From Pseudomonas cichorii (lineage in GTDB: Bacteria > Pseudomonadota > Gammaproteobacteria > Pseudomonadales > Pseudomonadaceae), in contig NZ_CP074349.1 in the NCBI RefSeq assembly GCF_018343775.1, forward strand, positions 2,470,001-2,534,000: 64,000 nucleotides of DNA, in the 5' to 3' direction. Both the position numbers and the translations under genes were made by a program. The notes below the pieces were generated by a model, which was not told where the DNA came from, did no database searches, and saw nothing but the letters and a program-made list of their open reading frames with translations. Positions 1-64,000 of the stretch are shown in pieces. The stretch's first letter is position 1. The number at the start of each line of letters is the position of its first letter.

Positions 1-111
1 GATGCGATCGAACGCCATACTCAGGATCTCGGTGTTATGGATGAAAAATCGTGGTATACCATAAGACAGAATATTTCACAGATTCCCTATCATTGAAACA
101 GTGAGATCGCG
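1..111. promoter_or_regulatory. Upstream region with GntR-type operator (palindrome at 52-61)
   Basis: The perfect 10-bp palindrome TGGTATACCA lies at 52-61 and continues as TGGTATACCATAAGA to 66. The same 15 bases recur at 5448-5462, in front of the DUF1185 operon, so this is very probably the operator of the GntR/FCD regulator encoded at 1041-1793. The palindrome ends 50 bp before the start of the DUF1330 gene. A minus-strand ATG at 18-16 (MAFDRI...) could be the start of a divergent gene lying outside the window. A plus-strand frame open from base 1 to the stop at 94-96 is the alternative. Neither can be judged from so little sequence. Confidence 0.6.
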
Positions 112-399
112 ATGAAGGCTTATTGGATTGCAAACGTGGACGTAACCGACCCTAAGCAGTACAGCGAATATACCCAGCGAGCGCCAGCGGCATTTGAATT
201 ATTTGGTGGCAAATTCATGGCTCGTGGTGGGCGTTCCGAAGCCGTCGAAGGCCGCGACACGCCGCAACGCACGGTTGTGATTGAGTTTGAATCGTATGAG
301 CAGGCTTTGGCCTGTTATCGCTCGGCCGAGTATCAGGAAGCGATGAGGCATCGCCTGGGTGTGGCGAAGGCCGAGATCGTGATTGTCGAAGGGGTTTGA
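112..399 (+). CDS. DUF1330 family protein
   Basis: This 95-residue protein has the DUF1330 pattern: an N-terminal MKAYWIANVDVTDPKQYSEY strand-helix, a central GGKFMARGG turn and a late IEFESYEQALACYRSAEYQ segment. The fold is a dimeric alpha/beta (ferredoxin-like) barrel. Members accompany catabolic gene sets but their reaction is not established. The start follows GTGAGATCGCG, a modest ribosome-binding site. The gene sits just downstream of the shared palindromic operator, so it is probably co-regulated with the minus-strand operon at 1965-5408. Family assignment is firm; its biochemical role is unknown. Confidence 0.85.
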   Translation: MKAYWIANVDVTDPKQYSEYTQRAPAAFELFGGKFMARGGRSEAVEGRDTPQRTVVIEFESYEQALACYRSAEYQEAMRHRLGVAKAEIVIVEGV

Positions 400-418
400 T
401 GTTGTGACTTGTGTGGGG

Positions 419-462
419 GGCGAATTTATTCGCAAAGAGCCGTTTCGCGAATAAATTCGCTC
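419..462. repeat. REP-type inverted repeat
   Basis: Two inverted arms (GCGAATTTATTCGC and its partner GCGAATAAATTCGCTC) are separated by a short spacer. This is the Pseudomonas REP pattern repeated elsewhere in the window. It lies between the convergent DUF1330 and Nudix genes and may act as a transcript-end hairpin. Confidence 0.8.
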
Positions 463-475
463 ACTCAGAGGCAAT

Positions 476-1039
476 TCACCGAATGAAATGCACCTTGCCG
501 GTGTCGTCATTGCCCATGTACAGGCCATACACCCCGGCCTGACACTCGGCGATATAACGTTCGAGGATTTGCCGGATGGCAGGGTAGTAGATGCTGTCCC
601 ACGGGATGTCTTCGGGGGCGAAGAATTTGTAATCCAGGGTCTCCGGCCCGAACTGGCCGGTGATTTCCAGGGCTATGGCGCGGAAGACGATATACACCTC
701 GCTGATCTTCGGCACGCTGAAGATGGAGTAGGGCGAGATGATTTCTGCGCGTACGCCGCTTTCTTCCCAGACTTCCCGCAGGGCGGCCTGTTCGGTGGTT
801 TCGCCACTCTCCATGAAACCGGCCGGTAGCGTCCAGGTGCCGGGGCGTGGCGCGATTGCCCGCTGGCACAGCAGGTATTTGCCTTCCTGCTCGATGATGC
901 AGCCGGCAATGATCTTCGGATTGACGTAATGAATGTAATTGCAACTGCCGCACATCAGCCGCGCATGGGTATCGCCCGGTGGGATGCGCTGATCGAGATC
1001 GGCACTGCCACATTGCGGACAAAAGCGCGGTGCGGGCAT
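476..1039 (-). CDS. Nudix hydrolase with N-terminal zinc ribbon
   Basis: The protein has 187 residues. A four-cysteine zinc ribbon (CPQC near residue 8, CGSC near 30) precedes a complete Nudix box, GFMESGE followed by REVWEESGV, near residues 75-97. The box supplies the metal-binding glutamates that cleave nucleoside diphosphates linked to another moiety. The substrate cannot be read from the sequence. The layout resembles NADH/ADP-ribose pyrophosphatases but lacks the NudC SQPWPFP signature. The ATG is preceded by AGGA, and the upstream gntR stop is only one base away (TGACATG), so the two genes are probably translated in tandem. Confidence 0.9.
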   Translation of the reverse strand: MPAPRFCPQCGSADLDQRIPPGDTHARLMCGSCNYIHYVNPKIIAGCIIEQEGKYLLCQRAIAPRPGTWTLPAGFMESGETTEQAALREVWEESGVRAEIISPYSIFSVPKISEVYIVFRAIALEITGQFGPETLDYKFFAPEDIPWDSIYYPAIRQILERYIAECQAGVYGLYMGNDDTGKVHFIR

Positions 1040-1040
1040 G

Positions 1041-1793
1041 TCAGCGTCCTATTCGGGGTTCTTTGATGGCAATCGGAGCAATGATGTCGCGGACCTTGGC
1101 GTCATCGTCCTGCTTGGATTTCAGGTATTCCAGCGCCACAGCGGCAGCGTTGCGCACGTGATCGACGGAAGCCTTGTGGGCCGCCAGCGGGTCGCCGCTC
1201 TTGATGGCTTCGACGATGTGTTCCATTTCCTTGCTGCTGGCACCGCGGCGGTTGATCTGTGACACCGAGGTGGCCCGCAGGTAGCTGATGCGAGCCTGCA
1301 ACTGACGCAACTGGGTGGCGGCGATGTGATTGCCAGACCCTTCGAGCAGTACATCGTAGAAACTTTGTACCGAATCGATGACCTGTTGCAACTCGCCATC
1401 GTCGAGGGCCTTGCGGTTCTCTTCGAGGGCCTTTTCCAGGGCACGGATATCTTTCGCCTTGGCTCGCAGGGTGAAAAGCTGCACGATCAGCCCTTCGAGC
1501 ACGCAACGCAGCTCATAGATATCGCAGGCATCTTCCAGCGTGATGATCGCGACCCGCGGCCCCTTGGCGTCGGCGAACTCCACCAGACCTTCGGACTCCA
1601 GATGGCGCAAGGCTTCACGCACCGAGGTCCGGCTGACCCCGAGACGATCACACAGATCTCGCTCGACCAGACGATCACCCGGCAGAAGCTGGAAGTTCAT
1701 GATTGCGCTGCGCAGTTTGTCCAGCACGATTTCGCGCAGGGTAACGGGATTGCGATTGACCTTGAAGTTGTCGTCGAGTGGCAGGCGTTTCAT
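1041..1793 (-). CDS. GntR-family transcriptional regulator (FCD/FadR subfamily)
   Basis: The 250-residue protein has an N-terminal winged helix-turn-helix (about residues 18-80, with GDRLVERDLCDRLGVSRTSV and REALRHLESEGLV). An all-helical FCD ligand-binding domain with the ELRCVLEGL start follows. FCD regulators usually repress a neighbouring catabolic operon and release DNA on binding a carboxylate ligand. The probable operator, TGGTATACCA, occurs twice, at 52-61 and 5448-5457, and brackets this gene and its presumed targets. No copy of the palindrome is visible before gntR itself. The start is an ATG with a weak ribosome-binding site. The ligand is unknown. Confidence 0.92.
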   Translation of the reverse strand: MKRLPLDDNFKVNRNPVTLREIVLDKLRSAIMNFQLLPGDRLVERDLCDRLGVSRTSVREALRHLESEGLVEFADAKGPRVAIITLEDACDIYELRCVLEGLIVQLFTLRAKAKDIRALEKALEENRKALDDGELQQVIDSVQSFYDVLLEGSGNHIAATQLRQLQARISYLRATSVSQINRRGASSKEMEHIVEAIKSGDPLAAHKASVDHVRNAAAVALEYLKSKQDDDAKVRDIIAPIAIKEPRIGR

Positions 1794-1964
1794 CGGGTGT
1801 GCTCGGAGTGGGGCTGTCTATGTGAAAAACACGGCCAGAACAAGGCGGTCGCGTTCATGGCGTCAGCCTGAAAACCGGCCTGGCTGACGCATGACCGGGC
1901 CTGCATCGCCCGGATAGACGCCGAGTTTATCACGCCGTTGCTCTTGACTACCAAGAACCCCGTC

Positions 1965-2450
1965 TCATGCAAAAGGTGGCAGAGCCCCCAGTTTGCCGCG
2001 GTAGTAGAGCATCGGTGTAGCAGGTGTTTCCGGCAGGATCAGGTTTTTCACCGCGCCGACGATGATGGCGTGATCGCCGCCGTCATATTCGCGCCACAGT
2101 TCGCACTCGATGATCGCCGTCGCCTTGCTCAGCAACGGGTTGCCGAGCTCGCTCAGGTGCCATTCGATACCCTTGGTCTTGTCCTTGCCCTTGCTGGCGA
2201 ACGCATAGGCTTCAGCCTGCTGCTCGGCAGAGAGCAAATGGATCGCGAACTTTTTACTGTCGCGCAGCACAGGGTAAGTGTCGCTGGCGTAGTTCGGGCA
2301 GAACAGCACCAGTGCCGGGTCGATGGATAGCGCGCTGAAAGCGCTGGCGGTGATGCCTACCAGACCGCCTTCGGCGTCCAGTGTGGTGACGATGGTCACG
2401 CCCGAAGGAAAGGACGCCATGACTTCTTTATAAATGCCGGGTTCTATCAT
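1965..2450 (-). CDS. Flavin reductase domain protein
   Basis: This HpaC/FRP-like flavin reductase opens with FPSGVTIVTTLD and has GITASAFSALSIDPALVLFC, the FMN-binding split-barrel signature. Such proteins reduce FMN or FAD with NAD(P)H and hand it to a two-component monooxygenase. No oxygenase is in this window, so one may lie beyond the left edge. I chose the ATG at 2450, preceded by GAGGCGG. A TTG at 2468, overlapping the aldehyde dehydrogenase stop as TTGA, is an alternative that adds six residues. It is the last gene of the run that starts at 5408. Confidence 0.88.
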   Translation of the reverse strand: MIEPGIYKEVMASFPSGVTIVTTLDAEGGLVGITASAFSALSIDPALVLFCPNYASDTYPVLRDSKKFAIHLLSAEQQAEAYAFASKGKDKTKGIEWHLSELGNPLLSKATAIIECELWREYDGGDHAIIVGAVKNLILPETPATPMLYYRGKLGALPPFA

Positions 2451-2464
2451 TGCCGCCGCCTCAC

Positions 2465-3946
2465 TCAACGCATTACAAAAGGATCAGGCATGGGGGCCTG
2501 CGATAGATTGATCCATACCGTTTTCAGTTCGGTATAGGCCAGGACCGAGTCAATGCCGCTCTCACGGCCATAGCCGCTGTTCTTGAACCCGCCGATGGGG
2601 GCCATGGCAGATACGGCTCGATAGGTGTTGACCCAGATGATACCTGAACGGATGTCCCGTGCCAGACGGTGTGCGCGGCCAAGATCCCGGGTCCAGATTC
2701 CTGCTGCAAGGCCGAACTGCGAGTCGTTGGCAATCGCCAGGGCTTCGGCTTCATCCTTGAAACGGATCACCGACGCGACAGGACCGAAGACCTCTTCCTG
2801 CATGATCTTCATGGAGTTGCGGTCGCACTCGAACAGGGTCGGCTCGTAGAACCAGCCTTCGCTGGCCATTTCGGGCCGCTTGCCACCCAGTCGCAGGCGT
2901 GCGCCTTCGGCCAGTGCATCAGCCACCAGACCTTCGACCACGGCCAGTTGCTGGGCAGTGGCCATGGGGCCCATTTCAGTGGTTTCGTCCTGAGGATTGC
3001 CGATGCGGATACGGCTGGCGCGTTCGGCCAGGCGCTCGACGAATTCGTCGTAGATCTCGTCCTGGACCAGCAGTCGCGAGCCCGACACACAGCTTTGCCC
3101 CGAAGCGGCATAGATACCAGCGACCGCGCCATTGATGGCGCTGTCCAGATCGGCGTCGGCAAAGATGATGTTGGGAGATTTGCCTCCCAGTTCCAGGGAC
3201 AGCTTGGCGAAGTTTTCGGCGCTGCTGCGCACCACATGGCGCGCAGTCGCGGCGCCGCCGGTAAAGGCGATCTTGCGCACCAGCGGATGACGGGTCAGGG
3301 CGGCGCCGGTACTCGGGCCGTACCCGGTCACGACATTGACCACGCCCGGCGGAATACCGGCTTCCAGCGCCAGACGCGCCAGTTCCAGAATGGTGGCCGA
3401 GGCGTGTTCGGAAGGCTTGAGTACGATGGTGTTGCCCGCTGCCAGTGCCGGAGCCAGTTTGATGGCTGTCAGGTACAGCGGGCTGTTCCAGGGAATGATC
3501 CCGGCGACCACGCCCATGGGTTCATGGACCGTGTAGGCAAACAGATCGGGCTTGTCGAGGGGCAGGGTGCCGCCTTCGAGTTTGTCCGCAAGGCCGGCCG
3601 TGTAGTGGAAAAATTCCGGCAGATAGCTCACCTGACCACGGGTTTCGCGGATCAGCTTGCCGTTGTCGCGGCTTTCCAGTTGGGCCAGTTGTTCCTTGTT
3701 CTCGGCGATCAGGTCGCCCAGCCTGCGCAGCAGCTTGCCTCGTGCCGTGGCTGTCAGCCCGCGCCAGGATTTGTCTTCAAAGGCCTTTTGTGCGGCCTGG
3801 ACGGCGCGCTCCACGTCCGCCTCATCGGCGTCGGGCAACTGCGCCCAGGGTTCGGCCAATGCAGGGTTGAGACTGTCGAAGGTCTTGCCGGAAAGTGCGT
3901 CGACCCATTGGCCGTCTATGCACATCTGAAAGCGCGTGAGAGTCAT
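2465..3946 (-). CDS. NAD(P)-dependent aldehyde dehydrogenase
   Basis: At 493 residues it has the normal length of the ALDH superfamily. Visible motifs are the substrate-channel PWNSPL, the cofactor-site FTGGAATAR, the general-base LELGGKSPN and the catalytic cysteine in GQSCVSGSR; EEVFGPV near the C-terminus is also typical. It oxidises an aldehyde to the acid, but the substrate is not deducible. The start codon overlaps the stop of the upstream hydrolase gene by four bases (ATGA), so it is translated from the same operon message. Closest family types are betaine-aldehyde or hydroxymuconic-semialdehyde-like dehydrogenases. Confidence 0.92.
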   Translation of the reverse strand: MTLTRFQMCIDGQWVDALSGKTFDSLNPALAEPWAQLPDADEADVERAVQAAQKAFEDKSWRGLTATARGKLLRRLGDLIAENKEQLAQLESRDNGKLIRETRGQVSYLPEFFHYTAGLADKLEGGTLPLDKPDLFAYTVHEPMGVVAGIIPWNSPLYLTAIKLAPALAAGNTIVLKPSEHASATILELARLALEAGIPPGVVNVVTGYGPSTGAALTRHPLVRKIAFTGGAATARHVVRSSAENFAKLSLELGGKSPNIIFADADLDSAINGAVAGIYAASGQSCVSGSRLLVQDEIYDEFVERLAERASRIRIGNPQDETTEMGPMATAQQLAVVEGLVADALAEGARLRLGGKRPEMASEGWFYEPTLFECDRNSMKIMQEEVFGPVASVIRFKDEAEALAIANDSQFGLAAGIWTRDLGRAHRLARDIRSGIIWVNTYRAVSAMAPIGGFKNSGYGRESGIDSVLAYTELKTVWINLSQAPMPDPFVMR

Positions 3947-4776
3947 GCAACGATTCCCTTTGCCGGATTATGTAGAGCTGCCGACTTGTCGAGAAAGTCC
4001 AGCAACACCTGATTGACCAGACGCGGCGATTCCACCGGCATCATGTGCCGCTGCTCGGGCAGTATCGCAACCTCTGCACCATGGATACGCATCGCCAGTT
4101 GACGGGCCATGTCCGGTGTCGAACCGGGGTCCAGCTCGCCGGTGGCAATCAGCGTCGGTGCGCGAATATCGCCCAGATCTTCGGCGCGGTACATATCCTG
4201 TGTGGCAAACAGCTTGTAAGTGGTCAGGTAGCCCTGTGGGTCGTTGCTGGCCAGGTTCTGCCGGATGGCTGCGATCTGTGCAGGGTTGGCCGCCTGGTAT
4301 TCCCTGCTGAACCAGCGCGACAAGGCCTCTGCGGCATTGGCGTCCGGCCCGTGTTCGGCGGCCTGGCTGGTGCGTGCGATGACACCGGCACGTTGCTCGG
4401 GCGTGCGATTGAACACGCTGTTGAGGATGACCATGCCGGACAGGTGCTGCGGGAAGTGCAGGGCAAAGGCCCGCGCAACCAGCCCACCCATGGAGAAGCC
4501 GATGATCGTGGCCTGAGGCAGGCCCAGATGGTCGAGCAATTCTCGCAGTTGTTCTGCATAACCGGGCAGGCCGGTATCCGGGTCCGGGCGCGGACTCGAA
4601 CCATGACCCAGCATGTCGTAGGCAATGACTCGGTAATGCGGGGCCAGGCCGACAATCTGGCCGCCCCACATTTCTTTGTTCAGACCCACCCCGTGAATCA
4701 ACACCACAGGGTGGCCCTGGCCGGTGGCCAGATAACTGGTTCCGGCCGGGGTGCGTTCAGCGGTGAGCTGAATCAT
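3943..4776 (-). CDS. Alpha/beta hydrolase
   Basis: About 277 residues. It shows the oxyanion-loop HGVGLNKEMW, the nucleophile elbow GFSMGG, an acid-site region GELDPGS and a C-terminal QRHMMPVE carrying the catalytic histidine. This layout fits the 3-oxoadipate enol-lactonase (PcaD)-like or ring-cleavage hydrolase branch. It probably cleaves an ester, lactone or C-C bond of the operon's substrate. I chose the ATG at 4776 because CAGGAG stands six bases ahead of it; an ATG at 4797 would add seven residues with no ribosome-binding site. It is the second gene of the operon. Confidence 0.9.
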   Translation of the reverse strand: MIQLTAERTPAGTSYLATGQGHPVVLIHGVGLNKEMWGGQIVGLAPHYRVIAYDMLGHGSSPRPDPDTGLPGYAEQLRELLDHLGLPQATIIGFSMGGLVARAFALHFPQHLSGMVILNSVFNRTPEQRAGVIARTSQAAEHGPDANAAEALSRWFSREYQAANPAQIAAIRQNLASNDPQGYLTTYKLFATQDMYRAEDLGDIRAPTLIATGELDPGSTPDMARQLAMRIHGAEVAILPEQRHMMPVESPRLVNQVLLDFLDKSAALHNPAKGIVA

Positions 4777-4817
4777 GGATCGCTCCTGCGCAGGCATTCA
4801 TTATTGTTGGGAGGGGA

Positions 4818-5408
4818 TTACTGAGCCTTTTCGGCAGCCAGCTCTTCCAGGTCGATATAACGGTTGCCGATGCGCGGGTGCAGACGGCCACCGTTGGCAG
4901 CGCCCAGCACGACGATGATTTCGTCGGCGCGTGGTGCGTCTTCGATCTGCATTTCCAGGGTGATGTAGTGCGAGCGCAGGCCTTCGTCATCCTTGTGCAT
5001 CATCGGGATCTGGATGGAAGTGCCCGGGCCGCCGCGCTTGTTGGTGAAGCTCAGGTAGCTCTTGGCCTTGACCGCTTCACGGTAGTGGTTGCCGAAGCGC
5101 AGGGTGTGAATCACCGCTGAAGCGTGTTCGATCTCGCCTTCGGCGCCGACCACTGCGGCCTTGCCGTAGGCTTCGATCTTGTCTGCACCGCCGATGGCGG
5201 TCGTCAGGCGCTTGACCATCAGTTCGCCCAGCTCGGAGCAGTTTGCGCGGATTTCAGGCTTGAGGTCTTCGACAAAACCACGACCGAGCCAAGGGTTCTT
5301 GATCACGACAGCCAGGCCGACCATGGTCACCGGTTTGTCGGTCGCCTTGCCGCCTTCGATGAAGGTCTCTTCGGTGTAATTGACGATCTTGCGAATTTCA
5401 AAGCTCAT
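4818..5408 (-). CDS. Amino acid synthesis family protein (DUF1185)
   Basis: This 196-residue protein matches the DUF1185 / amino-acid-synthesis family: MSFEIRKIVNYTEETFIEGG at the start and a central KAAVVGAEGEIEHASAVIHT. The family has a structure but no settled biochemical function. It recurs with flavin monooxygenases, aldehyde dehydrogenases and hydrolases. I take the ATG at 5408, with GGAG just upstream; the longer frame to 5498 would run through the operator. It is the first gene of the operon, and its promoter region holds the TGGTATACCA palindrome 39 bp upstream of the start. Confidence 0.85.
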   Translation of the reverse strand: MSFEIRKIVNYTEETFIEGGKATDKPVTMVGLAVVIKNPWLGRGFVEDLKPEIRANCSELGELMVKRLTTAIGGADKIEAYGKAAVVGAEGEIEHASAVIHTLRFGNHYREAVKAKSYLSFTNKRGGPGTSIQIPMMHKDDEGLRSHYITLEMQIEDAPRADEIIVVLGAANGGRLHPRIGNRYIDLEELAAEKAQ

Positions 5409-5446
5409 GTAGGACTCCCGGATCGAGCACTGTTGTATTTCGTATG

Positions 5447-5462
5447 ATGGTATACCATAAGA
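5447..5462. promoter_or_regulatory. Putative GntR/FCD operator in front of the DUF1185 operon
   Basis: ATGGTATACCAT (5447-5458) is a 12-bp perfect palindrome. The 15 bases TGGTATACCATAAGA are identical to those at 52-66. T-G-G-T...A-C-C-A half sites are typical of FCD-type GntR operators. It lies 39 bp upstream of the first gene of the minus-strand operon, where a bound repressor would block the promoter. Confidence 0.7.
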
Positions 5463-5628
5463 TTGTGTGTGCAAGTGCTTTATTCGAGCGGGTTGCAAAA
5501 ACCTTCCTCGACGACCATTCGTCAGTGGTGTCCTGTGGTTCTTTGAACGTTGTCCGGCGCTGACAGGCCAGATATTTCATGGGCCATGGACGGTTTTCGT
5601 TTCCTCCAGCCCACTACAGGAGAAAGAA

Positions 5629-6486
5629 ATGACTGACTACCCAAGACCTCCTTTCCCGCAACAGGCGCAATCGGTGCCTGGTTCGCAAGCGAAGATGGAG
5701 CCCTATCCCGATTGCGGCGAGCAGAGCTACCGTGGCTCTGAGCGACTGCAAGACAGAATTGCCCTGATCACCGGCGGGGACAGCGGCATTGGCCGCGCAG
5801 TGGCCATTGCCTTTGCGCGAGAGGGTGCTGACGTCGCGCTCTCTTATCTCGATGAGCATGAGGATGCTCAGGAAACCGCTCGCTGGGTCGAGCAGGCTGG
5901 CAGGCAGTGTTTGTTGCTGCCGGGCGATCTTGCTCAGAAAGAGCAGTGCCGCCACATTGTGGAAGAAACCGTCGGGCGCTTTGGCCGTATCGATGTGCTG
6001 GTCAACAACGCAGCCTTCCAGATGACTCACGAAACCTTTGAAGAAATCCCCGATGAAGAATGGGTGAGGACCTTCGATATCAATATCACGGCGATATTCC
6101 GCATCTGTCAGGCGGCAGTGCCACACATGGCTGCAGGCAGTTCGATCATCAACACCAGTTCGGTGAACGCCGACATGCCCAAGCCGACCCTGCTGCCTTA
6201 TGCCTCCACCAAAGGCGCCATTGCCAATTTTTCCGGCGGCCTGGCGCAACTGCTGGGCGAACGTGGAATCCGGGTCAACAGTGTCGCTCCGGGCCCGATC
6301 TGGACACCCTTGATCGTGTCGACCATGACGGACGAAGAAGTCCGCAACTTCGGCAGCCAGACGCCGCTGGGGCGTCCGGGCCAGCCTGTTGAGGTGGCAC
6401 CGATTTATGTGCTGCTGGCTTCAGACCAGTCCAGCTATACCTCCGGTGCGCTCTATAGCGTGACGGGCGGCAAGCCGATTTTGTAG
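5629..6486 (+). CDS. SDR family oxidoreductase (YhdF/YdaD-like)
   Basis: A 285-residue short-chain dehydrogenase with the extended N-terminal tail (YPRPPFPQQAQ...) of the general-stress YdaD/YhdF group. It has the cofactor motif TGGDSGIGRA, the NNAA strand, the serine in NTSSVNAD, and the catalytic YASTK. It would reduce or oxidise a small carbonyl or alcohol with NAD(P)H. The ATG at 5629 follows AGGAGA with good spacing; a longer frame reaching back to 5467 overlaps the promoter region. It is transcribed divergently from the DUF1185 operon and appears monocistronic. Confidence 0.9.
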   Translation: MTDYPRPPFPQQAQSVPGSQAKMEPYPDCGEQSYRGSERLQDRIALITGGDSGIGRAVAIAFAREGADVALSYLDEHEDAQETARWVEQAGRQCLLLPGDLAQKEQCRHIVEETVGRFGRIDVLVNNAAFQMTHETFEEIPDEEWVRTFDINITAIFRICQAAVPHMAAGSSIINTSSVNADMPKPTLLPYASTKGAIANFSGGLAQLLGERGIRVNSVAPGPIWTPLIVSTMTDEEVRNFGSQTPLGRPGQPVEVAPIYVLLASDQSSYTSGALYSVTGGKPIL

Positions 6487-6577
6487 CGAACATTCTGCTT
6501 TGGCTGCACTCCCATACAGTGACGGCCTGTCGATGAGGTGCTGGCAGGTCGTTACTGTTTGCATCTGTCATTCATTC

Positions 6578-6618
6578 TTGACTGTGCCTTGACTCTTACG
6601 GGTATATCCCCGTAAGTT
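6578..6618 (+). promoter_or_regulatory. Promoter-like region with CTTACGGG-N6-CCCGTAAG dyad
   Basis: An 8-bp perfect inverted repeat (6595-6602 and 6609-6616) lies about 40 bp ahead of the next gene. A TTGACT at 6589-6594 precedes it and TAAGTT (6613-6618) follows with an 18-bp spacer, so the dyad fills the spacer as in MerR-regulated promoters. A second reading is TTGACT at 6578 with TATATC at 6603. Either way the dyad is a likely operator. No regulator gene adjoins it. Confidence 0.5.
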
Positions 6619-6656
6619 GGTCGACTCAGTCATGCATCAACTTCAGGAGAAATGCC

Positions 6657-8087
6657 ATGTATCCCGATGTTCAGCTCTATATCGATGGCCAATGGCGTGC
6701 AAGCCGCGATGGCCGCACCTTGTCGGTCATCGATCCTGCCACCGGCCAGTCGCTGGGAACGGTGGCCCATGCCAGCATTCCCGATCTGGACGAAGCCCTG
6801 GCGGCAGCTGAACGTGGTTTTGCAACCTGGCGCGCCACTTCGGCCTATGATCGCTACAAGATCATGCAAAAGGCTGCGCAATTGCTGCGCGAGCGCGCCG
6901 ACAGCATTGCCCGCATCATGACTCAGGAACAGGGCAAGCCGCTGGCCGAAGCGCGTATGGAAACCCAGTCCGCTGCCGATATCATCGACTGGCTGGCCGA
7001 GGAGGGGCGTCGCAGCTATGGCCGTCTCGTGCCGTCGCGCAATCCTTCCATCGAGCAGAAGGTGATCAAGGAGCCGGTCGGTCCCGTTGCCGCGTTCACG
7101 CCCTGGAACTTCCCGATCAACCAGGTGGTGCGCAAGCTGTCGTCGGCACTGGCCGCCGGTTGCTCGATCATCATCAAGGCCCCGGAAGAAACTCCGGCAT
7201 CGCCTGCTGAACTGGTCCGTGCCTTTGCCGATGCCGGTGTGCCGGCTGGCGTGATTGGGCTGGTATACGGCGTGCCTGCCGAGATCTCCAATTACCTGAT
7301 CCCGCATCCGGTGATCCGCAAAGTGACCTTCACCGGCTCCACTCCAGTAGGCAAGCAACTGGCGGCCTTGGCTGGCCAGCACATGAAGCGCGCCACCATG
7401 GAGCTGGGCGGCCATGCGCCTGCACTGGTCTTCGACGACGCCGATCTGGATCTGGCTGCGCGAGTGCTGTCCACCGCCAAGTTCCGCAATGCCGGTCAGG
7501 TCTGTGTTTCACCGACGCGGATTCTGGTACAGCGCAAGGTATTCGAGGCTTTCACCGAGAAATTCGTGGGGCTGACCCGGGAAGTCAAGGTTGGCAATGG
7601 CCTGGAAGCGGGCACGACCATGGGGCCGGTGGCCAATGAACGCCGCATTCCGGCGCTGACGGATCTGATCGAAGATGCAGTGGGTGCCGGTGCGAAGCTG
7701 GAAACGGGCGGCAAGGCCGTTGAAGGGGCAGGCTATTTCTTCGAGCCAACCGTATTGAGCGGTCTGACCCGTGAAATGCGCATCATGAACGAAGAGCCTT
7801 TCGGTCCTGTTGCGTTGTTGGTGCCGTTCGACACGCTGGAAGAGGTTATCGCCGAGTCCAACCGTGTGCCGTTTGGTCTGGCGTCCTATGCCTTCACCAC
7901 TTCGATGAAGACTGCCCAGGCGCTGAGCAATGGTATCGAGGCAGGTATGCTGTCGATCAACCATCAGGGTATTGGCCTGCCTGAGATTCCGTTTGGCGGG
8001 ATCAAGGACTCAGGCTACGGCTCCGAAGGCGGCACCGAAGCCATCGAGGCCTACCTCAATACCAAGCTCGTGACGCAGTTCAACTAA
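6657..8087 (+). CDS. gabD: NAD(P)-dependent succinate-semialdehyde-type dehydrogenase
   Basis: A 476-residue ALDH-superfamily enzyme of the GabD/SSADH branch. Visible are TPWNFP, the cofactor strand FTGSTPVG, the general base in MELGGHAP and the catalytic cysteine in [18 protein letters not shown] and the C-terminal [10 protein letters not shown] are also present. The expected reaction is oxidation of succinate semialdehyde or a related short semialdehyde. The ATG follows CAGGAG. A dyad-bearing promoter is immediately upstream and a REP hairpin immediately downstream, so it is probably monocistronic. The gabD symbol is by family resemblance; it is not next to gabT, so the substrate could be another semialdehyde. 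Confidence 0.85.
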
Positions 8088-8098
8088 ACCTGCCCCGG

Positions 8099-8163
8099 TA
8101 GGAGCGAATTCATTCGCGAAGGAAGCCCCTAAGGGCCTTTTCGCGGATAAATCCGCTCCTGCG
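8099..8163. repeat. REP-type inverted repeat
   Basis: TAGGAGCGAATTCATTCGCG and a diverged reverse arm (CGCGGATAAATCCGCTCCTG) flank a short inner stem, AAGCCCCTAAGGGCCTT. It lies between convergent genes and probably doubles as their transcript terminator. Confidence 0.8.
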
Positions 8164-8174
8164 CAGATGGGGGG

Positions 8175-9113
8175 TTATTCCCGCGCCTGCTGAATACCGT
8201 TCTGCTTCATCACCAGATTCTTTTCCTTCTTGTACTGCAAGGCGACTTCCGGCGCAGGACCGCTCTCGCCGGTTTCCATCCAGCGGCGCAGGCGGCTGGC
8301 ATCGGCGAAGTGGGTGTATTTGCCGAAGGCGTCGAGAATCACCACGGAAACCTGACGGTTAGCCATGGTGGTCAGCAGCACCAGGCAGTGACCTGCCTGA
8401 TTGGTGAAACCGGTCTTGGTCAGCTTGATGTCCCAGTTGTCCTTGCGCACCAGGTGATCCGTGTTGCTGAAGCCCAGGTTGTAAGTGGGCTTGCGGAAGG
8501 TCACGGTCTTTTCCGCAGTGGTGCTCAGCTCAGTGATCATCGGGTATTTGCGAGCAGCCATGATCAGCTTGGTGAGGTCGCGAGCCGTGGAAACGTTATA
8601 GACCGACAGCCCGGTAGGCTCGACATAGGCCGTATGCTTCATGCCCAGCGCCTTGGCCTTTGCATTCATGGCCAGGATGAAGGCCGGATAGCCGCCCGGG
8701 TAACTGTGGGCCAGGCTCGCGGCGGCACGGTTTTCCGAAGACATCAGCGTGATCAGCAGCATGTCCTTGCGATTCATTTCGCTGCCCAGCTTGACGCGGG
8801 AGAACACGCCTTTCATTTCCGGGGTCTGGGAAATGTTGACTGGAATGACTTCGTCCATCGACTGTTTGGCGTCCAGCACGACCATGGCGGTCATGAGTTT
8901 GGTGACCGAAGCGATGGGGACGATAACGTCAGGGTTGTGTGAATACAGGACCTTGTCGGTTTGCACATCAATGACCAGTGTGCTGCCGGAAGCCAGATGA
9001 AGTTTTGATGGGTCCCGGTTCAGGGCCGCGATTTCGTTTGCAGTGGCGTTGATGGAAACTACAGGGCCCGTAAGTGCAAATAAAAGACCCAGAAGTGGCA
9101 GACGAATTTTCAA
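8175..9113 (-). CDS. pbpG: D-alanyl-D-alanine endopeptidase (PBP7)
   Basis: A 312-residue low-molecular-weight penicillin-binding protein. A hydrophobic signal peptide ([16 protein letters not shown]) is followed by the three active-site motifs SVTK, SEN and KTG in the right order and spacing. The enzyme works in the periplasm, cutting D-Ala-mDap cross-links during peptidoglycan remodelling. The frame has no ATG before the catalytic motif, so translation probably starts at the TTG at 9113, preceded by a weak GTGAG. The C-terminus ends in a charged tail without the amphipathic anchor of PBP5. Confidence 0.93.
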
Positions 9114-9371
9114 GAACAGGGCTCACTCGATAAATGTGCAGTTTTGCACGTGGATATAGGAAAAACGCTGCATTTTAGGAGCGGACTTTGCCCAAAGTCG
9201 ATGGGGTGAGCAGGGCGATTCGTCAATTAATTCAGGAATCGTGGTTTTATTAAGTTGCTGTTAAGTAGGAAAGCCACGAATGGGGGGTGTGTTTTCAATA
9301 TTCGTGGTGTCCACGGCTCGCACCGATTAGCATTCACGCCATCAAGGCTCATCGATTTAAGGAAGCGTTCA

Positions 9372-9932
9372 ATGCTCAAGGGGTTTATCAGCAAGGATTA
9401 CGTTGTTCTGGTGATCGCTGCATCTCTGGTCGCGGTCGTACTGCTTGTCAGCGGTTTTTTTTCACGGCCTGCCGACTGGGCCGGCTGGGTTCAGGCCACC
9501 GGGCTGATCGTCGGCATGATGGTCGCTGTGGGGGTTCCGGGTATCCAGCGCAAGCAGGAAGCGGCAGTGGCCCACAAGCAACTGCGTGAACGCGAAACCG
9601 GTTATGCCCGCCGTATTCAATACCTGTGCGGCGAGTTGACCGAGCTGCAGGCCAGAACCAGTCTGAATCTTACCCATTTGCGCGCCAGCGACCGGCATCG
9701 CCTGAAATATACGCTGCAGGATTATCTGCACCGCTTGTTCGAGTCCCATAAACAGGATTTGAATGATGATCGTGTAGTTCTGGCTTATGAACTGCGTCAG
9801 GTGGCCAACGACCTGATCGATGAACTGGACAGCGGTCGTACCGATCGTGTCGTGTTCCTCGCTCTGGAAAAGCGCCTGCAAAAACTGGCTCATCGCTGCC
9901 AGGTCAATGCGGCAATGGCCGAGCGCGTCTGA
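9372..9932 (+). CDS. Hypothetical membrane protein
   Basis: 186 residues with two predicted membrane segments near the N-terminus (YVVLVIAASLVAVVLLVSGF and WVQATGLIVGMMVAVGVPG). A soluble, charged, probably coiled-coil region follows (RKQEAAVAHKQLRERETGYA...). No catalytic motif is recognised. The ATG at 9372 follows AAGGAAG; an in-frame upstream extension to 9255 has no ribosome-binding site. It could be a small inner-membrane protein with a cytoplasmic helical tail; function unknown. Confidence 0.7.
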   Translation: MLKGFISKDYVVLVIAASLVAVVLLVSGFFSRPADWAGWVQATGLIVGMMVAVGVPGIQRKQEAAVAHKQLRERETGYARRIQYLCGELTELQARTSLNLTHLRASDRHRLKYTLQDYLHRLFESHKQDLNDDRVVLAYELRQVANDLIDELDSGRTDRVVFLALEKRLQKLAHRCQVNAAMAERV

Positions 9933-9949
9933 GACTTTTTCGAGCCCAT

Positions 9950-9978
9950 AAAAAAGCCCACATCAAAGGATGTGGGCA
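9950..9978 (-). terminator. Rho-independent terminator
   Basis: GCCCACATC / GATGTGGGC form a 9-bp perfect stem with a 4-nt loop. Read on the minus strand it is followed by a run of six T residues. It ends the transcript of the small gene at 10029-10211 and may also serve the plus-strand gene. Confidence 0.85.
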
Positions 9979-10028
9979 AGGGGATGTGCGGAGCAAACGC
10001 ACGAAGACTGTGAAACCGGGCACTGCAC

Positions 10029-10211
10029 TCAGCCGTTGAGCTTGTGGCTTTCCAGCTTGTCGGAGCTGGCCTGTGCTGCTGGCAATGAAGCGAAAGGGCC
10101 GCTGACGGGCTCGCCGTTGTGCATCAGATACCAGCAAGCCAGAAAACCGCGTTCTCTGAGTGTGGCCGGAACGGCGCTGCCAACTACTGACATGATCTGA
10201 ACCTTGTTCAT
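10029..10211 (-). CDS. Small hypothetical protein
   Basis: A 60-residue protein (MNKVQIMSVVGSAVPATL...) with a central aromatic stretch FLACWYLMHNGEPVSGPF. That stretch looks like a small beta element of a globular mini-protein. I chose the ATG at 10211; the ATG at 10226 lacks a better ribosome-binding site. A strong terminator follows, which supports it being a real transcription unit. Function unknown. Confidence 0.65.
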   Translation of the reverse strand: MNKVQIMSVVGSAVPATLRERGFLACWYLMHNGEPVSGPFASLPAAQASSDKLESHKLNG

Positions 10212-10350
10212 GGCTGTCTCCATCAATCGATGGCGCTACTTTACTCAGCCATCGTCTCTGGCAGAAATCATCGTTCTCGATAGTGGTCATTGATAATCAC
10301 GAGGGTTGTGCGTCTTGACGGGCAACCTCCGTTTGATAGCAAAGCAACGA

Positions 10351-10378
10351 AAAGCCCCGCACCAGGCGGGGCTTTTGT
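10351..10378 (-). terminator. Rho-independent terminator
   Basis: GCCCCGC / GCGGGGC stem flanked by AAAA and TTTT on opposite sides, immediately after the YXPPP-repeat protein gene. It can work in both directions. Confidence 0.85.
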
Positions 10379-10381
10379 CGG

Positions 10382-10735
10382 TTACCAGTGGCCGCGTGGC
10401 GGGCCATAGTAGGCGGGTGGCGGCGCATAACGACGGTAGTAGACCGGTGGCGGAGCCGGGTAACGTTCCACAACCTCATAAGCCGGCGCCGGCTGGTAGT
10501 AAACCACTGGTGGAGGAGGCGGCGCGTAGTAGACCGGCTGCGGTTGAACATAGACCGGCTGGCGTTCTACATACACTGTCCTGTCACGGCTGGACGAAAC
10601 TGCGGCTCCAACCACGGCAGCGCCGACGATTGCACCCAGTACGGCTGGCCCACCCCAGCCACGATCAGCGTTGGCCTGGCCTGCCAATGCCAAGGCACCT
10701 ATAAACAAGGCAATTTTGGGGATATGACGAATCAT
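10382..10735 (-). CDS. Secreted proline/tyrosine-rich protein
   Basis: 117 residues. A signal peptide (KIALFIGALALAGQANA) is followed by a glycine/alanine-rich helix (AVLGAIVGAAVVGAAV, a glycine-zipper-like stretch). A low-complexity tail rich in tyrosine and proline (VYVQPQPVYYAPPPPP and similar) completes it. Proteins of this build are common small periplasmic or outer-membrane-associated factors in pseudomonads; their role is unknown. The ATG has GAGGAA ahead of it and a terminator follows the stop. The repeated TAC/CCG codons make the region repetitive at DNA level. Confidence 0.75.
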   Translation of the reverse strand: MIRHIPKIALFIGALALAGQANADRGWGGPAVLGAIVGAAVVGAAVSSSRDRTVYVERQPVYVQPQPVYYAPPPPPVVYYQPAPAYEVVERYPAPPPVYYRRYAPPPAYYGPPRGHW

Positions 10736-10897
10736 GACTGTTCCTCGCTCTCAACCCGTTGTCGCGGGCCTGCATTACGCTCAAGCACTGCCACGGGATA
10801 ACTCTAAGACATCGTAATTTGAGAAAACGGCGAAGCCGTTAGGTAAATTTTGTGTAAGGGGGCCGGCGATGTTTGTGCCGCCTGTTCATCGTTTGGG

Positions 10898-10926
10898 CTC
10901 GGAGCAGATTTTACGCTTGCTCCGAG
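10898..10926 (+). promoter_or_regulatory. Perfect 9-bp inverted repeat upstream of a small ORF
   Basis: CTCGGAGCA (10898-10906) and TGCTCCGAG (10918-10926) form an uninterrupted 9-bp stem with an 11-nt loop. It ends 36 nt before the start of the 32-codon ORF at 10963. No T-run follows, so it is more likely an operator or a leader hairpin than a terminator. Confidence 0.4.
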
Positions 10927-10962
10927 GGGTTAATCCAATACCGTTTGGTAGGAAAGGTGTAG

Positions 10963-11061
10963 ATGAAGTGCAAGACTGAAGGATTAAAAGAACTTGCCCA
11001 AGCCAAGGCGTCTAAAGCGCCACAGTGGTATAAAACCAAAGAAAGCAAGGGCGAGTCCTGA
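10963..11061 (+). CDS. Possible small protein (32 aa)
   Basis: An ATG with AGGAAAGG upstream opens a 32-residue lysine-rich frame, MKCKTEGLKELAQAKASKAP followed by QWYKTKESKGES. Its base composition (AAA/AAG/GAA codons) differs from the surrounding intergenic DNA. The frame is uninterrupted, and a hairpin lies just upstream. No homologue is recalled. It could be a genuine small basic protein or chance. Confidence 0.35.
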   Translation: MKCKTEGLKELAQAKASKAPQWYKTKESKGES

Positions 11062-11177
11062 AGAAAGCTTACGACCCAGACTGGCGTGTTGTCATTAGCC
11101 AGGTGTCGATCTGTGCAGGGGGGCACGCGCGCCTTGGCGACGCTGAGCGAGCAGGGGGAGTTGAGTCATACGCAAAC

Positions 11178-11837
11178 TCACTCCAGCCTCGCCAGCCGCT
11201 CTTCAAGCGCCGCAATCCTTGCTTCCAGCTCATCAATTCTCTCGCTCGATGCGGATGCCGACTGCCGCTCCGGCTGGTTTTGCCGGGCTGCAAGGAGGTC
11301 TTGCAGGTCTGCCGGGTCGCCCAGCGAATGCATGTAGCGATCTTCGCGCTGACCGGGCTGGCGTGGCAGCAGGGTTGCCAGGCCTCGGGCGATGAGGCGG
11401 TCCAATTGGTGGACGACTTGTTCGCTGTCTTCAAAATCGTGCATGCGGTTGCTGCGGGTCAGCAGTTCGTTGCTGGTTTGCGGGCCGCGCAGCAGTAGCA
11501 GGCCGGTCAGGATCATCTGGGCTGGCACCAGCTCCAGGTGCTTGTCGACCTTGTGTTCCCAGCGGTCGGCGCGGCTGCCCATGACCAGGCGGGCGAGGCC
11601 CCGATTTTCCAGGGCGCGCAGGCTTTGGCCAACCTGGCCCTGAGTCAGATTCATCACCGGGTCGCGGCTGGTTTTCTGGTTACAGGCAATGACCAGTGCA
11701 TTGAGTGTCAGAGGGTAGGTTTCCGGGCTGGTGGCCTGTTTTTCGATCAGGCAGCCGAGAATGCGCACTTCGGTGCTGTTGAGTTGCAACGATTCGGTGT
11801 CATCGGCCGATTCGGTTGAAGAATGTTCGGTGGTCAT
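11178..11837 (-). CDS. yceH: YceH family protein (DUF480)
   Basis: 219 residues. Two winged-helix repeats start at about residue 18 ([20 protein letters not shown], then [20 protein letters not shown]), as in YceH. The C-terminus has an extra helical tail ([21 protein letters not shown]), a short coiled coil. The family is thought to bind nucleic acid or act as a regulator but its targets are unknown. The ATG lies close to, and divergent from, the DUF1993 gene. Confidence 0.88.
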
Positions 11838-11993
11838 TACGCTTTCCCTGAGCGATGGCGGGGTGTCAGCCTAGGGGCTGCGCTGAATTATTGCCAGTGC
11901 GCCGATGATTCGCGTCATGGTATGGAGAAAAGACTCGCCATCTTTCCTGAAGAGCATGTCTATAATTCCCGACTTTCACTTTCAGGATTTGTC

Positions 11994-12503
11994 ATGTCTA
12001 TTTCCCTGTACGCCGCTTCCGTTCCTGTATTCCAGCAAATGCTCAACGCGCTGAATGACGTTCTGGTCAAGGCCGAGGCCCACGCGACCGAGAAGAAAAT
12101 CCAGCCTGAAGCCCTGTTGCAGGCGCGCCTGTTCCCGGACATGCTGCCTTTCACTCGTCAGATTCAGATTGCCGTGGATTTCGCCAAAGGCGCTTCGGCC
12201 CGTCTGGCAGGCGTCGAGATTCCAAAGTACGAAGACACCGAAACCACCTTTGCCGATCTGCAAGCCCTGATCGCCAAGACTCTGGCCTTCATCGCCAGCA
12301 TCAAGCCGGAAGATGTCGACGGCAAGGAAGGCATCGAGATCGTTCTGCGTCCTGGCACCGACAAGGAGAAACGCCTCAACGGCCAGGCTTACCTGCTCAG
12401 CTATGCCTTGCCGCAGTTCTTTTTCCATGTCACCACAGCCTATGACCTGCTACGTCACAATGGCGTGGAAATCGGCAAGCGCGATTACATGGGCAAGTTC
12501 TAA
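11994..12503 (+). CDS. DUF1993 family protein
   Basis: 169 residues matching the DUF1993 family: SLYAASVPVFQQMLNALNDV at the N-terminus, LFPDMLPFTRQIQIAVDFAK, and a late FFFHVTTAYDLLRHNGVEIG. It is predicted to be an all-helical DinB-like four-helix bundle with unknown activity. The ATG at 11994 follows CAGGA. The frame can be extended back to 11823 but that part has no family resemblance. Its stop is two bases from the stop of the convergent LysR gene. Confidence 0.85.
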   Translation: MSISLYAASVPVFQQMLNALNDVLVKAEAHATEKKIQPEALLQARLFPDMLPFTRQIQIAVDFAKGASARLAGVEIPKYEDTETTFADLQALIAKTLAFIASIKPEDVDGKEGIEIVLRPGTDKEKRLNGQAYLLSYALPQFFFHVTTAYDLLRHNGVEIGKRDYMGKF

Positions 12504-12505
12504 GC

Positions 12506-13402
12506 TCAGTCGGTAAACAGCTTGTTTCGGGCACTCTCGGTAATGGCGACAATACCGGGGTGCCTGACCTTTCGTTCGACGGTAATGGCATAGAACGATT
12601 CGGTCACCGATTCGGTCTGGCCGATGATTTTCACGTCATATTGGCTCTGTACTTCATCGGCGATCACGCTGGGCGCGACGAATACGCCGCTGCCGGATTT
12701 GCCAAAAGCTTTCATCAGGGCGCTGTCATCGAACTCCCCGATAATCCGCGGCTGGATTTTCTGTTCGGCGAACCAGCGCATCAACCTGCCACGAACCACG
12801 GTGTCCTGCCCGGGAATCAATAGTGGTGCTCCATGCATGCACTGCGGAAAGTCACCCCACAGACTTTCAGCCACGCCCTGGGTCGCGAAGAAGCTGACGC
12901 CACACTCTCCCAGTTTCTGGTTGTAGCCTTTAATGTCCAAATGTGGTGGCATAGGGCTGTCAGATATCACCATGTCCAGTCTCTGGATTGCCAGGTCGGC
13001 CAGCAGGCGTTCGAGCTTGTCTTCGCGGCAGGTGATACGGATCGATTCATCGAGCTCCATGGTGGGCGCGATCAGTCGATAGACGATGGATTTGGGCACG
13101 ACATCGGCCACACCGATGCGAAACAGGAGCTGTTGTTCGTCGGGCTGTGAGCGCAGCATGGTTTCCAGCTCATTGCCCAACTGGAACATCTGTTCGGCAT
13201 AGGGCAGTGCCAGGCGACCGGCTTCAGTCAGCTCCAGTTGCCGGCCTACACGGCGGAAGAGATCGACGCCCAGGGTTTCCTCGAACAGGCTGATCTGGCC
13301 GCTGATGGTCTGGGGGGTGAGGTTCAATTGTTCGCAGGCGCGTACAATGCTGCCGGTTTTGGCCACGACCCAGAAATAGTGGAGTTGACGATAATTGAGC
13401 AT
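12506..13402 (-). CDS. nhaR: LysR-family transcriptional regulator (NhaR-like)
   Basis: A 298-residue LysR protein with an N-terminal winged HTH (LNYRQLHYFWVVAKTGSIVR, LNLTPQTISGQISLFEETLG). A periplasmic-binding-like effector domain follows. The LHYFWVVAKTGSI start and WGDFPQCMHGAPLLIPGQ in the effector domain are typical of the NhaR branch, which controls sodium/proton antiport and matrix genes in enterobacteria. No antiporter gene is adjacent, so its target here is unknown. The start at 13402 is the usual MLNYRQ; a further 90 codons upstream are open but do not resemble the family. Confidence 0.85.
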   Translation of the reverse strand: MLNYRQLHYFWVVAKTGSIVRACEQLNLTPQTISGQISLFEETLGVDLFRRVGRQLELTEAGRLALPYAEQMFQLGNELETMLRSQPDEQQLLFRIGVADVVPKSIVYRLIAPTMELDESIRITCREDKLERLLADLAIQRLDMVISDSPMPPHLDIKGYNQKLGECGVSFFATQGVAESLWGDFPQCMHGAPLLIPGQDTVVRGRLMRWFAEQKIQPRIIGEFDDSALMKAFGKSGSGVFVAPSVIADEVQSQYDVKIIGQTESVTESFYAITVERKVRHPGIVAITESARNKLFTD

Positions 13403-13534
13403 AAAGATTGTCGATTCGGTAAAACCGAAGTATACACCTTGAAAAAGCGAATTTTTCTGATGTTTCCATGTCTCTAGAATGCTTCGCTGACGCCGGACCA
13501 AAGGTGATGTCCGGCCTTGCATATCGAGGGAAAC

Positions 13535-13777
13535 ATGATCAAACCCGTTTACGCCGCATTGCTGGCATGTTCGCTGGTTGTAATGGCTGGCTGTGACCAG
13601 GTAGAAACATCGACCAAGCAAATCCTGGACACGGCTGCCAATACAGCCAAACAGGCGATTGACGATACCCATGAAGCTGCAACCAAGGCGCTGGAAGATA
13701 CCCGCAAGGATCTTTCGGTACTTGAACCCAAAAAACAGCCCGAGTCTCCCGAAGAGAAGTCTGGTAAAGAAATCTAA
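13535..13777 (+). CDS. Small lipoprotein
   Basis: 80 residues with a lipoprotein signal peptide ending VVMAGC, so lipidation is expected at Cys20. A helical region rich in alanine, threonine and lysine follows ([20 protein letters not shown]) and a proline/glutamate-rich end. The ATG has GAGGGAA upstream. It lies 32 bp before terC on the same strand and may be co-transcribed. Small helical lipoproteins of this kind are often envelope-associated; role unknown. Confidence 0.75.
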
Positions 13778-13809
13778 CGCTCAACATTGGCTCAAGCAGG
13801 ACACGATCT

Positions 13810-14568
13810 ATGGAATACCTTTTGGAACTCGCTACAAGTCCCGCCGCCTGGATTGCCTTGGCCACGCTGGTGGTTATGGAAGTCGTGTTGGGTATCGATA
13901 ACCTGATCTTCATTTCCATTCTGACCAACAAGTTGCCGGAGCATCAGCGTGCCAAGGCCCGTCGTCTGGGTATCAGTGCGGCCTTGATCATGCGTCTGGG
14001 CCTGCTCAGCACCGTGGCTTTCATCGTCCAGTTGACCGAACCTGTGCTCGACGTGTTCGGCCAGGCGTTCTCCTGGAAAGACATGATCCTGATCGCGGGT
14101 GGCTTGTTCCTGGTCTGGAAGGCGACCACGGAAATCCATCACAGCATGGACAGCAAGGCTGAGCAGGAAAAGACCATCGGGTCCGCTGTGACGCTGAGCA
14201 TGGGCGCGGCAATCTTCCAGATCCTGCTGCTGGACCTGGTGTTCTCCATCGACAGTATCATCACTGCGGTGGGCATGACTGAGCACTTGCCGATCATGAT
14301 TATCGCGGTAGTGTCTGCTGTGATCGTGATGATGGTGGCTGCCAACCCGCTGGCCAAGTTCATCAATGACAACCCGACGGTGGTGATGCTGGCGCTGGGC
14401 TTCCTGATCATGATCGGTATGACACTGATCGCTGAAGGTTTTGGTGCCCATGTACCTAAAGGCTACATCTACGCCGCCATGACGTTCTCGGCAGCGGTTG
14501 AGATCCTCAACATCCTGGCTCGCAAGGCCAAGCGTAAAAAGACTGCTGCTGAAGCTGCCAAAGCCTGA
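13810..14568 (+). CDS. TerC-family integral membrane protein
   Basis: 252 residues with about seven membrane segments. It carries the TerC family hallmarks: [20 protein letters not shown] in the second segment and [15 protein letters not shown] in the middle. The conserved aspartates in the membrane are thought to bind metal ions. TerC/Alx proteins take part in manganese export or tellurite resistance. It is followed by a strong hairpin terminator shared with the divergent small membrane gene. Confidence 0.9.
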
Positions 14569-14587
14569 TCTCTCGATCAGTGAAGCA

Positions 14588-14624
14588 AAAAAATGGTCGG
14601 CCCTGTAATGGGGCCGACCATTTT
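14588..14624. terminator. Bidirectional Rho-independent terminator
   Basis: AATGGTCGGCCC and GGGCCGACCATT make a 12-bp perfect stem with a 7-nt loop. A-rich sequence lies on one side and TTTTG on the other. It sits between convergent terC and the 54-codon gene at 14643-14807. Confidence 0.88.
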
Positions 14625-14642
14625 GCATTTCATGAGCGCTGA

Positions 14643-14807
14643 TCAGTGAGCGACTGCAGGCTGTCTTTTTTCCAGCCGGACCACTGGGGTCGGTCGTACG
14701 ACGCGCGGTTGGTGACGACGGGAAACTCTCAGTACTCCCCAAAGCATGGCGCCTGCAACCATCAGCCATGCCACGATCAGCATCACGATTGTCATTTCCA
14801 GGCTCAT
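14643..14807 (-). CDS. Small single-span membrane protein (54 aa)
   Basis: An uninterrupted 54-codon frame starts at ATG 14807 behind a very strong ribosome-binding site (GGAGG). The product begins MSLEMTIVMLIVAWLMVAGA, one clear membrane helix. It continues into a basic cytoplasmic tail (LRVSRRHQPRVV). The shape is that of a type of small inner-membrane protein frequent in pseudomonads. Function unknown. The strong ribosome-binding site plus the downstream terminator make it a credible gene. Confidence 0.65.
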   Translation of the reverse strand: MSLEMTIVMLIVAWLMVAGAMLWGVLRVSRRHQPRVVRPTPVVRLEKRQPAVAH

Positions 14808-15017
14808 AAGTGCCTCCGTATTTACCGCATCTTCTTGCTGTCTGAATAAGTGACAGTCTAGTCCCTCACATGTTTCGATTAATTGACGGCTATGACCAAT
14901 TTGATCTATCCAGTCACTCTGACTGTGTCAGAAGGCTATACCCAGGCGCTGTGCGGCTCTATGATCGGTGTCCGAGTCAGGTCGTGTGTTGCCTGACACC
15001 CGTTGAAGTGAGTGAAA

Positions 15018-15716
15018 ATGCTGCCGGTATCTTTCTTGTTCAACGCCGCCAGGACCCGGCGGCCGTGGTGGGTGATGGTCCTGGCCTTGAGCCTGACCGC
15101 CTGCGCTTCTATGGTTACGCCAGAAATTCAGCGCTTGCCGGACCGGGTTGAACTCAACTCTGTGCCGTTCTTCCGTGGCAACGCGTATCAAAGCGGACCT
15201 GGCGCATTGGCGGGCATGCTGGCCAACCGTCAGGTGCTGATTACACCCGGGCTCCTCGATAAGCCCCTGCAATTGCCGGGCGGCGAGGGGAAGCTTGAAA
15301 GCAATATGCAGAATGCGGCGCGCCAATACGGTTTCATGGTTTACCCACTCGATGGCGAACTGCACGCTTTGCTGGAGCAGGTTTCGGCGGGTTATCCGGT
15401 GATGCTGCGGCTGTCCGAAGGCTCGGCCTGGTGGAAAGGGCCTCGTTATGGCGTGCTGGTGGGCTATAACCGCATCAAGCAGACCGTTCTGCTGCAGGTG
15501 GGCATGAATCGTCGGCAGATGATGAGCTTTGGCAGCTTCAGCTCTGCCTGGAAGGATGCAGGCAGTTGGGCGGTCCTGATTCAGGGGCCACGGCAACTGC
15601 CTGCCAATGTGGATCAGCAGCGCTGGCTGAAAGCTGCCAATGAACTGTCTCAGGCCGGACAGGAGCAGGCTGCCGGTGAAGCAGTGAAGGCATTGGCCCG
15701 TCAGGGTGTTAAATAA
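15018..15716 (+). CDS. C39-peptidase-like lipoprotein lacking catalytic residues
   Basis: About 232 residues with a lipoprotein signal (VMVLALSLTAC). The body aligns with PA2778-type C39 peptidase domains: VPFFRGNAYQSGPGALAGML, then YPVMLRLSEGSAWWKGPRYG and VLVGYNRIKQTVLL. The catalytic Cys of QCGPAALA is Ser here, and the catalytic His of HYAVVIGYD is Arg (PRYGVLVGYN). Proteolysis is therefore unlikely; it may bind peptides or be a structural relic. The ATG at 15018 is preferred over the GTG at 15012. A stem-loop follows the stop. Confidence 0.7.
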   Translation: MLPVSFLFNAARTRRPWWVMVLALSLTACASMVTPEIQRLPDRVELNSVPFFRGNAYQSGPGALAGMLANRQVLITPGLLDKPLQLPGGEGKLESNMQNAARQYGFMVYPLDGELHALLEQVSAGYPVMLRLSEGSAWWKGPRYGVLVGYNRIKQTVLLQVGMNRRQMMSFGSFSSAWKDAGSWAVLIQGPRQLPANVDQQRWLKAANELSQAGQEQAAGEAVKALARQGVK

Positions 15717-15731
15717 GTTTGGTCTGAAGCA

Positions 15732-15760
15732 GTGAAAACCCCGATCTACAGGGTTTTCAC
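15732..15760. terminator. Stem-loop between convergent genes
   Basis: GTGAAAACCC / GGGTTTTCAC form a 10-bp perfect stem with a 9-nt loop between the C39-like gene and the convergent oxidase gene. The T-run is inside the stem, so termination strength is uncertain. Confidence 0.6.
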
Positions 15761-15768
15761 GCTATCCA

Positions 15769-17052
15769 TCAAAAGCCCAGTCTGTCGCGCAGGCTGTAAT
15801 ACCAGGCGCCCAGTGCTGTAAGCGGCGTGCGCAGCAACTGGCCGCCAGGGAATGGGTAGTGGGGCAGGTCGGCGAATGCATCGAAACGCTCGGCCTGGCC
15901 ACGCAAGGCTTCGCAAAGCACCTTGCCTGCCAGATGGGTATAGGTCACGCCATGCCCGCTGCAACCCTGAGAGTAATAGATGTTGTCGCCCAGGCGCCCG
16001 ACCTGCGGAAGTCGTGACAGGGTCAGCAGGAAATTGCCGGTCCAGGCGTAATCGATCTTCACATCCTTGAGTTGCGGGAAGGCCTTGAGCATCTTGGGAC
16101 GAATGATGGCTTCGATATTGGCCGGGTCGCGGGCGCCATAGACCACGCCACCACCAAAGATCAGGCGCTTGTCGGCGCTGAGGCGGTAGTAGTCCAGCAG
16201 GTAATTACAGTCCTCGACGCAGTAATCCTGAGGCAGCAGGGATTTGGCCAGCTCTTCGGTCAGCGGTTCGGTGGTGATCACCTGAGTGCCGCATGGCATC
16301 GACTTGGCCGCCAGTTCCGGCACCAGATTGCCCAGATAGGCATTGCCGGCCACGATGATGAATCTGGCCCGGACTTTCCCTTGTGCCGTATGCACGACCG
16401 GGTTGGCGCCACGTTCGATACGGATCGCCGCCGATTGTTCATGGATGACACCGCCCAGCGATTCCACGGCAGTCGCTTCGCCCAGCGCCAGGTTCAGTGG
16501 ATGGATATGGCCGCCGGTCATGTCCAGCATGCCGCCGATATATTGCTCGCAGGCAACGACTTCGCGGATGCGGTTTTTATCCATCAGCTCCAGATGCGAA
16601 TGCCCATAGCGTTCCCACAAACGCTTCTGAGCTTCCAGATGCGCCATCTGCTTGTTGGTCAGGGCTGCGAATACGCCGCCGTCCTTCAGGTCGCATTGAA
16701 TACCGTAACGGGAAACACGATCTCGAATGATCGCCGCGCCCTCGAATGCCATCTGCCCCAGCAGTTGCGCCTGTTTGGGGCCTACGCTGCGCTCGATGAC
16801 ATCGATATCGCGGCTATAGCTGTTGACGATCTGCCCGCCGTTACGGCCCGAGGCGCCAAAGCCGACCTTCGCGGCCTCCAGCACGGTGACTCTGAAGCCA
16901 TGCTCAAGCAGGAAGAGGGCGCTGGACAACCCTGTATAGCCTGCGCCGATGACGCATACGTCCGTCTCCACTTCACCCTGCAAGGCAGGACGTTCCGGGA
17001 CCGGATTGGCTGATGCGGCGTAGTAGGACTGCGGATAGAGCGTGTTCGCCAT
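15769..17052 (-). CDS. puuB: FAD-dependent amine oxidase, gamma-glutamylputrescine oxidase type
   Basis: A 427-residue DAO-fold flavoenzyme. The N-terminal dinucleotide motif VCVIGAGYTGLSSALFLLEHG begins near residue 33. GFGASGRNGGQ, the FAD-contact segment of PuuB/OrdL oxidases, and the C-terminal CSGHGVTYTHLAGKVL follow. The expected activity is oxidation of gamma-glutamylputrescine or a similar amine in polyamine breakdown, releasing ammonia and peroxide. Polyamine-route partner genes are not in the window, so the exact substrate is inferred. It appears monocistronic, transcribed toward the hairpin at 15732. Confidence 0.82.
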   Translation of the reverse strand: MANTLYPQSYYAASANPVPERPALQGEVETDVCVIGAGYTGLSSALFLLEHGFRVTVLEAAKVGFGASGRNGGQIVNSYSRDIDVIERSVGPKQAQLLGQMAFEGAAIIRDRVSRYGIQCDLKDGGVFAALTNKQMAHLEAQKRLWERYGHSHLELMDKNRIREVVACEQYIGGMLDMTGGHIHPLNLALGEATAVESLGGVIHEQSAAIRIERGANPVVHTAQGKVRARFIIVAGNAYLGNLVPELAAKSMPCGTQVITTEPLTEELAKSLLPQDYCVEDCNYLLDYYRLSADKRLIFGGGVVYGARDPANIEAIIRPKMLKAFPQLKDVKIDYAWTGNFLLTLSRLPQVGRLGDNIYYSQGCSGHGVTYTHLAGKVLCEALRGQAERFDAFADLPHYPFPGGQLLRTPLTALGAWYYSLRDRLGF

Positions 17053-17193
17053 CCTGAAGCTCCGTTTAAAATTCTTGACGAGTGCCGTGATCCTACCCCA
17101 GTTAAAAAACCTCTGCCAGCCACGGGATAAAACATATTTACCTGCGCAGCACCTAAAAGCGTTGCGAATTCATAGGCTTAGCTGAAAAAGAGA

Positions 17194-17221
17194 TTGACAG
17201 GCCAGCCAATGTCCGTAGAAT
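17194..17221 (+). promoter_or_regulatory. Sigma-70 promoter of the first tRNA-Val gene
   Basis: TTGACA (17194-17199) and TAGAAT (17216-17221) are separated by 16 bp and lie just ahead of the mature tRNA 5' end at 17235. Confidence 0.8.
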
Positions 17222-17234
17222 GCGCACCCACAGC

Positions 17235-17311
17235 AGGCACGTAGCTCAGTTGGTTAGAGCACCACCTTGACATGGTGGGGGTCGTTGGTTCGAGTCCAAT
17301 CGCGCCTACCA
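17235..17311 (+). tRNA. tRNA-Val (GAC), copy 1
   Basis: 77 nt folding as a standard cloverleaf: acceptor AGGCACG / CGCGCCT, anticodon loop TTGACAT with anticodon GAC (valine), T-loop TTCGAGT, and encoded 3' ACCA. The acceptor stem has an A-C mismatch at pair 5-68, shared by both copies. It has its own promoter and terminator. Identical in sequence to the copy at 17948-18024. Confidence 0.97.
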
Positions 17312-17339
17312 GACAAATCCGCTCTGCTGGGCGGTGAAG

Positions 17340-17369
17340 AAGGGCGATCCGAAAGGGTCGCCCTTTTTT
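17340..17369 (+). terminator. Terminator of tRNA-Val copy 1
   Basis: GGGCGATCC / GGGTCGCCC with a GAAA tetraloop, followed by six T residues. Confidence 0.92.
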
Positions 17370-17429
17370 CGTTCGACCGTGAAGTGCATGATGCCGGTTG
17401 TCTATGGGTATTGCGCCAGAGCTTTATGT

Positions 17430-17651
17430 CTAGAGTCGGATTACAACATATATGGTGCTCTCCTTCTGAATGTTGTAATCGCTCAGGCTTCTCTGATCTT
17501 CAAGCTGTTTCCCGGCAAAGATAAGCCTCTGTGCTTCGGGGGAAATGCCAGATTTATCCTGAATCTTGCATTTCACGTTACTGATCGTATCTGAGGGTTC
17601 AACATCCAGTTCCCAGAGTTCTCCGGTCAATTTCTTTGCATAAATAATCAT
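17430..17651 (-). CDS. Ubiquitin-like protein lacking the C-terminal RGG
   Basis: A 73-residue protein that aligns without gaps to residues 1-73 of eukaryotic ubiquitin. By hand I count about 52 identities, including the runs [19 protein letters not shown] and [11 protein letters not shown]. The Ile44 patch residues L8, I44 and V70 are kept; position 68 is Tyr instead of His. Lysines 6, 27, 29, 33, 48 and 63 are kept and Lys11 is Glu. A TAG stop follows Leu73, so the R-G-G tail needed for E1 activation and conjugation is missing; the bases after the stop do not encode it. The ATG at 17651 follows AGGTGA; an ATG at 17675 would add eight residues without a ribosome-binding site. GC is about 43% by hand count, below the neighbours. 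No signal peptide. It lies between two tRNA-Val copies with no E1, E2, JAB or secretion gene nearby. It could be a eukaryote-derived decoy or binding protein. Confidence 0.9.
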
Positions 17652-17924
17652 TTCGTCACCTGGCGTGAATGGCATAGGAGACGCGAACAGGAGTGCCTTG
17701 AACGTGTTCGTGCAGATAGCTACATTCGCTTGCGCGCGTGCGTACAGATTAAAAGTGGGGGGGAATGACGGGAACTGACAGAACTGTCAGCGCCGTGCGC
17801 TTTCAGACAGTTGGCTTGATGCCCTTGCCGGAGCTTGCGTCTGATGGCATGTACTGAATTCAGAGCTAAAAATTTGAATATATCAGTGGGTTACTGCAAA
17901 AATCCGTTGACACCTTTTTCAATA
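17652..17924. other. Low-GC intergenic region upstream of the ubiquitin-like gene
   Basis: 273 bp with no supportable gene. It holds the 16-bp palindrome CTGACAGAACTGTCAG at 17775-17790 and a related CAGACAGTT shortly after. AT-rich DNA lies near 17865-17905. No HrpL-type box (GGAACC...CCAC) is visible on the strand that would drive the ubiquitin-like gene, and no strong sigma-70 promoter stands out. Confidence 0.5.
17775..17790. repeat. Palindrome upstream of the ubiquitin-like gene
   Basis: CTGACAG-AA-CTGTCAG is a perfect 7-bp inverted repeat with a 2-nt centre, 124 bp upstream of the ubiquitin-like start. It could be an operator or a site-specific recombination core; nothing in the sequence decides between them. 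Confidence 0.4.
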
Positions 17925-17934
17925 TCCGTAGAAT
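17907..17934 (+). promoter_or_regulatory. Sigma-70 promoter of the second tRNA-Val gene
   Basis: TTGACA (17907-17912), 16-bp spacer, TAGAAT (17929-17934). The layout is the same as for copy 1, although the sequence left of the repeat differs. Confidence 0.8.
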
Positions 17935-17947
17935 GCGCTCCCACAGC

Positions 17948-18024
17948 AGGCACGTAGCTCAGTTGGTTAGAGCACCACCTTGACATGGTGGGGGTCGTTG
18001 GTTCGAGTCCAATCGCGCCTACCA
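17948..18024 (+). tRNA. tRNA-Val (GAC), copy 2
   Basis: Identical over all 77 nt to copy 1, with anticodon GAC, encoded CCA and the same A-C mismatch at acceptor pair 5-68. Confidence 0.97.
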
Positions 18025-18053
18025 AACAAAATCCGCTCTGCTGGGCGGTGAAG

Positions 18054-18083
18054 AAGGGCGATCCGAAAGGGTCGCCCTTTTTT
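18054..18083 (+). terminator. Terminator of tRNA-Val copy 2
   Basis: Same GGGCGATCC / GGGTCGCCC stem with GAAA loop and T6 tail as copy 1. Confidence 0.92.
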
Positions 18084-18108
18084 CGTTTGCGCAGATTGAA
18101 ACCCGACC

Positions 18109-18471
18109 CTATTTGGGCCGGGCAAACGATTTGACGATGGATTTGGTCGCTGTGCTTGCCTTGAGGTCGCTGATGTTTCCAGTCGCGAGCCATTTGCAGG
18201 CGGCAATCTCGTTCCGTGGCGAGGGCTCGCTGGAGGAGGGGATCACGGCTGTGAATATGTGGTGAATGACCCGATCCTTTTCGTATTCATCCACATACAT
18301 GAGGTCCAGGTTTTCAAGGCCCGTTTCCTCACTCAGTTCGCGCACGGCTGCCTGGGCTGGCGTTTCTCCCGCTTCGATCCTGCCGCCGGGCAATGCCCAT
18401 TTCGATTTTGGTTTGCGAACGTAGAGGATCTGGTCGTCACGCTTGCAGATGACTGTTGCTCGTTCTTTCAT
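18109..18471 (-). CDS. Nudix hydrolase
   Basis: 120 residues, a minimal Nudix domain. The box is complete: GGRIEAGE then seven residues and RELSEETGL, at about residues 29-52. The start ATVICKRDDQILYVRKPKSK is typical of MutT-like or ADP-ribose-type small Nudix enzymes. The substrate is unknown. The ATG follows AGGTGG. Its stop lies 22 bp beyond the second tRNA-Val repeat on the opposite strand, so the tRNA terminator also separates the two units. Confidence 0.9.
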   Translation of the reverse strand: MKERATVICKRDDQILYVRKPKSKWALPGGRIEAGETPAQAAVRELSEETGLENLDLMYVDEYEKDRVIHHIFTAVIPSSSEPSPRNEIAACKWLATGNISDLKASTATKSIVKSFARPK

Positions 18472-18642
18472 CTTTCCACCTGTTAACGTCCAGTCATTCT
18501 TGATATCTGCACGCTTGCCCTGAAACTTGAATCTGTTGAGATAACAGATATCAATGTCATAAAAATGTAATAAAAAGTTAATCTTTCACCAAGCACAATC
18601 GGTGCCAGAACGCTTGTTGAAAAAGGATAGCCGGGCCATAAC

Positions 18643-18672
18643 GAAAGAGCCCGGCGCAGGGCCGGGTTCTTG
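18643..18672 (-). terminator. Rho-independent terminator
   Basis: AGAGCCCGGC / GCCGGGTTCT stem with a short loop; T residues follow on the minus strand, downstream of the hypothetical gene ending at 18690. Confidence 0.75.
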
Positions 18673-18689
18673 TCACGCAGTGGGGGCTG

Positions 18690-19058
18690 TTACATGAAGT
18701 CGGACACAGGGATATCCTGCGCCATTTTTCGGTAGGTGTTTTCATCGGTGGCGGCGAGCAGGCTCCTGCCGTCCTTGAGCGTTGCTACAAAGGTTATCTC
18801 TTTCTCTTCGCTCGCCAGGAACATGCCGGCGGCAGCTCCCACGGGGCCTAACATCAATGCACCTGCAAGACCGAACCCGATAGTGTCATCCATTTTCCTG
18901 TTTGATGCTTTGCTGGCAATTTCCATTGACTTGATTTCGTCCTGTTTGAAACAGATTCCAGGCCATGGAAAGAGGGGGGTTACAAGAGTAATGGTGCCAG
19001 CACGGTATTCCCCATTACCTTGAAGAAAATCACCCGCTAAAACATTGATCTTAGCCAT
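18690..19058 (-). CDS. Hypothetical protein
   Basis: 122 residues. The N-terminal half (AKINVLAGDFLQGNGEYRAG, FPWPGICFKQDEIKSMEIAS) looks like a small beta barrel. A glycine/alanine-rich hydrophobic stretch follows (GFGLAGALMLGPVGAAAGMF). The end EEKEITFVATLKDGRSLLAA resembles the second half of a PH-like or SHOCT-associated domain. Proteins of this layout are widespread and uncharacterised. The ATG at 19058 has GGGGA upstream; the ATG at 19064 lies inside that region. Confidence 0.75.
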   Translation of the reverse strand: MAKINVLAGDFLQGNGEYRAGTITLVTPLFPWPGICFKQDEIKSMEIASKASNRKMDDTIGFGLAGALMLGPVGAAAGMFLASEEKEITFVATLKDGRSLLAATDENTYRKMAQDIPVSDFM

Positions 19059-19254
19059 GTGCATTTCCCCATCGTTTCATCCAATACCCATTGCGCGCCC
19101 CATTACAGGGCGTGTCAACAGGCTGGAGGGGCGGATAAGGGCTTTATGACGAATGGTTTGACAAAGCGTGCAGTTATTTGCGGCAAGATATTTCAATGAT
19201 GAGGTTTGTTGTTTAAAGGCGCTGAATCGAGACTTTTTGTCATATGGCCCTGAC

Positions 19255-19290
19255 GATAAAACAGGCTGCCCGATCCTGCCGGACAGCCTG
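19255..19290 (-). terminator. Probable terminator of the alcohol dehydrogenase gene
   Basis: An 11-bp stem with one mismatch (CAGGCTGCCCG / CGGACAGCCTG), followed on the minus strand by TTTTATC. Confidence 0.7.
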
Positions 19291-19301
19291 AATGTTCGCT
19301 A

Positions 19302-20366
19302 TCAGGCCGCAGAAGCCTCCTGTTTCAGCGTGGCCATATCAATCACGAAGCGATATTTCACGTCACCCTTGAGCATGCGCTCGTAGGCCTCGTTGATATC
19401 TCGCATCGCGATGATTTCGATATCCGAAACAATGCCGTGTTCGGCACAGAAATCCAGCATCTCCTGGGTTTCCTGGATGCCGCCTATCAATGAACCGGCC
19501 AGGCTGCGACGCTTGAAGATCAGCCCGAACACGGCCGGTGATGGGTGAGGCTCGGCAGGTGCGCCAACCAGCGTCATGGTGCCGTCACGCTTGAGCAATC
19601 CCAGGAAGGCATCGAGGTCGTGGGGCGCGGCGACTGTATTGAGGATGAAGTCCAGGCTGTTGGCCTGTGCTGCCATTTCGGCAGGGTCTTTGGAAACCAC
19701 GACTTCATCAGCGCCCAGGCGCAGGCCATCTTCACGCTTGTTGGGCGAGGTGGTGAACAGCACCACATGCGCGCCCATGGCGTGGGCAATCTTCACGGCC
19801 ATATGACCCAGCCCGCCAAGGCCGACGACACCGACCCGTTTTCCTGGCCCGACTTTCCAGTGGCGCAGCGGTGAGTAGGTGGTAATGCCTGCACAGAGCA
19901 ACGGAGCGACAGCAGCCAGATTGTCGCTGTGGGAGATGCGCAGGACGAATTTCTCCTTGACTACGATATTGTCGGAGTAACCGCCAAAGGTGTTTTCGCC
20001 ACCAAAGACCGGGCCGTTATAGGTGCCGGTAAAACCGTTCTCACAGTATTGCTCTTCACCTTCGGCGCAGGAGGCGCAGTGTTGGCAACTGTCGACCATG
20101 CAGCCGACGCCTGCCAGGTCTCCCACCTTGAAGTGCTTGACGTCGGCGCCCACAGCGGTGACCCGGCCGACGATTTCATGGCCCGGTACCGAAGGGTAGA
20201 GCGTGTTGTGCCATTCGTTACGGGCGGTGTGCAGGTCCGAGTGGCAGACGCCGCAGTACAGAATGTCTATCTGTACATCGTCGGCACCGGGAGTGCGGCG
20301 TTCAAAACGATAAGGTTTCAGGGTGTCGGTCGGTTTCTGGGCGGCGTAACTGTAAGTCTTGACCAT
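19302..20366 (-). CDS. yahK: Zinc-dependent NAD(P) alcohol dehydrogenase (YahK/CAD type)
   Basis: 354 residues, a medium-chain dehydrogenase. The catalytic-zinc segment CGVCHSDLHTARNEWHNTLY and GHEIVGRVTAVG are present, as are the four structural-zinc cysteines (DSCQHCASCAEGEEQYC). VGLGGLGHMAVKIAHAMGA is the Rossmann motif. It is typical of the YahK/cinnamyl-alcohol group that reduces aldehydes with NADPH. The start MVKTYSY at 20366 has AAGGTGA ahead; an upstream GTG-type extension of three codons is unnecessary. Likely a detoxifying aldehyde reductase. Confidence 0.9.
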   Translation of the reverse strand: MVKTYSYAAQKPTDTLKPYRFERRTPGADDVQIDILYCGVCHSDLHTARNEWHNTLYPSVPGHEIVGRVTAVGADVKHFKVGDLAGVGCMVDSCQHCASCAEGEEQYCENGFTGTYNGPVFGGENTFGGYSDNIVVKEKFVLRISHSDNLAAVAPLLCAGITTYSPLRHWKVGPGKRVGVVGLGGLGHMAVKIAHAMGAHVVLFTTSPNKREDGLRLGADEVVVSKDPAEMAAQANSLDFILNTVAAPHDLDAFLGLLKRDGTMTLVGAPAEPHPSPAVFGLIFKRRSLAGSLIGGIQETQEMLDFCAEHGIVSDIEIIAMRDINEAYERMLKGDVKYRFVIDMATLKQEASAA

Positions 20367-20517
20367 TGCGATCACCTTTTGCGAAGGGTTGAAAGAAGTC
20401 GTAAGCCAGCATAGCGGTTGAACAGGCTTCGATTATTACAACGTGACCCGATTCGACCTGCTCAAGAACCGGATAGTGCCGACTGAGTGTCAGCTTTTCT
20501 GTCGTAAGGAGTGCTTG

Positions 20518-20658
20518 ATGCACTTCGTAATACACACTTTCTTGCCTTCAATCACATATCCTGCTTGCCACCCTCGGGCGCTGCCGCCGAAGATAGCCGC
20601 AGCCAGTTACAGGATTTGGTGTTTTTCATGCAGGTTCCTCCTTTTTCCCCGGCCTTGA
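20518..20658 (+). other. Possible 46-codon leader ORF overlapping the GGDEF/EAL gene start
   Basis: TAAGGAG stands seven bases ahead of an ATG at 20518. This is a better ribosome-binding site than the one at the start I chose for the downstream gene (20628). The frame runs 46 codons (MHFVIHTFLPSITYPACHPR...) and ends at 20658, 30 bp inside the downstream gene in another frame. The peptide does not resemble a folded protein. It might be a translated leader that controls translation of the cyclic-di-GMP enzyme, or chance. Confidence 0.3.
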
Positions 20659-23525
20659 ACCAATCCACCGATGATTGCGCTGCATCGCCTGCGCTTTCCA
20701 GTGAAGCGCTCATGGAAACCTTGCTGCGCGAGGCGCGCATCAGCATGCCCGATGTGGTCTGGGCGGCTTACGGTGCCGGTACGCACAAGCGCCTGCTGGG
20801 GAGTGGATCTGCACAGGCCGATTGGCTGGGCGAGATTCCCTGTGACGGTTTCGATGACTTCTGCAACAAGCGCCAGTTGCATCGCTGGGTCGTGGGCATG
20901 GGCGAAACCCCGCTGGGCTGGCTGCTGGCACCCAAGGCCGAATCAGCCAATCCGGCCCTGGCCGACCTGGCCTTGCGACTGGGCTATCTGTTGCAAAGTG
21001 TCGCACTGGTAAGAGCGCAGAATACTCAGCGGGTGCTCTATGAAATCAGTCATCTGGCCAGCTCGACACGGGATCGCAGCACCTTCCTCAAGGGCATCCA
21101 CAAGCAACTGGCGACGCTGATCGATGCCGAGAACTTCTATCTGGCGCTTTATGACGATCAGAGAGAAAAGATCACTTATCCCTATTACATCGACGTAGCC
21201 GATCACGAGGCGATGGAGCCGGAAAGCTTCGAGTACCTCGACCGCTCGCGGCTGAGCATGACGGGCTATGTGCTGACCACGGGCCAGCCGTTGTTCGTCG
21301 ATGCCACGGCTATAAAGCAGGCTCAGGCTCAGGGGCTGTTCTTCTGTGAGGGCCGTCCTTCCGAGTTCTGGATGGGCGCACCGCTGAAGAAATCATCCGA
21401 CGAAGTCTTCGGCATGCTGGCCATGCAGGTATACGACGTCTCGCGCATCTATAGCGTCGAAGACCGCGCGCTGTTTCTGGTGGTTGCCCGGCATGTGGCG
21501 ATGGCGCTGGACCGGATTCTGCACCGGGCCGACCTTGAGCATACCGTGCTGCTGCGCACCCAGCAGTTGTCTGCTGCCAACGACGCCCTGAGGCAAGAGG
21601 TGGCCGATCGCGAACGGGCGGAGCACCTGCAGAGTGCGCTGTTCCAGATTACCGAGCTGTCCAGCCAGCCGGGTGACATGGCGGAACTGTTCCATAGCCT
21701 GCACATGATCGTCGGCGAGTTGCTGGTGGCCTACAACTTCTATATCGCCCTTTATGACGGCTCCACCGAAGAAGTGACGTTCCCCTATTACAGCGATGAA
21801 CGACTGGCCACGCCGCCCAGGTCACGGCGTGGTCAGCGTGGCTTTACCGAGTATGTCATCCGCCAGCGCCGTCCTTGCCTGATTGATCGTGAAGATGCTT
21901 ACAGGCTGGAAAGGGAAGGCGAGATCGAGACCCAGAATGACTCCAATCGGTCCTCATCCTGGCTGGGCATACCTTTGTTCGAGGGGGATGATGTCCGGGG
22001 CGTGCTGGCGGTGCAGAGCTATTCGCAGAATGTGAGTTACACCCTGCGGGATCAGGAACTGTTGACCTTCGTCTCCCGGCACATCGACACGGCTCTGTCC
22101 CGGCGAAGCGCCGCCGAAGCGATCCATACCGCCAATCTTCGGCTGGAGGCGCGGGTTCAGGACCGTACCCGTGAGCTGGATCTGGCCAATGCCCGGCTTC
22201 AGCATGAAAACTCCCATGACTCGCTCACCAGCCTGCCCAATCGCAGCCAGTTGCAGCAGCGTCTGAAAGAGGCCTGGCAGGCTTTCAATCAACATGACCA
22301 GCAATTGGTGGTCATGTTTATTGACCTGGACCGGTTCAAGGTCGTCAACGACAGCCTGGGTCATCACTTTGGCGATATCCTGTTGGTCCAGGCGGCTGCG
22401 CGGTTGCGCAGTTGTATCCGCGATTGCGATCTGCTTGCGCGTCTGGGGGGCGATGAGTTTGCTGTGCTGGGGATCGGTGCGCCGCTGGCTGTCGGGGTCG
22501 GGATTGCCGAGCGCATTCTTGAAGCGTTCGACCTGCCGTTCTTTATCAGCGGCCATTCGGTCTTTTCTTCGTGCAGCATCGGTGTGGTCGGGGCTGATCG
22601 TCAGTTTCATCAGGAGCCAGCCGAGTTGCTGCGCGATGCCGACACGGCCATGTACCGGGCCAAGAATGGCGGTCGTGACAGCTTTGTGGTGTTCAATCAG
22701 GAGTTGCGCCGTGAGGTTTCCGATCAGGTCGAGCGTGAGGGCGCACTGCGCAAGGCGCTCAAGCACACCAATGAGCTGATTCCGTATTTTCAGCCGATTA
22801 TCTGCGTCAATACTGGCAAGCTGTTTGCCCTTGAAGCCCTGATTCGCTGGCGTCAGCCCGATGGCCGGGTCATCGCTCCCGGCAGTTTTCTACCGGCTCT
22901 GGAAGGTTTGCGCCTTATCGGTCGCCTGGACATTTACATGTTGCAGCGCGTCATTGCCATTCTGGCCGATCCGGCCAATGCCCACTGGCCGCCGGTGCAT
23001 GTGAACTGCTCCAGTTACAGCATCACTCGCCCTGAATTTGCCGCAGAGGTGCTGAACCTGCTGACGGAATATGGTGTTGCGCCTTCGCGCCTGTGCCTTG
23101 AACTCACCGAGGGGGCGCTGGTGGCCGATCCGGCGCAGGCGCGTGAGTCCATGAAGCAGTTGGCCGACAAGGGCATGTCGGTGGTGCTCGACGACTTCGG
23201 TGCAGGTTTCTCGTCGCTCAGCTATGTGCATCAGTATCACTTCAGCGGCCTGAAGATCGACAAGTCCTTTGTTCTGGAACTGACGACCAGCGCCAGAAGC
23301 CGGGCGATTGTGCGTGCCATCGTGCGGATGGCCGAGTCTCTTGATCTGACCGTGGTAGCGGAAGGCGTTGAGGATCATGCGACTCTGGAATTGCTGCGGG
23401 GCATGGGGGCGGGCCAGGCTCAGGGCTATTATTTCGCAATGCCGTTACCCCTTGAACAGCTCGATCTGAGCAAAGATATCGAGTTGGGCCTGCACTGGAC
23501 CCAGGCCGGCAATGACTTGCCATGA
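20628..23525 (+). CDS. GAF-GAF-GGDEF-EAL cyclic-di-GMP enzyme
   Basis: About 965 residues: two GAF sensor domains (near 131-300 and 332-500), a short coiled coil, a GGDEF domain and an EAL domain. The cyclase motif is intact (LGGDEF near 607), with an RxxD inhibitory site five residues ahead (RDCD). The EAL domain keeps its catalytic set: EAL near 735, VNCS, ELTEG, DDFGAGFSS, KIDKSFV and AEGVED. It could therefore make or break cyclic-di-GMP, with GAF ligand binding choosing between them. No membrane segment, so it is cytoplasmic. The start is uncertain: ATG 20628 has only a weak AGGAT, and the frame is open to a GTG at 20511. Confidence 0.88.
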   Translation: MQVPPFSPALNQSTDDCAASPALSSEALMETLLREARISMPDVVWAAYGAGTHKRLLGSGSAQADWLGEIPCDGFDDFCNKRQLHRWVVGMGETPLGWLLAPKAESANPALADLALRLGYLLQSVALVRAQNTQRVLYEISHLASSTRDRSTFLKGIHKQLATLIDAENFYLALYDDQREKITYPYYIDVADHEAMEPESFEYLDRSRLSMTGYVLTTGQPLFVDATAIKQAQAQGLFFCEGRPSEFWMGAPLKKSSDEVFGMLAMQVYDVSRIYSVEDRALFLVVARHVAMALDRILHRADLEHTVLLRTQQLSAANDALRQEVADRERAEHLQSALFQITELSSQPGDMAELFHSLHMIVGELLVAYNFYIALYDGSTEEVTFPYYSDERLATPPRSRRGQRGFTEYVIRQRRPCLIDREDAYRLEREGEIETQNDSNRSSSWLGIPLFEGDDVRGVLAVQSYSQNVSYTLRDQELLTFVSRHIDTALSRRSAAEAIHTANLRLEARVQDRTRELDLANARLQHENSHDSLTSLPNRSQLQQRLKEAWQAFNQHDQQLVVMFIDLDRFKVVNDSLGHHFGDILLVQAAARLRSCIRDCDLLARLGGDEFAVLGIGAPLAVGVGIAERILEAFDLPFFISGHSVFSSCSIGVVGADRQFHQEPAELLRDADTAMYRAKNGGRDSFVVFNQELRREVSDQVEREGALRKALKHTNELIPYFQPIICVNTGKLFALEALIRWRQPDGRVIAPGSFLPALEGLRLIGRLDIYMLQRVIAILADPANAHWPPVHVNCSSYSITRPEFAAEVLNLLTEYGVAPSRLCLELTEGALVADPAQARESMKQLADKGMSVVLDDFGAGFSSLSYVHQYHFSGLKIDKSFVLELTTSARSRAIVRAIVRMAESLDLTVVAEGVEDHATLELLRGMGAGQAQGYYFAMPLPLEQLDLSKDIELGLHWTQAGNDLP

Positions 23526-23667
23526 TCGGCAGTGTTTCTCCGTTTTCTTCCGGTCGTTGTTCGTGGTTCCTTTTTAAAGCCTTTTGAAAACAGTGGGTTG
23601 AAGGTTTTTGATACGGCTGGCACTGGTTTTGCTGCGTAAGGGTCGCACCCACCGCAGGAGGTGAAAG

Positions 23668-24222
23668 ATGATTATCAACAACGGCACGCTCGAAGGTCTG
23701 GTTTCCAGATTCGTCGGGCGCAAGACAGTGGATGAAGTTTCCCAGAACTCATTCAGTACTGTTGCGGCTGCTGAGAGTCTGGTTCCGGCTGTTAATCCGG
23801 TGACCGCCAGGGCTGACAGTTCCGCGTCCCAGGACAGTACCAAGAGCAACAATGGCTATGACGAATCCTTTGCCCGGATGATGTTCAACATCAAGACCCT
23901 GGCCGAGAAAACCCTGTCCGAGAAAACCGCCGACAGCGACAATGGTGTGATCGCATCGAACGGGGCGGGCAGCACGACCAGCACCGGTAGTTCGACCAGC
24001 TCGATTCAGCAGGAATTCATGGATTACATGAAGCAGACTGCCGAAGAGAAAATGCGTGAAAAACTCACGGGTGTCAGCAAGGCTGAATATGAGGCCATGA
24101 GCCCTGAAGAGAAGCTGGCCGTGGACAAGAAAGTCCAGGAAGCCCTCAAGGGGCATCAGACTGCGGCTGTTGATGACATCAATGCGAGAATCAATGGCAT
24201 CAAGGCCGGGATGCTTGCGTAG
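23668..24222 (+). CDS. Hypothetical protein with serine-rich linker and C-terminal helical motif
   Basis: 184 residues. A low-complexity serine/threonine/glycine stretch (SNGAGSTTSTGSSTSS) precedes FMDYMKQTAEEKMREKLTGV and SPEEKLAVDKKVQEAL. From memory, similar FxDYMxxTxxExMR...EEK helices end several uncharacterised proteobacterial proteins. No signal peptide or membrane helix. The ATG has GCAGGAGGTGAAAG, a near-perfect ribosome-binding site. It is followed by a REP element and stands alone. Confidence 0.75.
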   Translation: MIINNGTLEGLVSRFVGRKTVDEVSQNSFSTVAAAESLVPAVNPVTARADSSASQDSTKSNNGYDESFARMMFNIKTLAEKTLSEKTADSDNGVIASNGAGSTTSTGSSTSSIQQEFMDYMKQTAEEKMREKLTGVSKAEYEAMSPEEKLAVDKKVQEALKGHQTAAVDDINARINGIKAGMLA

Positions 24223-24227
24223 CGCTC

Positions 24228-24282
24228 TTTCGCGAATGAATTCGCTCCTTCAACCCGCGTAGGAGCGACTTCAGTCGCGAAA
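24228..24282. repeat. REP-type inverted repeat
   Basis: CGCGAATGAATTCGCTCC and the degenerate arm TAGGAGCGACTTCAGTCGCG face each other between the convergent hypothetical gene and mtlZ. Confidence 0.8.
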
Positions 24283-24283
24283 A

Positions 24284-25222
24284 TCACGCCAGCTGATGCC
24301 GATACGGCAGATCCGGTCCCACCCTGGTGCAGGTCAGCGCCGCCGCCCTGACGGCAAAGCCGAGCATTTCATCCAGGGCTTCCCGTGTCAGTGATTCAAG
24401 ACTTTGCGGCGTATCCAGCTGGCGCTCGCTGAGAAAGGTCAGCAAGGCCGCCTGGAACGTATCGCCTGCGCCCACCGTGTCCACGGTCTTGACGCTTTGC
24501 GCCGCCACCGACCAGCTCCCGTGTTGCCGGGTAAAAATGCTGGCACCTTCCGAACCCCGGGTCAGAACCACCAACTGGCAGCGTTTGCTCAGCCATTCTT
24601 GCGCAATGCTTTGCGGATCGCTGTCCGGGTAGAGCAGGTGCAGGTCTTCATCGCTGACCTTGATGATATGCGCGTGTTCGGCAAAGGCGCGGATCTGAGC
24701 GCGCCAGCGTTCTATGTCCGGCTCCGGGTTGAGCCGCACGTTGGGGTCCAGGCTGATAAGCCGGTTGTTGCTCTCCCGGGCGACCAGCGCCAGCACGGTA
24801 TCGGCAATCGGCTGCACAACCAGCGAAAACGAGCCGACATGAATGCCGCGCACTTTCTCATCCAGAACGGGCAGGTGCTCCAGCCGCAACTGCCGGTCGG
24901 CACAACCCTCGCCACGAAAACTGTAGGTGGGCGAGCCATCGGCACCGACCGCCACCATGGCCAGTGTCGTAGGCGCTTCAACGTCGATCAGGTAAGCGGG
25001 GCTGACCGCTTCCTGATCAAGTACGGCACGCAAGCGGCGACCCAGGTAGTCGGTGGACAGCCCGGCGAAAAAAGCGGCCTCGACCCCGAGGCGGCGCAAA
25101 CCGATCGCCACGTTGAAAGGTGAACCCCCGGCAACGGCTTCAAGGCCCAGCCTGTTGAGCGAACCGTTGTCGTCCGCTCGGGTGAAAATATCGAAAAGAG
25201 CTTCGCCGCAGACAAGAAACAT
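24284..25222 (-). CDS. mtlZ: PfkB-family fructokinase (mannitol operon)
   Basis: 312 residues. It has the PfkB signature near the C-terminus, DTVGAGDTFQAALL, whose aspartate is the catalytic base. The N-terminal GGSPFNVAIGLRRLG binds the sugar. It phosphorylates fructose, the product of mannitol oxidation by MtlD. The ATG has CGGAG ahead. Last gene of the mtl operon, 24 bp after mtlY. Order and product match mtlZ of Pseudomonas fluorescens. Confidence 0.92.
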   Translation of the reverse strand: MFLVCGEALFDIFTRADDNGSLNRLGLEAVAGGSPFNVAIGLRRLGVEAAFFAGLSTDYLGRRLRAVLDQEAVSPAYLIDVEAPTTLAMVAVGADGSPTYSFRGEGCADRQLRLEHLPVLDEKVRGIHVGSFSLVVQPIADTVLALVARESNNRLISLDPNVRLNPEPDIERWRAQIRAFAEHAHIIKVSDEDLHLLYPDSDPQSIAQEWLSKRCQLVVLTRGSEGASIFTRQHGSWSVAAQSVKTVDTVGAGDTFQAALLTFLSERQLDTPQSLESLTREALDEMLGFAVRAAALTCTRVGPDLPYRHQLA

Positions 25223-25246
25223 AAGTGCTCCGTGAAATGGCAGGGA

Positions 25247-26728
25247 TCAGACTGCCCGCAATTGATCCTGATAACGTGCGTAGACGCGCTCGTAAGCGGC
25301 CACATTTTCTGCGACAGGGTAGGTTTCGCTGTCGGGGTCGAGCCTGACGCAGCGTTCGCAAAGTGTGTGCAGATCCGTTGCTTGCCCATTCTCGCCAGAA
25401 CTGCACCAGGCCGCCTGAATAGCAGCGCCCAGGGCCGCCGCTTCGGCGTACTCGGTGCAAATGACTGGAGTATCCATGATGTCGGCAATCATCTGCCGCC
25501 AGATGGCGCTTTTCGAGCCGCCACCGATCAGGCGGATGGTCTGGCTCTTGATACCGCTGGCCCTCAGCAGGTCCAGCCCGTAGCGTAATCCGAGGCTGGT
25601 TCCTTCAACCACGGCCCGGCACAGATTGGCCTGGGTCAGGTTGGTGCTGTTGAGGCCCAGAATGCTGCCGGTGGCATCGGGCAGGGCGGGGACTCGTTCG
25701 CCGTTGAGAAACGGCAGCATGAGCACACCTTCCGCTCCGATGGGTGATTGGGTGACGGCCTGATTGAAACCGTCGATATCCAGCGTGAACAACTCGCGAA
25801 TGGCACTAGTGGCGTTGGTCAGGTTCATGGTGCAGATCAGCGGCAGCCAGCCATCGGACGAAGAACAGAAGGTTGCCACCGACGCTTGCTCGCTGACAAA
25901 GGGCTGATCGGCAAAGGCATACACGGTGCCTGATGACCCAAGGCTCATGGTGATCAGGCCGGGCTTGATATTGCCGGTGCCGATGGCCCCCATCATGTTG
26001 TCGCCACCGCCGCTGGACACCACCGCGTCAGGGTTCAGGCCCAGCAGGCTGGCGATTTCGCCTCGAATCGTGCCGACTTTGTGCTGTGCCGGCAGCAACT
26101 CAGGAAGCGCCTTGCCCAGACGACCAGTCGGATCGATATGCGCCAGCAATGGCAAGTCCCATTCCCGGGTGCGCACATTGAAGTAACCGGTCCCCGACGC
26201 ATCGCCATAGTCCGTGCAGCAACGCCCGGTCAGCCAGTAATTGAGGTAATCGTGAGGCAGCAGGATCCTGTCGATACGCTCGAACAGTTCCGGGTGCTGC
26301 TCCTTGGTCCACAACAGCTTGGAAACCGTATAGCCCGGCGCAATGACCAGCCCCAAACGTTGCAGCGAACCTTGCTCGCCCCCCAGATAATCCAGCAGGC
26401 GCTGGTTCTCGGGTGTGGTTTCGGTGTCGCACCATAATTTGGCCGGGCGCAGCACCTGGCCCTGAGCGTCCAGCAGCACCAGGCCGTGCTGCTGACCGGA
26501 AACGCCGATGCCCCTGATCTGCTGGCCTGAAATACCAGCCTTGGCCAGCGCACTGCGGGTCGCCAGCGCCAGCGCGTCCAGCCACTGCTGCACATCCTGT
26601 TCGCGTCGGCCATGGGCGTTGCTGATCAGACTGTGAGGGGCAGAACCTTCGCCCAGTACCTGACCGCTATCAGCATCCAGAATGATCGCTTTTGTACCTT
26701 GGGTCCCGCAATCGATTCCAAGAAACAT
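25247..26728 (-). CDS. mtlY: Xylulokinase (FGGY family)
   Basis: 493 residues of FGGY kinase. FLGIDCGTQGTKAIILDADS, the phosphate-1 motif, opens the protein; SSGGGDNMMGAIGTG and RLIGGGSKSAIWRQMIADIM mark the actin-like ATPase fold. It phosphorylates D-xylulose, the product of D-arabinitol oxidation by the mannitol dehydrogenase. It sits between mtlD and mtlZ in the operon. The symbol follows the P. fluorescens operon; XylB is the general enzyme name. Confidence 0.92.
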   Translation of the reverse strand: MFLGIDCGTQGTKAIILDADSGQVLGEGSAPHSLISNAHGRREQDVQQWLDALALATRSALAKAGISGQQIRGIGVSGQQHGLVLLDAQGQVLRPAKLWCDTETTPENQRLLDYLGGEQGSLQRLGLVIAPGYTVSKLLWTKEQHPELFERIDRILLPHDYLNYWLTGRCCTDYGDASGTGYFNVRTREWDLPLLAHIDPTGRLGKALPELLPAQHKVGTIRGEIASLLGLNPDAVVSSGGGDNMMGAIGTGNIKPGLITMSLGSSGTVYAFADQPFVSEQASVATFCSSSDGWLPLICTMNLTNATSAIRELFTLDIDGFNQAVTQSPIGAEGVLMLPFLNGERVPALPDATGSILGLNSTNLTQANLCRAVVEGTSLGLRYGLDLLRASGIKSQTIRLIGGGSKSAIWRQMIADIMDTPVICTEYAEAAALGAAIQAAWCSSGENGQATDLHTLCERCVRLDPDSETYPVAENVAAYERVYARYQDQLRAV

Positions 26729-26737
26729 GGTTGCCTC

Positions 26738-28219
26738 TCAAAGGCCGTTGGCCAGGATTTTTTCCAGTGTACCGCTGACTCCCAGGTCCCGCAGATTATT
26801 GACGTTCTGCTCGAAAGCAGCGACGAATTCGGCAGAGCGCGGGATTGCCAGGCCAAAGATTTCTTCCACGCCGAGCAACCGCTGGGTCAGCAACGCATCG
26901 TCGGCCACCAGGGCCTGACAGAAGTCAGCCCGTGGGTCGGGAATCCGGTAGGGGGTGCCGTTTTCGTCCACGCCCTTGAGGTACAAGGCCCAGGCAGCCA
27001 CCACCAGTGAAGCGCGCTCCAGATTGCCTTGGTCGAGAATCAGCCGGTTGATGGTCGGAATCGTGAACTTGGGAAATTTCGAGGAGCCGTCCGAACACAC
27101 CCGCTCCAGCTGGTCGGCAATCGCCTGATTGGAGAAGCGCTCGATCAGGGTGTCCTTGTAGCCCTCCAGATCGATACCCGGTACCGAGGCCAGTTGCGGG
27201 GTGACATCCAGGTCCATGTAGGTGCGGATATAGCGCACGAACAGCGGATCGTTCATGGTTTCGTGAACGAAGCGATAGCCTTTCAGGAAGCCCAGATAGG
27301 TCAGGGCCAGATGGCTGCCGTTGAGCAGCTTGATCTTCATTTCTTCGTAGGGGGTCACGTCGTCGGTGAACTGCACGCCGACCTTTTCCCAGGCCGGGCG
27401 ACCATTGACGAACTTGTCTTCCAGTACCCATTGCACGAAAGGCTCGCACACCACTGGCCAGGCGTCGTCGATATGTTTTTCATCGGCCAGTTTCAGGCGA
27501 TGGGCCGAGCTGGTCATGGGCGTGATGCGGTCGACCATGGCATTGGGGAAGCTGACGTTTTCGGCAATCCAGTCATGCAGGTCGGCGTCGCGCAGGGCGG
27601 CAAAGGCCAGCAGCGCCTTGCGGGTCACGGCGCCGTTGTGGGGCAGGTTGTCGCAGGACATCAGGGTAAAGGCCGGTATGCCGGCTGCACGCCGACGGGC
27701 CAGCGCAGCACACAGAAAGCCGAATACTGTGCCGGGAGTATTGGGGTGGGTCAGGTCGTGGCGGATCTGCGGCAGGTGCGCCATGAACTGGCCGTTGCTG
27801 TCATCGATGCAGTAGCCGCCTTCGGTGATGGTCAGCGAAACGATGCGGATGTCCGGGCTGGCCAGTTTGTCGATCAGGGCCTGGGGATCGTCTTCGGCCA
27901 GCAGCATGCCGCTGATGGACGCGATGATCCGGGTTTCGGTGTCCGGTGTGTCGCCCAGCTCATACAGGGTGTAGAGATAGTCCTGGCCGGCCAGTGCATC
28001 GCGCACGCTTCGGTCTTCGGGACGCAGGCCGACGCCGCAGATGCTCCAGTCCAGCCCTTCGCCGCTGTTCATCAGCGCATCGGTGTAAAACGCCTGATGC
28101 GCCCGGTGAAAGCCACCGACGCCGATATGGGCGATGCCGTGGCGGGTTTCGCTGGCCGAGTAGGCGGGGCGGGCAATATCGGCGCCCAGTTGTGACAGGT
28201 TCTGTTTGTTCAGTTTCAT
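26738..28219 (-). CDS. mtlD: Mannitol 2-dehydrogenase (polyol-specific long-chain dehydrogenase)
   Basis: 493 residues with the polyol long-chain dehydrogenase build. The N-terminal nucleotide motif is GVGGFHRAHQAFYTDALM. FTLMSCDNLPHNGAVTRKAL follows, as does the catalytic-lysine segment KIKLLNGSHLALTYLGFLKG. It oxidises D-mannitol to D-fructose, and commonly D-arabinitol to xylulose, with NAD. Third from the end of the mtl operon; GGAGAG precedes the ATG. It supplies substrates for both neighbouring kinases. Confidence 0.94.
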   Translation of the reverse strand: MKLNKQNLSQLGADIARPAYSASETRHGIAHIGVGGFHRAHQAFYTDALMNSGEGLDWSICGVGLRPEDRSVRDALAGQDYLYTLYELGDTPDTETRIIASISGMLLAEDDPQALIDKLASPDIRIVSLTITEGGYCIDDSNGQFMAHLPQIRHDLTHPNTPGTVFGFLCAALARRRAAGIPAFTLMSCDNLPHNGAVTRKALLAFAALRDADLHDWIAENVSFPNAMVDRITPMTSSAHRLKLADEKHIDDAWPVVCEPFVQWVLEDKFVNGRPAWEKVGVQFTDDVTPYEEMKIKLLNGSHLALTYLGFLKGYRFVHETMNDPLFVRYIRTYMDLDVTPQLASVPGIDLEGYKDTLIERFSNQAIADQLERVCSDGSSKFPKFTIPTINRLILDQGNLERASLVVAAWALYLKGVDENGTPYRIPDPRADFCQALVADDALLTQRLLGVEEIFGLAIPRSAEFVAAFEQNVNNLRDLGVSGTLEKILANGL

Positions 28220-28239
28220 GTCAGAGGCTCTCCAATACG

Positions 28240-29343
<1,104 letters not shown>

Positions 29344-29374
29344 GCTTGACTCCGTTTTTATTCTTGAATTCGGG

Positions 29375-30208
29375 CTATTTGACTGCGCCGAACGACAGGC
29401 CGCGGACCAGTTGTTTCTGGCTGATCCAGCCGAAAATCAGGATCGGTGCGCAGGCCAGGGTCGAGACGGCCGAGAGCTTGGCCCAGAACAACCCTTCAGG
29501 GCTTGAGTACGAGGCGATGAGTGCAGTGAGCGGCGCGGCGTTGGACGAGGTGAGGTTCAGGGACCAGAAGGCCTCGTTCCAGCACAGGATCAAGGACAGC
29601 AGCGCCGTCGAGGCCAGGCCGCCCTTGCAGATCGGCATCAGCACCCGGAATATTTCCTGGCGCGTGCTGGCACCGTCCAGACGCGAGGCTTCGAGGATTT
29701 CTCCCGGAATGTCCTTGAAGTAGGTGTAAATCATCCAGACCACGATCGGCAGGTTGATCAGCGTGTAGATGATGATCAGCGCCAGACGCGAATCCAGCAG
29801 GCCGAAGGTCTTGGCCAGCAGGTAGATCGGCATCAGCACGCCCACCGGCGGCAACATCTTGGTGGAGAGCATCCACAGCAGCGTGCTCTTGGTGCGCTTG
29901 GTTTCAAAGAAGGCCATGGAGTAGGCCGCCGGGATTGCCACCAGCATGGACAGGATCGTGGCACTGAACGAGATCAGCACCGAGTTCCAGGCAAAGTGGA
30001 AGTAATCGCTGCGCTCCTGAATGTGCAGGTAGTTTTCCAGCGTCGGCGTGAAGAACAGTTGCGGCGGCGTTGCGAAGGCGTCGATCTCGGTCTTGAAGCT
30101 GGTCAGCACCATCCAGAAAATCGGGAAGAATATCAGTGCGGCGATAAGCCAGGACAAGGCCCCGAGCAGCAGGCTTTGCAGGCGTCGTGATTGTTTGAGC
30201 GTCATCAT
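29375..30208 (-). CDS. mtlG: Polyol ABC transporter permease
   Basis: 277 residues, six membrane segments, with the MalG-type cytoplasmic EAA loop (EASRLDGASTRQEIFRVLMP) that docks on MtlK. The start overlaps MTLKQ alternatives three bases apart (30208 and 30205). It is the second permease subunit of the polyol transporter, 10 bp after mtlF. Confidence 0.93.
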   Translation of the reverse strand: MMTLKQSRRLQSLLLGALSWLIAALIFFPIFWMVLTSFKTEIDAFATPPQLFFTPTLENYLHIQERSDYFHFAWNSVLISFSATILSMLVAIPAAYSMAFFETKRTKSTLLWMLSTKMLPPVGVLMPIYLLAKTFGLLDSRLALIIIYTLINLPIVVWMIYTYFKDIPGEILEASRLDGASTRQEIFRVLMPICKGGLASTALLSLILCWNEAFWSLNLTSSNAAPLTALIASYSSPEGLFWAKLSAVSTLACAPILIFGWISQKQLVRGLSFGAVK

Positions 30209-30218
30209 GGCAAGGCCC

Positions 30219-31151
30219 TCATGACTTGTCGGTGAGGTTTTTGCCGATCATCCGGATCAGGATGATCGCCGCGATATTGGCAATGACGACCGCGATCAGG
30301 CCGCCCGCCGAGGCCATGCCGACATCGAACTGCAGCAATGCCTGGATGTAGATCAGGTACGCCAGGTTGGTCGAAGCGAAGCCCGGGCCACCATTGGTGG
30401 TGGTGAATATTTCGGCAAACACTGAGAGCAGGAAAATCGTCTCGATCATCACCACTACGGCAATCGGCCGGGCCAGGTGGGGCAGGGTCAGGTGCCAGAA
30501 AATCGCAATCGGGCCAGCGCCATCGAGTCGCGCCGCTTCCTTCTGCTCCTGGTCCAGCGACTGCATGGCGGTCATCAGGATCAGGATGGCGAACGGCAGC
30601 CATTGCCAGGAGACGATGATAATGATCGACAGCATCGGGTAATGGGCGAACCAGTCGACGGGTTCTGCACCGAAGAAGCGCCACACGGCGGCCAGCACAC
30701 CAGACACCGGGTGAAAGATCAGGTTCTTCCAGATCAGGGCGCTGACGGTGGGCATGATGAAGAACGGCGAGATCAACAGCACCCGTACGATGCCGCGGCC
30801 GAAAAACTCGCTGGCTTCCAGCAGGGCGGAAATCAATACGCCGAGGATCACGCTGATCGCCAGTACGCTGCCCACCAGCAACAAGGTATTACCGGCACCG
30901 GGCAGAAAACCGCTGTCGGTGACGAAGTACGTGAAGTTTTCCAGCCCGACGAATTCGTTTTCACCGGGGCTCAACAGGTTGTAGCGAATCAGCGAGAAGT
31001 AGATGGTCATGCCCAGTGGCACGATCATCCAGACCAGCAAGAGCGCCACGGAAGGGCTGACCAGAAACCATCCGGGTTTGAACCGGCTGTTTCTGGCCTT
31101 TGGGGTCTCGCCGGATAAATCCGGACGAGCAGGAGTGGCTGAGGTCTTCAT
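30219..31151 (-). CDS. mtlF: Polyol ABC transporter permease
   Basis: 310 residues, MalF/UgpA-type permease with about six membrane segments after a cytoplasmic N-terminal tail. The EAA-loop reads EAARLDGAGPIAIFWHLTLP. It pairs with MtlG in the inner membrane to pass mannitol and other polyols. GGAG precedes the ATG. It lies between mtlE and mtlG. Confidence 0.93.
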   Translation of the reverse strand: MKTSATPARPDLSGETPKARNSRFKPGWFLVSPSVALLLVWMIVPLGMTIYFSLIRYNLLSPGENEFVGLENFTYFVTDSGFLPGAGNTLLLVGSVLAISVILGVLISALLEASEFFGRGIVRVLLISPFFIMPTVSALIWKNLIFHPVSGVLAAVWRFFGAEPVDWFAHYPMLSIIIIVSWQWLPFAILILMTAMQSLDQEQKEAARLDGAGPIAIFWHLTLPHLARPIAVVVMIETIFLLSVFAEIFTTTNGGPGFASTNLAYLIYIQALLQFDVGMASAGGLIAVVIANIAAIILIRMIGKNLTDKS

Positions 31152-31225
31152 GGGGAACTCCGAACCGGGATTTGCCTGTCAGCGGGAGTCGAGGGGCTGG
31201 CGCCCCCCGGCTTGAGTCACGCGGT

Positions 31226-32548
31226 CTACTTTTTCGGGTAGCCGGCTCTTTTCATGTCGCGCTCGGTGGAGTTCTGCGCCATTTTCAAGGCGTTCTCCAC
31301 GGTCGACTGGCCGATCAGGGCTGCCGAGAACTGCTGGCCGACACTGGTGCCGATGGCCTGGAACTCGGGAATGGTCACCAACTGGATGCCCACGTAAGGC
31401 ACCGGCTTGAGGGTCGGGGTCTTGGGTGTCACAGCCATCAGGGACTTGAGGGTGATATCGGCGAACGGTGCGGCTTTCTTGTATTCATCGGTGTAGGTCG
31501 ATGCACGTGTGCCTGGTGGCACGTTGGAAACGCCATCCTTCTCGGCAACCAGCGCGGCATATTCCCTGGACGTTGCCCACTGAGTGAAGGTCTGTGCGTC
31601 CTTGGTGTTCTTGGCGCTGGTCGGAATCGCCAGCGACCAGGAGTACAGCCACGACGAGCCTTTTTCCGTCACTTGATGAGGTGCATAGGTGAAGCCGACA
31701 TGGTCTGCCACCTTGCTCTGGCTCTTGTCGGTGACAAAGGAGCCTGCCACGCTGGCATCGACCCACATGGCGCACTTGCCGCTGTTGAACAGCGCCAGGT
31801 TTTCGTTGAAACCGTTGCTCGATGCGCCCGGTGGCCCGGATTGCTTCATGGTGTTGACGTAGAAGTTGAGGGCGTCTTTCCATTCCGGCTGATCGAACTG
31901 GGGTTTCCATTGTTCATCGAACCAGCGTGCACCGTAGGCGTTGGCCACTGTGGTAATCAGCGCCATGTTCTCGCCCCAGCCAGCCTTGCCGCGCAGGCAG
32001 ATGCCGTATTGCTCCTTGGATTTGTCCGTCAGCTTGCCCGCGAACTCGGCAATCTGGGTCCAGGTCGGACGCTCCGGCATGGTCAGGCCGGCGTTCTGGA
32101 ACAGATCCTTGCGGTAGTAGGTGATCGAGCTTTCCGCATAGAACGGCAGGGCGAACAGCTTGCCATCCACCGACAGCCCGTCGCGCACGGAAGGGAATAC
32201 ATCATCGAGCTGGTAGCTGGCAGGCAGGTCTTTCATTTCCTGCAGCCAGCCCTTGGCGCCCCAGAGTGAGGCTTCGTACATGCCGATGGTCAGCACATCG
32301 AACTGGCCGCCCTTGGTGGCAATGTCGGTGGTCAGGCGCTGGCGCAGGACGTTTTCTTCCAGCACGACCCAGTTGAGCTTGATGTCGGGATGCTGTTCTT
32401 CAAAGGTCTTGGAGAGGCGTTGCATGCGGATCATGTCGCTGTTGTTGACCGTGGCGATGGTCACGGTTCCTGCAGCAGCGGTGCCGCCGAACAGGAAACC
32501 GGCGCTGAGGACTGAACTGGCAAGCAGGAATTTTGCTGAGGTCTTCAT
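31226..32548 (-). CDS. mtlE: Polyol ABC transporter substrate-binding protein
   Basis: 440 residues. A signal peptide (KFLLASSVLSAGFLFGGTAA) leads a family-1 extracellular solute-binding domain beginning GTVTIATVNNSDMIRMQRL. It captures mannitol, sorbitol or arabinitol in the periplasm for MtlFG. GAGGAG stands ahead of the ATG. First gene of the operon, so the promoter and MtlR site should lie in 32549-32787. Confidence 0.94.
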   Translation of the reverse strand: MKTSAKFLLASSVLSAGFLFGGTAAAGTVTIATVNNSDMIRMQRLSKTFEEQHPDIKLNWVVLEENVLRQRLTTDIATKGGQFDVLTIGMYEASLWGAKGWLQEMKDLPASYQLDDVFPSVRDGLSVDGKLFALPFYAESSITYYRKDLFQNAGLTMPERPTWTQIAEFAGKLTDKSKEQYGICLRGKAGWGENMALITTVANAYGARWFDEQWKPQFDQPEWKDALNFYVNTMKQSGPPGASSNGFNENLALFNSGKCAMWVDASVAGSFVTDKSQSKVADHVGFTYAPHQVTEKGSSWLYSWSLAIPTSAKNTKDAQTFTQWATSREYAALVAEKDGVSNVPPGTRASTYTDEYKKAAPFADITLKSLMAVTPKTPTLKPVPYVGIQLVTIPEFQAIGTSVGQQFSAALIGQSTVENALKMAQNSTERDMKRAGYPKK

Positions 32549-32787
32549 GGGTCACTCCTCTTCCATGCTCGGAGAGCCTGGAGGGTCGGTTATTGTTTTT
32601 GTCTCTTCCGGAGGTAAGGAAGATGTGAGCTGATTACACCGGCCTTGAGGCGCGATGACAAATCCTGCGCCGCACTTCAACTGATACTTTTTTGCATTCG
32701 GCAAGGGTGTGAAAACCCACTGCAGCCGCGCCAAGGCAGGCTGCAATGCAGAATCAGCGTAGACGAGATGGCCGCAGGCAGGGTGAA
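32549..32787 (-). promoter_or_regulatory. mtlE promoter region
   Basis: 239 bp between mtlR and mtlE, both read leftward. From the known biology of this operon it must hold the MtlR-dependent promoter. I see no perfect inverted repeat or consensus sigma-70 promoter, consistent with an activator-dependent start. Confidence 0.45.
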
Positions 32788-33693
32788 TCAGTACAGGTTC
32801 TGCTCGGTCAGGCGCTGGACGGCAAGGCGTCGGTAATGGGAGGGCGTCATGCCTTTGAGTTGCTGGAAACGGCGGTTGAAGTTGGAAATGTTGTTGAAAC
32901 CCGACTCGAAACAGATATCCGTCACCGGCTTGTCGCCGTCGGCCAGCAGCTCGCACGACTTGCTGATGCGCAGGCGATTGACGAACTCCACGAAGCAGCG
33001 CCCGGTGGCCTGTTTGAACACCCTGGAAAAGTACGTGGGTTTCATCCCCAGGTACTCGGCGACCTCTTCAAGAGGCAGTTCGCGCCCGTAATGGGCAAAG
33101 ATATAGTCCACCGCCCGGTTGGTCCGCTCCACGCTGTGCTCGTCGGCCATGTGCGACACCGTGGTCCCCGAGAGCAGTTGAAAATCGTCGCTGGCCGCCA
33201 GCAGTTCCAGCAGAATCAGGAAGTGCCCGAGCCGGGTGATACCGCTGGAGTCGGCGATTTTCTGCATCAGCTTCATGGCCTGACGGATCGTGCGTTTGCA
33301 GCGAAACTCGATACCGTACTGGGCGCGCTCCAGCAGGGGGGTCAGGCTCTTGAGTTCGGTAAACACCTGATTGCCGCTTTCCAGCAGCTCATCGGTGAAG
33401 TTGACCAGCATGTCGCGCTTTGGCACCACTTCATCTTCCTGGATCTGGCTGATCCAGTTGTGCGGCAGGTTAGGCCCGGTGAGAAACAGGCTGCCTGGAT
33501 TGAAGTTGCCGATATAGTCGCCGACGAATACCTTGCCGGAGCTGGCGACGATCAGGTGCAGTTCGTACTCCTTGTGGAAGTGCCAGCGCACCAGCGGGCA
33601 GGGAAAACCGTGTTCGCGATAGATGATCGACAGGCCATTGTGGTCGTCCATCAATTCGTAGGAAGGGTCTGTAATTCTTGCTGTTCTTGTCAT
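32788..33693 (-). CDS. mtlR: AraC-family activator of the mannitol operon
   Basis: 301 residues. An N-terminal cupin-like sensing domain (WHFHKEYELHLIVASSGKVF) is joined to a C-terminal AraC DNA-binding domain with two helix-turn-helices. The second HTH contains DICFESGFNNISNFNRRFQQ. It activates mtlEFGKDYZ when polyols are present. The start at 33693 (MTRTARI) has AAGGCGG upstream and matches the known protein length. It lies directly upstream of the operon in the same direction, as in P. fluorescens. Confidence 0.92.
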   Translation of the reverse strand: MTRTARITDPSYELMDDHNGLSIIYREHGFPCPLVRWHFHKEYELHLIVASSGKVFVGDYIGNFNPGSLFLTGPNLPHNWISQIQEDEVVPKRDMLVNFTDELLESGNQVFTELKSLTPLLERAQYGIEFRCKRTIRQAMKLMQKIADSSGITRLGHFLILLELLAASDDFQLLSGTTVSHMADEHSVERTNRAVDYIFAHYGRELPLEEVAEYLGMKPTYFSRVFKQATGRCFVEFVNRLRISKSCELLADGDKPVTDICFESGFNNISNFNRRFQQLKGMTPSHYRRLAVQRLTEQNLY

Positions 33694-33798
33694 GGTCTGA
33701 CCGCCTTCAGAAGTTGCCAGTCTGCTAATGTGCCTCAATTGTTCTGTTCATGCCCAGTCGTCTAATGTTGTCCGCATCGAAACCGGAGTCATTGCCTG

Positions 33799-34554
33799 AT
33801 GAAACAGATCCTTCTGATCGGTATTGGTGCCGGAGATCCCGAACAAATTACAGTGCAGGCCATCAATGCCCTGAACCGCGCCACTGTGTTCTTTCTTCTG
33901 GACAAGGGCTATGCCGAGGATGATCTGCTGCGCCTGAGAAAAGACATCTGTCAGCGTTATATCCAGAACGACGACTATCGACTGGTGCAGGTCCGGGACC
34001 CGCAGCGCGAAGATGACCCTCAGGGCTATGAGCGCGGCATCGAACATTGGCATGAGCAGCGGGCGGTTCTGTTCGAGCGGCTGATCGGTGATGAGCTGAG
34101 AATGGGGGAGGTAGGTGCGTTTCTGGTCTGGGGTGATCCGTCACTGTACGACAGCACCCTCAGGATTCTCGATCGGGTGCTGGCCCGGGGCCGGGAAGTT
34201 TTCGACTATCAGGTGATTCCCGGCATCACCAGTGTCCAGGCGCTGGTGGCGCAGCATCGCGTGCCGTTGAACCGGGTTGGCGAGCAGATTCGTATCACCA
34301 CCGGCAGGCGACTGGCGGGTATGGCGGCAGATGAAGTGGACAATGTGGTGGTGATGCTTGATGCGCACTGTACGTTCGAGCGCTTTGTCGGGCAGGGGCT
34401 GGACATCTATTGGGGCGCTTATCTGGGCACGCCGGACGAGATATTGCTGTGCGGCCCGCTCGATCAGGTCGGTGGGCAGATCAGGCGGCTACGCGATGAG
34501 GCGCGCAGCCGCAAGGGCTGGATCATGGATACTTATCTGTTGCGCAAGGGCTGA
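33799..34554 (+). CDS. cobF: Precorrin-6A synthase (deacetylating)
   Basis: 251 residues with the SAM-dependent precorrin methyltransferase fold. GIGAGDPEQITVQAINAL is the N-terminal motif, LVWGDPSLYDST the substrate loop and YQVIPGITSVQALVAQHRVP the SAM-site segment, as in CobF. It methylates C-1 of precorrin-5 and releases acetate in aerobic cobalamin synthesis. No other cob genes are in the window. It stands divergent from mtlR and convergent with the glycosyltransferase gene. Confidence 0.9.
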   Translation: MKQILLIGIGAGDPEQITVQAINALNRATVFFLLDKGYAEDDLLRLRKDICQRYIQNDDYRLVQVRDPQREDDPQGYERGIEHWHEQRAVLFERLIGDELRMGEVGAFLVWGDPSLYDSTLRILDRVLARGREVFDYQVIPGITSVQALVAQHRVPLNRVGEQIRITTGRRLAGMAADEVDNVVVMLDAHCTFERFVGQGLDIYWGAYLGTPDEILLCGPLDQVGGQIRRLRDEARSRKGWIMDTYLLRKG

Positions 34555-34555
34555 T

Positions 34556-35878
34556 TCAATCCTTGCGATTCTTCGCCTCAATCCACTGCGCCATATATTG
34601 GGTACTTTTGTGGTGGTGATGGCGCAGCATCGCGCCGGTGAAGTTGGCGAGGCGATGGCGGGGTAGATCCTGGCGCAGTGTTTCAATGCGTTCGATCAGG
34701 CTCGCGCAGTGTTGCTTGTGCTGAAAGCGTGTTTGCAGGATGGTCCGGCCCGCCGCCTGGGCTTCGGTCCATAAGGTTTGATCCTGATACAGGCGCACCG
34801 CCGCGCTGGCGATTTCGCTGGCACTGCGAGCGATGGTCCCCGGCCATGGCAGGTCGCCGCTCATGGCTTCGGCGCCCACGGGCGTTGTCACCGAAGGCGT
34901 GCCGCTGAGCATGGCATCCATCAGCTTGCCCTTGATACCCGCCCCGAAGCGTAGCGGTGCCAGACAAATACGCGCGCCGGACATCACCAGCAGGGCGTCT
35001 TCAGCCCAGTTCATGACATGAAAACCCTGCGCCGCATTATGCAGTGCCGTGGCCTTGGGCGGCGTATAAGCGCCGTAGATATGCAATTGCGCAGTCGGCA
35101 ACTGTTGGCGAATCAGCGGCCAGATGGCGTTTTTCATCCAGAGGACTGCGTCCCAGTTGGGCGCATGGCGAAAGTTGCCGATGCTGAGAAAGTGCGCCCG
35201 CTGCTCGAACGGTGCCACGCTTTCCGGTACGCCATCGAGCATCAGCGGGCACCAGTGCAGCAGGGACTTAGGCACGCCAAACTGGTCGCTCAGCAAGTCG
35301 ATCTCGACATCCGAAACCATCAGGTTCAGGTCGCAGCGATAGAGCGAGGCCACTTCCCTTTGCGCCAGATCGCTGCTGGCGATCCGGGCAAAGAGCTGCG
35401 AGTTATCTATATCGAAAAAACTATTTAAATCATCGGGTTGTGAAGATTCATTCAAGTGCTCTTTAAGCAGTTGATGGCGCGTGTGGCGCAGGCTCTGAAA
35501 GTCGCAGGTCTCCAGAATCCGCAAGGCATCGGGGCAATGCTTTTCTACCCGCCAGCCAAACTGTTCCTCGATCAGGAACTGGTCGAACAGCACCACATCA
35601 GGCTGAAGCTCGCTGACGAAGGTATCGAAGCTGCTGTTGTTGAGCTCGATGTGGACCTCGTCGATGCCCAGGCTTTGCAGGTCGGCCCGGTGTTCACCCT
35701 CGGTGGCCGGGCTGGCAAAGGTGATGTGCCAGTCCTGTTCGAGAAAACACTGGATCAGTTGCATGACATGGCCGCTGGCCGCCGAGGAACGGGGCTCGGG
35801 CCATACATAGCCAATGATCAACAGTCGGGTTTTTGCTCGCAGCGGCGTCTGGGCTGGGTGAAGGTCGTTATTAGCCAA
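34556..35878 (-). CDS. Glycosyltransferase family 4-type protein
   Basis: 440 residues with a GT-B fold. The N-terminal Rossmann start is RLLIIGYVWPEPRSSAASGH. A C-terminal donor domain carries SIGNFRHAPNWDAVLWM and APLRFGAGIKGKLMDAM, the nucleotide-sugar site. The acceptor is unknown. The frame has no ATG near its beginning; a TTG at 35878 overlaps the stop of the upstream response-regulator gene by eight bases, suggesting coupled translation. A rare histidine run (LRHHHHKS) lies near the C-terminus. Confidence 0.85.
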   Translation of the reverse strand: MANNDLHPAQTPLRAKTRLLIIGYVWPEPRSSAASGHVMQLIQCFLEQDWHITFASPATEGEHRADLQSLGIDEVHIELNNSSFDTFVSELQPDVVLFDQFLIEEQFGWRVEKHCPDALRILETCDFQSLRHTRHQLLKEHLNESSQPDDLNSFFDIDNSQLFARIASSDLAQREVASLYRCDLNLMVSDVEIDLLSDQFGVPKSLLHWCPLMLDGVPESVAPFEQRAHFLSIGNFRHAPNWDAVLWMKNAIWPLIRQQLPTAQLHIYGAYTPPKATALHNAAQGFHVMNWAEDALLVMSGARICLAPLRFGAGIKGKLMDAMLSGTPSVTTPVGAEAMSGDLPWPGTIARSASEIASAAVRLYQDQTLWTEAQAAGRTILQTRFQHKQHCASLIERIETLRQDLPRHRLANFTGAMLRHHHHKSTQYMAQWIEAKNRKD

Positions 35879-36230
35879 GGATGCTTTTTACCTTGTCACG
35901 CAGGTCATCGATGGAAAACGGCTTTCCGATCGAGTACATGCCATCCGGGACCTCGATGTTTTCCGAATAGCCGCTGGCAAACAGGATCGGTAGTTGCGGG
36001 CGCAGTTGCCGTGTCTGTCGGGCCAGTTCCGTGCCGCGCATGTCAGGCAGGCCCTGATCCGTCATCAACAGGTCGATGTGGGTGGCGTCGTCCTTGATGT
36101 GGGCAAGCGCCTCCTGGGCATCCGCAGCTTCAAGCACCTGATACTCCAGTTCTTCAAGCACATCGACGATCAGCATGCGCACGATGCTGTCATCTTCGAC
36201 TACAAGAATGGTGTTGGCTGTTTCAGGCAT
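35871..36230 (-). CDS. Single-domain response regulator
   Basis: 119 residues, a lone CheY-like receiver. It has the acidic pair VVEDD, the phosphoacceptor aspartate in DLLMTDQGLPDM, a serine in LFASGYSEN and the lysine in IGKPFS. No output domain. It probably passes phosphate within the neighbouring kinase set. AGGA precedes the ATG. Its stop overlaps the start of the glycosyltransferase gene, an unusual pairing. Confidence 0.9.
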   Translation of the reverse strand: MPETANTILVVEDDSIVRMLIVDVLEELEYQVLEAADAQEALAHIKDDATHIDLLMTDQGLPDMRGTELARQTRQLRPQLPILFASGYSENIEVPDGMYSIGKPFSIDDLRDKVKSILG

Positions 36231-36577
36231 GGCAAATTCCTAAAGAATGGTAGTGAAGGCTATGCACCTGGCGCAGCCTGCGGGCTTTTGTACGAAAAGT
36301 CACTGCATTTGGATCATGTTGCCTTGAAAACAGGCCAATCTGATCGATAACAATCGACTCTGTGCCCGTGTCTATCCATCAGTAAATAAAACACAACCAG
36401 AAGTTCCATCTGATTTTAGTAGGTAGCTATCCTTTGCCAGGAGGCTTTACTTGCTGGAGGTGGCGAGCTTATCGCCGATTTATGTGTGAAATTTCAATCC
36501 TCTATGCGAGAAAAGTGAGTCTTTTTCTTGCTGTTACGGCAAACTCTACCGTTTTGATATAACGCCAGGGACTTTTC
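36231..36577. other. Intergenic region between divergent signalling genes
   Basis: 347 bp, AT-rich in its centre, with no supportable gene. It must hold the promoters for the response regulator (leftward) and the CHASE3 kinase (rightward). A small hairpin GGCGA-GCTTA-TCGCC lies at 36462-36476; no sigma-54 or perfect long palindrome is apparent. Confidence 0.5.
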
Positions 36578-39500
36578 ATGAACCGGACGTCTGTCGTCGA
36601 TGAGCAGCGCTTTCGCAAATTACTGGTCCGCAACATCAGTCTGCCGCTGGGCGTTGGCGTTTTAAGCGCGCTTTTCTTTGCCATCCTGATCGGCTATCTG
36701 CTCTCGGTCATTCAGTGGGTCGAGCATACGGATCGGGTGCTCAACAGCACCAACCGTGCGATGAAGCTCTCCATTGACATGGAAACCGGCATGCGCGGTT
36801 TCCTGCTGACCGGGCAGGAAAACTTTCTTGACCCCTATGAAGTCGCGAAACCCTTGCTCAGGGCCGAGTTGAAAAACCTGGAAGAGCTGGTGTTCGATAA
36901 CCCGACGCAAGTGGACCGTTTCCGCCGGTTGTCCACCTTGCAGGAAGAGTGGGGACATTTCGCTCAGGAAATGATCGAGATGCGCCGTCAGAACGGTGAT
37001 TTCGTCCTCGCCACTCGTGCCGGGCGCGGCAAGCGCATTACCGATGAAATCCGTACCGAGTACGATCAGGTCATTTCCATGGAGCAGCAGTTGCGACTTG
37101 CCCGCAACGCTGACGTGACCCGCACGACCATTGCGTGCGTGGTGCTGTACATGATCTTTGTGCTGGCGGTCAGCGGCATCCTGGCGTATTTCGGAAGGCG
37201 TGACCTGCTTTCCCTGTCCACGACTTACAGCTCCAACCTGAACCAGCTTGAAGATAACGCCGAGCGTCTGCAGAAGGTCGCCTGGCTGCGCAATGGCCAG
37301 AGCGAACTGGCCGAGCAGGTGCTTGGCCAGTTGACGCTCAATACCCTCGGGCAGCATATCCTGCAGTTCTTCGCCCAGTACCTGGGCGCGGTGGTGGCGG
37401 CTGTCTATGTCCGTCAGGAGCACGGTGGCCTGTTGCGTGTCGCTTCTTACGGGTTCTCCCGGGAGCATGAGCAGCAGGAGCAGACAATCTTCAGTGGCGA
37501 AGGCGTCATTGGCCAGGCCGCACAGCAGAACCGCATCGTCACCCTGGACGGGTTGCCCGGCGATTACTTCAAATACAGCTCCGGCCTGGGCGAAGGTTTG
37601 CCGAGCAGTGTGGTCATCGTGCCGACCAGCAATGACGATCAGGTCAATGGTGTAATCGAACTGGGCTTCATGCGCGCACTCACCGAAAAGGACGTCGAGT
37701 TTCTAGAGCTGGTGGCCGCAAATATCGGCACCTCCATTGAAGCGGCGCGTTATCGCCAGCGTCTTCAGGAAGTCCTGACCGAAACCCAGCAGCTCAACGA
37801 AGAGTTGCAGGTCCAGCAGGAAGAGCTGCGCACCGCCAACGAAGAACTCGAAGAGCAATCGCGGATCCTCAAGGAGTCCCAGGCCCATCTGGAAACCCAG
37901 CAGGCCGAGCTCGAGCAGACCAATACCCAGTTGGCTGAACAGAGCCAGGCCCTGGAAGACCAGCGCGATATCCTGGACAGCAAGAACGAAGAGCTGAGCC
38001 TGGCTCAGGTGGAGTTGCAAGCCCGTGCCGATGAGCTGCAGCGCTCCAGCAAGTACAAGTCCGAATTCCTGGCCAACATGTCCCATGAGTTGCGCACGCC
38101 GCTCAACAGTTCGTTGATCCTGGCCAAGCTGCTGGCGGAAAACCCGACCGAGAACCTGACTCAGGAGCAGGTCAAGTTTGCCGAATCGATCTACTCGGCC
38201 GGCAATGACCTGTTGAACCTGATCAACGACATTCTGGATATCTCCAAGGTCGAGGCGGGCAAGCTGGAAGTCCGTCCCGAGAACAGCAGCGTGTCGCGTC
38301 TGGTGGATGGCCTGCGTGGCATGTTCCAGCCATTGGCGACCGAAAAGAATCTGGACTTCGTCGTGGAAGTGCAGCCTGGCACGCCAACCATGCTGTTTAC
38401 CGACCGTCAGCGTCTGGAGCAGATCCTCAAGAACCTCTTGTCCAACGCCATCAAGTTCACCGAGAGCGGCACCGTGAGCATGATCGTCTCTCGTCAGCCG
38501 GGTTCGGGCATTGTGTTTACCGTGCGTGATTCGGGTATCGGTATCGCCCCGGAGCATCAGCAGAGCATTTTCGAGGCCTTCCGCCAGGCCGATGGCACCA
38601 CCAACCGGCGTTACGGCGGCACCGGTCTGGGGCTGTCGATTTCCCGGGATCTGGCAGCCTTGCTGGGAGGCTCCATCAGCGTCACCAGTGCGCCGGGCCA
38701 AGGCAGCATTTTCTCTCTGGTGTTGCCAGAGCAGTACGTCGAGCAGGAGCGCGAAGAGGAGGGCGGCGAACGGTCGGTGATCATTTCGTCGCCTGTTGTC
38801 ACGTTGCCGGTAGCAAGCCAGCCGGCTATCGAACCCAAGCCGGCAATGCCGGAGTCGGCCTTTGCCGATGATCGCCACAAGGCACCGTTCAGCGGGCGCT
38901 GCATTCTGGTCATCGAAGATGAAGTGCGGTTTGCGCAGATCCTTTTCGATCTGGCCCATGAGCTGGGTTACAGCTGTCTGGTCGCCCACGCCGCCGACGA
39001 AGGCTTCAACCTGGCCGCGGAGTTCACCCCCGACGCCATCCTGCTGGACATGCGCCTGCCGGACCACTCGGGCCTGACCGTGTTGCAGCGTCTCAAGGAG
39101 CTGGCGCCTACCCGGCACATTCCGGTGCACGTGATTTCTGTCGAGGATCGCCAGGAGGCCGCCATGCACATGGGAGCCATCGGTTATGCGGTCAAGCCGA
39201 CCACCCGTGAGGAACTCAAGGATGTATTCGCCAGGCTTGAAGCCAAGCTGACCCAGAAGGTCAAGCACATCCTGCTGGTCGAGGACGATGCCTTGCAGCG
39301 CGACAGCATTGCGCGCCTGATCGGCGACGATGATATTGAAATTACCGCTGTTGGCTTCGCTCAGGAGGCGCTGGATCTGCTGCGCGAAAACATCTATGAC
39401 TGCATGATCATCGACCTGAAGTTGCCGGACATGCTGGGCAATGAACTGCTCAAGCGCATGTCCACCGAAGACATTCGTTCCTTCCCGCCGGTGATCGTCT

Positions 39501-40078
39501 ACACGGGGCGCAACATGACCCGTGACGAAGAAACCGAACTGATGAAGTACTCGCGTTCGATCATCATCAAGGGCGCCCGCTCGCCGGAGCGCCTGCTGGA
39601 TGAAGTGACCCTGTTCCTGCACAAGGTCGAGTCGCAGCTCTCCAACGAGCGTCAGAAAATGCTCAAGACTGCCCGCAGCCGTGACAAGGTCTTCGAGGCG
39701 CGCAAGATCCTGGTGGTCGATGACGATGTGCGCAATATCTTCGCCCTGACCAGTGCCCTGGAACACAAGGGCGCTGTGGTGGAGATCGCCCGTAACGGCA
39801 TCGAGGCGATTGCAAAGCTCAATGAGGTCGAAGATATCGATCTGGTGCTGATGGACGTGATGATGCCGGAAATGGACGGCTACGAAGCGACCGTTGAAAT
39901 CCGCAAGGACCCTCGCTGGCGCAAACTGCCGATCATTGCAGTGACCGCCAAGGCCATGAAGGACGATCAGGAGCGTTGCCTGCAGGCAGGTTCCAACGAC
40001 TATCTGGCCAAGCCCATCGATCTGGACCGGCTGTTCTCTTTGATTCGGGTCTGGCTGCCGAAAATGGAACGTATTTGA
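36578..40078 (+). CDS. Hybrid histidine kinase: CHASE3-GAF-HisKA-HATPase-REC-REC-REC
   Basis: 1166 residues. Two membrane segments (about 20-46 and 186-207) enclose a CHASE3 sensor containing MKLSIDMETGMRGFLLTG. A GAF domain (about 250-390) follows. A long Gln/Glu-rich coiled coil (about 395-495) leads to HisKA (MSHELRTPLN) and HATPase (LSNAIKFTESG, then GGTGLGLSIS). Three receivers come last, each with an acceptor Asp (LLDMRLP, IIDLKLP, LMDVMMP). It senses an unknown signal at the inner membrane and feeds a multi-step phosphorelay. First gene of a five-gene run with CheR and CheB. The start was chosen as the first ATG; its ribosome-binding site CCAGGGA is fair. Confidence 0.93.
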   Translation: MNRTSVVDEQRFRKLLVRNISLPLGVGVLSALFFAILIGYLLSVIQWVEHTDRVLNSTNRAMKLSIDMETGMRGFLLTGQENFLDPYEVAKPLLRAELKNLEELVFDNPTQVDRFRRLSTLQEEWGHFAQEMIEMRRQNGDFVLATRAGRGKRITDEIRTEYDQVISMEQQLRLARNADVTRTTIACVVLYMIFVLAVSGILAYFGRRDLLSLSTTYSSNLNQLEDNAERLQKVAWLRNGQSELAEQVLGQLTLNTLGQHILQFFAQYLGAVVAAVYVRQEHGGLLRVASYGFSREHEQQEQTIFSGEGVIGQAAQQNRIVTLDGLPGDYFKYSSGLGEGLPSSVVIVPTSNDDQVNGVIELGFMRALTEKDVEFLELVAANIGTSIEAARYRQRLQEVLTETQQLNEELQVQQEELRTANEELEEQSRILKESQAHLETQQAELEQTNTQLAEQSQALEDQRDILDSKNEELSLAQVELQARADELQRSSKYKSEFLANMSHELRTPLNSSLILAKLLAENPTENLTQEQVKFAESIYSAGNDLLNLINDILDISKVEAGKLEVRPENSSVSRLVDGLRGMFQPLATEKNLDFVVEVQPGTPTMLFTDRQRLEQILKNLLSNAIKFTESGTVSMIVSRQPGSGIVFTVRDSGIGIAPEHQQSIFEAFRQADGTTNRRYGGTGLGLSISRDLAALLGGSISVTSAPGQGSIFSLVLPEQYVEQEREEEGGERSVIISSPVVTLPVASQPAIEPKPAMPESAFADDRHKAPFSGRCILVIEDEVRFAQILFDLAHELGYSCLVAHAADEGFNLAAEFTPDAILLDMRLPDHSGLTVLQRLKELAPTRHIPVHVISVEDRQEAAMHMGAIGYAVKPTTREELKDVFARLEAKLTQKVKHILLVEDDALQRDSIARLIGDDDIEITAVGFAQEALDLLRENIYDCMIIDLKLPDMLGNELLKRMSTEDIRSFPPVIVYTGRNMTRDEETELMKYSRSIIIKGARSPERLLDEVTLFLHKVESQLSNERQKMLKTARSRDKVFEARKILVVDDDVRNIFALTSALEHKGAVVEIARNGIEAIAKLNEVEDIDLVLMDVMMPEMDGYEATVEIRKDPRWRKLPIIAVTAKAMKDDQERCLQAGSNDYLAKPIDLDRLFSLIRVWLPKMERI

Positions 40079-40118
40079 GTGATGGCGGCCCAAACGATTT
40101 ATTTTCTCAGGTTTATCC

Positions 40119-40940
40119 ATGGCACTTGATCGAAGCGCTGATATCGAGCTGCAACTGCTGATTGATGCGATTTATCTGAAATACAGCTATGACTTTCGGG
40201 ACTATTCCGGCGCTTCCATCAAGCGCCGGGTGAACCATGCCCTGCGTCAGTTCGATTGCAGCACCATTTCTGCCTTGCAGGAGCGTGTGCTGCACGATCC
40301 GGCCGCGTTCATGCAGTTGCTGCAATTGCTGACGATTCCGGTCAGCGAGATGTTTCGCGATCCTTCGCATTTTCTGGCCATTCGCCAGGAAGTGGTGCCG
40401 TTGCTCAGGACCTATCCGTCGATCAAGGTCTGGATCGCCGGTTGCAGCACGGGGGAAGAAGTCTATTCGACGGCGATTCTCTTGCGCGAAGAGGGGTTGC
40501 TTGAACGCACCATCATTTACGCCACCGATATCAACCCAAGCTCCCTGGAAAAAGCCAAGCAGGGGATCTTCTCCATGGAAAGCGTGCGGGCCTATGCCGA
40601 AAACTACCGCAAGGCCGGTGGTCAGCGCGAGCTCTCGGATTACTACACCTCGGCCTATGATTACGCGATCTTCGACAAGACCCTGCGCGAGAATGTCACG
40701 TTCGCCGATCATAGCCTGGCCACCGACAGCGTCTTCTCCGAGACGCAGCTCATTTCATGCCGGAACGTGTTGATCTATTTCAACAAGAGTCTTCAGAACC
40801 GAACCTTCGGGTTGTTCCATGAGTCATTATGCCATCGCGGATTTCTCGCATTGGGCAGCAAGGAAACTCTGGATTTTTCCGAGTACAGCAATGTTTTTGA
40901 AACACTGGTGAAACCGGAACGGATCTACCGGAAAAAATGA
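40119..40940 (+). CDS. CheR-type protein-glutamate methyltransferase
   Basis: 273 residues: an N-terminal helical domain (IYLKYSYDFRDYSGASIKRR) and the SAM-binding domain with VWIAGCSTGEEVYS. The end carries RNVLIYFNKSLQNR, a CheR hallmark. It methylates glutamates on a receptor-like coiled coil. No chemoreceptor, CheA or CheW gene is near, so the target may be the kinase encoded just upstream. Its stop overlaps the cheB start by four bases (ATGA). Similar CheR/CheB pairs beside hybrid kinases are known in pseudomonads. Confidence 0.92.
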   Translation: MALDRSADIELQLLIDAIYLKYSYDFRDYSGASIKRRVNHALRQFDCSTISALQERVLHDPAAFMQLLQLLTIPVSEMFRDPSHFLAIRQEVVPLLRTYPSIKVWIAGCSTGEEVYSTAILLREEGLLERTIIYATDINPSSLEKAKQGIFSMESVRAYAENYRKAGGQRELSDYYTSAYDYAIFDKTLRENVTFADHSLATDSVFSETQLISCRNVLIYFNKSLQNRTFGLFHESLCHRGFLALGSKETLDFSEYSNVFETLVKPERIYRKK

Positions 40941-41551
40941 AAACGACCTTCAGTGTCGAGTCGGCCGATTGCACTCTGCCGGCAGTGGATGCCATTGTCG
41001 TCGGTGCGTCGGCGGGCGGTGTGGAAGCGTTGCTGAAAATATTCGGCATGCTCAGGCCCGGCTTTCCTCTTCCGATCATTGCTGTCCTGCATCTGCCGGA
41101 GTCGCGGCGCAGCCAGTTGGCTCATGTATTCCAGAATCGTCTGGCGATACCGGTCAAGGAAGCTGACGACAAGGAGTCGATTGTGCCCGGCACGCTGTAT
41201 TTTGCGCCTGCCGGTTATCACCTGTCGGTGGAGAACGATCACAGCTTTTCGTTGAGCCAGGAAGAGCGCGTATTTCATTCGCGGCCCAGCATCGATATTT
41301 TGTTCGATTCGGCTGCGGATGCCTTTGGCTCACGCCTTGCAGGCGTATTGCTGACCGGCGCCAATAACGATGGGGCACTCGGGTTGGCGCAAATAAACAG
41401 ATACGGTGGTTTTACCGTGATTCAGGATCCGGATCAGGCCCTGGCGCGCACCATGCCCGAGGCGGCCCTGGCGCTCCATTCGCCTGATTACCTTCTGCCT
41501 TTGAATGAAATAGGCCAACTGCTGGTCAAGCTGGAACGAATCACATGCTAA
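40937..41551 (+). CDS. CheB-type methylesterase domain protein
   Basis: 204 residues, only the CheB catalytic domain: the receiver domain of classical CheB is missing. The catalytic triad regions are visible: IVVGASAGGVEAL (serine), VLHLPESR (histidine) and LTGANNDGALGL (aspartate). It should remove methyl esters or deamidate glutamines. With no attached receiver its control must come from partners, perhaps the receivers of the adjacent kinases. It overlaps both neighbours (4 bp with cheR, 7 bp with the next kinase). Confidence 0.92.
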   Translation: MKTTFSVESADCTLPAVDAIVVGASAGGVEALLKIFGMLRPGFPLPIIAVLHLPESRRSQLAHVFQNRLAIPVKEADDKESIVPGTLYFAPAGYHLSVENDHSFSLSQEERVFHSRPSIDILFDSAADAFGSRLAGVLLTGANNDGALGLAQINRYGGFTVIQDPDQALARTMPEAALALHSPDYLLPLNEIGQLLVKLERITC

Positions 41552-42726
41552 ATGAAATCCAGGCAAAACTGCTCATAGTCGACGATTTGCCGGAAAACCT
41601 GCTTGCCCTCGAAGCGTTGATCAAGCGTGATGACCGCACCGTATACAAGGCCTTGTCGGCAGACGAAGCCTTGTCCCTGCTGTTGCAGCATGAATTCGCC
41701 CTGGCCATTCTCGACGTGCAGATGCCCGGCATGAACGGTTTCGAGCTGGCCGAGATGATGCGCAGCACCGAAAAGACCAAGAACATTCCTATCGTGTTTG
41801 TCAGTGCCGCCGGGCGTGAACTCAACTATGCCTTCAAAGGCTACGAAAGCGGAGCCGTGGACTTCCTGCACAAGCCGCTGGATATCCATGCGGTCAAGAG
41901 CAAGGTCAACGTCTTCGTCGAGCTGTATCGCCAGCGCAAGGCGGTGAAAATGCAGGTCGAAGCGCTGGAGCAGAGTCGCCACGAACAGGAAATACTGCTC
42001 AAGCGTCTGCAGGCGACCCAGGGCGAGCTCGAACATGCCATCCGCATGCGCGACGACTTCATGTCCATCGTCTCCCATGAAGTGCGCACACCGCTCAATG
42101 GCCTGATCCTGGAAACCCAGTTGCGCAAGTTGCATCTGGCCAAGGACAACACAGCGGCTTTCACCCTGGACAAGCTGCGGGGCATGGTCGATCGCGACGA
42201 GCGTCAGATCCAGAGCCTGATCCGGCTGATCGAGGACATGCTCGATGTGTCTCGTATCCGCACCGGCAAGCTGTCGATCCGGCCAAACGCCTTTGACCTG
42301 AGCGAGTTGGTGGGCCAGTTACTGGAAAACTTCGCGGCCCAGATTGCCGCGACCGAATCCACCGTCACCCTGTTTGCCGAAGAGACAGTCATCGGGGTAT
42401 GGGACGAGTTCCGGATCGAGCAGGTGGTGGCCAACCTGTTGACCAATGCAATGCGCTACGGTGCCCGCAAGCCGATCGAGGTGCATGTGTATTGTGAAAG
42501 CGGCGAGGCGCGGGTCGAAGTGATAGATCAGGGGATCGGGATTTCCGAGGAAAACCAGAAGCGCATCTTCCAGCAGTTCGAGCGGGTAACGGCCAAGCAT
42601 GCCGTGGCCGGCCTGGGGCTTGGGTTGTTCATCTCCGAACAGATCGTTCTGGCCCATGGCGGCCGGATTGTCGTGGAGAGCGAAGAGGGCAAGGGCTCGA
42701 CATTCCGGGTCTGCCTGCCGTTGTAA
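41545..42726 (+). CDS. Hybrid histidine kinase, REC-HisKA-HATPase
   Basis: 393 residues. An N-terminal receiver (LLIVDDLPENL, AILDVQMPGMNG, FLHKPLD) comes first. A coiled linker and a HisKA H-box (FMSIVSHEVRTPLNG, near residue 172) follow, then HATPase (NLLTNAMRYGAR, AGLGLGLFIS). No membrane segment, so its input is phosphorylation of its own receiver, plausibly from the upstream CHASE3 kinase. It starts inside the cheB gene and is translationally coupled. Confidence 0.93.
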   Translation: MLNEIQAKLLIVDDLPENLLALEALIKRDDRTVYKALSADEALSLLLQHEFALAILDVQMPGMNGFELAEMMRSTEKTKNIPIVFVSAAGRELNYAFKGYESGAVDFLHKPLDIHAVKSKVNVFVELYRQRKAVKMQVEALEQSRHEQEILLKRLQATQGELEHAIRMRDDFMSIVSHEVRTPLNGLILETQLRKLHLAKDNTAAFTLDKLRGMVDRDERQIQSLIRLIEDMLDVSRIRTGKLSIRPNAFDLSELVGQLLENFAAQIAATESTVTLFAEETVIGVWDEFRIEQVVANLLTNAMRYGARKPIEVHVYCESGEARVEVIDQGIGISEENQKRIFQQFERVTAKHAVAGLGLGLFISEQIVLAHGGRIVVESEEGKGSTFRVCLPL

Positions 42727-42836
42727 CATTAATTTTTTTCATTCGTGGGTGGTGCGAAGTTTCAAAAAGATTTGCGCAACCTCTACCAAGCGCTGTGGTC
42801 GTATTGGCAGCTATTTACAGAACAAAAGGCAGTTCC

Positions 42837-43214
42837 ATGAGCGCTGATGCAGAAAACGTCGTACTAATCGTCGAAGACGAACCCTTGATCCTGATGCTGC
42901 TGGCTGATTATCTGTCGGGCGAGGGCTATCGGGTCTTGCAGGCCTCCAACGGCGAGCAGGCGTTCGAGATTCTGGCGACCAAGCCCCACCTGGACCTGAT
43001 GATCACCGACTATCGCCTGCCAGGCGGGTTCTCCGGTGTGATGATTGCCGAGCCAGCGGTCAAGCTGCGACCTGAGCTGAAGGTCATCTTTATCAGCGGT
43101 TACCCGGCGGAAATCCTCGATTGCGACAGCCCGATCACTCGCAAGGCGCCGATTCTGGCCAAGCCGTTCACCATGGAAACCCTGCACACGCAGATCCAGC
43201 GTCTGCTGGCCTGA
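42837..43214 (+). CDS. Single-domain response regulator
   Basis: 125 residues, one receiver: VLIVEDEPLILMLLADYLSG, acceptor Asp in DLMITDYRLPGG, serine in FISGYPAE, lysine in LAKPF. No output domain. Last of the rightward signalling run, 110 bp after the kinase. It probably serves as an intermediate or sink in the relay. The ATG at 42837 follows AAAAGGCA. Closest relatives are the FixJ/LovR-like single receivers. Confidence 0.9.
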   Translation: MSADAENVVLIVEDEPLILMLLADYLSGEGYRVLQASNGEQAFEILATKPHLDLMITDYRLPGGFSGVMIAEPAVKLRPELKVIFISGYPAEILDCDSPITRKAPILAKPFTMETLHTQIQRLLA

Positions 43215-43226
43215 GGCTTCGGCGGT

Positions 43227-45257
43227 TCAGGCCTCGATCATCTCTCTCACCTTGGACGTCAGGTGATCGAAGGCAAAGGGCTTGGTGATCATCTGCATGC
43301 CGGTATCCAGAAAACCCGAGCGAGCGGCTGCGTGCTCGGCATAGCCGGTGATAAACAGCACTTTCAGCTCAGGCCTTAGCTGCCGGGCTATTTCCGCCAG
43401 TTGCCGACCGTTCATGCCGGGCAGGCCGACGTCGCTGATCAGCAGGTCGATACGCTGATCGGACTCCAGGACCGGCACGGCACCTCGTGCGTCGCCTGCC
43501 TCTACATAGGCATACCCCAATTCGCTGAGTACCGAGCTGACCAGAGCCCGCACGGAGGGATCGTCTTCGACTATCAGGATCGTTTCGCCTTCTCTGGCGC
43601 AGATAGTATTGCCCTGATAGCTCTGTTCGTTTTCGGGCTGATCGCCCTGGAAGCGTGGCAGAAACAACTGCACGGTCGTGCCGCGCCCGACTTCGCTCTG
43701 TATGGCGACATGACCGTGAGACTGCTTGCTGAAGCCATAGATCATCGACAACCCGAGGCCGGTACCCTGGCCGATGGGTTTGGTGGTAAAGAACGGGTCG
43801 AAGGCACGGCTGACAATGGCTTCGGGCATGCCGCAACCATTGTCGCTGACGTTCAGGACCACATAATCGCCCGGCAAGAGGTTTTCATGGGCGTTGGTGA
43901 ACGACTTGTCCAGCCGCTGATTGAACGTCTCGATCTGCAACTGCCCCCCATCGGGCATGGCGTCCCGGGCATTGAGCACCAGATTGAGCAGGGCATTTTC
44001 CAGTTGGTTGGGATCGGCTTCGGCGGTCCATAGCTCGGCGTTCAGGCGCATGTCCAGGTGAATGCTTTCATTGAGGCTGCGCTGGATCAGTTCCCCCATG
44101 GAGCTGACCAACTGGTTCATCTCCACAGGCTTGGAGTCCAGCGACTGGCGTCTGGAAAACGCCAGCAGTCGATGGGTGAGGGAGGCTGCCCGGTTGGCGG
44201 AAGTCACGCCCAGATCGATCAGTTTATCCAGGTCGTCGAGTCGGCCTCGCTCCAGGCGGCGCCTGATCATTTCGAGACTGCCGATGATGCCCGTGAGCAT
44301 GTTGTTGAAATCGTGGGCGATGCCGCCAGTCAATTGGCCGACGGCCTCCATCTTTTGTGACTGGCGCAGGATCTCTTCTTTATGGCGCAGTTGTGAAGTG
44401 CGCTCTTCGACCTGCTGTTCAAGGGTTTCGTTGAGGCTTCTGAGCTGGGCTTCGGCCTGCTTGCGCTCAGAGATATCGGAGGTCACTCCGGACAATGCGC
44501 TGACCTGGCCGTTCTTGGCCCGTATGGCCCGTGCGCGTACATCGACCCAGTTGACCGAGCCGTCTGGCCAGATGTCCCGGTATTCAATAATGAAATCGAC
44601 GCCCGTATCCAGGCTGCGCTGCAAGGCTGATTGCATGCGTGGCTGATCTTCGGGGTGAACCGCTTCCAGCCAGTCGTCGTAGGTGAAGTTTTCGTGCTCT
44701 TCGCGGCCATAGTGGGATTTGCTGATGGCCGAGCAGGTCAGAACCAGAAATCCGGCTTCCAGTTGCCACGAGCCGAGCCGACCCGCCTTGAGGGCGTTTT
44801 GCAAACGCCTCTCACCCTCCACAAGATCCTCCATGCGTGCCCGAGCCTCGTACTGGCGTCGACGGCCGCGTACGGCCGTTGACACCAGGCTGACCAGCGT
44901 GATGGGGTGGAAGGGGCGCTCCAGGAACGTGATGTTGCCCAACAGGCTGCCCAGCCGTGCCGAAGGGTTCTGGTCCGGGCCGCCATGGTGAGTGAGCAAC
45001 ACGATAGGCAGGTCGGACCAGGCGGGCTGGTTGGCCAGAAGGCTCACCAGCGGATCGATATCCGCACCGTGCAGTGCCTCATCGGCAATGATCGCGAGTC
45101 CCGCTCCGGCAGCCAGCTCCTGGCCAAGTTCGTTGAGGTCGCGGGCAATCGTTGCCCGATAGCCCGCTTCCTCAAGGATCATTACCGCAATCTGACTGTC
45201 ACGTCCTCTGGGGGCCAGAATGACAGCCCGTTCCGATAGCAATCCGCTGACACTCAC
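43227..45257 (-). CDS. Hybrid histidine kinase, pseudo-REC-PAS-HisKA-HATPase-REC
   Basis: 676 residues. The first about 130 residues look like a receiver, but the acidic pair is replaced (AVILAPRGR) and the invariant Lys is Arg (FLERPF); it is probably not phosphorylatable. A PAS domain (about 150-275), HisKA with GGIAHDFNNML (about 311), HATPase (NLVLNARDAM, GQGTGLGLSM) and a complete C-terminal receiver (LLISDVGLPGMNG, ITKPFAF) follow. The start ATG overlaps the kaiC-like stop by four bases, so it is translated with it. It probably forms a KaiC-linked output kinase, analogous to but distinct from SasA. Confidence 0.92.
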   Translation of the reverse strand: MSVSGLLSERAVILAPRGRDSQIAVMILEEAGYRATIARDLNELGQELAAGAGLAIIADEALHGADIDPLVSLLANQPAWSDLPIVLLTHHGGPDQNPSARLGSLLGNITFLERPFHPITLVSLVSTAVRGRRRQYEARARMEDLVEGERRLQNALKAGRLGSWQLEAGFLVLTCSAISKSHYGREEHENFTYDDWLEAVHPEDQPRMQSALQRSLDTGVDFIIEYRDIWPDGSVNWVDVRARAIRAKNGQVSALSGVTSDISERKQAEAQLRSLNETLEQQVEERTSQLRHKEEILRQSQKMEAVGQLTGGIAHDFNNMLTGIIGSLEMIRRRLERGRLDDLDKLIDLGVTSANRAASLTHRLLAFSRRQSLDSKPVEMNQLVSSMGELIQRSLNESIHLDMRLNAELWTAEADPNQLENALLNLVLNARDAMPDGGQLQIETFNQRLDKSFTNAHENLLPGDYVVLNVSDNGCGMPEAIVSRAFDPFFTTKPIGQGTGLGLSMIYGFSKQSHGHVAIQSEVGRGTTVQLFLPRFQGDQPENEQSYQGNTICAREGETILIVEDDPSVRALVSSVLSELGYAYVEAGDARGAVPVLESDQRIDLLISDVGLPGMNGRQLAEIARQLRPELKVLFITGYAEHAAARSGFLDTGMQMITKPFAFDHLTSKVREMIEA

Positions 45258-46738
45258 TCGTCTTCATCCTTGAGCAGTGGCTTGCTTTCGCCAACGTAAT
45301 CGGGAGCGCCTCGCAAGACACCCTGAAAGGCTGATAACGGCTCGCCTATTCTCAGGCCGCTCCTGCCGATGCGGTATTCGCGAATCGTCGATTCGTGAGT
45401 GCCGGTTCGTTTCTTGATGATGGATATGGCCCTGCGTATCTGGCCGAGCGCTTCAAAGTAGCGCAACAGGATGACGGTGTCTGCCAGATAGGTAATGTCC
45501 ACTGGCGTTTGCATATCGCCGACCAAGCCGTGTTGAGCCACGGTCATGAAGGTCGAGGCTCCTTGTCGGTTGAGATAAAGCAGAAGTTCATGTACGTGCA
45601 GAACCAGTGAATTCTCTTCCGGCATTGCCGCCTGATAGCCGTTGATGCTGTCGATGACAACGGTCTTGATCTGCTTGTCATCCACGCAGCGGCGGACCCG
45701 ATGGGAAAACTCCCCCGGAGACAATTCGGCAGCGTCCACCTGTTCGATCATCAGGTTGCCCGTGGCCTGCAAGGCCTTGAGGTCGATGCCTATCTTTTTC
45801 ATCCGGTCAAACAGCAGGCCCAGTTCTTCGTCGAAGATAAACAGGCCGACCCGTTCGCCACGAGAGACGGCTTCTGCGGCGAACACCAGTGCGATCAACG
45901 ATTTGCCAGTGCCGGCCGGGCCGAGGATCAGCGTACTTGAGCCGCCATCCGTACCCCCGCCGAGCAAGTCGTCGAGTTCCTTGATGCCGCTGCCAAGTTG
46001 CGTGCGGATGTAGTCGTTACGGTGTTCGGCCGCGACCAGGCGCGGGAACACATGGATTCCGTCTTCCATGATGGTGAAGTCATGGAAGCCGCCGCGATAC
46101 TTCTGACCGCGATACTTGACGATCTTGATGCGCCGCCGCTCTGCGCCATAGTTGGGTGTCAGTTCTTCCAGGCGGATGACGCCGTGGGCGACGCTGTGTA
46201 CGGTCTTGTCCAGAGACTCCGTAGTCAGGTCGTCGAGCAGAATGACGGTTGCGTCATAGCGAGCAAAATAATGCTTGATGGCCAGAATCTGCCGTCTGTA
46301 GCGCAACGAACTCTGCGCCAGCAGGCGAATTTCCGAAAGGCTGTCTATGACTACGCGAGTTGGTCTGATGCGTTCCACCACGTCAAAGATCTGCCGTGTT
46401 GCTTCCCCCAGCTCAAGGTCAGAGGAGTACAGCAGGCTTTGATGCTGCTCGGTATTGAGCAGGGTTTCAGGAGGCGTCAGCTCGAAAATCTCGATATGTT
46501 CATCCAGTTCCCAGCCATGGGAACGCGCTCCCTCACGCAGCTCTCGTTCGGTTTCCGATAGTGTGATGTACAGGCCGACTTCACCCGCTTGCGCACCCGC
46601 CAGCAGAAACTGCAGCGCGACGGTGGTCTTGCCGGTTCCGGGTTCCCCTTCGAGAAGGAAAACGTGATTGCGTGAAAGACCTCCTGACAGGATGTCATCC
46701 AGACCGTCTATACCGGTTACCGCTTTTGACTTTTCCAA
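45254..46738 (-). CDS. KaiC-like circadian-clock ATPase
   Basis: About 494 residues with tandem RecA-like ATPase domains. Walker A of the first is EGEPGTGKTT (residues about 30-39) and of the second GPAGTGKSL (about 271). Catalytic glutamate regions are SETERELREG and FDEELGLLF. At the position of the S431-T432 phosphosite of cyanobacterial KaiC it has Thr-Tyr (DITYLADTV). KaiA and KaiB are absent. The preferred start is TTG at 46738 behind AGAGGG; the frame extends to 46831 but that part does not match KaiC. It overlaps the next kinase gene by four bases and probably controls it. Confidence 0.9.
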   Translation of the reverse strand: MEKSKAVTGIDGLDDILSGGLSRNHVFLLEGEPGTGKTTVALQFLLAGAQAGEVGLYITLSETERELREGARSHGWELDEHIEIFELTPPETLLNTEQHQSLLYSSDLELGEATRQIFDVVERIRPTRVVIDSLSEIRLLAQSSLRYRRQILAIKHYFARYDATVILLDDLTTESLDKTVHSVAHGVIRLEELTPNYGAERRRIKIVKYRGQKYRGGFHDFTIMEDGIHVFPRLVAAEHRNDYIRTQLGSGIKELDDLLGGGTDGGSSTLILGPAGTGKSLIALVFAAEAVSRGERVGLFIFDEELGLLFDRMKKIGIDLKALQATGNLMIEQVDAAELSPGEFSHRVRRCVDDKQIKTVVIDSINGYQAAMPEENSLVLHVHELLLYLNRQGASTFMTVAQHGLVGDMQTPVDITYLADTVILLRYFEALGQIRRAISIIKKRTGTHESTIREYRIGRSGLRIGEPLSAFQGVLRGAPDYVGESKPLLKDEDE

Positions 46739-46938
46739 GTATTGCCCTCTTGTTTCCGAATGCAGGCAATGAATCTGGACCCCTTGAGGCCTCGACGGTT
46801 CATACTTTTTATATGGCAGGCCATGGAGCATGGCCGATTTGCGGTCCGGGAAATGTCACAAAAGTCGCCTTACGACAGCCGTGAAGGGCTTGGTATAGTC
46901 CGCCTCAGACAGACAATAACCACCCTGAGGATAATGCC

Positions 46939-47751
46939 GTGTCCGACTACCAAACCTTTCTCGTCGAGCTGACTGACCACATCGCTCATGTGCAGCTTAA
47001 TCGACCGGACAAGGTCAATGCCATGAATGCCGCTTTCTGGACCGAAATCATCGAGATATTCCAGTGGGTCGAGGAAAACGACGAGGTTCGCGTCGTGGTT
47101 CTGAGTGGTGCGGGCAAGCACTTTTCCTCAGGGATCGATCTTGCGTTGCTGGCCTCCATCGCCGGTGAAATGGGCAAGGATGTCGGGCGCAATGCGCGTC
47201 TGTTGCGGCGCAAAATCCAGCAGATGCAGGCTTCGTTCACTGCCGTGGACAACTGCCGCAAGCCGGTGCTCGCGGCGATTCACGGTTACTGCCTGGGCGG
47301 TGCCATCGATCTGGTTTCCGCGTGTGACATGCGTTATGCAGCGGCTGATGCGCAGTTCTCGATCCGCGAAATCGACATGGGCATGGCAGCTGATGTCGGC
47401 ACCCTGCAACGCCTGCCACGAATCATTGGCGATGGCATGATGCGTGAGCTGGCCTATACCGGGCGCACGGTCGGCGCCGAAGAAGCCCAGCGCATCGGTC
47501 TGGTCAACAGCACTTTTGCCGATGCGCCGAGCCTGCTGGAAGCTGTCTTTGCCATCGCCCGTGAAATAGCCGCCAAGTCGCCAATTGCGATAGAAGGCAC
47601 CAAGCAGATGATCGCCTACATGCGCGATCATCGTATCGATGATGGTCTTGAGCACGTTGCCATCTGGAACTCTGCCATGCTGCAATCGGTCGATCTCAGG
47701 GTGGCAATGGCTGCGCACATGAGCAAACAGAAGCCGGTTTTCGACAATTAA
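46939..47751 (+). CDS. Enoyl-CoA hydratase/isomerase, dienoyl-CoA isomerase type
   Basis: 270 residues of the crotonase fold. The oxyanion-hole segments are FSSGIDLALL and GYCLGGAIDLVSACDMRY. The acidic residues that mark delta3,5-delta2,4-dienoyl-CoA isomerase are present (the Asp of GAIDL, the Glu of IREIDMGM and the Asp of AADVGTLQRLP). It reshuffles double bonds of unsaturated fatty acyl-CoAs in beta-oxidation. The start is GTG behind GAGGATAA. It is followed 12 bp later by nudC. Confidence 0.9.
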   Translation: MSDYQTFLVELTDHIAHVQLNRPDKVNAMNAAFWTEIIEIFQWVEENDEVRVVVLSGAGKHFSSGIDLALLASIAGEMGKDVGRNARLLRRKIQQMQASFTAVDNCRKPVLAAIHGYCLGGAIDLVSACDMRYAAADAQFSIREIDMGMAADVGTLQRLPRIIGDGMMRELAYTGRTVGAEEAQRIGLVNSTFADAPSLLEAVFAIAREIAAKSPIAIEGTKQMIAYMRDHRIDDGLEHVAIWNSAMLQSVDLRVAMAAHMSKQKPVFDN

Positions 47752-47763
47752 GGAGTTCTTGTC

Positions 47764-48600
47764 ATGACACGCCCGGCGCGTTGGACAACTGCAGTTCTGG
47801 ATACGTCAGCAACAGGTGGCTGGGCCGTGGTTCATGGTGATCAGGGTTTTCTGCTTGACGGTAATGGCGTCATGTTTCCCAGGGAATGGCTAAAGCGCCA
47901 GGACCTGCCGGTGCAAAGCGAGCATGGCATCGGCCACTTCGATGGCGAACCGGTCTATGTGCTGGTGCTCGATCGGTCGGTGGAGGTCGAAGGCTGTACC
48001 TGGCAGGGGCTGCGCCAGTTCATGTTGCAGGGGGATTTTGCGATCTATCAGAAACTCGGCTATGCGGCGCAGATCAGCACCTGGGCTCGCGAGCATCGAT
48101 TCTGTGGTGCCTGTGGCCGCCCGACGGTGCAGATTCCCGGTGAGCGGGCGATGTACTGCGAGCATGACAACCTGCGTTTCTACCCGCGCATCTCGCCGAG
48201 CATGATCGTGCTGATTACCCGTGGCGATGAAATCCTGCTGGCTCGTTCACCGCGTTTCGTGACCGGTGTCTACAGCACCCTGGCCGGTTTTGCCGAGCCC
48301 GGCGAGTCGGCCGAGGATTGCGTGCGTCGGGAGGTGATGGAAGAGGTGCAGATCCGCATCCGCAACATCACCTACATGGGCAGCCAGTGCTGGCCATTCC
48401 CGCATTCGATGATGCTGGGTTTCCATGCCGAATATGAGAGCGGTGAAATCGTGCCTCAGGCCGATGAGATCGAAGATGCGCGCTGGTTTCATGTCGATGA
48501 CCTTCCGCCGTTACCGGCCAGCCGTTCCATTGCGCGCTATCTGATCGAGTCTTACCTGGCCCGTCGTTCAGGCGCCCCCGAACCAGTGTTGCCAGGCTAG
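47764..48600 (+). CDS. nudC: NADH pyrophosphatase / NAD-cap decapping enzyme
   Basis: 278 residues in the NudC order: N-terminal domain, zinc ribbon (FCGACGRPT ... MYCEHDN), Nudix box (GFAEPGE ... REVMEEVQI) and the NADH-specific [11 protein letters not shown]. Two departures are visible: the fourth zinc ligand is Asp instead of Cys, and Gln takes the place of the usual Gly near the end of the box. It hydrolyses NADH to NMNH and AMP and can remove NAD caps from RNA. Its last 33 bp overlap the convergent permease gene. Confidence 0.9.
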
Positions 48601-49347
48601 GCGCACGGTCAGGCCGAGTACCACGATGATGAATACCGGACGAATGAATTTGGCGCCGCCCTTGATGGCGGTGCCTGCGCCGAAGTAGGCGCCGAGCATC
48701 ACTGACAGGCCCATGCTCAGGCCGATGACGAAGTCCACCTGGCCCGAAAAGATGAATATCGACAAGGCAACGGCATTGCTGACGAAGTTCATGCTGCGTG
48801 CCACGCCGCTGGCCTTTACCAGATCCACCGGGTACATCATCAGCGTGCTGACGGTCCAGAAAGCGCCGGTGCCCGGGCCAGCCACGCCGTCATAGAAGCC
48901 CAGTGTCAGGCCCTGAGGCAGTTGCCATTTCTTCCTGATCGGCGCGTTGCTGTCCAGTGGCGCCTTGGGCGTACCGCCGAACAGCAGGTACAGACCGCAA
49001 CCGAACACAATCACGGGCAGCATCTGATTGATCCATTCGGCAGGCAGGTAATGGGCGATCACCGCGCCGATTGCAGCGCCCACGGCAGTGCCTACCAAGG
49101 CATGAGCCCATTGCCGGGGATGGAAAAGCTTGCGGCGGTAGTAGGTGAAGCTGGCGGTTGCAGAACCGAAGGTCGAGCTGAGTTTGTTGGTGCCCAGCAC
49201 CAGATGCGGCGGCAGGCCGGCCGTCATCAGGGCAGGGGTGGTCAACAGCCCGCCGCCTCCGGCAATGGCATCGATGAATCCGGCAATGAAGGCAACAACG
49301 ATCAGAATGGCGAGGGTGGCAAGGTCGACACTGAGTTCAAAAGGCAT
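48568..49347 (-). CDS. TSUP/TauE-SafE family permease
   Basis: 259 residues with about eight membrane helices and the family motif [20 protein letters not shown] near the N-terminus. The second repeat carries [21 protein letters not shown] proteins move sulfite, sulfoacetate or related anions across the inner membrane. The 3' end overlaps nudC in antisense by 33 bp. The substrate is unknown; no sulfonate genes adjoin. Confidence 0.88.
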
Positions 49348-49447
49348 GATCGGTACGGCTTATAGGGCAGGGGGCAGAATGGCTGCCCGAAGGCGCGCAT
49401 TCTACTCCCCTGTTTGCCCTGTGTCAGACAATGGTCGAAGGCGTTTT

Positions 49448-50590
49448 TCAGATTTCACCCAGTCCGACCCAGCGCTGTTCGCGTGCTGCGAGACGAATCG
49501 CTGCTGCCAGGCGTTCGATCTGCCAGGCCTCTTCAAAGTCAGGCCCTCGCTTGCCAACACCGCACACGGCCTGAATCAGTGAATGCACTTCCAGCGCCTT
49601 GAGCTCGTTGTACCCCAGTTGATGGCCGGGCGCCGGGCAGAAGGCGGCATAGCCTGCCTGGGCCGGACCTGCGAGTATCCGCTGGAAACCATCGCGTCCG
49701 GTTGCGCCGCTGCGATAGATGCGCAGCTCGTTCAAGCGCTCCTGATCGAAGGTCAGAGTGCCGCGGGTGCCGCTGATTTCAAAGCTCAGATGGTTCTTGT
49801 AGCCGTGCTTGAGCCAACTGCTGCTGAAGGTGCCGCGTGCGCCACTGGCAAAGCGCAGCAGGGCATGAGTCTGATCGTCCACCGCAATCGAACGCATCTC
49901 GTTACTGCCGCGGGTGGCGGGGCGCTGGCGATGCACGGTGCTTGAATCGGCGCATACCGCTTCGATATCGCCCAGCAGGTAGCGGGCCATGGCCAGCAGA
50001 TGGCTGCCAAGATCGGCCAGTGCGCCACCGGCATGCTCGGCTTCACAGCGCCAGGACCATGGCGATGCCGGGTCGCCCATGAAGTCTTCGCTGAACTCTC
50101 CCTGGAAACTGATGATTTCCCCCAGCTCTCCCGCGTCGATCATTTCTCTTGCGAGGTCGATCATCGGGTTGTGCTGATAGTTGTAACCCACTTGCGTCAC
50201 GACGCCTGCGGCCTCGGCACTACGGCGCATTTCATCCGCCTGGGCCAGGCTGACTGCCAGAGGCTTTTCGCAATACACCGCTTTTCCTGCAGCGATGGCG
50301 GCCATGGCCATGGGGAAGTGCAAATGATTGGGCGTGGTGATCGCGACGATCTGTACCTGAGGATCGTCGATCAGTTGTTGCCAGTCACTGTGGCTGCGCT
50401 CAAAGCCCCATGCCTGAGCACATTGCCCGGCGCGGGCACTGTCTGCATCGGCGAGGGCTGCGAGGTGAATAGGGGCAGGAAGTTCAAAGGCTGCACTGAC
50501 ATTGCGAAACGCCAGGGCATGGGCGCGGCCCATGAAGCCGGTGCCGATCAGGCCGATACCCAAGGGTGCGGGGAGGGGGTTTTTCCGCAT
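49448..50590 (-). CDS. Gfo/Idh/MocA family oxidoreductase
   Basis: 380 residues: N-terminal NAD(P) domain with GIGLIGTGFMGRAHALAFRN, the conserved VYCEKPLAVSLAQADEMRRS loop, and a C-terminal dimer domain (GGALADLGSHLLAMARYLLG). The Lys of EKPLA helps catalysis. It oxidises a sugar, inositol or similar polyol; the substrate is unknown. GGAGATTGTC precedes the ATG. A REP hairpin lies upstream. Confidence 0.88.
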   Translation of the reverse strand: MRKNPLPAPLGIGLIGTGFMGRAHALAFRNVSAAFELPAPIHLAALADADSARAGQCAQAWGFERSHSDWQQLIDDPQVQIVAITTPNHLHFPMAMAAIAAGKAVYCEKPLAVSLAQADEMRRSAEAAGVVTQVGYNYQHNPMIDLAREMIDAGELGEIISFQGEFSEDFMGDPASPWSWRCEAEHAGGALADLGSHLLAMARYLLGDIEAVCADSSTVHRQRPATRGSNEMRSIAVDDQTHALLRFASGARGTFSSSWLKHGYKNHLSFEISGTRGTLTFDQERLNELRIYRSGATGRDGFQRILAGPAQAGYAAFCPAPGHQLGYNELKALEVHSLIQAVCGVGKRGPDFEEAWQIERLAAAIRLAAREQRWVGLGEI

Positions 50591-50683
50591 GACAATCTCC
50601 GTGATGGATTATTGTTTTCGGAAAATATATTCCACAAATTATAATTATGGAAATTTAATTCTTGTTTTGTTGGTGTGGTCATT

Positions 50684-50734
50684 CTTCGCGAATGAATTCG
50701 CTCTCACGGGGAGTGGGGGATTCATTCGCGAAAG
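50684..50734. repeat. REP-type inverted repeat
   Basis: TTCGCGAATGAATTCGCTCT and the inverted arm GATTCATTCGCGAAA, between the oxidoreductase and SDR genes. Confidence 0.82.
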
Positions 50735-50736
50735 GA

Positions 50737-51504
50737 TCAGGAAAGAAACCCGCCATCCACATTCAGTGCGACCCCGGTCGTGTAGCTCGACGCTTCACTG
50801 GCCAGATACAGCACCGCGCCTGCCATTTCGCTGGGAGCAGCCACGCGCTTGAGGGGGATCTGGGCCAGTGCCATGTTGAGGATGGCGTCGTTCTTGACCA
50901 GCGCCGAGGCAAATTTGGTGTCGGTGAGGCCCGGCAGCAGGGCATTGCAGCGGATACCGAACGCTGCACATTCCTTGGCGAACACTTTGGTCATATTGAT
51001 GACCGCCGCCTTGGTTACCGAATAGATGCCCTGGAATTGCCCTGGCGATACGCCATTGATCGAGGCCACATTGATGATGCTGCCGCCACCGTTGTCGCGC
51101 ATCAGCTTGCCGGCTTCCACCGACATGAAGAAATACCCGCGAATGTTCACGTCCACGGTCTTCTGAAAAGCCCCGAGGTCCGTATCCAGCACATTGCAGA
51201 ACTGCGGGTTGGTGGCTGCGTTGTTGACCAGCACGTCCAGACGTCCGAACTGTTGGCGAATCTGCTCGAACACGTTTTGAATCTGTTCCATTTCACCGAT
51301 ATGACAGGCGATGGCTGTCGCCTTGCCACCTTCGGCAACAATGGCATCTGCAACCTGCTGGCAGCCCTCGATCTTGCGGCTGGAAACAATCACGTGTGCG
51401 CCTTGCTGGGCCAGCAGTCTGGCGATGGCTTCACCAATGCCGCGACTGGCGCCGGAAACGAAGGCGATCTTGCCATCAAGGTCGAATAACTGGGTTCTGG
51501 ACAT
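50737..51504 (-). CDS. SDR family oxidoreductase
   Basis: 255 residues with GASRGIGEAIARLLAQQG for the cofactor, NNAATNPQF, the catalytic serine in NVASINGV and YSVTKAA (Tyr/Lys). The end YTTGVALNVDGGFL is the usual SDR C-terminus. It opposes no known substrate. It is the last gene of the run 53869 to 50737, whose other members handle acyl-CoA-like lipid intermediates; a hydroxyacyl or steroid-type substrate is therefore plausible but unproved. Confidence 0.88.
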   Translation of the reverse strand: MSRTQLFDLDGKIAFVSGASRGIGEAIARLLAQQGAHVIVSSRKIEGCQQVADAIVAEGGKATAIACHIGEMEQIQNVFEQIRQQFGRLDVLVNNAATNPQFCNVLDTDLGAFQKTVDVNIRGYFFMSVEAGKLMRDNGGGSIINVASINGVSPGQFQGIYSVTKAAVINMTKVFAKECAAFGIRCNALLPGLTDTKFASALVKNDAILNMALAQIPLKRVAAPSEMAGAVLYLASEASSYTTGVALNVDGGFLS

Positions 51505-51528
51505 GGTGGTTTCCTTGGGTCACTGCAC

Positions 51529-52596
51529 TCAAAGGCTGGATTTTTCGATCACTTGCAGGCTCGTGCGCTCCAGCAGCAGGTTCATCTGGATGAACTGTGC
51601 GAAACGTTTGTCCTGAGTCTGGCCGTGGAAGAAACGGTAGTAGATCTGCTGCACGATGCCCGCCAGACGGAACAGGCCATAGGTGTAATAGAAGTCGAAA
51701 TTATCGATACAAATGCCTGAGCGTTCGGCGTAGTAGTCGACAAACTGCTGACGAGTCAGCATGCCCGGGGCATTGCTGGGCTGGCGACGCATCAGTTGCA
51801 CGGGCGCAGGGTCGTCGGCCTGAATCCAGTAAGCCAGGGTGTTGCCCAGGTCCATCAGCGGATCGCCCAGCGTGGTCAGTTCCCAATCCAGCACACCGAT
51901 GATGCGCATCGGGTTTTCGGGGTCGAGAATCACGTTGTCGAAACGGTAATCGTTGTGCACGATGGCCGGTTTCGGATGGTCGGCGGGCATTTTCGCTACC
52001 AGCCAGTTCCTGACCTTTTCCCAGGCGGGAGCATCGGGAGTCATGGCTTTCTCGTAGCGCTCGCTCCAGCCCAGAATCTGCCGTTTCACATAACCCTGCG
52101 GCTTGCCCAGGTCCGCCAGGCCGCAGGCCTGATAGTCGACCTGATGCAGCTCCACCAGTTTGTCGATGAAGCTTTTGCACAATTCTTCGGTCTGCCCGGC
52201 ATCCAGGTTCAATTCCGGCGGCAGGTCCGAGCGCAGGATGATGCCCTTGACCCGCTCCATGACATAGAAGTCGGAGCCGATCAGGCTTTCATCGGTGCAG
52301 TGTGCATAGGCTTTCGGGCAGTAGGGGAACGCATCCTTGAGGCCGTTGAGAATGCGGTACTCGCGGCCCATGTCGTGAGCCGACCTGGCTTTTTGCCCGA
52401 ATGGCGGGCGGCGCAGAACGAACTCCTGTCCGGGGTAGCGGACCAGATACGTGAGGTTCGAGGCACCTCCCGGAAACTGGCTGATCTGCGGCAAACCGCT
52501 GAGACCGGGAATCCGGGTTTTGAGGTAGGGATCGATGAGATGTGCGTCCAGCTCTTCACCGGGACGAATATCCGTGGACTGGTCGGTTAGCGCCAT
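51529..52596 (-). CDS. APH-fold phosphotransferase (ACAD10-like kinase domain)
   Basis: 355 residues with the aminoglycoside-phosphotransferase fold. FPGGASNLTYLVRY is the nucleotide loop, IVHNDYRFDNVIL the catalytic loop (HxDxxxxN) and GVLDWELTTLGDPLMDLG the metal-binding loop. In this family branch it sits with acyl-CoA dehydrogenases and SDRs, and in animals it is fused to ACAD10/11, where it phosphorylates 4-hydroxy fatty acids. A hydroxyacyl substrate is likely here too. It lies 24 bp from the SDR gene. Confidence 0.85.
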   Translation of the reverse strand: MALTDQSTDIRPGEELDAHLIDPYLKTRIPGLSGLPQISQFPGGASNLTYLVRYPGQEFVLRRPPFGQKARSAHDMGREYRILNGLKDAFPYCPKAYAHCTDESLIGSDFYVMERVKGIILRSDLPPELNLDAGQTEELCKSFIDKLVELHQVDYQACGLADLGKPQGYVKRQILGWSERYEKAMTPDAPAWEKVRNWLVAKMPADHPKPAIVHNDYRFDNVILDPENPMRIIGVLDWELTTLGDPLMDLGNTLAYWIQADDPAPVQLMRRQPSNAPGMLTRQQFVDYYAERSGICIDNFDFYYTYGLFRLAGIVQQIYYRFFHGQTQDKRFAQFIQMNLLLERTSLQVIEKSSL

Positions 52597-52724
52597 GCTT
52601 ATTCCTGCTTATTATGGTCTGCCAGGATCATTGGCTAATCTAATGAACGGCGTGTCTGCGAACAACCTTGGGCGAGCCTTATAGGCTAGCGTGTTGCCCG
52701 TCGATCAGCCGGTTTGATTCAGGC

Positions 52725-52760
52725 GAAAAAAAACCGAAGCCATGAAGCTTCGGTTTTTTG
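52725..52760. terminator. Bidirectional Rho-independent terminator
   Basis: AAACCGAAGC / GCTTCGGTTT stem with a 6-nt loop, flanked by an A8 run and a T6 run, just downstream of the SCP2 gene (minus strand). It would part the SCP2 gene from the kinase gene, so those are probably separate units. Confidence 0.85.
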
Positions 52761-52785
52761 TGCGTCGCAAGAATCAACTCCCTGA

Positions 52786-53103
52786 TCAGACCGGGAATAA
52801 ATCGCTCAGCTTCATGGCCAGCATCATATCGCCTTCGGCGCGCAGCTTGCCGCCCATGAAAGCCTGCATGCCATCGGTTTCGCCGCTGACGATGCCTTTG
52901 AGGGTTTCGCTGTCCATGATCAGGGTCACGTTGGCGTCAGGGTTCTCGCCTTCCTGCAGTTCGCAGGTGCTGTCCTTGACGATCAGGGCGTAGTGCTTGC
53001 CTTCGTCAGTGATGTTGAAGCCGAAAACCAGGTCCAGGCCCGCAGCGGCGCTTGGGTTGAACTTGGCTTTCATGGTTTGGACAGCTTCGGCTACTGAGGT
53101 CAT
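52786..53103 (-). CDS. SCP2 sterol-binding domain protein
   Basis: 105 residues, the complete SCP2 fold: AVQTMKAKFNPSAAAGLDLV, VTLIMDSETLKGIVSGETDG, and the C-terminal GKLRAEGDMMLAMKLSDLFP. It binds fatty-acyl or sterol-like lipids in a hydrophobic tunnel. Common beside SDR and APH-fold genes in pseudomonads, where it may carry the acyl substrate. The stop is followed by a strong terminator. Confidence 0.9.
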   Translation of the reverse strand: MTSVAEAVQTMKAKFNPSAAAGLDLVFGFNITDEGKHYALIVKDSTCELQEGENPDANVTLIMDSETLKGIVSGETDGMQAFMGGKLRAEGDMMLAMKLSDLFPV

Positions 53104-53158
53104 GGTTTTATCCTTTTATGGTTGGTTCTGGCGCCGGTCAGGGCGCGGTTGGCCGGAC

Positions 53159-53869
53159 TCAGCGGTAAGTGATGAGTTCCGGCACCTTCAGCAGTTGCAG
53201 GTGTGTGTCACTGTTGAAGGAAGCCAGGGTCACCTTGCTGCCACTGAATTCCAGCCGGTTCAGCGAGGTGTTGACGATATGCCAGTTAAGCTCGAATGCC
53301 TGCTGTGCGGGCATTCCGGTAACAAGGTGCAGCAAGGCCGTAATGGTGCCGCCGGAAGTGAACACGGCGATGCGCTCACGTTTGCCGGCAGTTTCGATGA
53401 TTCTGTCCAGGCCAGCCTTTACGCCAGAGACGAATGCCAGCCAGCTTTGCATGCCCGGTGTGTCGTGTTTGCCGCCCAGCCAGCGGCTGACGATCTGCGC
53501 AAACAGTCGCTGGAACTCGGCCGGGTTATGACCGGCATTGCGCAGGATGTGCAGGGCGTCGGGTTCATCGGGCAGCATCTCGGGTATCAGGGCACGCACG
53601 ACACCTTCGGCATCGAATTCATTGAAAGCGCTGTCGATTTCCAGTGCGGGCGGTTCAAGACCGGCCTCGGCCAGTTGTGCCAGGGCATTTTGCGCGGTGT
53701 CTTTCTGGCGCCGCAGACTGCCGGACAGGCAACGGTCCAGGCGCAGGCCCATCTGTGCCAGATGCGCGCCCAGTACCTGAGCCTGGCGAATGCCGACAGG
53801 CGACAGCACGTCGTAATCGTCTGCACCGAATGAAGCCTGGCCATGTCGTATCAGATAAATGCTGCCCAC
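53159..53869 (-). CDS. Histidine phosphatase family protein
   Basis: 236 residues with the RHG motif LIRHGQASFGADDYDVLSPV at the N-terminus and GSLRRQKDTA. At the place of the second catalytic His (usually T/S-H-G-G) this protein has VFTSGGTITAL, so the His is absent. That is seen in some family members and may reduce activity. The substrate is unknown. The start is GTG at 53869. It is the first gene of the run toward the SDR. Confidence 0.85.
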   Translation of the reverse strand: MGSIYLIRHGQASFGADDYDVLSPVGIRQAQVLGAHLAQMGLRLDRCLSGSLRRQKDTAQNALAQLAEAGLEPPALEIDSAFNEFDAEGVVRALIPEMLPDEPDALHILRNAGHNPAEFQRLFAQIVSRWLGGKHDTPGMQSWLAFVSGVKAGLDRIIETAGKRERIAVFTSGGTITALLHLVTGMPAQQAFELNWHIVNTSLNRLEFSGSKVTLASFNSDTHLQLLKVPELITYR

Positions 53870-54074
53870 GTCCGTGTCGTCTCGGTACGTTGAAGGTCCG
53901 GCGAGGTTATGGGGGATGGCCGGGGCCTGTCAACGAAAAAACATACGCTCGTTTGAAATTGCTGTTTTAACTATTTGCAATATGTAGCGCGCTGGTGAAC
54001 CTCCTGGCTCGTCGGTATGCTGGAGTCATCGCAGCCCTTGACTGGAAAGGGCGCAACGCAAGTGAGGAGCATCT

Positions 54075-55103
54075 GTGGATTTTGTCGCTGATTACGCAAG
54101 TTTTCTGGCCAAGACGGTTACGCTGGTCATTGCCATCGTCATCGTGCTGGTGGCTATTGCGTCAGTACGTGGAAAAGGCCGTCGCAAGTCGGCAGGACAG
54201 CTTCACGTCACCAGGCTCAACGAGTTCTACAAAGGTCTGCGCGAGCATCTGGAACAATCGTTGCTGGATAAGGATCGCCTCAAGGCCTTGCGCAAAGAGC
54301 AGGCCAAGGCTCTGAAGAAAGAGAAGAAACAGGCCGAGCCCGAGGTCAAGCCACGGGTCTACGTGCTGGATTTCGATGGCGACATCAAGGCTTCTGCCAC
54401 CGAAAGCATGCGTCATGAAATCACCGCATTGCTGACCATGGCCACTGAAAAGGACGAAGTGGTCCTGCGCTTGGAAAGCGGCGGCGGCATGGTTCACAGC
54501 TATGGCCTGGCTTCATCGCAACTGGCGCGTATCCGTCAGGCGGGGATTCCACTGACCATCTGCATCGACAAGGTCGCGGCCAGCGGCGGTTACATGATGG
54601 CTTGCATCGGCAACAAGATCATCAGCGCACCGTTCGCGATCCTCGGTTCCATCGGCGTCGTGGCGCAGTTGCCCAACGTCAACCGTCTGCTGAAAAAGCA
54701 CGATATCGATTTTGAAGTGCTGACCGCAGGCGAGTACAAGCGCACTCTGACCGTGTTTGGCGAAAACACCGAGAAGGGCCGCGAGAAGTTTCAGCAGGAC
54801 CTGGACATCACCCATGATCTGTTCAAAGGCTTCGTCGCCAGCTATCGCCCGCAGTTGTCCATCGATGAAGTGGCCACCGGTGAAGTCTGGCTGGGCATGG
54901 CGGCTATTGAGAAACAGCTGGTCGATGAGCTGCAGACCAGTGATCAGTATCTGGCCGACCGGGCCAAGGAAGCTGAGGTCTTTCACCTGAACTACGCCCA
55001 GCGCAAAAGCCTGCAGGAGCGGGTAGGGCTGGCGGCTGAGTCATCGGTGGATCGACTGGTGACCGGCTGGTGGAGTCGGTTGACCCGGCAGCGGTTCTGG
55101 TGA
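54075..55103 (+). CDS. sohB: SohB inner-membrane protease
   Basis: 342 residues. An N-terminal membrane helix (FLAKTVTLVIAIVIVLVAIA) precedes a charged linker (KALKKEKKQAEPEVKPRVYV) and an S49 peptidase domain. The catalytic serine is in KVAASGGYMMAC and the catalytic lysine in AGEYKRTLTVFGENTEKGRE. It is expected to face the periplasm and degrade signal-peptide or membrane fragments. The start is GTG behind GTGAGGAG. Confidence 0.92.
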   Translation: MDFVADYASFLAKTVTLVIAIVIVLVAIASVRGKGRRKSAGQLHVTRLNEFYKGLREHLEQSLLDKDRLKALRKEQAKALKKEKKQAEPEVKPRVYVLDFDGDIKASATESMRHEITALLTMATEKDEVVLRLESGGGMVHSYGLASSQLARIRQAGIPLTICIDKVAASGGYMMACIGNKIISAPFAILGSIGVVAQLPNVNRLLKKHDIDFEVLTAGEYKRTLTVFGENTEKGREKFQQDLDITHDLFKGFVASYRPQLSIDEVATGEVWLGMAAIEKQLVDELQTSDQYLADRAKEAEVFHLNYAQRKSLQERVGLAAESSVDRLVTGWWSRLTRQRFW

Positions 55104-55106
55104 TGC

Positions 55107-55155
55107 CTTCGCGAATGAATGCGCTCCCACGGGAGGAGCGAATTCATTCGCGAAA
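55107..55155. repeat. REP-type inverted repeat
   Basis: TTCGCGAATGAATGCGCTCC and GGAGCGAATTCATTCGCGAA are inverted arms four bases after the sohB stop, between convergent genes. Confidence 0.85.
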
Positions 55156-55163
55156 CCTGCCCG

Positions 55164-55658
55164 TCAGCGACGACGGAACAGCGGCAGAGGCTCGTCGGTT
55201 GCAGCCTGGTAGGTTACCGAGAAGTCCTTGAGACCTTCGAGGGCATCGTAAGGGTCTTTATCGGCGCGGACGGCGAAAGCATCGAAGCCGCAGCGACGCA
55301 GGTAGAACAACTGGTCGCGCAATACATCGCCAATTGCCCGCAATTCGCCCTTGTAGCCATAGCGATCACGCAGCAGGCGTGCATTGGAGTAGCTACGGCC
55401 ATCGGTGAACGCCGGGAAGTTCAGGGCAATGACCTGAAACTGGTCGACGTGCTCGCCGATTTCCTCTGCTTCTTCATCGCTGTCCAGCCATACGCCCAGG
55501 CCGCCATCGCGAGCCTTGAGTGCATGGCCATGTTCGCGCCACAACGCCAGCGGGACGATCAGGTCATCGCAGTTGGACAGGCTGTCAAAGGTCGTTTCCT
55601 TGGGCAGCATGTGCCAGGTTTCGTCGATGACTTCGTTGTTCTTAATGATTCGCTGCAT
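55164..55658 (-). CDS. DUF934 family protein
   Basis: 164 residues of the DUF934 type: MQRIIKNNEVIDETWHML at the start, GVWLDSDEEAEEIGEHVDQF and RDQLFYLRRCGFDAFAVRAD. The family is nearly always encoded next to cysI and is probably an accessory of sulfite reduction or siroheme handling. The start at 55658 overlaps the end of cysI by 17 bp; translation is likely coupled. An extension to 55748 lies wholly within cysI and is not convincing. Confidence 0.9.
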   Translation of the reverse strand: MQRIIKNNEVIDETWHMLPKETTFDSLSNCDDLIVPLALWREHGHALKARDGGLGVWLDSDEEAEEIGEHVDQFQVIALNFPAFTDGRSYSNARLLRDRYGYKGELRAIGDVLRDQLFYLRRCGFDAFAVRADKDPYDALEGLKDFSVTYQAATDEPLPLFRRR

Positions 55659-57300
55659 AGACGCGCTCCTTGAAAGGGTCAATGCCAATACGCTGATAGG
55701 TGTCGATGAAGCGTTCGTCTTCGGTGCGTTTCTCGACGTAGACGTCAATCAGCTTCTCGATCACGTCCGGCATCACGTCCTGAGCGAAGGACGGGCCGAG
55801 GATCTTGCCCAGGCTTGCATCACGGCTGGCACTGCCGCCGAGGGAAACCTGATAGAACTCTTCGCCTTTCTTGTCCACGCCCAGAATGCCGATATGACCG
55901 ACGTGGTGGTGGCCACAGGCGTTCATGCAGCCGGAAATGTTCAGGTCCAGTTCGCCGATATCGAACAGGTAGTCCAGGTCATCGAAGCGGCGCTGGATGG
56001 ATTCGGCGATCGGGATCGACTTGGCGTTGGCCAGTGAGCAGAAATCACCGCCAGGGCAGCAGATGATGTCGGTCAGCAGGCCGATGTTCGGTGTGGCGAA
56101 GCCGCCTTCACGCAGTTCGTTCCAGAGAGTGAACAACTCCGATTGCTCGACGTCGGCCAGAATGATGTTCTGCTCGTGAGAGGTGCGCAGTTGGCCGAAG
56201 CTGTAGCGGTCAGCCAGGTCGGCAACGGCGTCCAGCTGTTTGTCGGTCAGGTCGCCAGGAGCAACGCCGGTTGGCTTGAGCGACAGGGTCACGGCAACGT
56301 AGCCCGGCTTTTTATGGGCCAGGACATTGCGGGTACGCCAGCGGGCGAAGCCCGGGTGTTGAGCGTCCAGGGCAGCCAACTCGTCGTGCTGGTCGCTGAG
56401 CGCCTTGTACTGCGGATCGACGAAGTGCTTGGCAACGCGCTGCACTTCGGCTTCGGTCAGAGTGGTCTGGCCGCCACGCAGGTGAGCCATTTCGGCGTCG
56501 ACCTTCTGGGCGAAGACTTCAGGCGTGAGAGCCTTGACCAGAATCTTGATCCGGGCCTTGTACTTGTTGTCGCGACGACCGTAGCGGTTGTAGACCCGCA
56601 GGATGGCGTCCAGGTAGCTCAACAGATCCTGCCATGGCAGGAATTCGTTGATGAAGGCACCCACCACCGGAGTACGACCAAGGCCACCGCCGACAAGCAC
56701 GCGGAAACCCAGCTCGCCAGCAGCGTTGTATACCGGCTCCAGGCCGATATCGTGCACTTCAATGGCGGCGCGGTCGCTTTTCGAGCCGTTGATCGCAATC
56801 TTGAACTTGCGCGGCAGGTAGGCGAATTCCGGGTGGAAGGTGGTCCACTGGCGAACGATTTCACACCATGGGCGCGGGTCGATCACTTCGTCGGCGGCAA
56901 CGCCGGCGAACTGGTCGGTGGTCACGTTGCGCAGGCAGTTGCCGCTGGTCTGGATGGCGTGCATCTGCACGGTAGCCAGTTCGGCCAGAATATCCGGCAC
57001 GTCTTCCAGGGCTGGCCAGTTGAACTGTACGTTCTGGCGGGTACTGATATGCGCATAGCCCTTGTCATAATCCCGGGCTATCTTGGCCATCATGCGCGTC
57101 TGGCGCGACGTCAGTTGGCCGTAAGGCACGGCAACGCGCAGCATCGGCGCGAAACGCTGGACATAAAGACCGTTTTGCAGGCGCAACGGTCGAAACTCTT
57201 CTTCGCTCAGTTCGCCCGCCAGATAGCGTCGGGTCTGGTCACGGAACTGCTTGACGCGGTCCTCGATGATCCGCTGATCGTACTCGTCGTATACGTACAT
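55642..57300 (-). CDS. cysI: Nitrite/sulfite reductase hemoprotein
   Basis: 552 residues, the one-chain siroheme/4Fe-4S reductase of pseudomonads. The cluster-ligating cysteines are in CCPGGDFCSLANAK and NISGCMNACGHHHVG; GYAHISTRQNVQFNWP and TSGNCLRNVTTDQF form the substrate and siroheme sites. It reduces sulfite to sulfide in cysteine synthesis. The partner DUF934 gene follows and overlaps. The start is a plain ATG with modest ribosome-binding sequence; the promoter lies in the 350-bp region to its right. Confidence 0.93.
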   Translation of the reverse strand: MYVYDEYDQRIIEDRVKQFRDQTRRYLAGELSEEEFRPLRLQNGLYVQRFAPMLRVAVPYGQLTSRQTRMMAKIARDYDKGYAHISTRQNVQFNWPALEDVPDILAELATVQMHAIQTSGNCLRNVTTDQFAGVAADEVIDPRPWCEIVRQWTTFHPEFAYLPRKFKIAINGSKSDRAAIEVHDIGLEPVYNAAGELGFRVLVGGGLGRTPVVGAFINEFLPWQDLLSYLDAILRVYNRYGRRDNKYKARIKILVKALTPEVFAQKVDAEMAHLRGGQTTLTEAEVQRVAKHFVDPQYKALSDQHDELAALDAQHPGFARWRTRNVLAHKKPGYVAVTLSLKPTGVAPGDLTDKQLDAVADLADRYSFGQLRTSHEQNIILADVEQSELFTLWNELREGGFATPNIGLLTDIICCPGGDFCSLANAKSIPIAESIQRRFDDLDYLFDIGELDLNISGCMNACGHHHVGHIGILGVDKKGEEFYQVSLGGSASRDASLGKILGPSFAQDVMPDVIEKLIDVYVEKRTEDERFIDTYQRIGIDPFKERVYAANH

Positions 57301-57652
57301 ATAGGTCCTGTTCTCAGGCTTCGTAATGAAGCAAGGGCTGCTGCGTCAAACACGACTGTTGTCAACACAGTCAGCCTTCGCTGCCAAGCCTTGCGCCACC
57401 TAGACAATTCTGCGCGCACGGTCGCGCACTCCCTACGGAGCGCGGCGAAGATAACAGTTTGCTGATATCGGTAAAAGTGATGTTTATATATATGCAAATC
57501 GTTAAAAGCGATAAGCAAAATCCGCTGGCCCTATGACCTTGCTTGCCGTGTGGGAAATTATCGACTTTACTCAGTGCCTATCGATGCCTGATGAGGGCGC
57601 GACCTGATTTTTTCATATGCAATCACCTATAAAACCGACAAGAGGCGATGCG
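57301..57652. other. Intergenic region between cysI and a small membrane gene
   Basis: 352 bp without a supportable gene. It has an AT-rich tract (TTTATATATATGCAAATC) near 57483-57500 that could be the promoter area of cysI. A CysB site is expected from the pathway but I cannot point to one with confidence. The ORF seen on the minus strand here has no protein-like character. Confidence 0.5.
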
Positions 57653-57766
57653 ATGAGCAAGCACCCGAAGACCACCCGGTCCGATAGTCATGTGGATGCC
57701 TGGGCTATTTCTTTCATCATTCTATTGGTAGTAGGCGCTGCTGTTTTCTGGGTCAGCGGGCAATAG
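57653..57766 (+). CDS. Small single-span membrane protein (37 aa)
   Basis: A 37-codon frame with AGAGG ahead of its ATG. The product starts MSKHPKTTRSDSHVDAWA and ends in one membrane helix (ISFIILLVVGAAVFWVSGQ). The hydrophilic head and single hydrophobic tail are typical of small pseudomonad inner-membrane proteins. Function unknown; the clean codon structure and ribosome-binding site argue for a real gene. Confidence 0.6.
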   Translation: MSKHPKTTRSDSHVDAWAISFIILLVVGAAVFWVSGQ

Positions 57767-57868
57767 CCGCCGCCTGACTTTCTGGAAGGTCGATTGCGCA
57801 GTTCTCCAGTATTTGCAGAGGACGGCCGATAACCATTCATTGCTTGGTTGCTCCAAGGCTTTGTGAAT

Positions 57869-58972
57869 ATGAATGGTTTTATCTGTCGCTGCCTGATCAT
57901 TCTTGCCAGCACATGGAGCGGTTCGCTTCTGGCCGCTTCAGTCGTTTTTCTAAGCCCGGGCTTTGCGGACGATGGCTACTGGCAAAGCTATGCCCGTGTC
58001 ATGCAGTCGGCTGCCGAAGGAACCGGCATGTCGCTCAAGGTGTTGTACACCGATCGCGATACCCGGAAATTGCTGTCCATGGCGCGAGAAGCGCTGCAGG
58101 GCAATGGCGAACGTCCCGACTATCTGGTGTTTTCCAATGAGCTGAACGTGGCACCTCAGGTGTTGCGTCTTTCCGAGGGCAGTGGCGTCAAGCTGCTGGC
58201 CGTCAACAACACGCTGACCGAGGATCAGGTCCGGATTCTCGGTGATCTTCCTACGCGATACCCCAATTTCCTTGGCAGCCTGATCGGTAATGACGAGGAG
58301 GGCGGCTATCTGACGGCAAAGCGGCTGATCAGCCTTTATCCCGGGCTCAACACGGGTAAGCCCATCGAGATGCTGGCGTTTTCCGGAACCAACTCCACGC
58401 CGGTTTCCCTGGAGCGAGAGCGCGGAATGCGCCGTGCGCTTACCGAGTTTCCTCAGGTTCATCTGCGCCAGATCGTGCTGGGTGGCTGGCGTCGGGACCG
58501 GGCGCAGGAACAGGCGCGTGTATTGCTCAAGCGTTACCCGGATATTCGCCTGATCTGGTCTGCCAACGAGCAGATGGCTTTCGGTGCCATCGACGCCTTG
58601 CGCGAGCGTGGCGGGGAGCCGGGCAAGGACATCCTTTTCAGTGCCATTAACGGCACGAAGATTTCATTGCAGGCACAGTTGAGTGGTCATCTGAGCGTGG
58701 TAGCGACAGGGCATTTCACCATTGGCGGCTGGGCGATGCTTCTGTTGAATGACTATGAGATGGCTGACGCAAAGACCCGCAAGCGAATCGGCGACCGTTG
58801 TGTCCGCGTGCTGGAGCTGGTCGAGCGACATGATGCCATGCGTTTTCTGGAGGCGGCGAAAGTCGAGCGCTACTACCTGGACAAACAGGCATTCAGTCGT
58901 GAGCCGCTGGGCGATGATTCGCCGTTTGCCCTGAAAAACATGCTGCCGCTGGTTCATCCCGAGGCGAAATAA
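57869..58972 (+). CDS. Periplasmic sugar-binding-like protein (type 1)
   Basis: About 367 residues. An N-terminal signal peptide (GFICRCLIILASTWSGSLLA) is followed by the type-1 periplasmic binding fold: VVFLSPGFADDGYWQSYARV, PDYLVFSNELNVAPQVL, LGSLIGNDEEGGYLTAKRLI and IWSANEQMAFGAIDALRERG. No transporter subunits adjoin, so it may serve a sensor instead of uptake. ATG 57869 was taken; a GTG at 57863 and a TTG at 57848 are in frame. The 3' end overlaps the convergent DUF2970 gene by 19 bp. Confidence 0.8.
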   Translation: MNGFICRCLIILASTWSGSLLAASVVFLSPGFADDGYWQSYARVMQSAAEGTGMSLKVLYTDRDTRKLLSMAREALQGNGERPDYLVFSNELNVAPQVLRLSEGSGVKLLAVNNTLTEDQVRILGDLPTRYPNFLGSLIGNDEEGGYLTAKRLISLYPGLNTGKPIEMLAFSGTNSTPVSLERERGMRRALTEFPQVHLRQIVLGGWRRDRAQEQARVLLKRYPDIRLIWSANEQMAFGAIDALRERGGEPGKDILFSAINGTKISLQAQLSGHLSVVATGHFTIGGWAMLLLNDYEMADAKTRKRIGDRCVRVLELVERHDAMRFLEAAKVERYYLDKQAFSREPLGDDSPFALKNMLPLVHPEAK

Positions 58973-59190
58973 AGCACCAGTTGCACGATACCGAACAGGG
59001 TCAGGGCGAAGAAAACCGTAAACAGCAGGCCCAGCAGCAGGAAGTGGGCCGGCTTGCCGTGGGTGAAGTCGCGCTGGCGATTCCTGTTGCTTTGCACGCC
59101 AAAGGCTGCCGCCATGATGCTGTGCAGCATTTGCCAGAAGGTTGGCGGTTTGCCCTGGTCTTTTGGCGAGTCATCGGATGGATCGCCCAT
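58954..59190 (-). CDS. DUF2970 family membrane protein
   Basis: 78 residues: a hydrophilic head with FWQMLHSIMAAAFGVQSNRN, the family hallmark, and one C-terminal membrane helix (FLLLGLLFTVFFALTLFGIV). The role is unknown. It overlaps the end of the binding-protein gene in antisense by 19 bp. Confidence 0.9.
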   Translation of the reverse strand: MGDPSDDSPKDQGKPPTFWQMLHSIMAAAFGVQSNRNRQRDFTHGKPAHFLLLGLLFTVFFALTLFGIVQLVLYFASG

Positions 59191-59295
59191 AAGCCCTCGC
59201 TGACCGGCATTCGAGTGATCGGGTCACTTGCAGCATAGCCAGCGTCGCCTTTCCATGAGCGACGATGCGTCCATGGAAAGGCGGCAGGCGACGAA

Positions 59296-62200
59296 TTACT
59301 CGTCGTAACCCAGGTTGGGCGCCAGCCAGCGCTCGGTCACGCTGAGGTCCTGACCTTTGCGAGCGGTGTAGCTTTCGACCTGATCCTTGTCGATCTTGCC
59401 CACGGCGAAGTATTGCGCCTGCGGGTGTGCGAAGTACCAGCCACTGACGGCGGCTGCCGGGAACATGGCGTAGTGCTCGGTGAGGAACACGCCGCTTTTG
59501 CCTGGAGTATGGATCGGCGTGCCTTCAGGCAGCGGGTCGAGCAGGGCGAACAGGGTGCTTTTCTCGGTGTGATCCGGGCAGGCCGGATATCCAGGAGCAG
59601 GCCGGATACCCACGTATTGCTCTTTGATGAGCGCTTCGTTGTCCAGGTGCTCGTCCTTGGCGTAACCCCAATATTCCTTGCGCACCTGCTGGTGCAGCCA
59701 TTCGGCGCAGGCTTCGGCCAGGCGGTCGGCCAAAGCCTTGACCATGATCGAGTTGTAGTCGTCGCCGTTGTCCTGATAGGCCTTGGCCACTTCTTCGGCA
59801 CCAATGCCTGCGGTGGTGATGAAGCCACCTACATAGTCGGTGATGCCGCTGTCCTTGGGCGCCACGAAGTCGGCCAGGGAGAAGTTCGGTTTGCCATCGG
59901 TCTTGATGATCTGCTGGCGCAGGTGATGCAGTTTCGCCAGTGGCTGACCGTCTTCGCCGTAGACTTCCAGGTCATCGTCATTGACCTGGTTGGCAGGCCA
60001 GAAACCGAATACCGCACGGGCGCTGATGAGTTTCTCGTCGATGAGCTTGCGCAGCATCTGCTGGGCATCGGCAAACAGCGTGGTCGCAGCCTCACCCACC
60101 ACTTCGTCGGTGAGGATGCGCGGGTATTTGCCGGCCAGGTCCCAGGAGATGAAGAATGGCGTCCAGTCGATGTATTCGGCCAGCACGTCCAGGTCGATAT
60201 CTTCAAGAATGCGGGTGCCGGTGAAGGTTGGTTTGGCCGGCTCGTAGCTGCTCCAGTCGAACTGCGGCTTTTTCGCCACGGCCGCGCCATAGCTCAGGCG
60301 TTCGGTGCGAGCGCTGCGGGCCGAGGTGCGTTCGCGGACTTCAACGTACTCGCGGCGAGTCTTTTCGATAAAGCCGGCTTTCAGTTCCTTGGACAGTAAC
60401 TGGGTGGCAACACCCACGGCACGTGAGGCGTCCGTGACATAGATCACGGCGTCATTGCTGTACTTGGGCTCGATCTTGACGGCGGTGTGGGCCTTGGAAG
60501 TGGTGGCGCCGCCGATCATCAGGGGCAGGTGGAAATCCTGGCGCTGCATTTCCCGGGCAACATGGACCATTTCATCCAGCGACGGGGTAATCAGGCCGGA
60601 CAGGCCGATGATGTCGCACTTCTCGTCGCGGGCTACTTGCAGGATCTTCTCGGCAGGCACCATGACGCCCAGGTCAACGATGTCATAGCCGTTGCAGCCC
60701 AGTACCACGCCGACGATGTTCTTTCCGATGTCGTGCACGTCGCCCTTGACCGTGGCCATCAGGATCTTGCCCTTGGCTTCGGGCTTGTCGCCTTTTTCCA
60801 GTTCGATGAACGGGATCAGGTGCGCTACGGCCTGTTTCATCACGCGGGCGGATTTCACCACCTGGGGCAGGAACATTTTCCCGGAGCCGAACAGATCGCC
60901 CACCACGTTCATGCCGGACATCAGCGGGCCTTCGATCACTTCGATCGGGCGCGAGAAGGACTGGCGTGACTCTTCGGTGTCTTCGACGATATGGGTCGTG
61001 ATGCCCTTGACCAGCGCATGTTCCAGGCGCTGGTTCACCGGCCAGGTGCGCCACTCTTCGGTTTCGGCTTCTTTTACGCTGCCGTCGCCCTTGAAGCTGT
61101 CGGCAATGGCCAGCAGTGCATCGGTGCCTTCGGGGGTGCGATTGAGCACCACGTCTTCGACCCGGTCGCGCAACTCGGTGGGGATCTGGTCGTAGATTTC
61201 CAGCTGGCCGGCGTTGACGATACCCATGCTCAGGCCGTTGCGGATCGCATGCAGCAGGAACACCGAGTGAATCGCTTCGCGCACCGGGTTGTTGCCGCGG
61301 AACGAGAACGATACGTTGGAAACACCGCCGGACGTCAGAGCGTAGGGCAGTTCGTCACGGATATAGGCACAGGCGTTGATGAAGTCTACGGCGTAGTTGT
61401 TGTGTTCTTCGATGCCGGTGGCGATGGCGAAGATGTTCGGGTCGAAGATGATGTCTTCCGGCGGGAAGCCCACTTCGTTGACCAGGATGTCGTAAGAGCG
61501 CTTGCAGATTTCCTTCTTGCGCGCTTCGGTGTCGGCCTGACCGGCCTCGTCGAACGCCATGACTACCACTGCCGCGCCATAGCGCTTGCAGAGTTTTGCA
61601 TGGTGGATGAACTGCTCGACGCCTTCCTTCATGCTGATGGAGTTGACGATGCCCTTGCCCTGGATGCATTTGAGGCCGGCTTCGATCACGTCCCACTTGG
61701 AGGAGTCGATCATGATCGGCACACGGGAGATGTCCGGCTCGCCTGCGATCAGGTTGAGGAAGGTCACCATGGCCTTCTTCGAGTCCAGCATCCCTTCGTC
61801 CATGTTGATGTCGATCACCTGAGCGCCGGCTTCGACCTGCTGCAGGGCGACTTCCAGGGCTTCGGTGTAGTTGTCTTCACGGATCAGGCGGGCGAAGCGG
61901 GCGGAGCCGGTGATGTTAGTGCGCTCGCCGACGTTGACGAACAGCGACTGACGATCGATGGTGAACGGCTCAAGGCCCGACAGGCGGCAGGCCTTCGGAA
62001 TATCCGGGATCTGGCGCGGCGCGTAGCCCGATACGGCTTCGGCAATTGCCTTGATGTGCGCAGGCGTGGTGCCGCAGCAGCCGCCGACGATGTTCAGGAA
62101 GCCGCTCTGGGCGAATTCCTCGATGATTTTTGCTGTCTGGCTGGGCAGTTCGTCGTATTCGCCGAAGGCGTTGGGCAGTCCGGCGTTCGGGTGCGCGGAA

Positions 62201-63015
62201 ACGTGGGTGTTGGCCTTGGTGGACAGTTCCTGCAGATAAGGACGCAGGTCGCTGGCACCCAGAGCGCAGTTCAGGCCGACGGAAATCGGCTTGGCGTGGC
62301 TGATCGAGTTCCAGAAGGCTTCGGTGGTCTGGCCCGACAGGGTGCGACCCGACGCATCGGTGATGGTGCCGGAAATCATGATCGGCAGCTCGAAGCCTAT
62401 TTCCTCGAAGACGCCTTGCACGGCAAAGATCGCTGCCTTGGCGTTGAGGGTGTCGAAGATGGTTTCGATCAGGATCAGGTCGGCGCCGCCTTCGATCAGG
62501 CCGCGAGTGGCTTCGGTGTAGTTTTCGACCAGTTCGTCGAAGGTCACGTTGCGGTAGCCGGGGTTGTTCACGTCCGGCGACAGCGAGCAGGTGCGGCTGG
62601 TCGGGCCGAGCACGCCAGCGACAAAGCGTGGCCTGTCCGGGGTTTCGAGGGTTTTTGCGTCGGCGACCTTGCGCGCCAGACGTGCACCTTCTACGTTCAG
62701 CTCGTAGACCAGCGCTTCCATGCCGTAATCGGCCTGGGAAACCTGGGTGGCGTTGAAGGTGTTGGTTTCCAGGATGTCTGCGCCAGCATCCAGATAAGCC
62801 TTCTCGATGGCACCGATGACATCGGGACGTGTCAGGACCAGCAGATCGTTGTTGCCTTTGACATCGCTTGGCCAGTCGGCGAAGCGTTTGCCACGGTAAT
62901 CCTCTTCCTCGAGCCTGTAGCTCTGGATCATGGTGCCCATGCCGCCATCGAGGATCAGGATCCTCTGTTTCAGAGCGTTGAGAAAGGCTTGATGGCGGGC
63001 GCTGCGGTCAGACAT
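59296..63015 (-). CDS. metH: Cobalamin-dependent methionine synthase
   Basis: 1239 residues, close to the usual 1227. The domains in order are homocysteine-binding ([17 protein letters not shown], the zinc site [10 protein letters not shown]), methyltetrahydrofolate-binding ([20 protein letters not shown]), and B12-binding. B12 is held by the His of [20 protein letters not shown] near residue 757. The C-terminal AdoMet reactivation domain ends with [18 protein letters not shown] [15 protein letters not shown]. It methylates homocysteine to methionine. The start at 63015 follows AAGG; a longer frame to 63111 lacks family resemblance. No cobalamin riboswitch is seen upstream. Confidence 0.96.
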
Positions 63016-63168
63016 GGGATTACCTTGGAAAGGTCGATACAGAAAGGTCGAGATAATACCAAACCGGAGCGCTTTTGGTGTTGGTGGCGGCTTTGCATGA
63101 AAATAGCTCATGTTGGCGCCCGCTATCCGCTGTAGAATTGCGCGTTTTTTCCTTTCAAGGCCCCGGAT

Positions 63169-64000
63169 ATGCCGTACCGCTCGTTGCCAAGTCTCGTGTT
63201 GCTGTTGTGGTGCTGCGCTGTCCAGGCTCAGGGGGTGCCTGCATCACCTGTGCCGAATATTTCCTATGTGCGGGATATCCAGCCGATCCTGACCCAGAAG
63301 TGCGTGGCCTGCCATGCCTGTAACGACGCCCCTTGTCAGTTGAACCTGGGCAGCGGCGAAGGCATGAGTCGCGGGGCCAACAAGACGCCGGTCTATCAGG
63401 GCGAGCGCAGCGCTGCGATGACGCCAACCCGTTTGTTTTACGACGCCAGCGGCACTGATGCCTGGCGGCGCAAGGACTTCTATTCGGTGCTCGATGCCCA
63501 AGGCAGCCAGGCTTCCCTGATGGCACGCATGCTGGAGTTGGGCCACAGTGCGCCATTGCCTCCCAACAGCAAGATCCCCGACGATATCGTGCTGGGTTTG
63601 AACCGGGAAAACCTCTGCCCGCTGCCGGGCGAGTTCCCGGCCTATGCCCAGGCGCATCCCACCGGTGGCATGCCGCTGGCAGTGGCCGGGCTGAGCGATG
63701 CCGAGTATCAGACCCTGCAACGCTGGCTGGCTGCTGGTGCGCCGGTGGAGCAACAGCCCATCATGCCCAATGTCGCCGAAGCGGCGCAGATTGCCGAATG
63801 GGAAGCCTTGCTCAATCGTCGGGGCTCCAGAGAAGCGCTGGTGGGTCGCTGGCTGTACGAGCACCTGTTTCTGGCACACGTCTATTTTGAAGGCGGCGAT
63901 ACCGGGCATTTCTTCCAGTGGGTTCGCTCGCGCACCCCGAGCGGCAAGCCTGTGGATCTGATTGCCACCCGGCGCCCCAACGACGATCCGGGCAATGACT
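63169..64000 (+). CDS. cti: Fatty acid cis/trans isomerase, 5' part
   Basis: 277 complete codons are present; the gene runs past the window end. A signal peptide ([18 protein letters not shown]) is followed by a c-type heme motif CVACH at residues 45-49 in [40 protein letters not shown] and [15 protein letters not shown] come next. Cti turns cis-unsaturated membrane fatty acids to the trans form in the periplasm under solvent or heat stress. The ATG at 63169 has no strong ribosome-binding site (AAGGCCCCGGAT). It is divergent from metH. Confidence 0.92.

Follow-up and report, generated by a model that had tools for sequence, protein, structure and literature searches.

The locus described here raises the question what use a bacterium may have for a close copy of ubiquitin that lacks the C-terminal tail. 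It lies in a stretch of 64,000 nucleotides of the genome of Pseudomonas cichorii (NZ_CP074349.1, positions 2,470,001 to 2,534,000), referred to below as the window. Bub and BilABCD are bacterial ubiquitin-like conjugation systems. BilABCD is described as a four-gene operon with E1, E2 and JAB proteins (PMC11354881). In the literature searched, just one eukaryote-like ubiquitin of a bacterium was found whose function has been studied, BfUbb (ubb) of Bacteroides fragilis, a eukaryote-type protein reported to show 63% identity to human ubiquitin (PMC3352274). It occurs in some strains only, in a species that according to these reports has no ubiquitin pathway of its own (PMC3352274; PMC5705921). 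BfUbb was found to inhibit ubiquitination in vitro and to form a covalent complex with E1, ascribed by the authors to its terminal cysteine (PMC3352274), and to antagonise other B. fragilis strains (PMC5705921). Secretion of a ubiquitin with a signal sequence and a 12-residue C-terminal extension is reported for the plant-parasitic nematode Globodera rostochiensis (PMC5705921); this again is ubiquitin in a plant parasite, but it is a eukaryote's own gene product, with signal and extension. A paper on a Pseudomonas ubiquitin gene was not found in the open-licence literature, a scope outside which most subscription journals fall. Relatives of the window gene are annotated as 'ubiquitin-like protein' or 'Ubiquitin' in public records, yet are undescribed as far as seen.

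Identity and fold of the protein

The + strand of 17430-17651 is an interrupted frame, and the - strand, which the initial annotation had not specified, encodes a ubiquitin of 73 residues. The product is 71% identical to human ubiquitin over 73 columns without a gap (1ubq row, Foldseek), which is the likeness originally estimated by hand, and 53 of 73 residues are identical to those of a eukaryotic unit carrying D16 (P0057). The Pfam ubiquitin profile (PF00240) matches with E = 1.3e-23 and 82.9 bits, against a cut-off of 25.4. The structure prediction that had been suggested gave an AF2 model with a mean pLDDT of 96, which Foldseek superimposed on solved ubiquitins with an rmsd of 0.4-1.1 A (in the 50 rows listed). 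Profile score and predicted fold thus both place the protein in the ubiquitin family. Leu8, Ile44 and Val70 as well as lysines 6, 27, 29, 33, 48 and 63 are kept, in agreement with the first reading, and Lys11 is replaced by Glu. The only cysteine is C28.

Likeness to eukaryotic ubiquitin therefore extends to fold, sequence, the L8/I44/V70 residues and Lys48. The difference lies in the C-terminus, VVIRL, where a stop after Leu73 takes the place of R74-G75-G76, and in the lack of conjugation genes beside the gene. With the C-terminal Gly-Gly lost and the fold kept, the protein is not conjugatable. A sequencing or assembly error hiding a conjugatable ubiquitin, which the initial annotation had named as something that would change its reading, has a negligible probability: the stop after residue 73 recurs in six genomes (the window genome G000, MAFF 302096, G018, G384, G126 and G339), and three different stop codons are used (TAG, TGA or TAA across G018, G384, G126 and G339). 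The gene of the separately sequenced P. cichorii MAFF 302096 is identical in 222 of 222 bases. Tail-less relatives are 81% (G018) and 58% (P. cannabina) identical to the window protein.

BfUbb, which had been put forward as the nearest precedent, is likewise a eukaryote-type bacterial ubiquitin without terminal glycines, and the comparison holds to that extent. However, BfUbb is a secreted protein with a signal sequence and a cysteine at its C-terminus, whereas the window protein starts at Met1 and ends at Leu73. No signal peptide was seen by eye in the window protein, which begins at ubiquitin Met1 and has MPFTPGDE as its sole possible extension. Both uses of BfUbb, inhibition of ubiquitination and antagonism between strains, would be possible for the window protein by analogy.

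Gene and genomic context

The features of the locus are listed in Table 1. A start at the ATG at 17651 fits the position of the Shine-Dalgarno-like AGGTGA. The upstream ATG would make a product of 81 amino acids, and the eight additional residues are the same in G018. Database lengths are 73 amino acids for the protein of a P. cichorii relative (P0099) and 81 for the window's own product (P0014). The gene has a low G+C content (0.43) and is the single PF00240 match at E <= 0.001 in the window genome (one contig, 5.98 Mb). The dyad TGACAGAACTGTCA is operator-like in form and may have such a role. The -10-like element TGATATATT is also present in G018 and absent from G384 and G126. A consensus promoter scan gave no candidate on the - strand.

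Table 1 Features at the ubiquitin locus (positions in the window)
Feature	Position	Strand	Remarks
Recombination tract	16000..18471		bins 99.2-100% identical to MAFF 302096; flanking bins 86-95%
Direct repeat, first copy (tRNA-Val and surroundings)	17207..17373	+	called as two abutting families
tRNA-Val(GAC), first copy	17235..17311	+	one flank of the spacer
Tail-less ubiquitin gene	17430..17651	-	73 codons and TAG stop
Possible 8-residue N-terminal extension MPFTPGDE	17652..17675	-	in-frame ATG at 17675; also contains the ribosome-binding site
AGGTGA, Shine-Dalgarno-like	17656..17661	-	4 bases ahead of ATG 17651; identical bases in G018
Dyad TGACAGAACTGTCA, perfect, 14 bp	17776..17789		upstream of the ubiquitin gene; one mismatch in G018; none seen in G384
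Extended -10-like TGATATATT	17877..17885	-	234 bases ahead of the start codon; weak promoter candidate
Direct repeat, second copy	17920..18087	+	97-100% identical
tRNA-Val(GAC), second copy	17948..18024	+	other flank of the spacer

The ubiquitin gene lies antisense to two tandem tRNA-Val(GAC) genes, between the copies of a repeat of ~167 bp. The same place and orientation between tRNA-Val genes were found in the window genome, MAFF 302096 (L021), G018 and G384; the G384 protein is identical to P0152, named P. cannabina. No second gene is evident between the two tRNAs, where just ORFs overlapping the ubiquitin gene are seen. Ten neighbouring ORFs were scanned with Pfam and proved to be of ordinary kinds, giving DUF480, DUF1993, LysR, TerC, DAO oxidoreductase, NUDIX, alcohol dehydrogenase and GGDEF-EAL matches and two ORFs without a family. 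Genes for E1, E2 or JAB conjugation proteins were not among these ten, as had been observed from the start. The window protein has the ubiquitin fold in a bacterium in common with BilABCD and Bub, but its gene stands alone. In the whole genome two ThiF-family matches and one Prok-JAB match were found, at 1.1-1.7 Mb from the ubiquitin gene. Because both the tail and neighbouring conjugation genes are missing, conjugation by the bacterium itself appears very unlikely.

The tRNA-Val site was compared in ten stretches of nine other Pseudomonas genomes, picked from 57 searched. The same FAD-oxidoreductase neighbour was present in 9 of the 10 stretches. Two tRNA-Val copies were present in 6 stretches and one in the remaining 4; start-to-start spacing was 236-253 bp in three genomes (G006, G007, G015), about 1.2 kb in two (G009, G020) and 13 kb in G025. 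The spacer was nearly empty or held other DNA. These differing contents and spacings indicate that the tRNA-Val spacer is a variable site. In MAFF 302096, an insert of ~6.2 kb (L021, about 1421-7564) lies next to the ubiquitin spacer, beside the second tRNA-Val. The insert encodes a phage-type integrase (PF00589, 6e-23) and contains part of a third copy of the repeat. Near-identity to MAFF 302096 over the tract in Table 1 indicates that the ubiquitin gene and its surroundings were recently exchanged between close species. No such high-identity tract was found against G018, with bins of 84-99% identity within 16000-18471.

Distribution in Pseudomonas and other sources

Related genes in other Pseudomonas, for which the initial annotation had proposed to look, were found by genus-wide and protein searches. 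A search of 398 Pseudomonas genomes with the PF00240 profile gave 20 matches, 17 of which scored above the Pfam cut-off; the three below it (G053, G100, G328) are GGDEF-like by reading. Seven of the 17 are tail-less, have no internal stop and are 73 residues long if read from the Met that corresponds to ubiquitin Met1: those of the six genomes named above, of which MAFF 302096 is taken to be G370, and the distant G085. For G339 (frame open upstream, 319 codons) and G085 (116) these starts are assumed. Two stand-alone copies have glycines, ending in RLRGG (G245; L032 9821-10051) and RLKGGL (G228; L029 9880-10113). Two copies are decayed (G033, G016), and in two others the ubiquitin domain lies inside another protein (G105, G029). 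In the remaining four, ubiquitin follows a leader and is continued by a long C-terminal part (G187, G166, G325, G092; L002, L004, L005, L006). The C-terminal part of G187, the sole one of the four scanned, matches an autotransporter barrel in Pfam, and for this reason the ubiquitin of such fusions may be displayed on the cell surface. These fusions have the genus and a eukaryote-type ubiquitin domain in common with the window protein, but differ in their leader and C-terminal part, and Ile44 and/or Val70 is altered in each of the four. The diverged tail-less ubiquitin of G339 (L031 8698-11209) is flanked by an IS3-type transposase on one side and, on the other, by a portal gene that matches just the later part of a Mu-type profile (PF06074), apparently in a broken prophage.

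Further draws of 199 and 368 Pseudomonas genomes gave only already-known carriers. Outside the genus, 1 of 368 genomes of a class-wide draw had a match above the PF00240 cut-off, in a frame of 344 codons. Protein searches, for which the best 120 of about 8,000 scored were listed, gave two more members: P0170, named 'Ubiquitin [P. syringae pv. helianthi]', and P0181, named 'ubiquitin-like protein [P. syringae group]' and recorded on 15 contigs. The P. syringae-group members are therefore at least those found.

Ubiquitins occur in other bacteria and on viral contigs as well. Among plasmids, 3 of 72,556 records had a ubiquitin match, none of them Pseudomonas. Plasmid pRUMAL01 of Ruminococcus albus 7 (L083 2923-3663) encodes a 'ubiquitin family protein' with a leader, a ubiquitin identical to a eukaryotic unit in 66 of 73 residues and a further part. 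Coriobacteriia and Proteobacteria MAGs (L022, L023) similarly encode a leader, ubiquitin and a C-terminal part. Fifteen ubiquitin loci were found on viral contigs, and in the nine that were read (L084-L092) some ubiquitins have a tail and some are fused or diverged. L084 (4808-5137) encodes a complete ubiquitin, RGG included, behind a leader. A viral contig of 132 kb carries a stand-alone ubiquitin ending in LRLR, without Gly-Gly (L089 5001-5225), so that tail-less forms are not confined to bacteria. Since the ubiquitins of viral contigs vary and include this tail-less stand-alone form, a viral source of the window gene is possible. A phage origin was considered as well, but none of 50,697 phage records was matched by tblastn. 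The three proteins submitted to PADLOC gave no match to a defence system. The lambda tail assembly protein I, treated in a Pseudomonas prophage paper (PMC4936722), is a different ubiquitin-fold protein and not the window protein.

Descent and selection

In the final tree the window protein groups with P0099, P0152, P0170 and P0181 in one clade with a support of 98/93, from a bootstrap that had not fully settled. The clade consists of a cichorii-type half (100/98) and a syringae-type half (98/94). Four members end at L73 and P0181 ends in LGIGPL; a terminal Gly-Gly is present in 0 of 5. In earlier trees, made before P0170 and P0181 were known, the locus group had a support of just 89/72 and 76/72. 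For trees and counts P0170 was cut to its last 73 residues and P0181 to its first 73. All trees were made without L023, which is included in the conservation counts, later trees without G399, V084, V088 and V089, and the final tree without G018, a near-copy of P0099.

The rows of the tree group with eukaryotic and viral ubiquitins. The tree holds no classical bacterial beta-grasp proteins, and it is by identity and profile scores that the window protein is taken to be a eukaryote-type ubiquitin, as proposed initially. A length of 73 residues is too short to point to a donor lineage. The word 'recent' in the original proposal of a capture is not supported: the protein belongs to a five-member clade, and in the comparison of the window gene with the P. 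cannabina copy synonymous sites have reached saturation, although both have kept length and frame. The recent event, judged from sequence identity, is just the local recombination tract common with MAFF 302096. A single origin of all Pseudomonas tail-less forms was neither shown nor rejected, with a p-AU of 0.42 (six rows) and 0.55 (five rows), and of 0.44 and 0.28 with the final tree; G126 and G339 may have arisen separately or may be clade members on long branches.

Between the window and G018 genes, 10.3 synonymous and 16.7 non-synonymous changes were counted, giving a dN/dS of 0.38 (Fisher p 0.039 or 0.0098, by rounding). In a neutral simulation (20,000 runs) 2.3% of the runs gave as few amino-acid changes (P 0.023), so that in this one pair the pattern appears to depart, modestly, from the neutral one expected of a pseudogene. 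The neighbouring genes have a dN/dS of 0.02-0.09 in the same comparison. Constraint on the ubiquitin gene is therefore weak, and the gene evolves fast for its place. This excess over the neighbours, the low G+C content and the decayed copies in G033 and G016 are what would be expected of a relic, which after capture and loss of the tail would drift without function, its frame kept open by chance and recombination. Such an outcome is nevertheless improbable, as the one pair that could be measured has an omega below 1, the changes are spread unevenly along the protein (see below), and the gene is intact, gap-free and of equal length across saturated synonymous divergence. The last argument counts only given one bacterial ancestor, which the 98/93 clade suggests.

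Conservation of the 41-62 face

The changes are strongly concentrated outside residues 41-62. At 31 positions all five clade members have the residue of eukaryotic ubiquitin, namely at 18 of 22 in 41-62, a segment chosen post hoc that includes structural residues, and at 13 of 51 elsewhere. Counted as cells, of which those from related rows are not independent, 7 of 110 are changed in 41-62 (6%) versus 112 of 255 elsewhere (44%). Tail-less G126, which is not placed in the clade, showed 1/22 versus 19/51 changes (p 0.004). No bias was found in the four autotransporter-type fusions (16/88 in 41-62 versus 34/204 elsewhere, p 0.74), nor in stand-alone G339, G228 and G245 (19/66 versus 56/153, p 0.28). 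Five other secreted or fused ubiquitins showed the same direction more weakly (15/110 versus 61/255, pooled p 0.035, with no single row under 0.15), and all 12 control rows pooled gave p 0.07. Segment 41-62, with Ile44, Lys48 and surroundings, is the face normally touched by ubiquitin-binding domains and ubiquitin enzymes. Of the patches of ubiquitin, with positions as we take them to be, Ile44 is invariant in the clade at 6/9 positions (P 0.11, not significantly enriched), Phe4 at 0/6, the TEK box at 0/5 and Ile36 at 1/4.

The Lys48 acceptor face, which we take to comprise positions 44, 47-49, 51, 52, 54 and 58-60 and to be what K48-chain enzymes see, was chosen after the fact and is kept at 10/10 positions in the five clade members and in G126. 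Each of K6, K11, K29, K33 and K63 is absent from one or more clade members; K27 and K48 are kept. With Lys48 and the acceptor face kept, other lysines except K27 variably lost and the donor tail gone, the protein might be read as an 'acceptor-only' ubiquitin, which would accept host ubiquitin on Lys48 and never be passed on, a soluble sink draining or capping chains. This is quite improbable, since the Lys48 face is not unique to tail-less forms: secreted L088 has 10/10 and five other bacterial forms 9/10. The weaker bias in other secreted forms and the kept face of L088 also mean that some of the effect may be a general property of ubiquitin. Tail-less G339 has lost the face (4/10), which counts against the mimic reading proposed below.

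Proposed role

The reading favoured here, with a probability that we would put somewhat short of even, is that the captured tail-less ubiquitin acts as a non-covalent mimic via the 41-62 face. A mimic of the Ile44/Lys48 face is preferred because it fits fold, tail loss and conservation together; the non-covalent role suggested at first is in this respect strengthened by the conserved face, and a eukaryotic target and secretion would still have to be assumed. The capture of a eukaryote-type ubiquitin gene would date back to an ancestor of the P. syringae/P. cichorii group; wherever the locus could be read, the gene sits in the spacer of two tandem tRNA-Val genes. Loss of the flexible Gly-Gly tail with retention of the fold would have precluded conjugation. 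The 41-62 face would then bind partners as a competitive mimic, leaving the remaining surface to drift. We infer that the gene is expressed and its product bound by partners, most likely ubiquitin-binding proteins of a eukaryote met by these bacteria (plant, amoeba). To reach a host target, the protein would have to leave the cell by lysis or by a route that needs no leader.

P. cichorii, P. cannabina and P. syringae pv. helianthi are plant pathogens. These are the named carriers of the gene, which would suit a type III effector injected into plant cells. This route is decidedly improbable: the best HrpL-box scores in four upstream regions equalled those of shuffles, and the three one-mismatch matches in the window include none at the ubiquitin gene. 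Nor does the N-terminus fit the effector pattern, as residue 11 is acidic and the first 50 residues include 4 Ser.

An antibacterial role like that of BfUbb, with the eukaryotic-type face reused, would require no eukaryotic host; the protein might be released against competing bacteria or act on a bacterial partner inside the producer. Strain-specific fitness genes are commonly found in variable spacers, and the ubiquitin gene stands alone in one. BfUbb, also without a terminal glycine, is reported to antagonise other strains of its species (PMC5705921). However, BfUbb has a signal peptide where none is seen by eye in the window protein, and a new bacterial target would not be expected to require strict retention of 41-62. 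The lack of an evident second gene between the tRNAs also speaks against this role, although the authors of the BfUbb study state that they too saw no immunity protein (PMC5705921). We regard this role as unlikely, though the most serious competitor of the non-covalent mimic of a eukaryotic partner.

The length of 73 residues makes the question directly testable with purified protein and a gene deletion. If the mimic reading is true, a second, tail-less and plant-associated Pseudomonas lineage with a conserved face would mean that ubiquitin has been made a non-covalent bacterial tool more than once.
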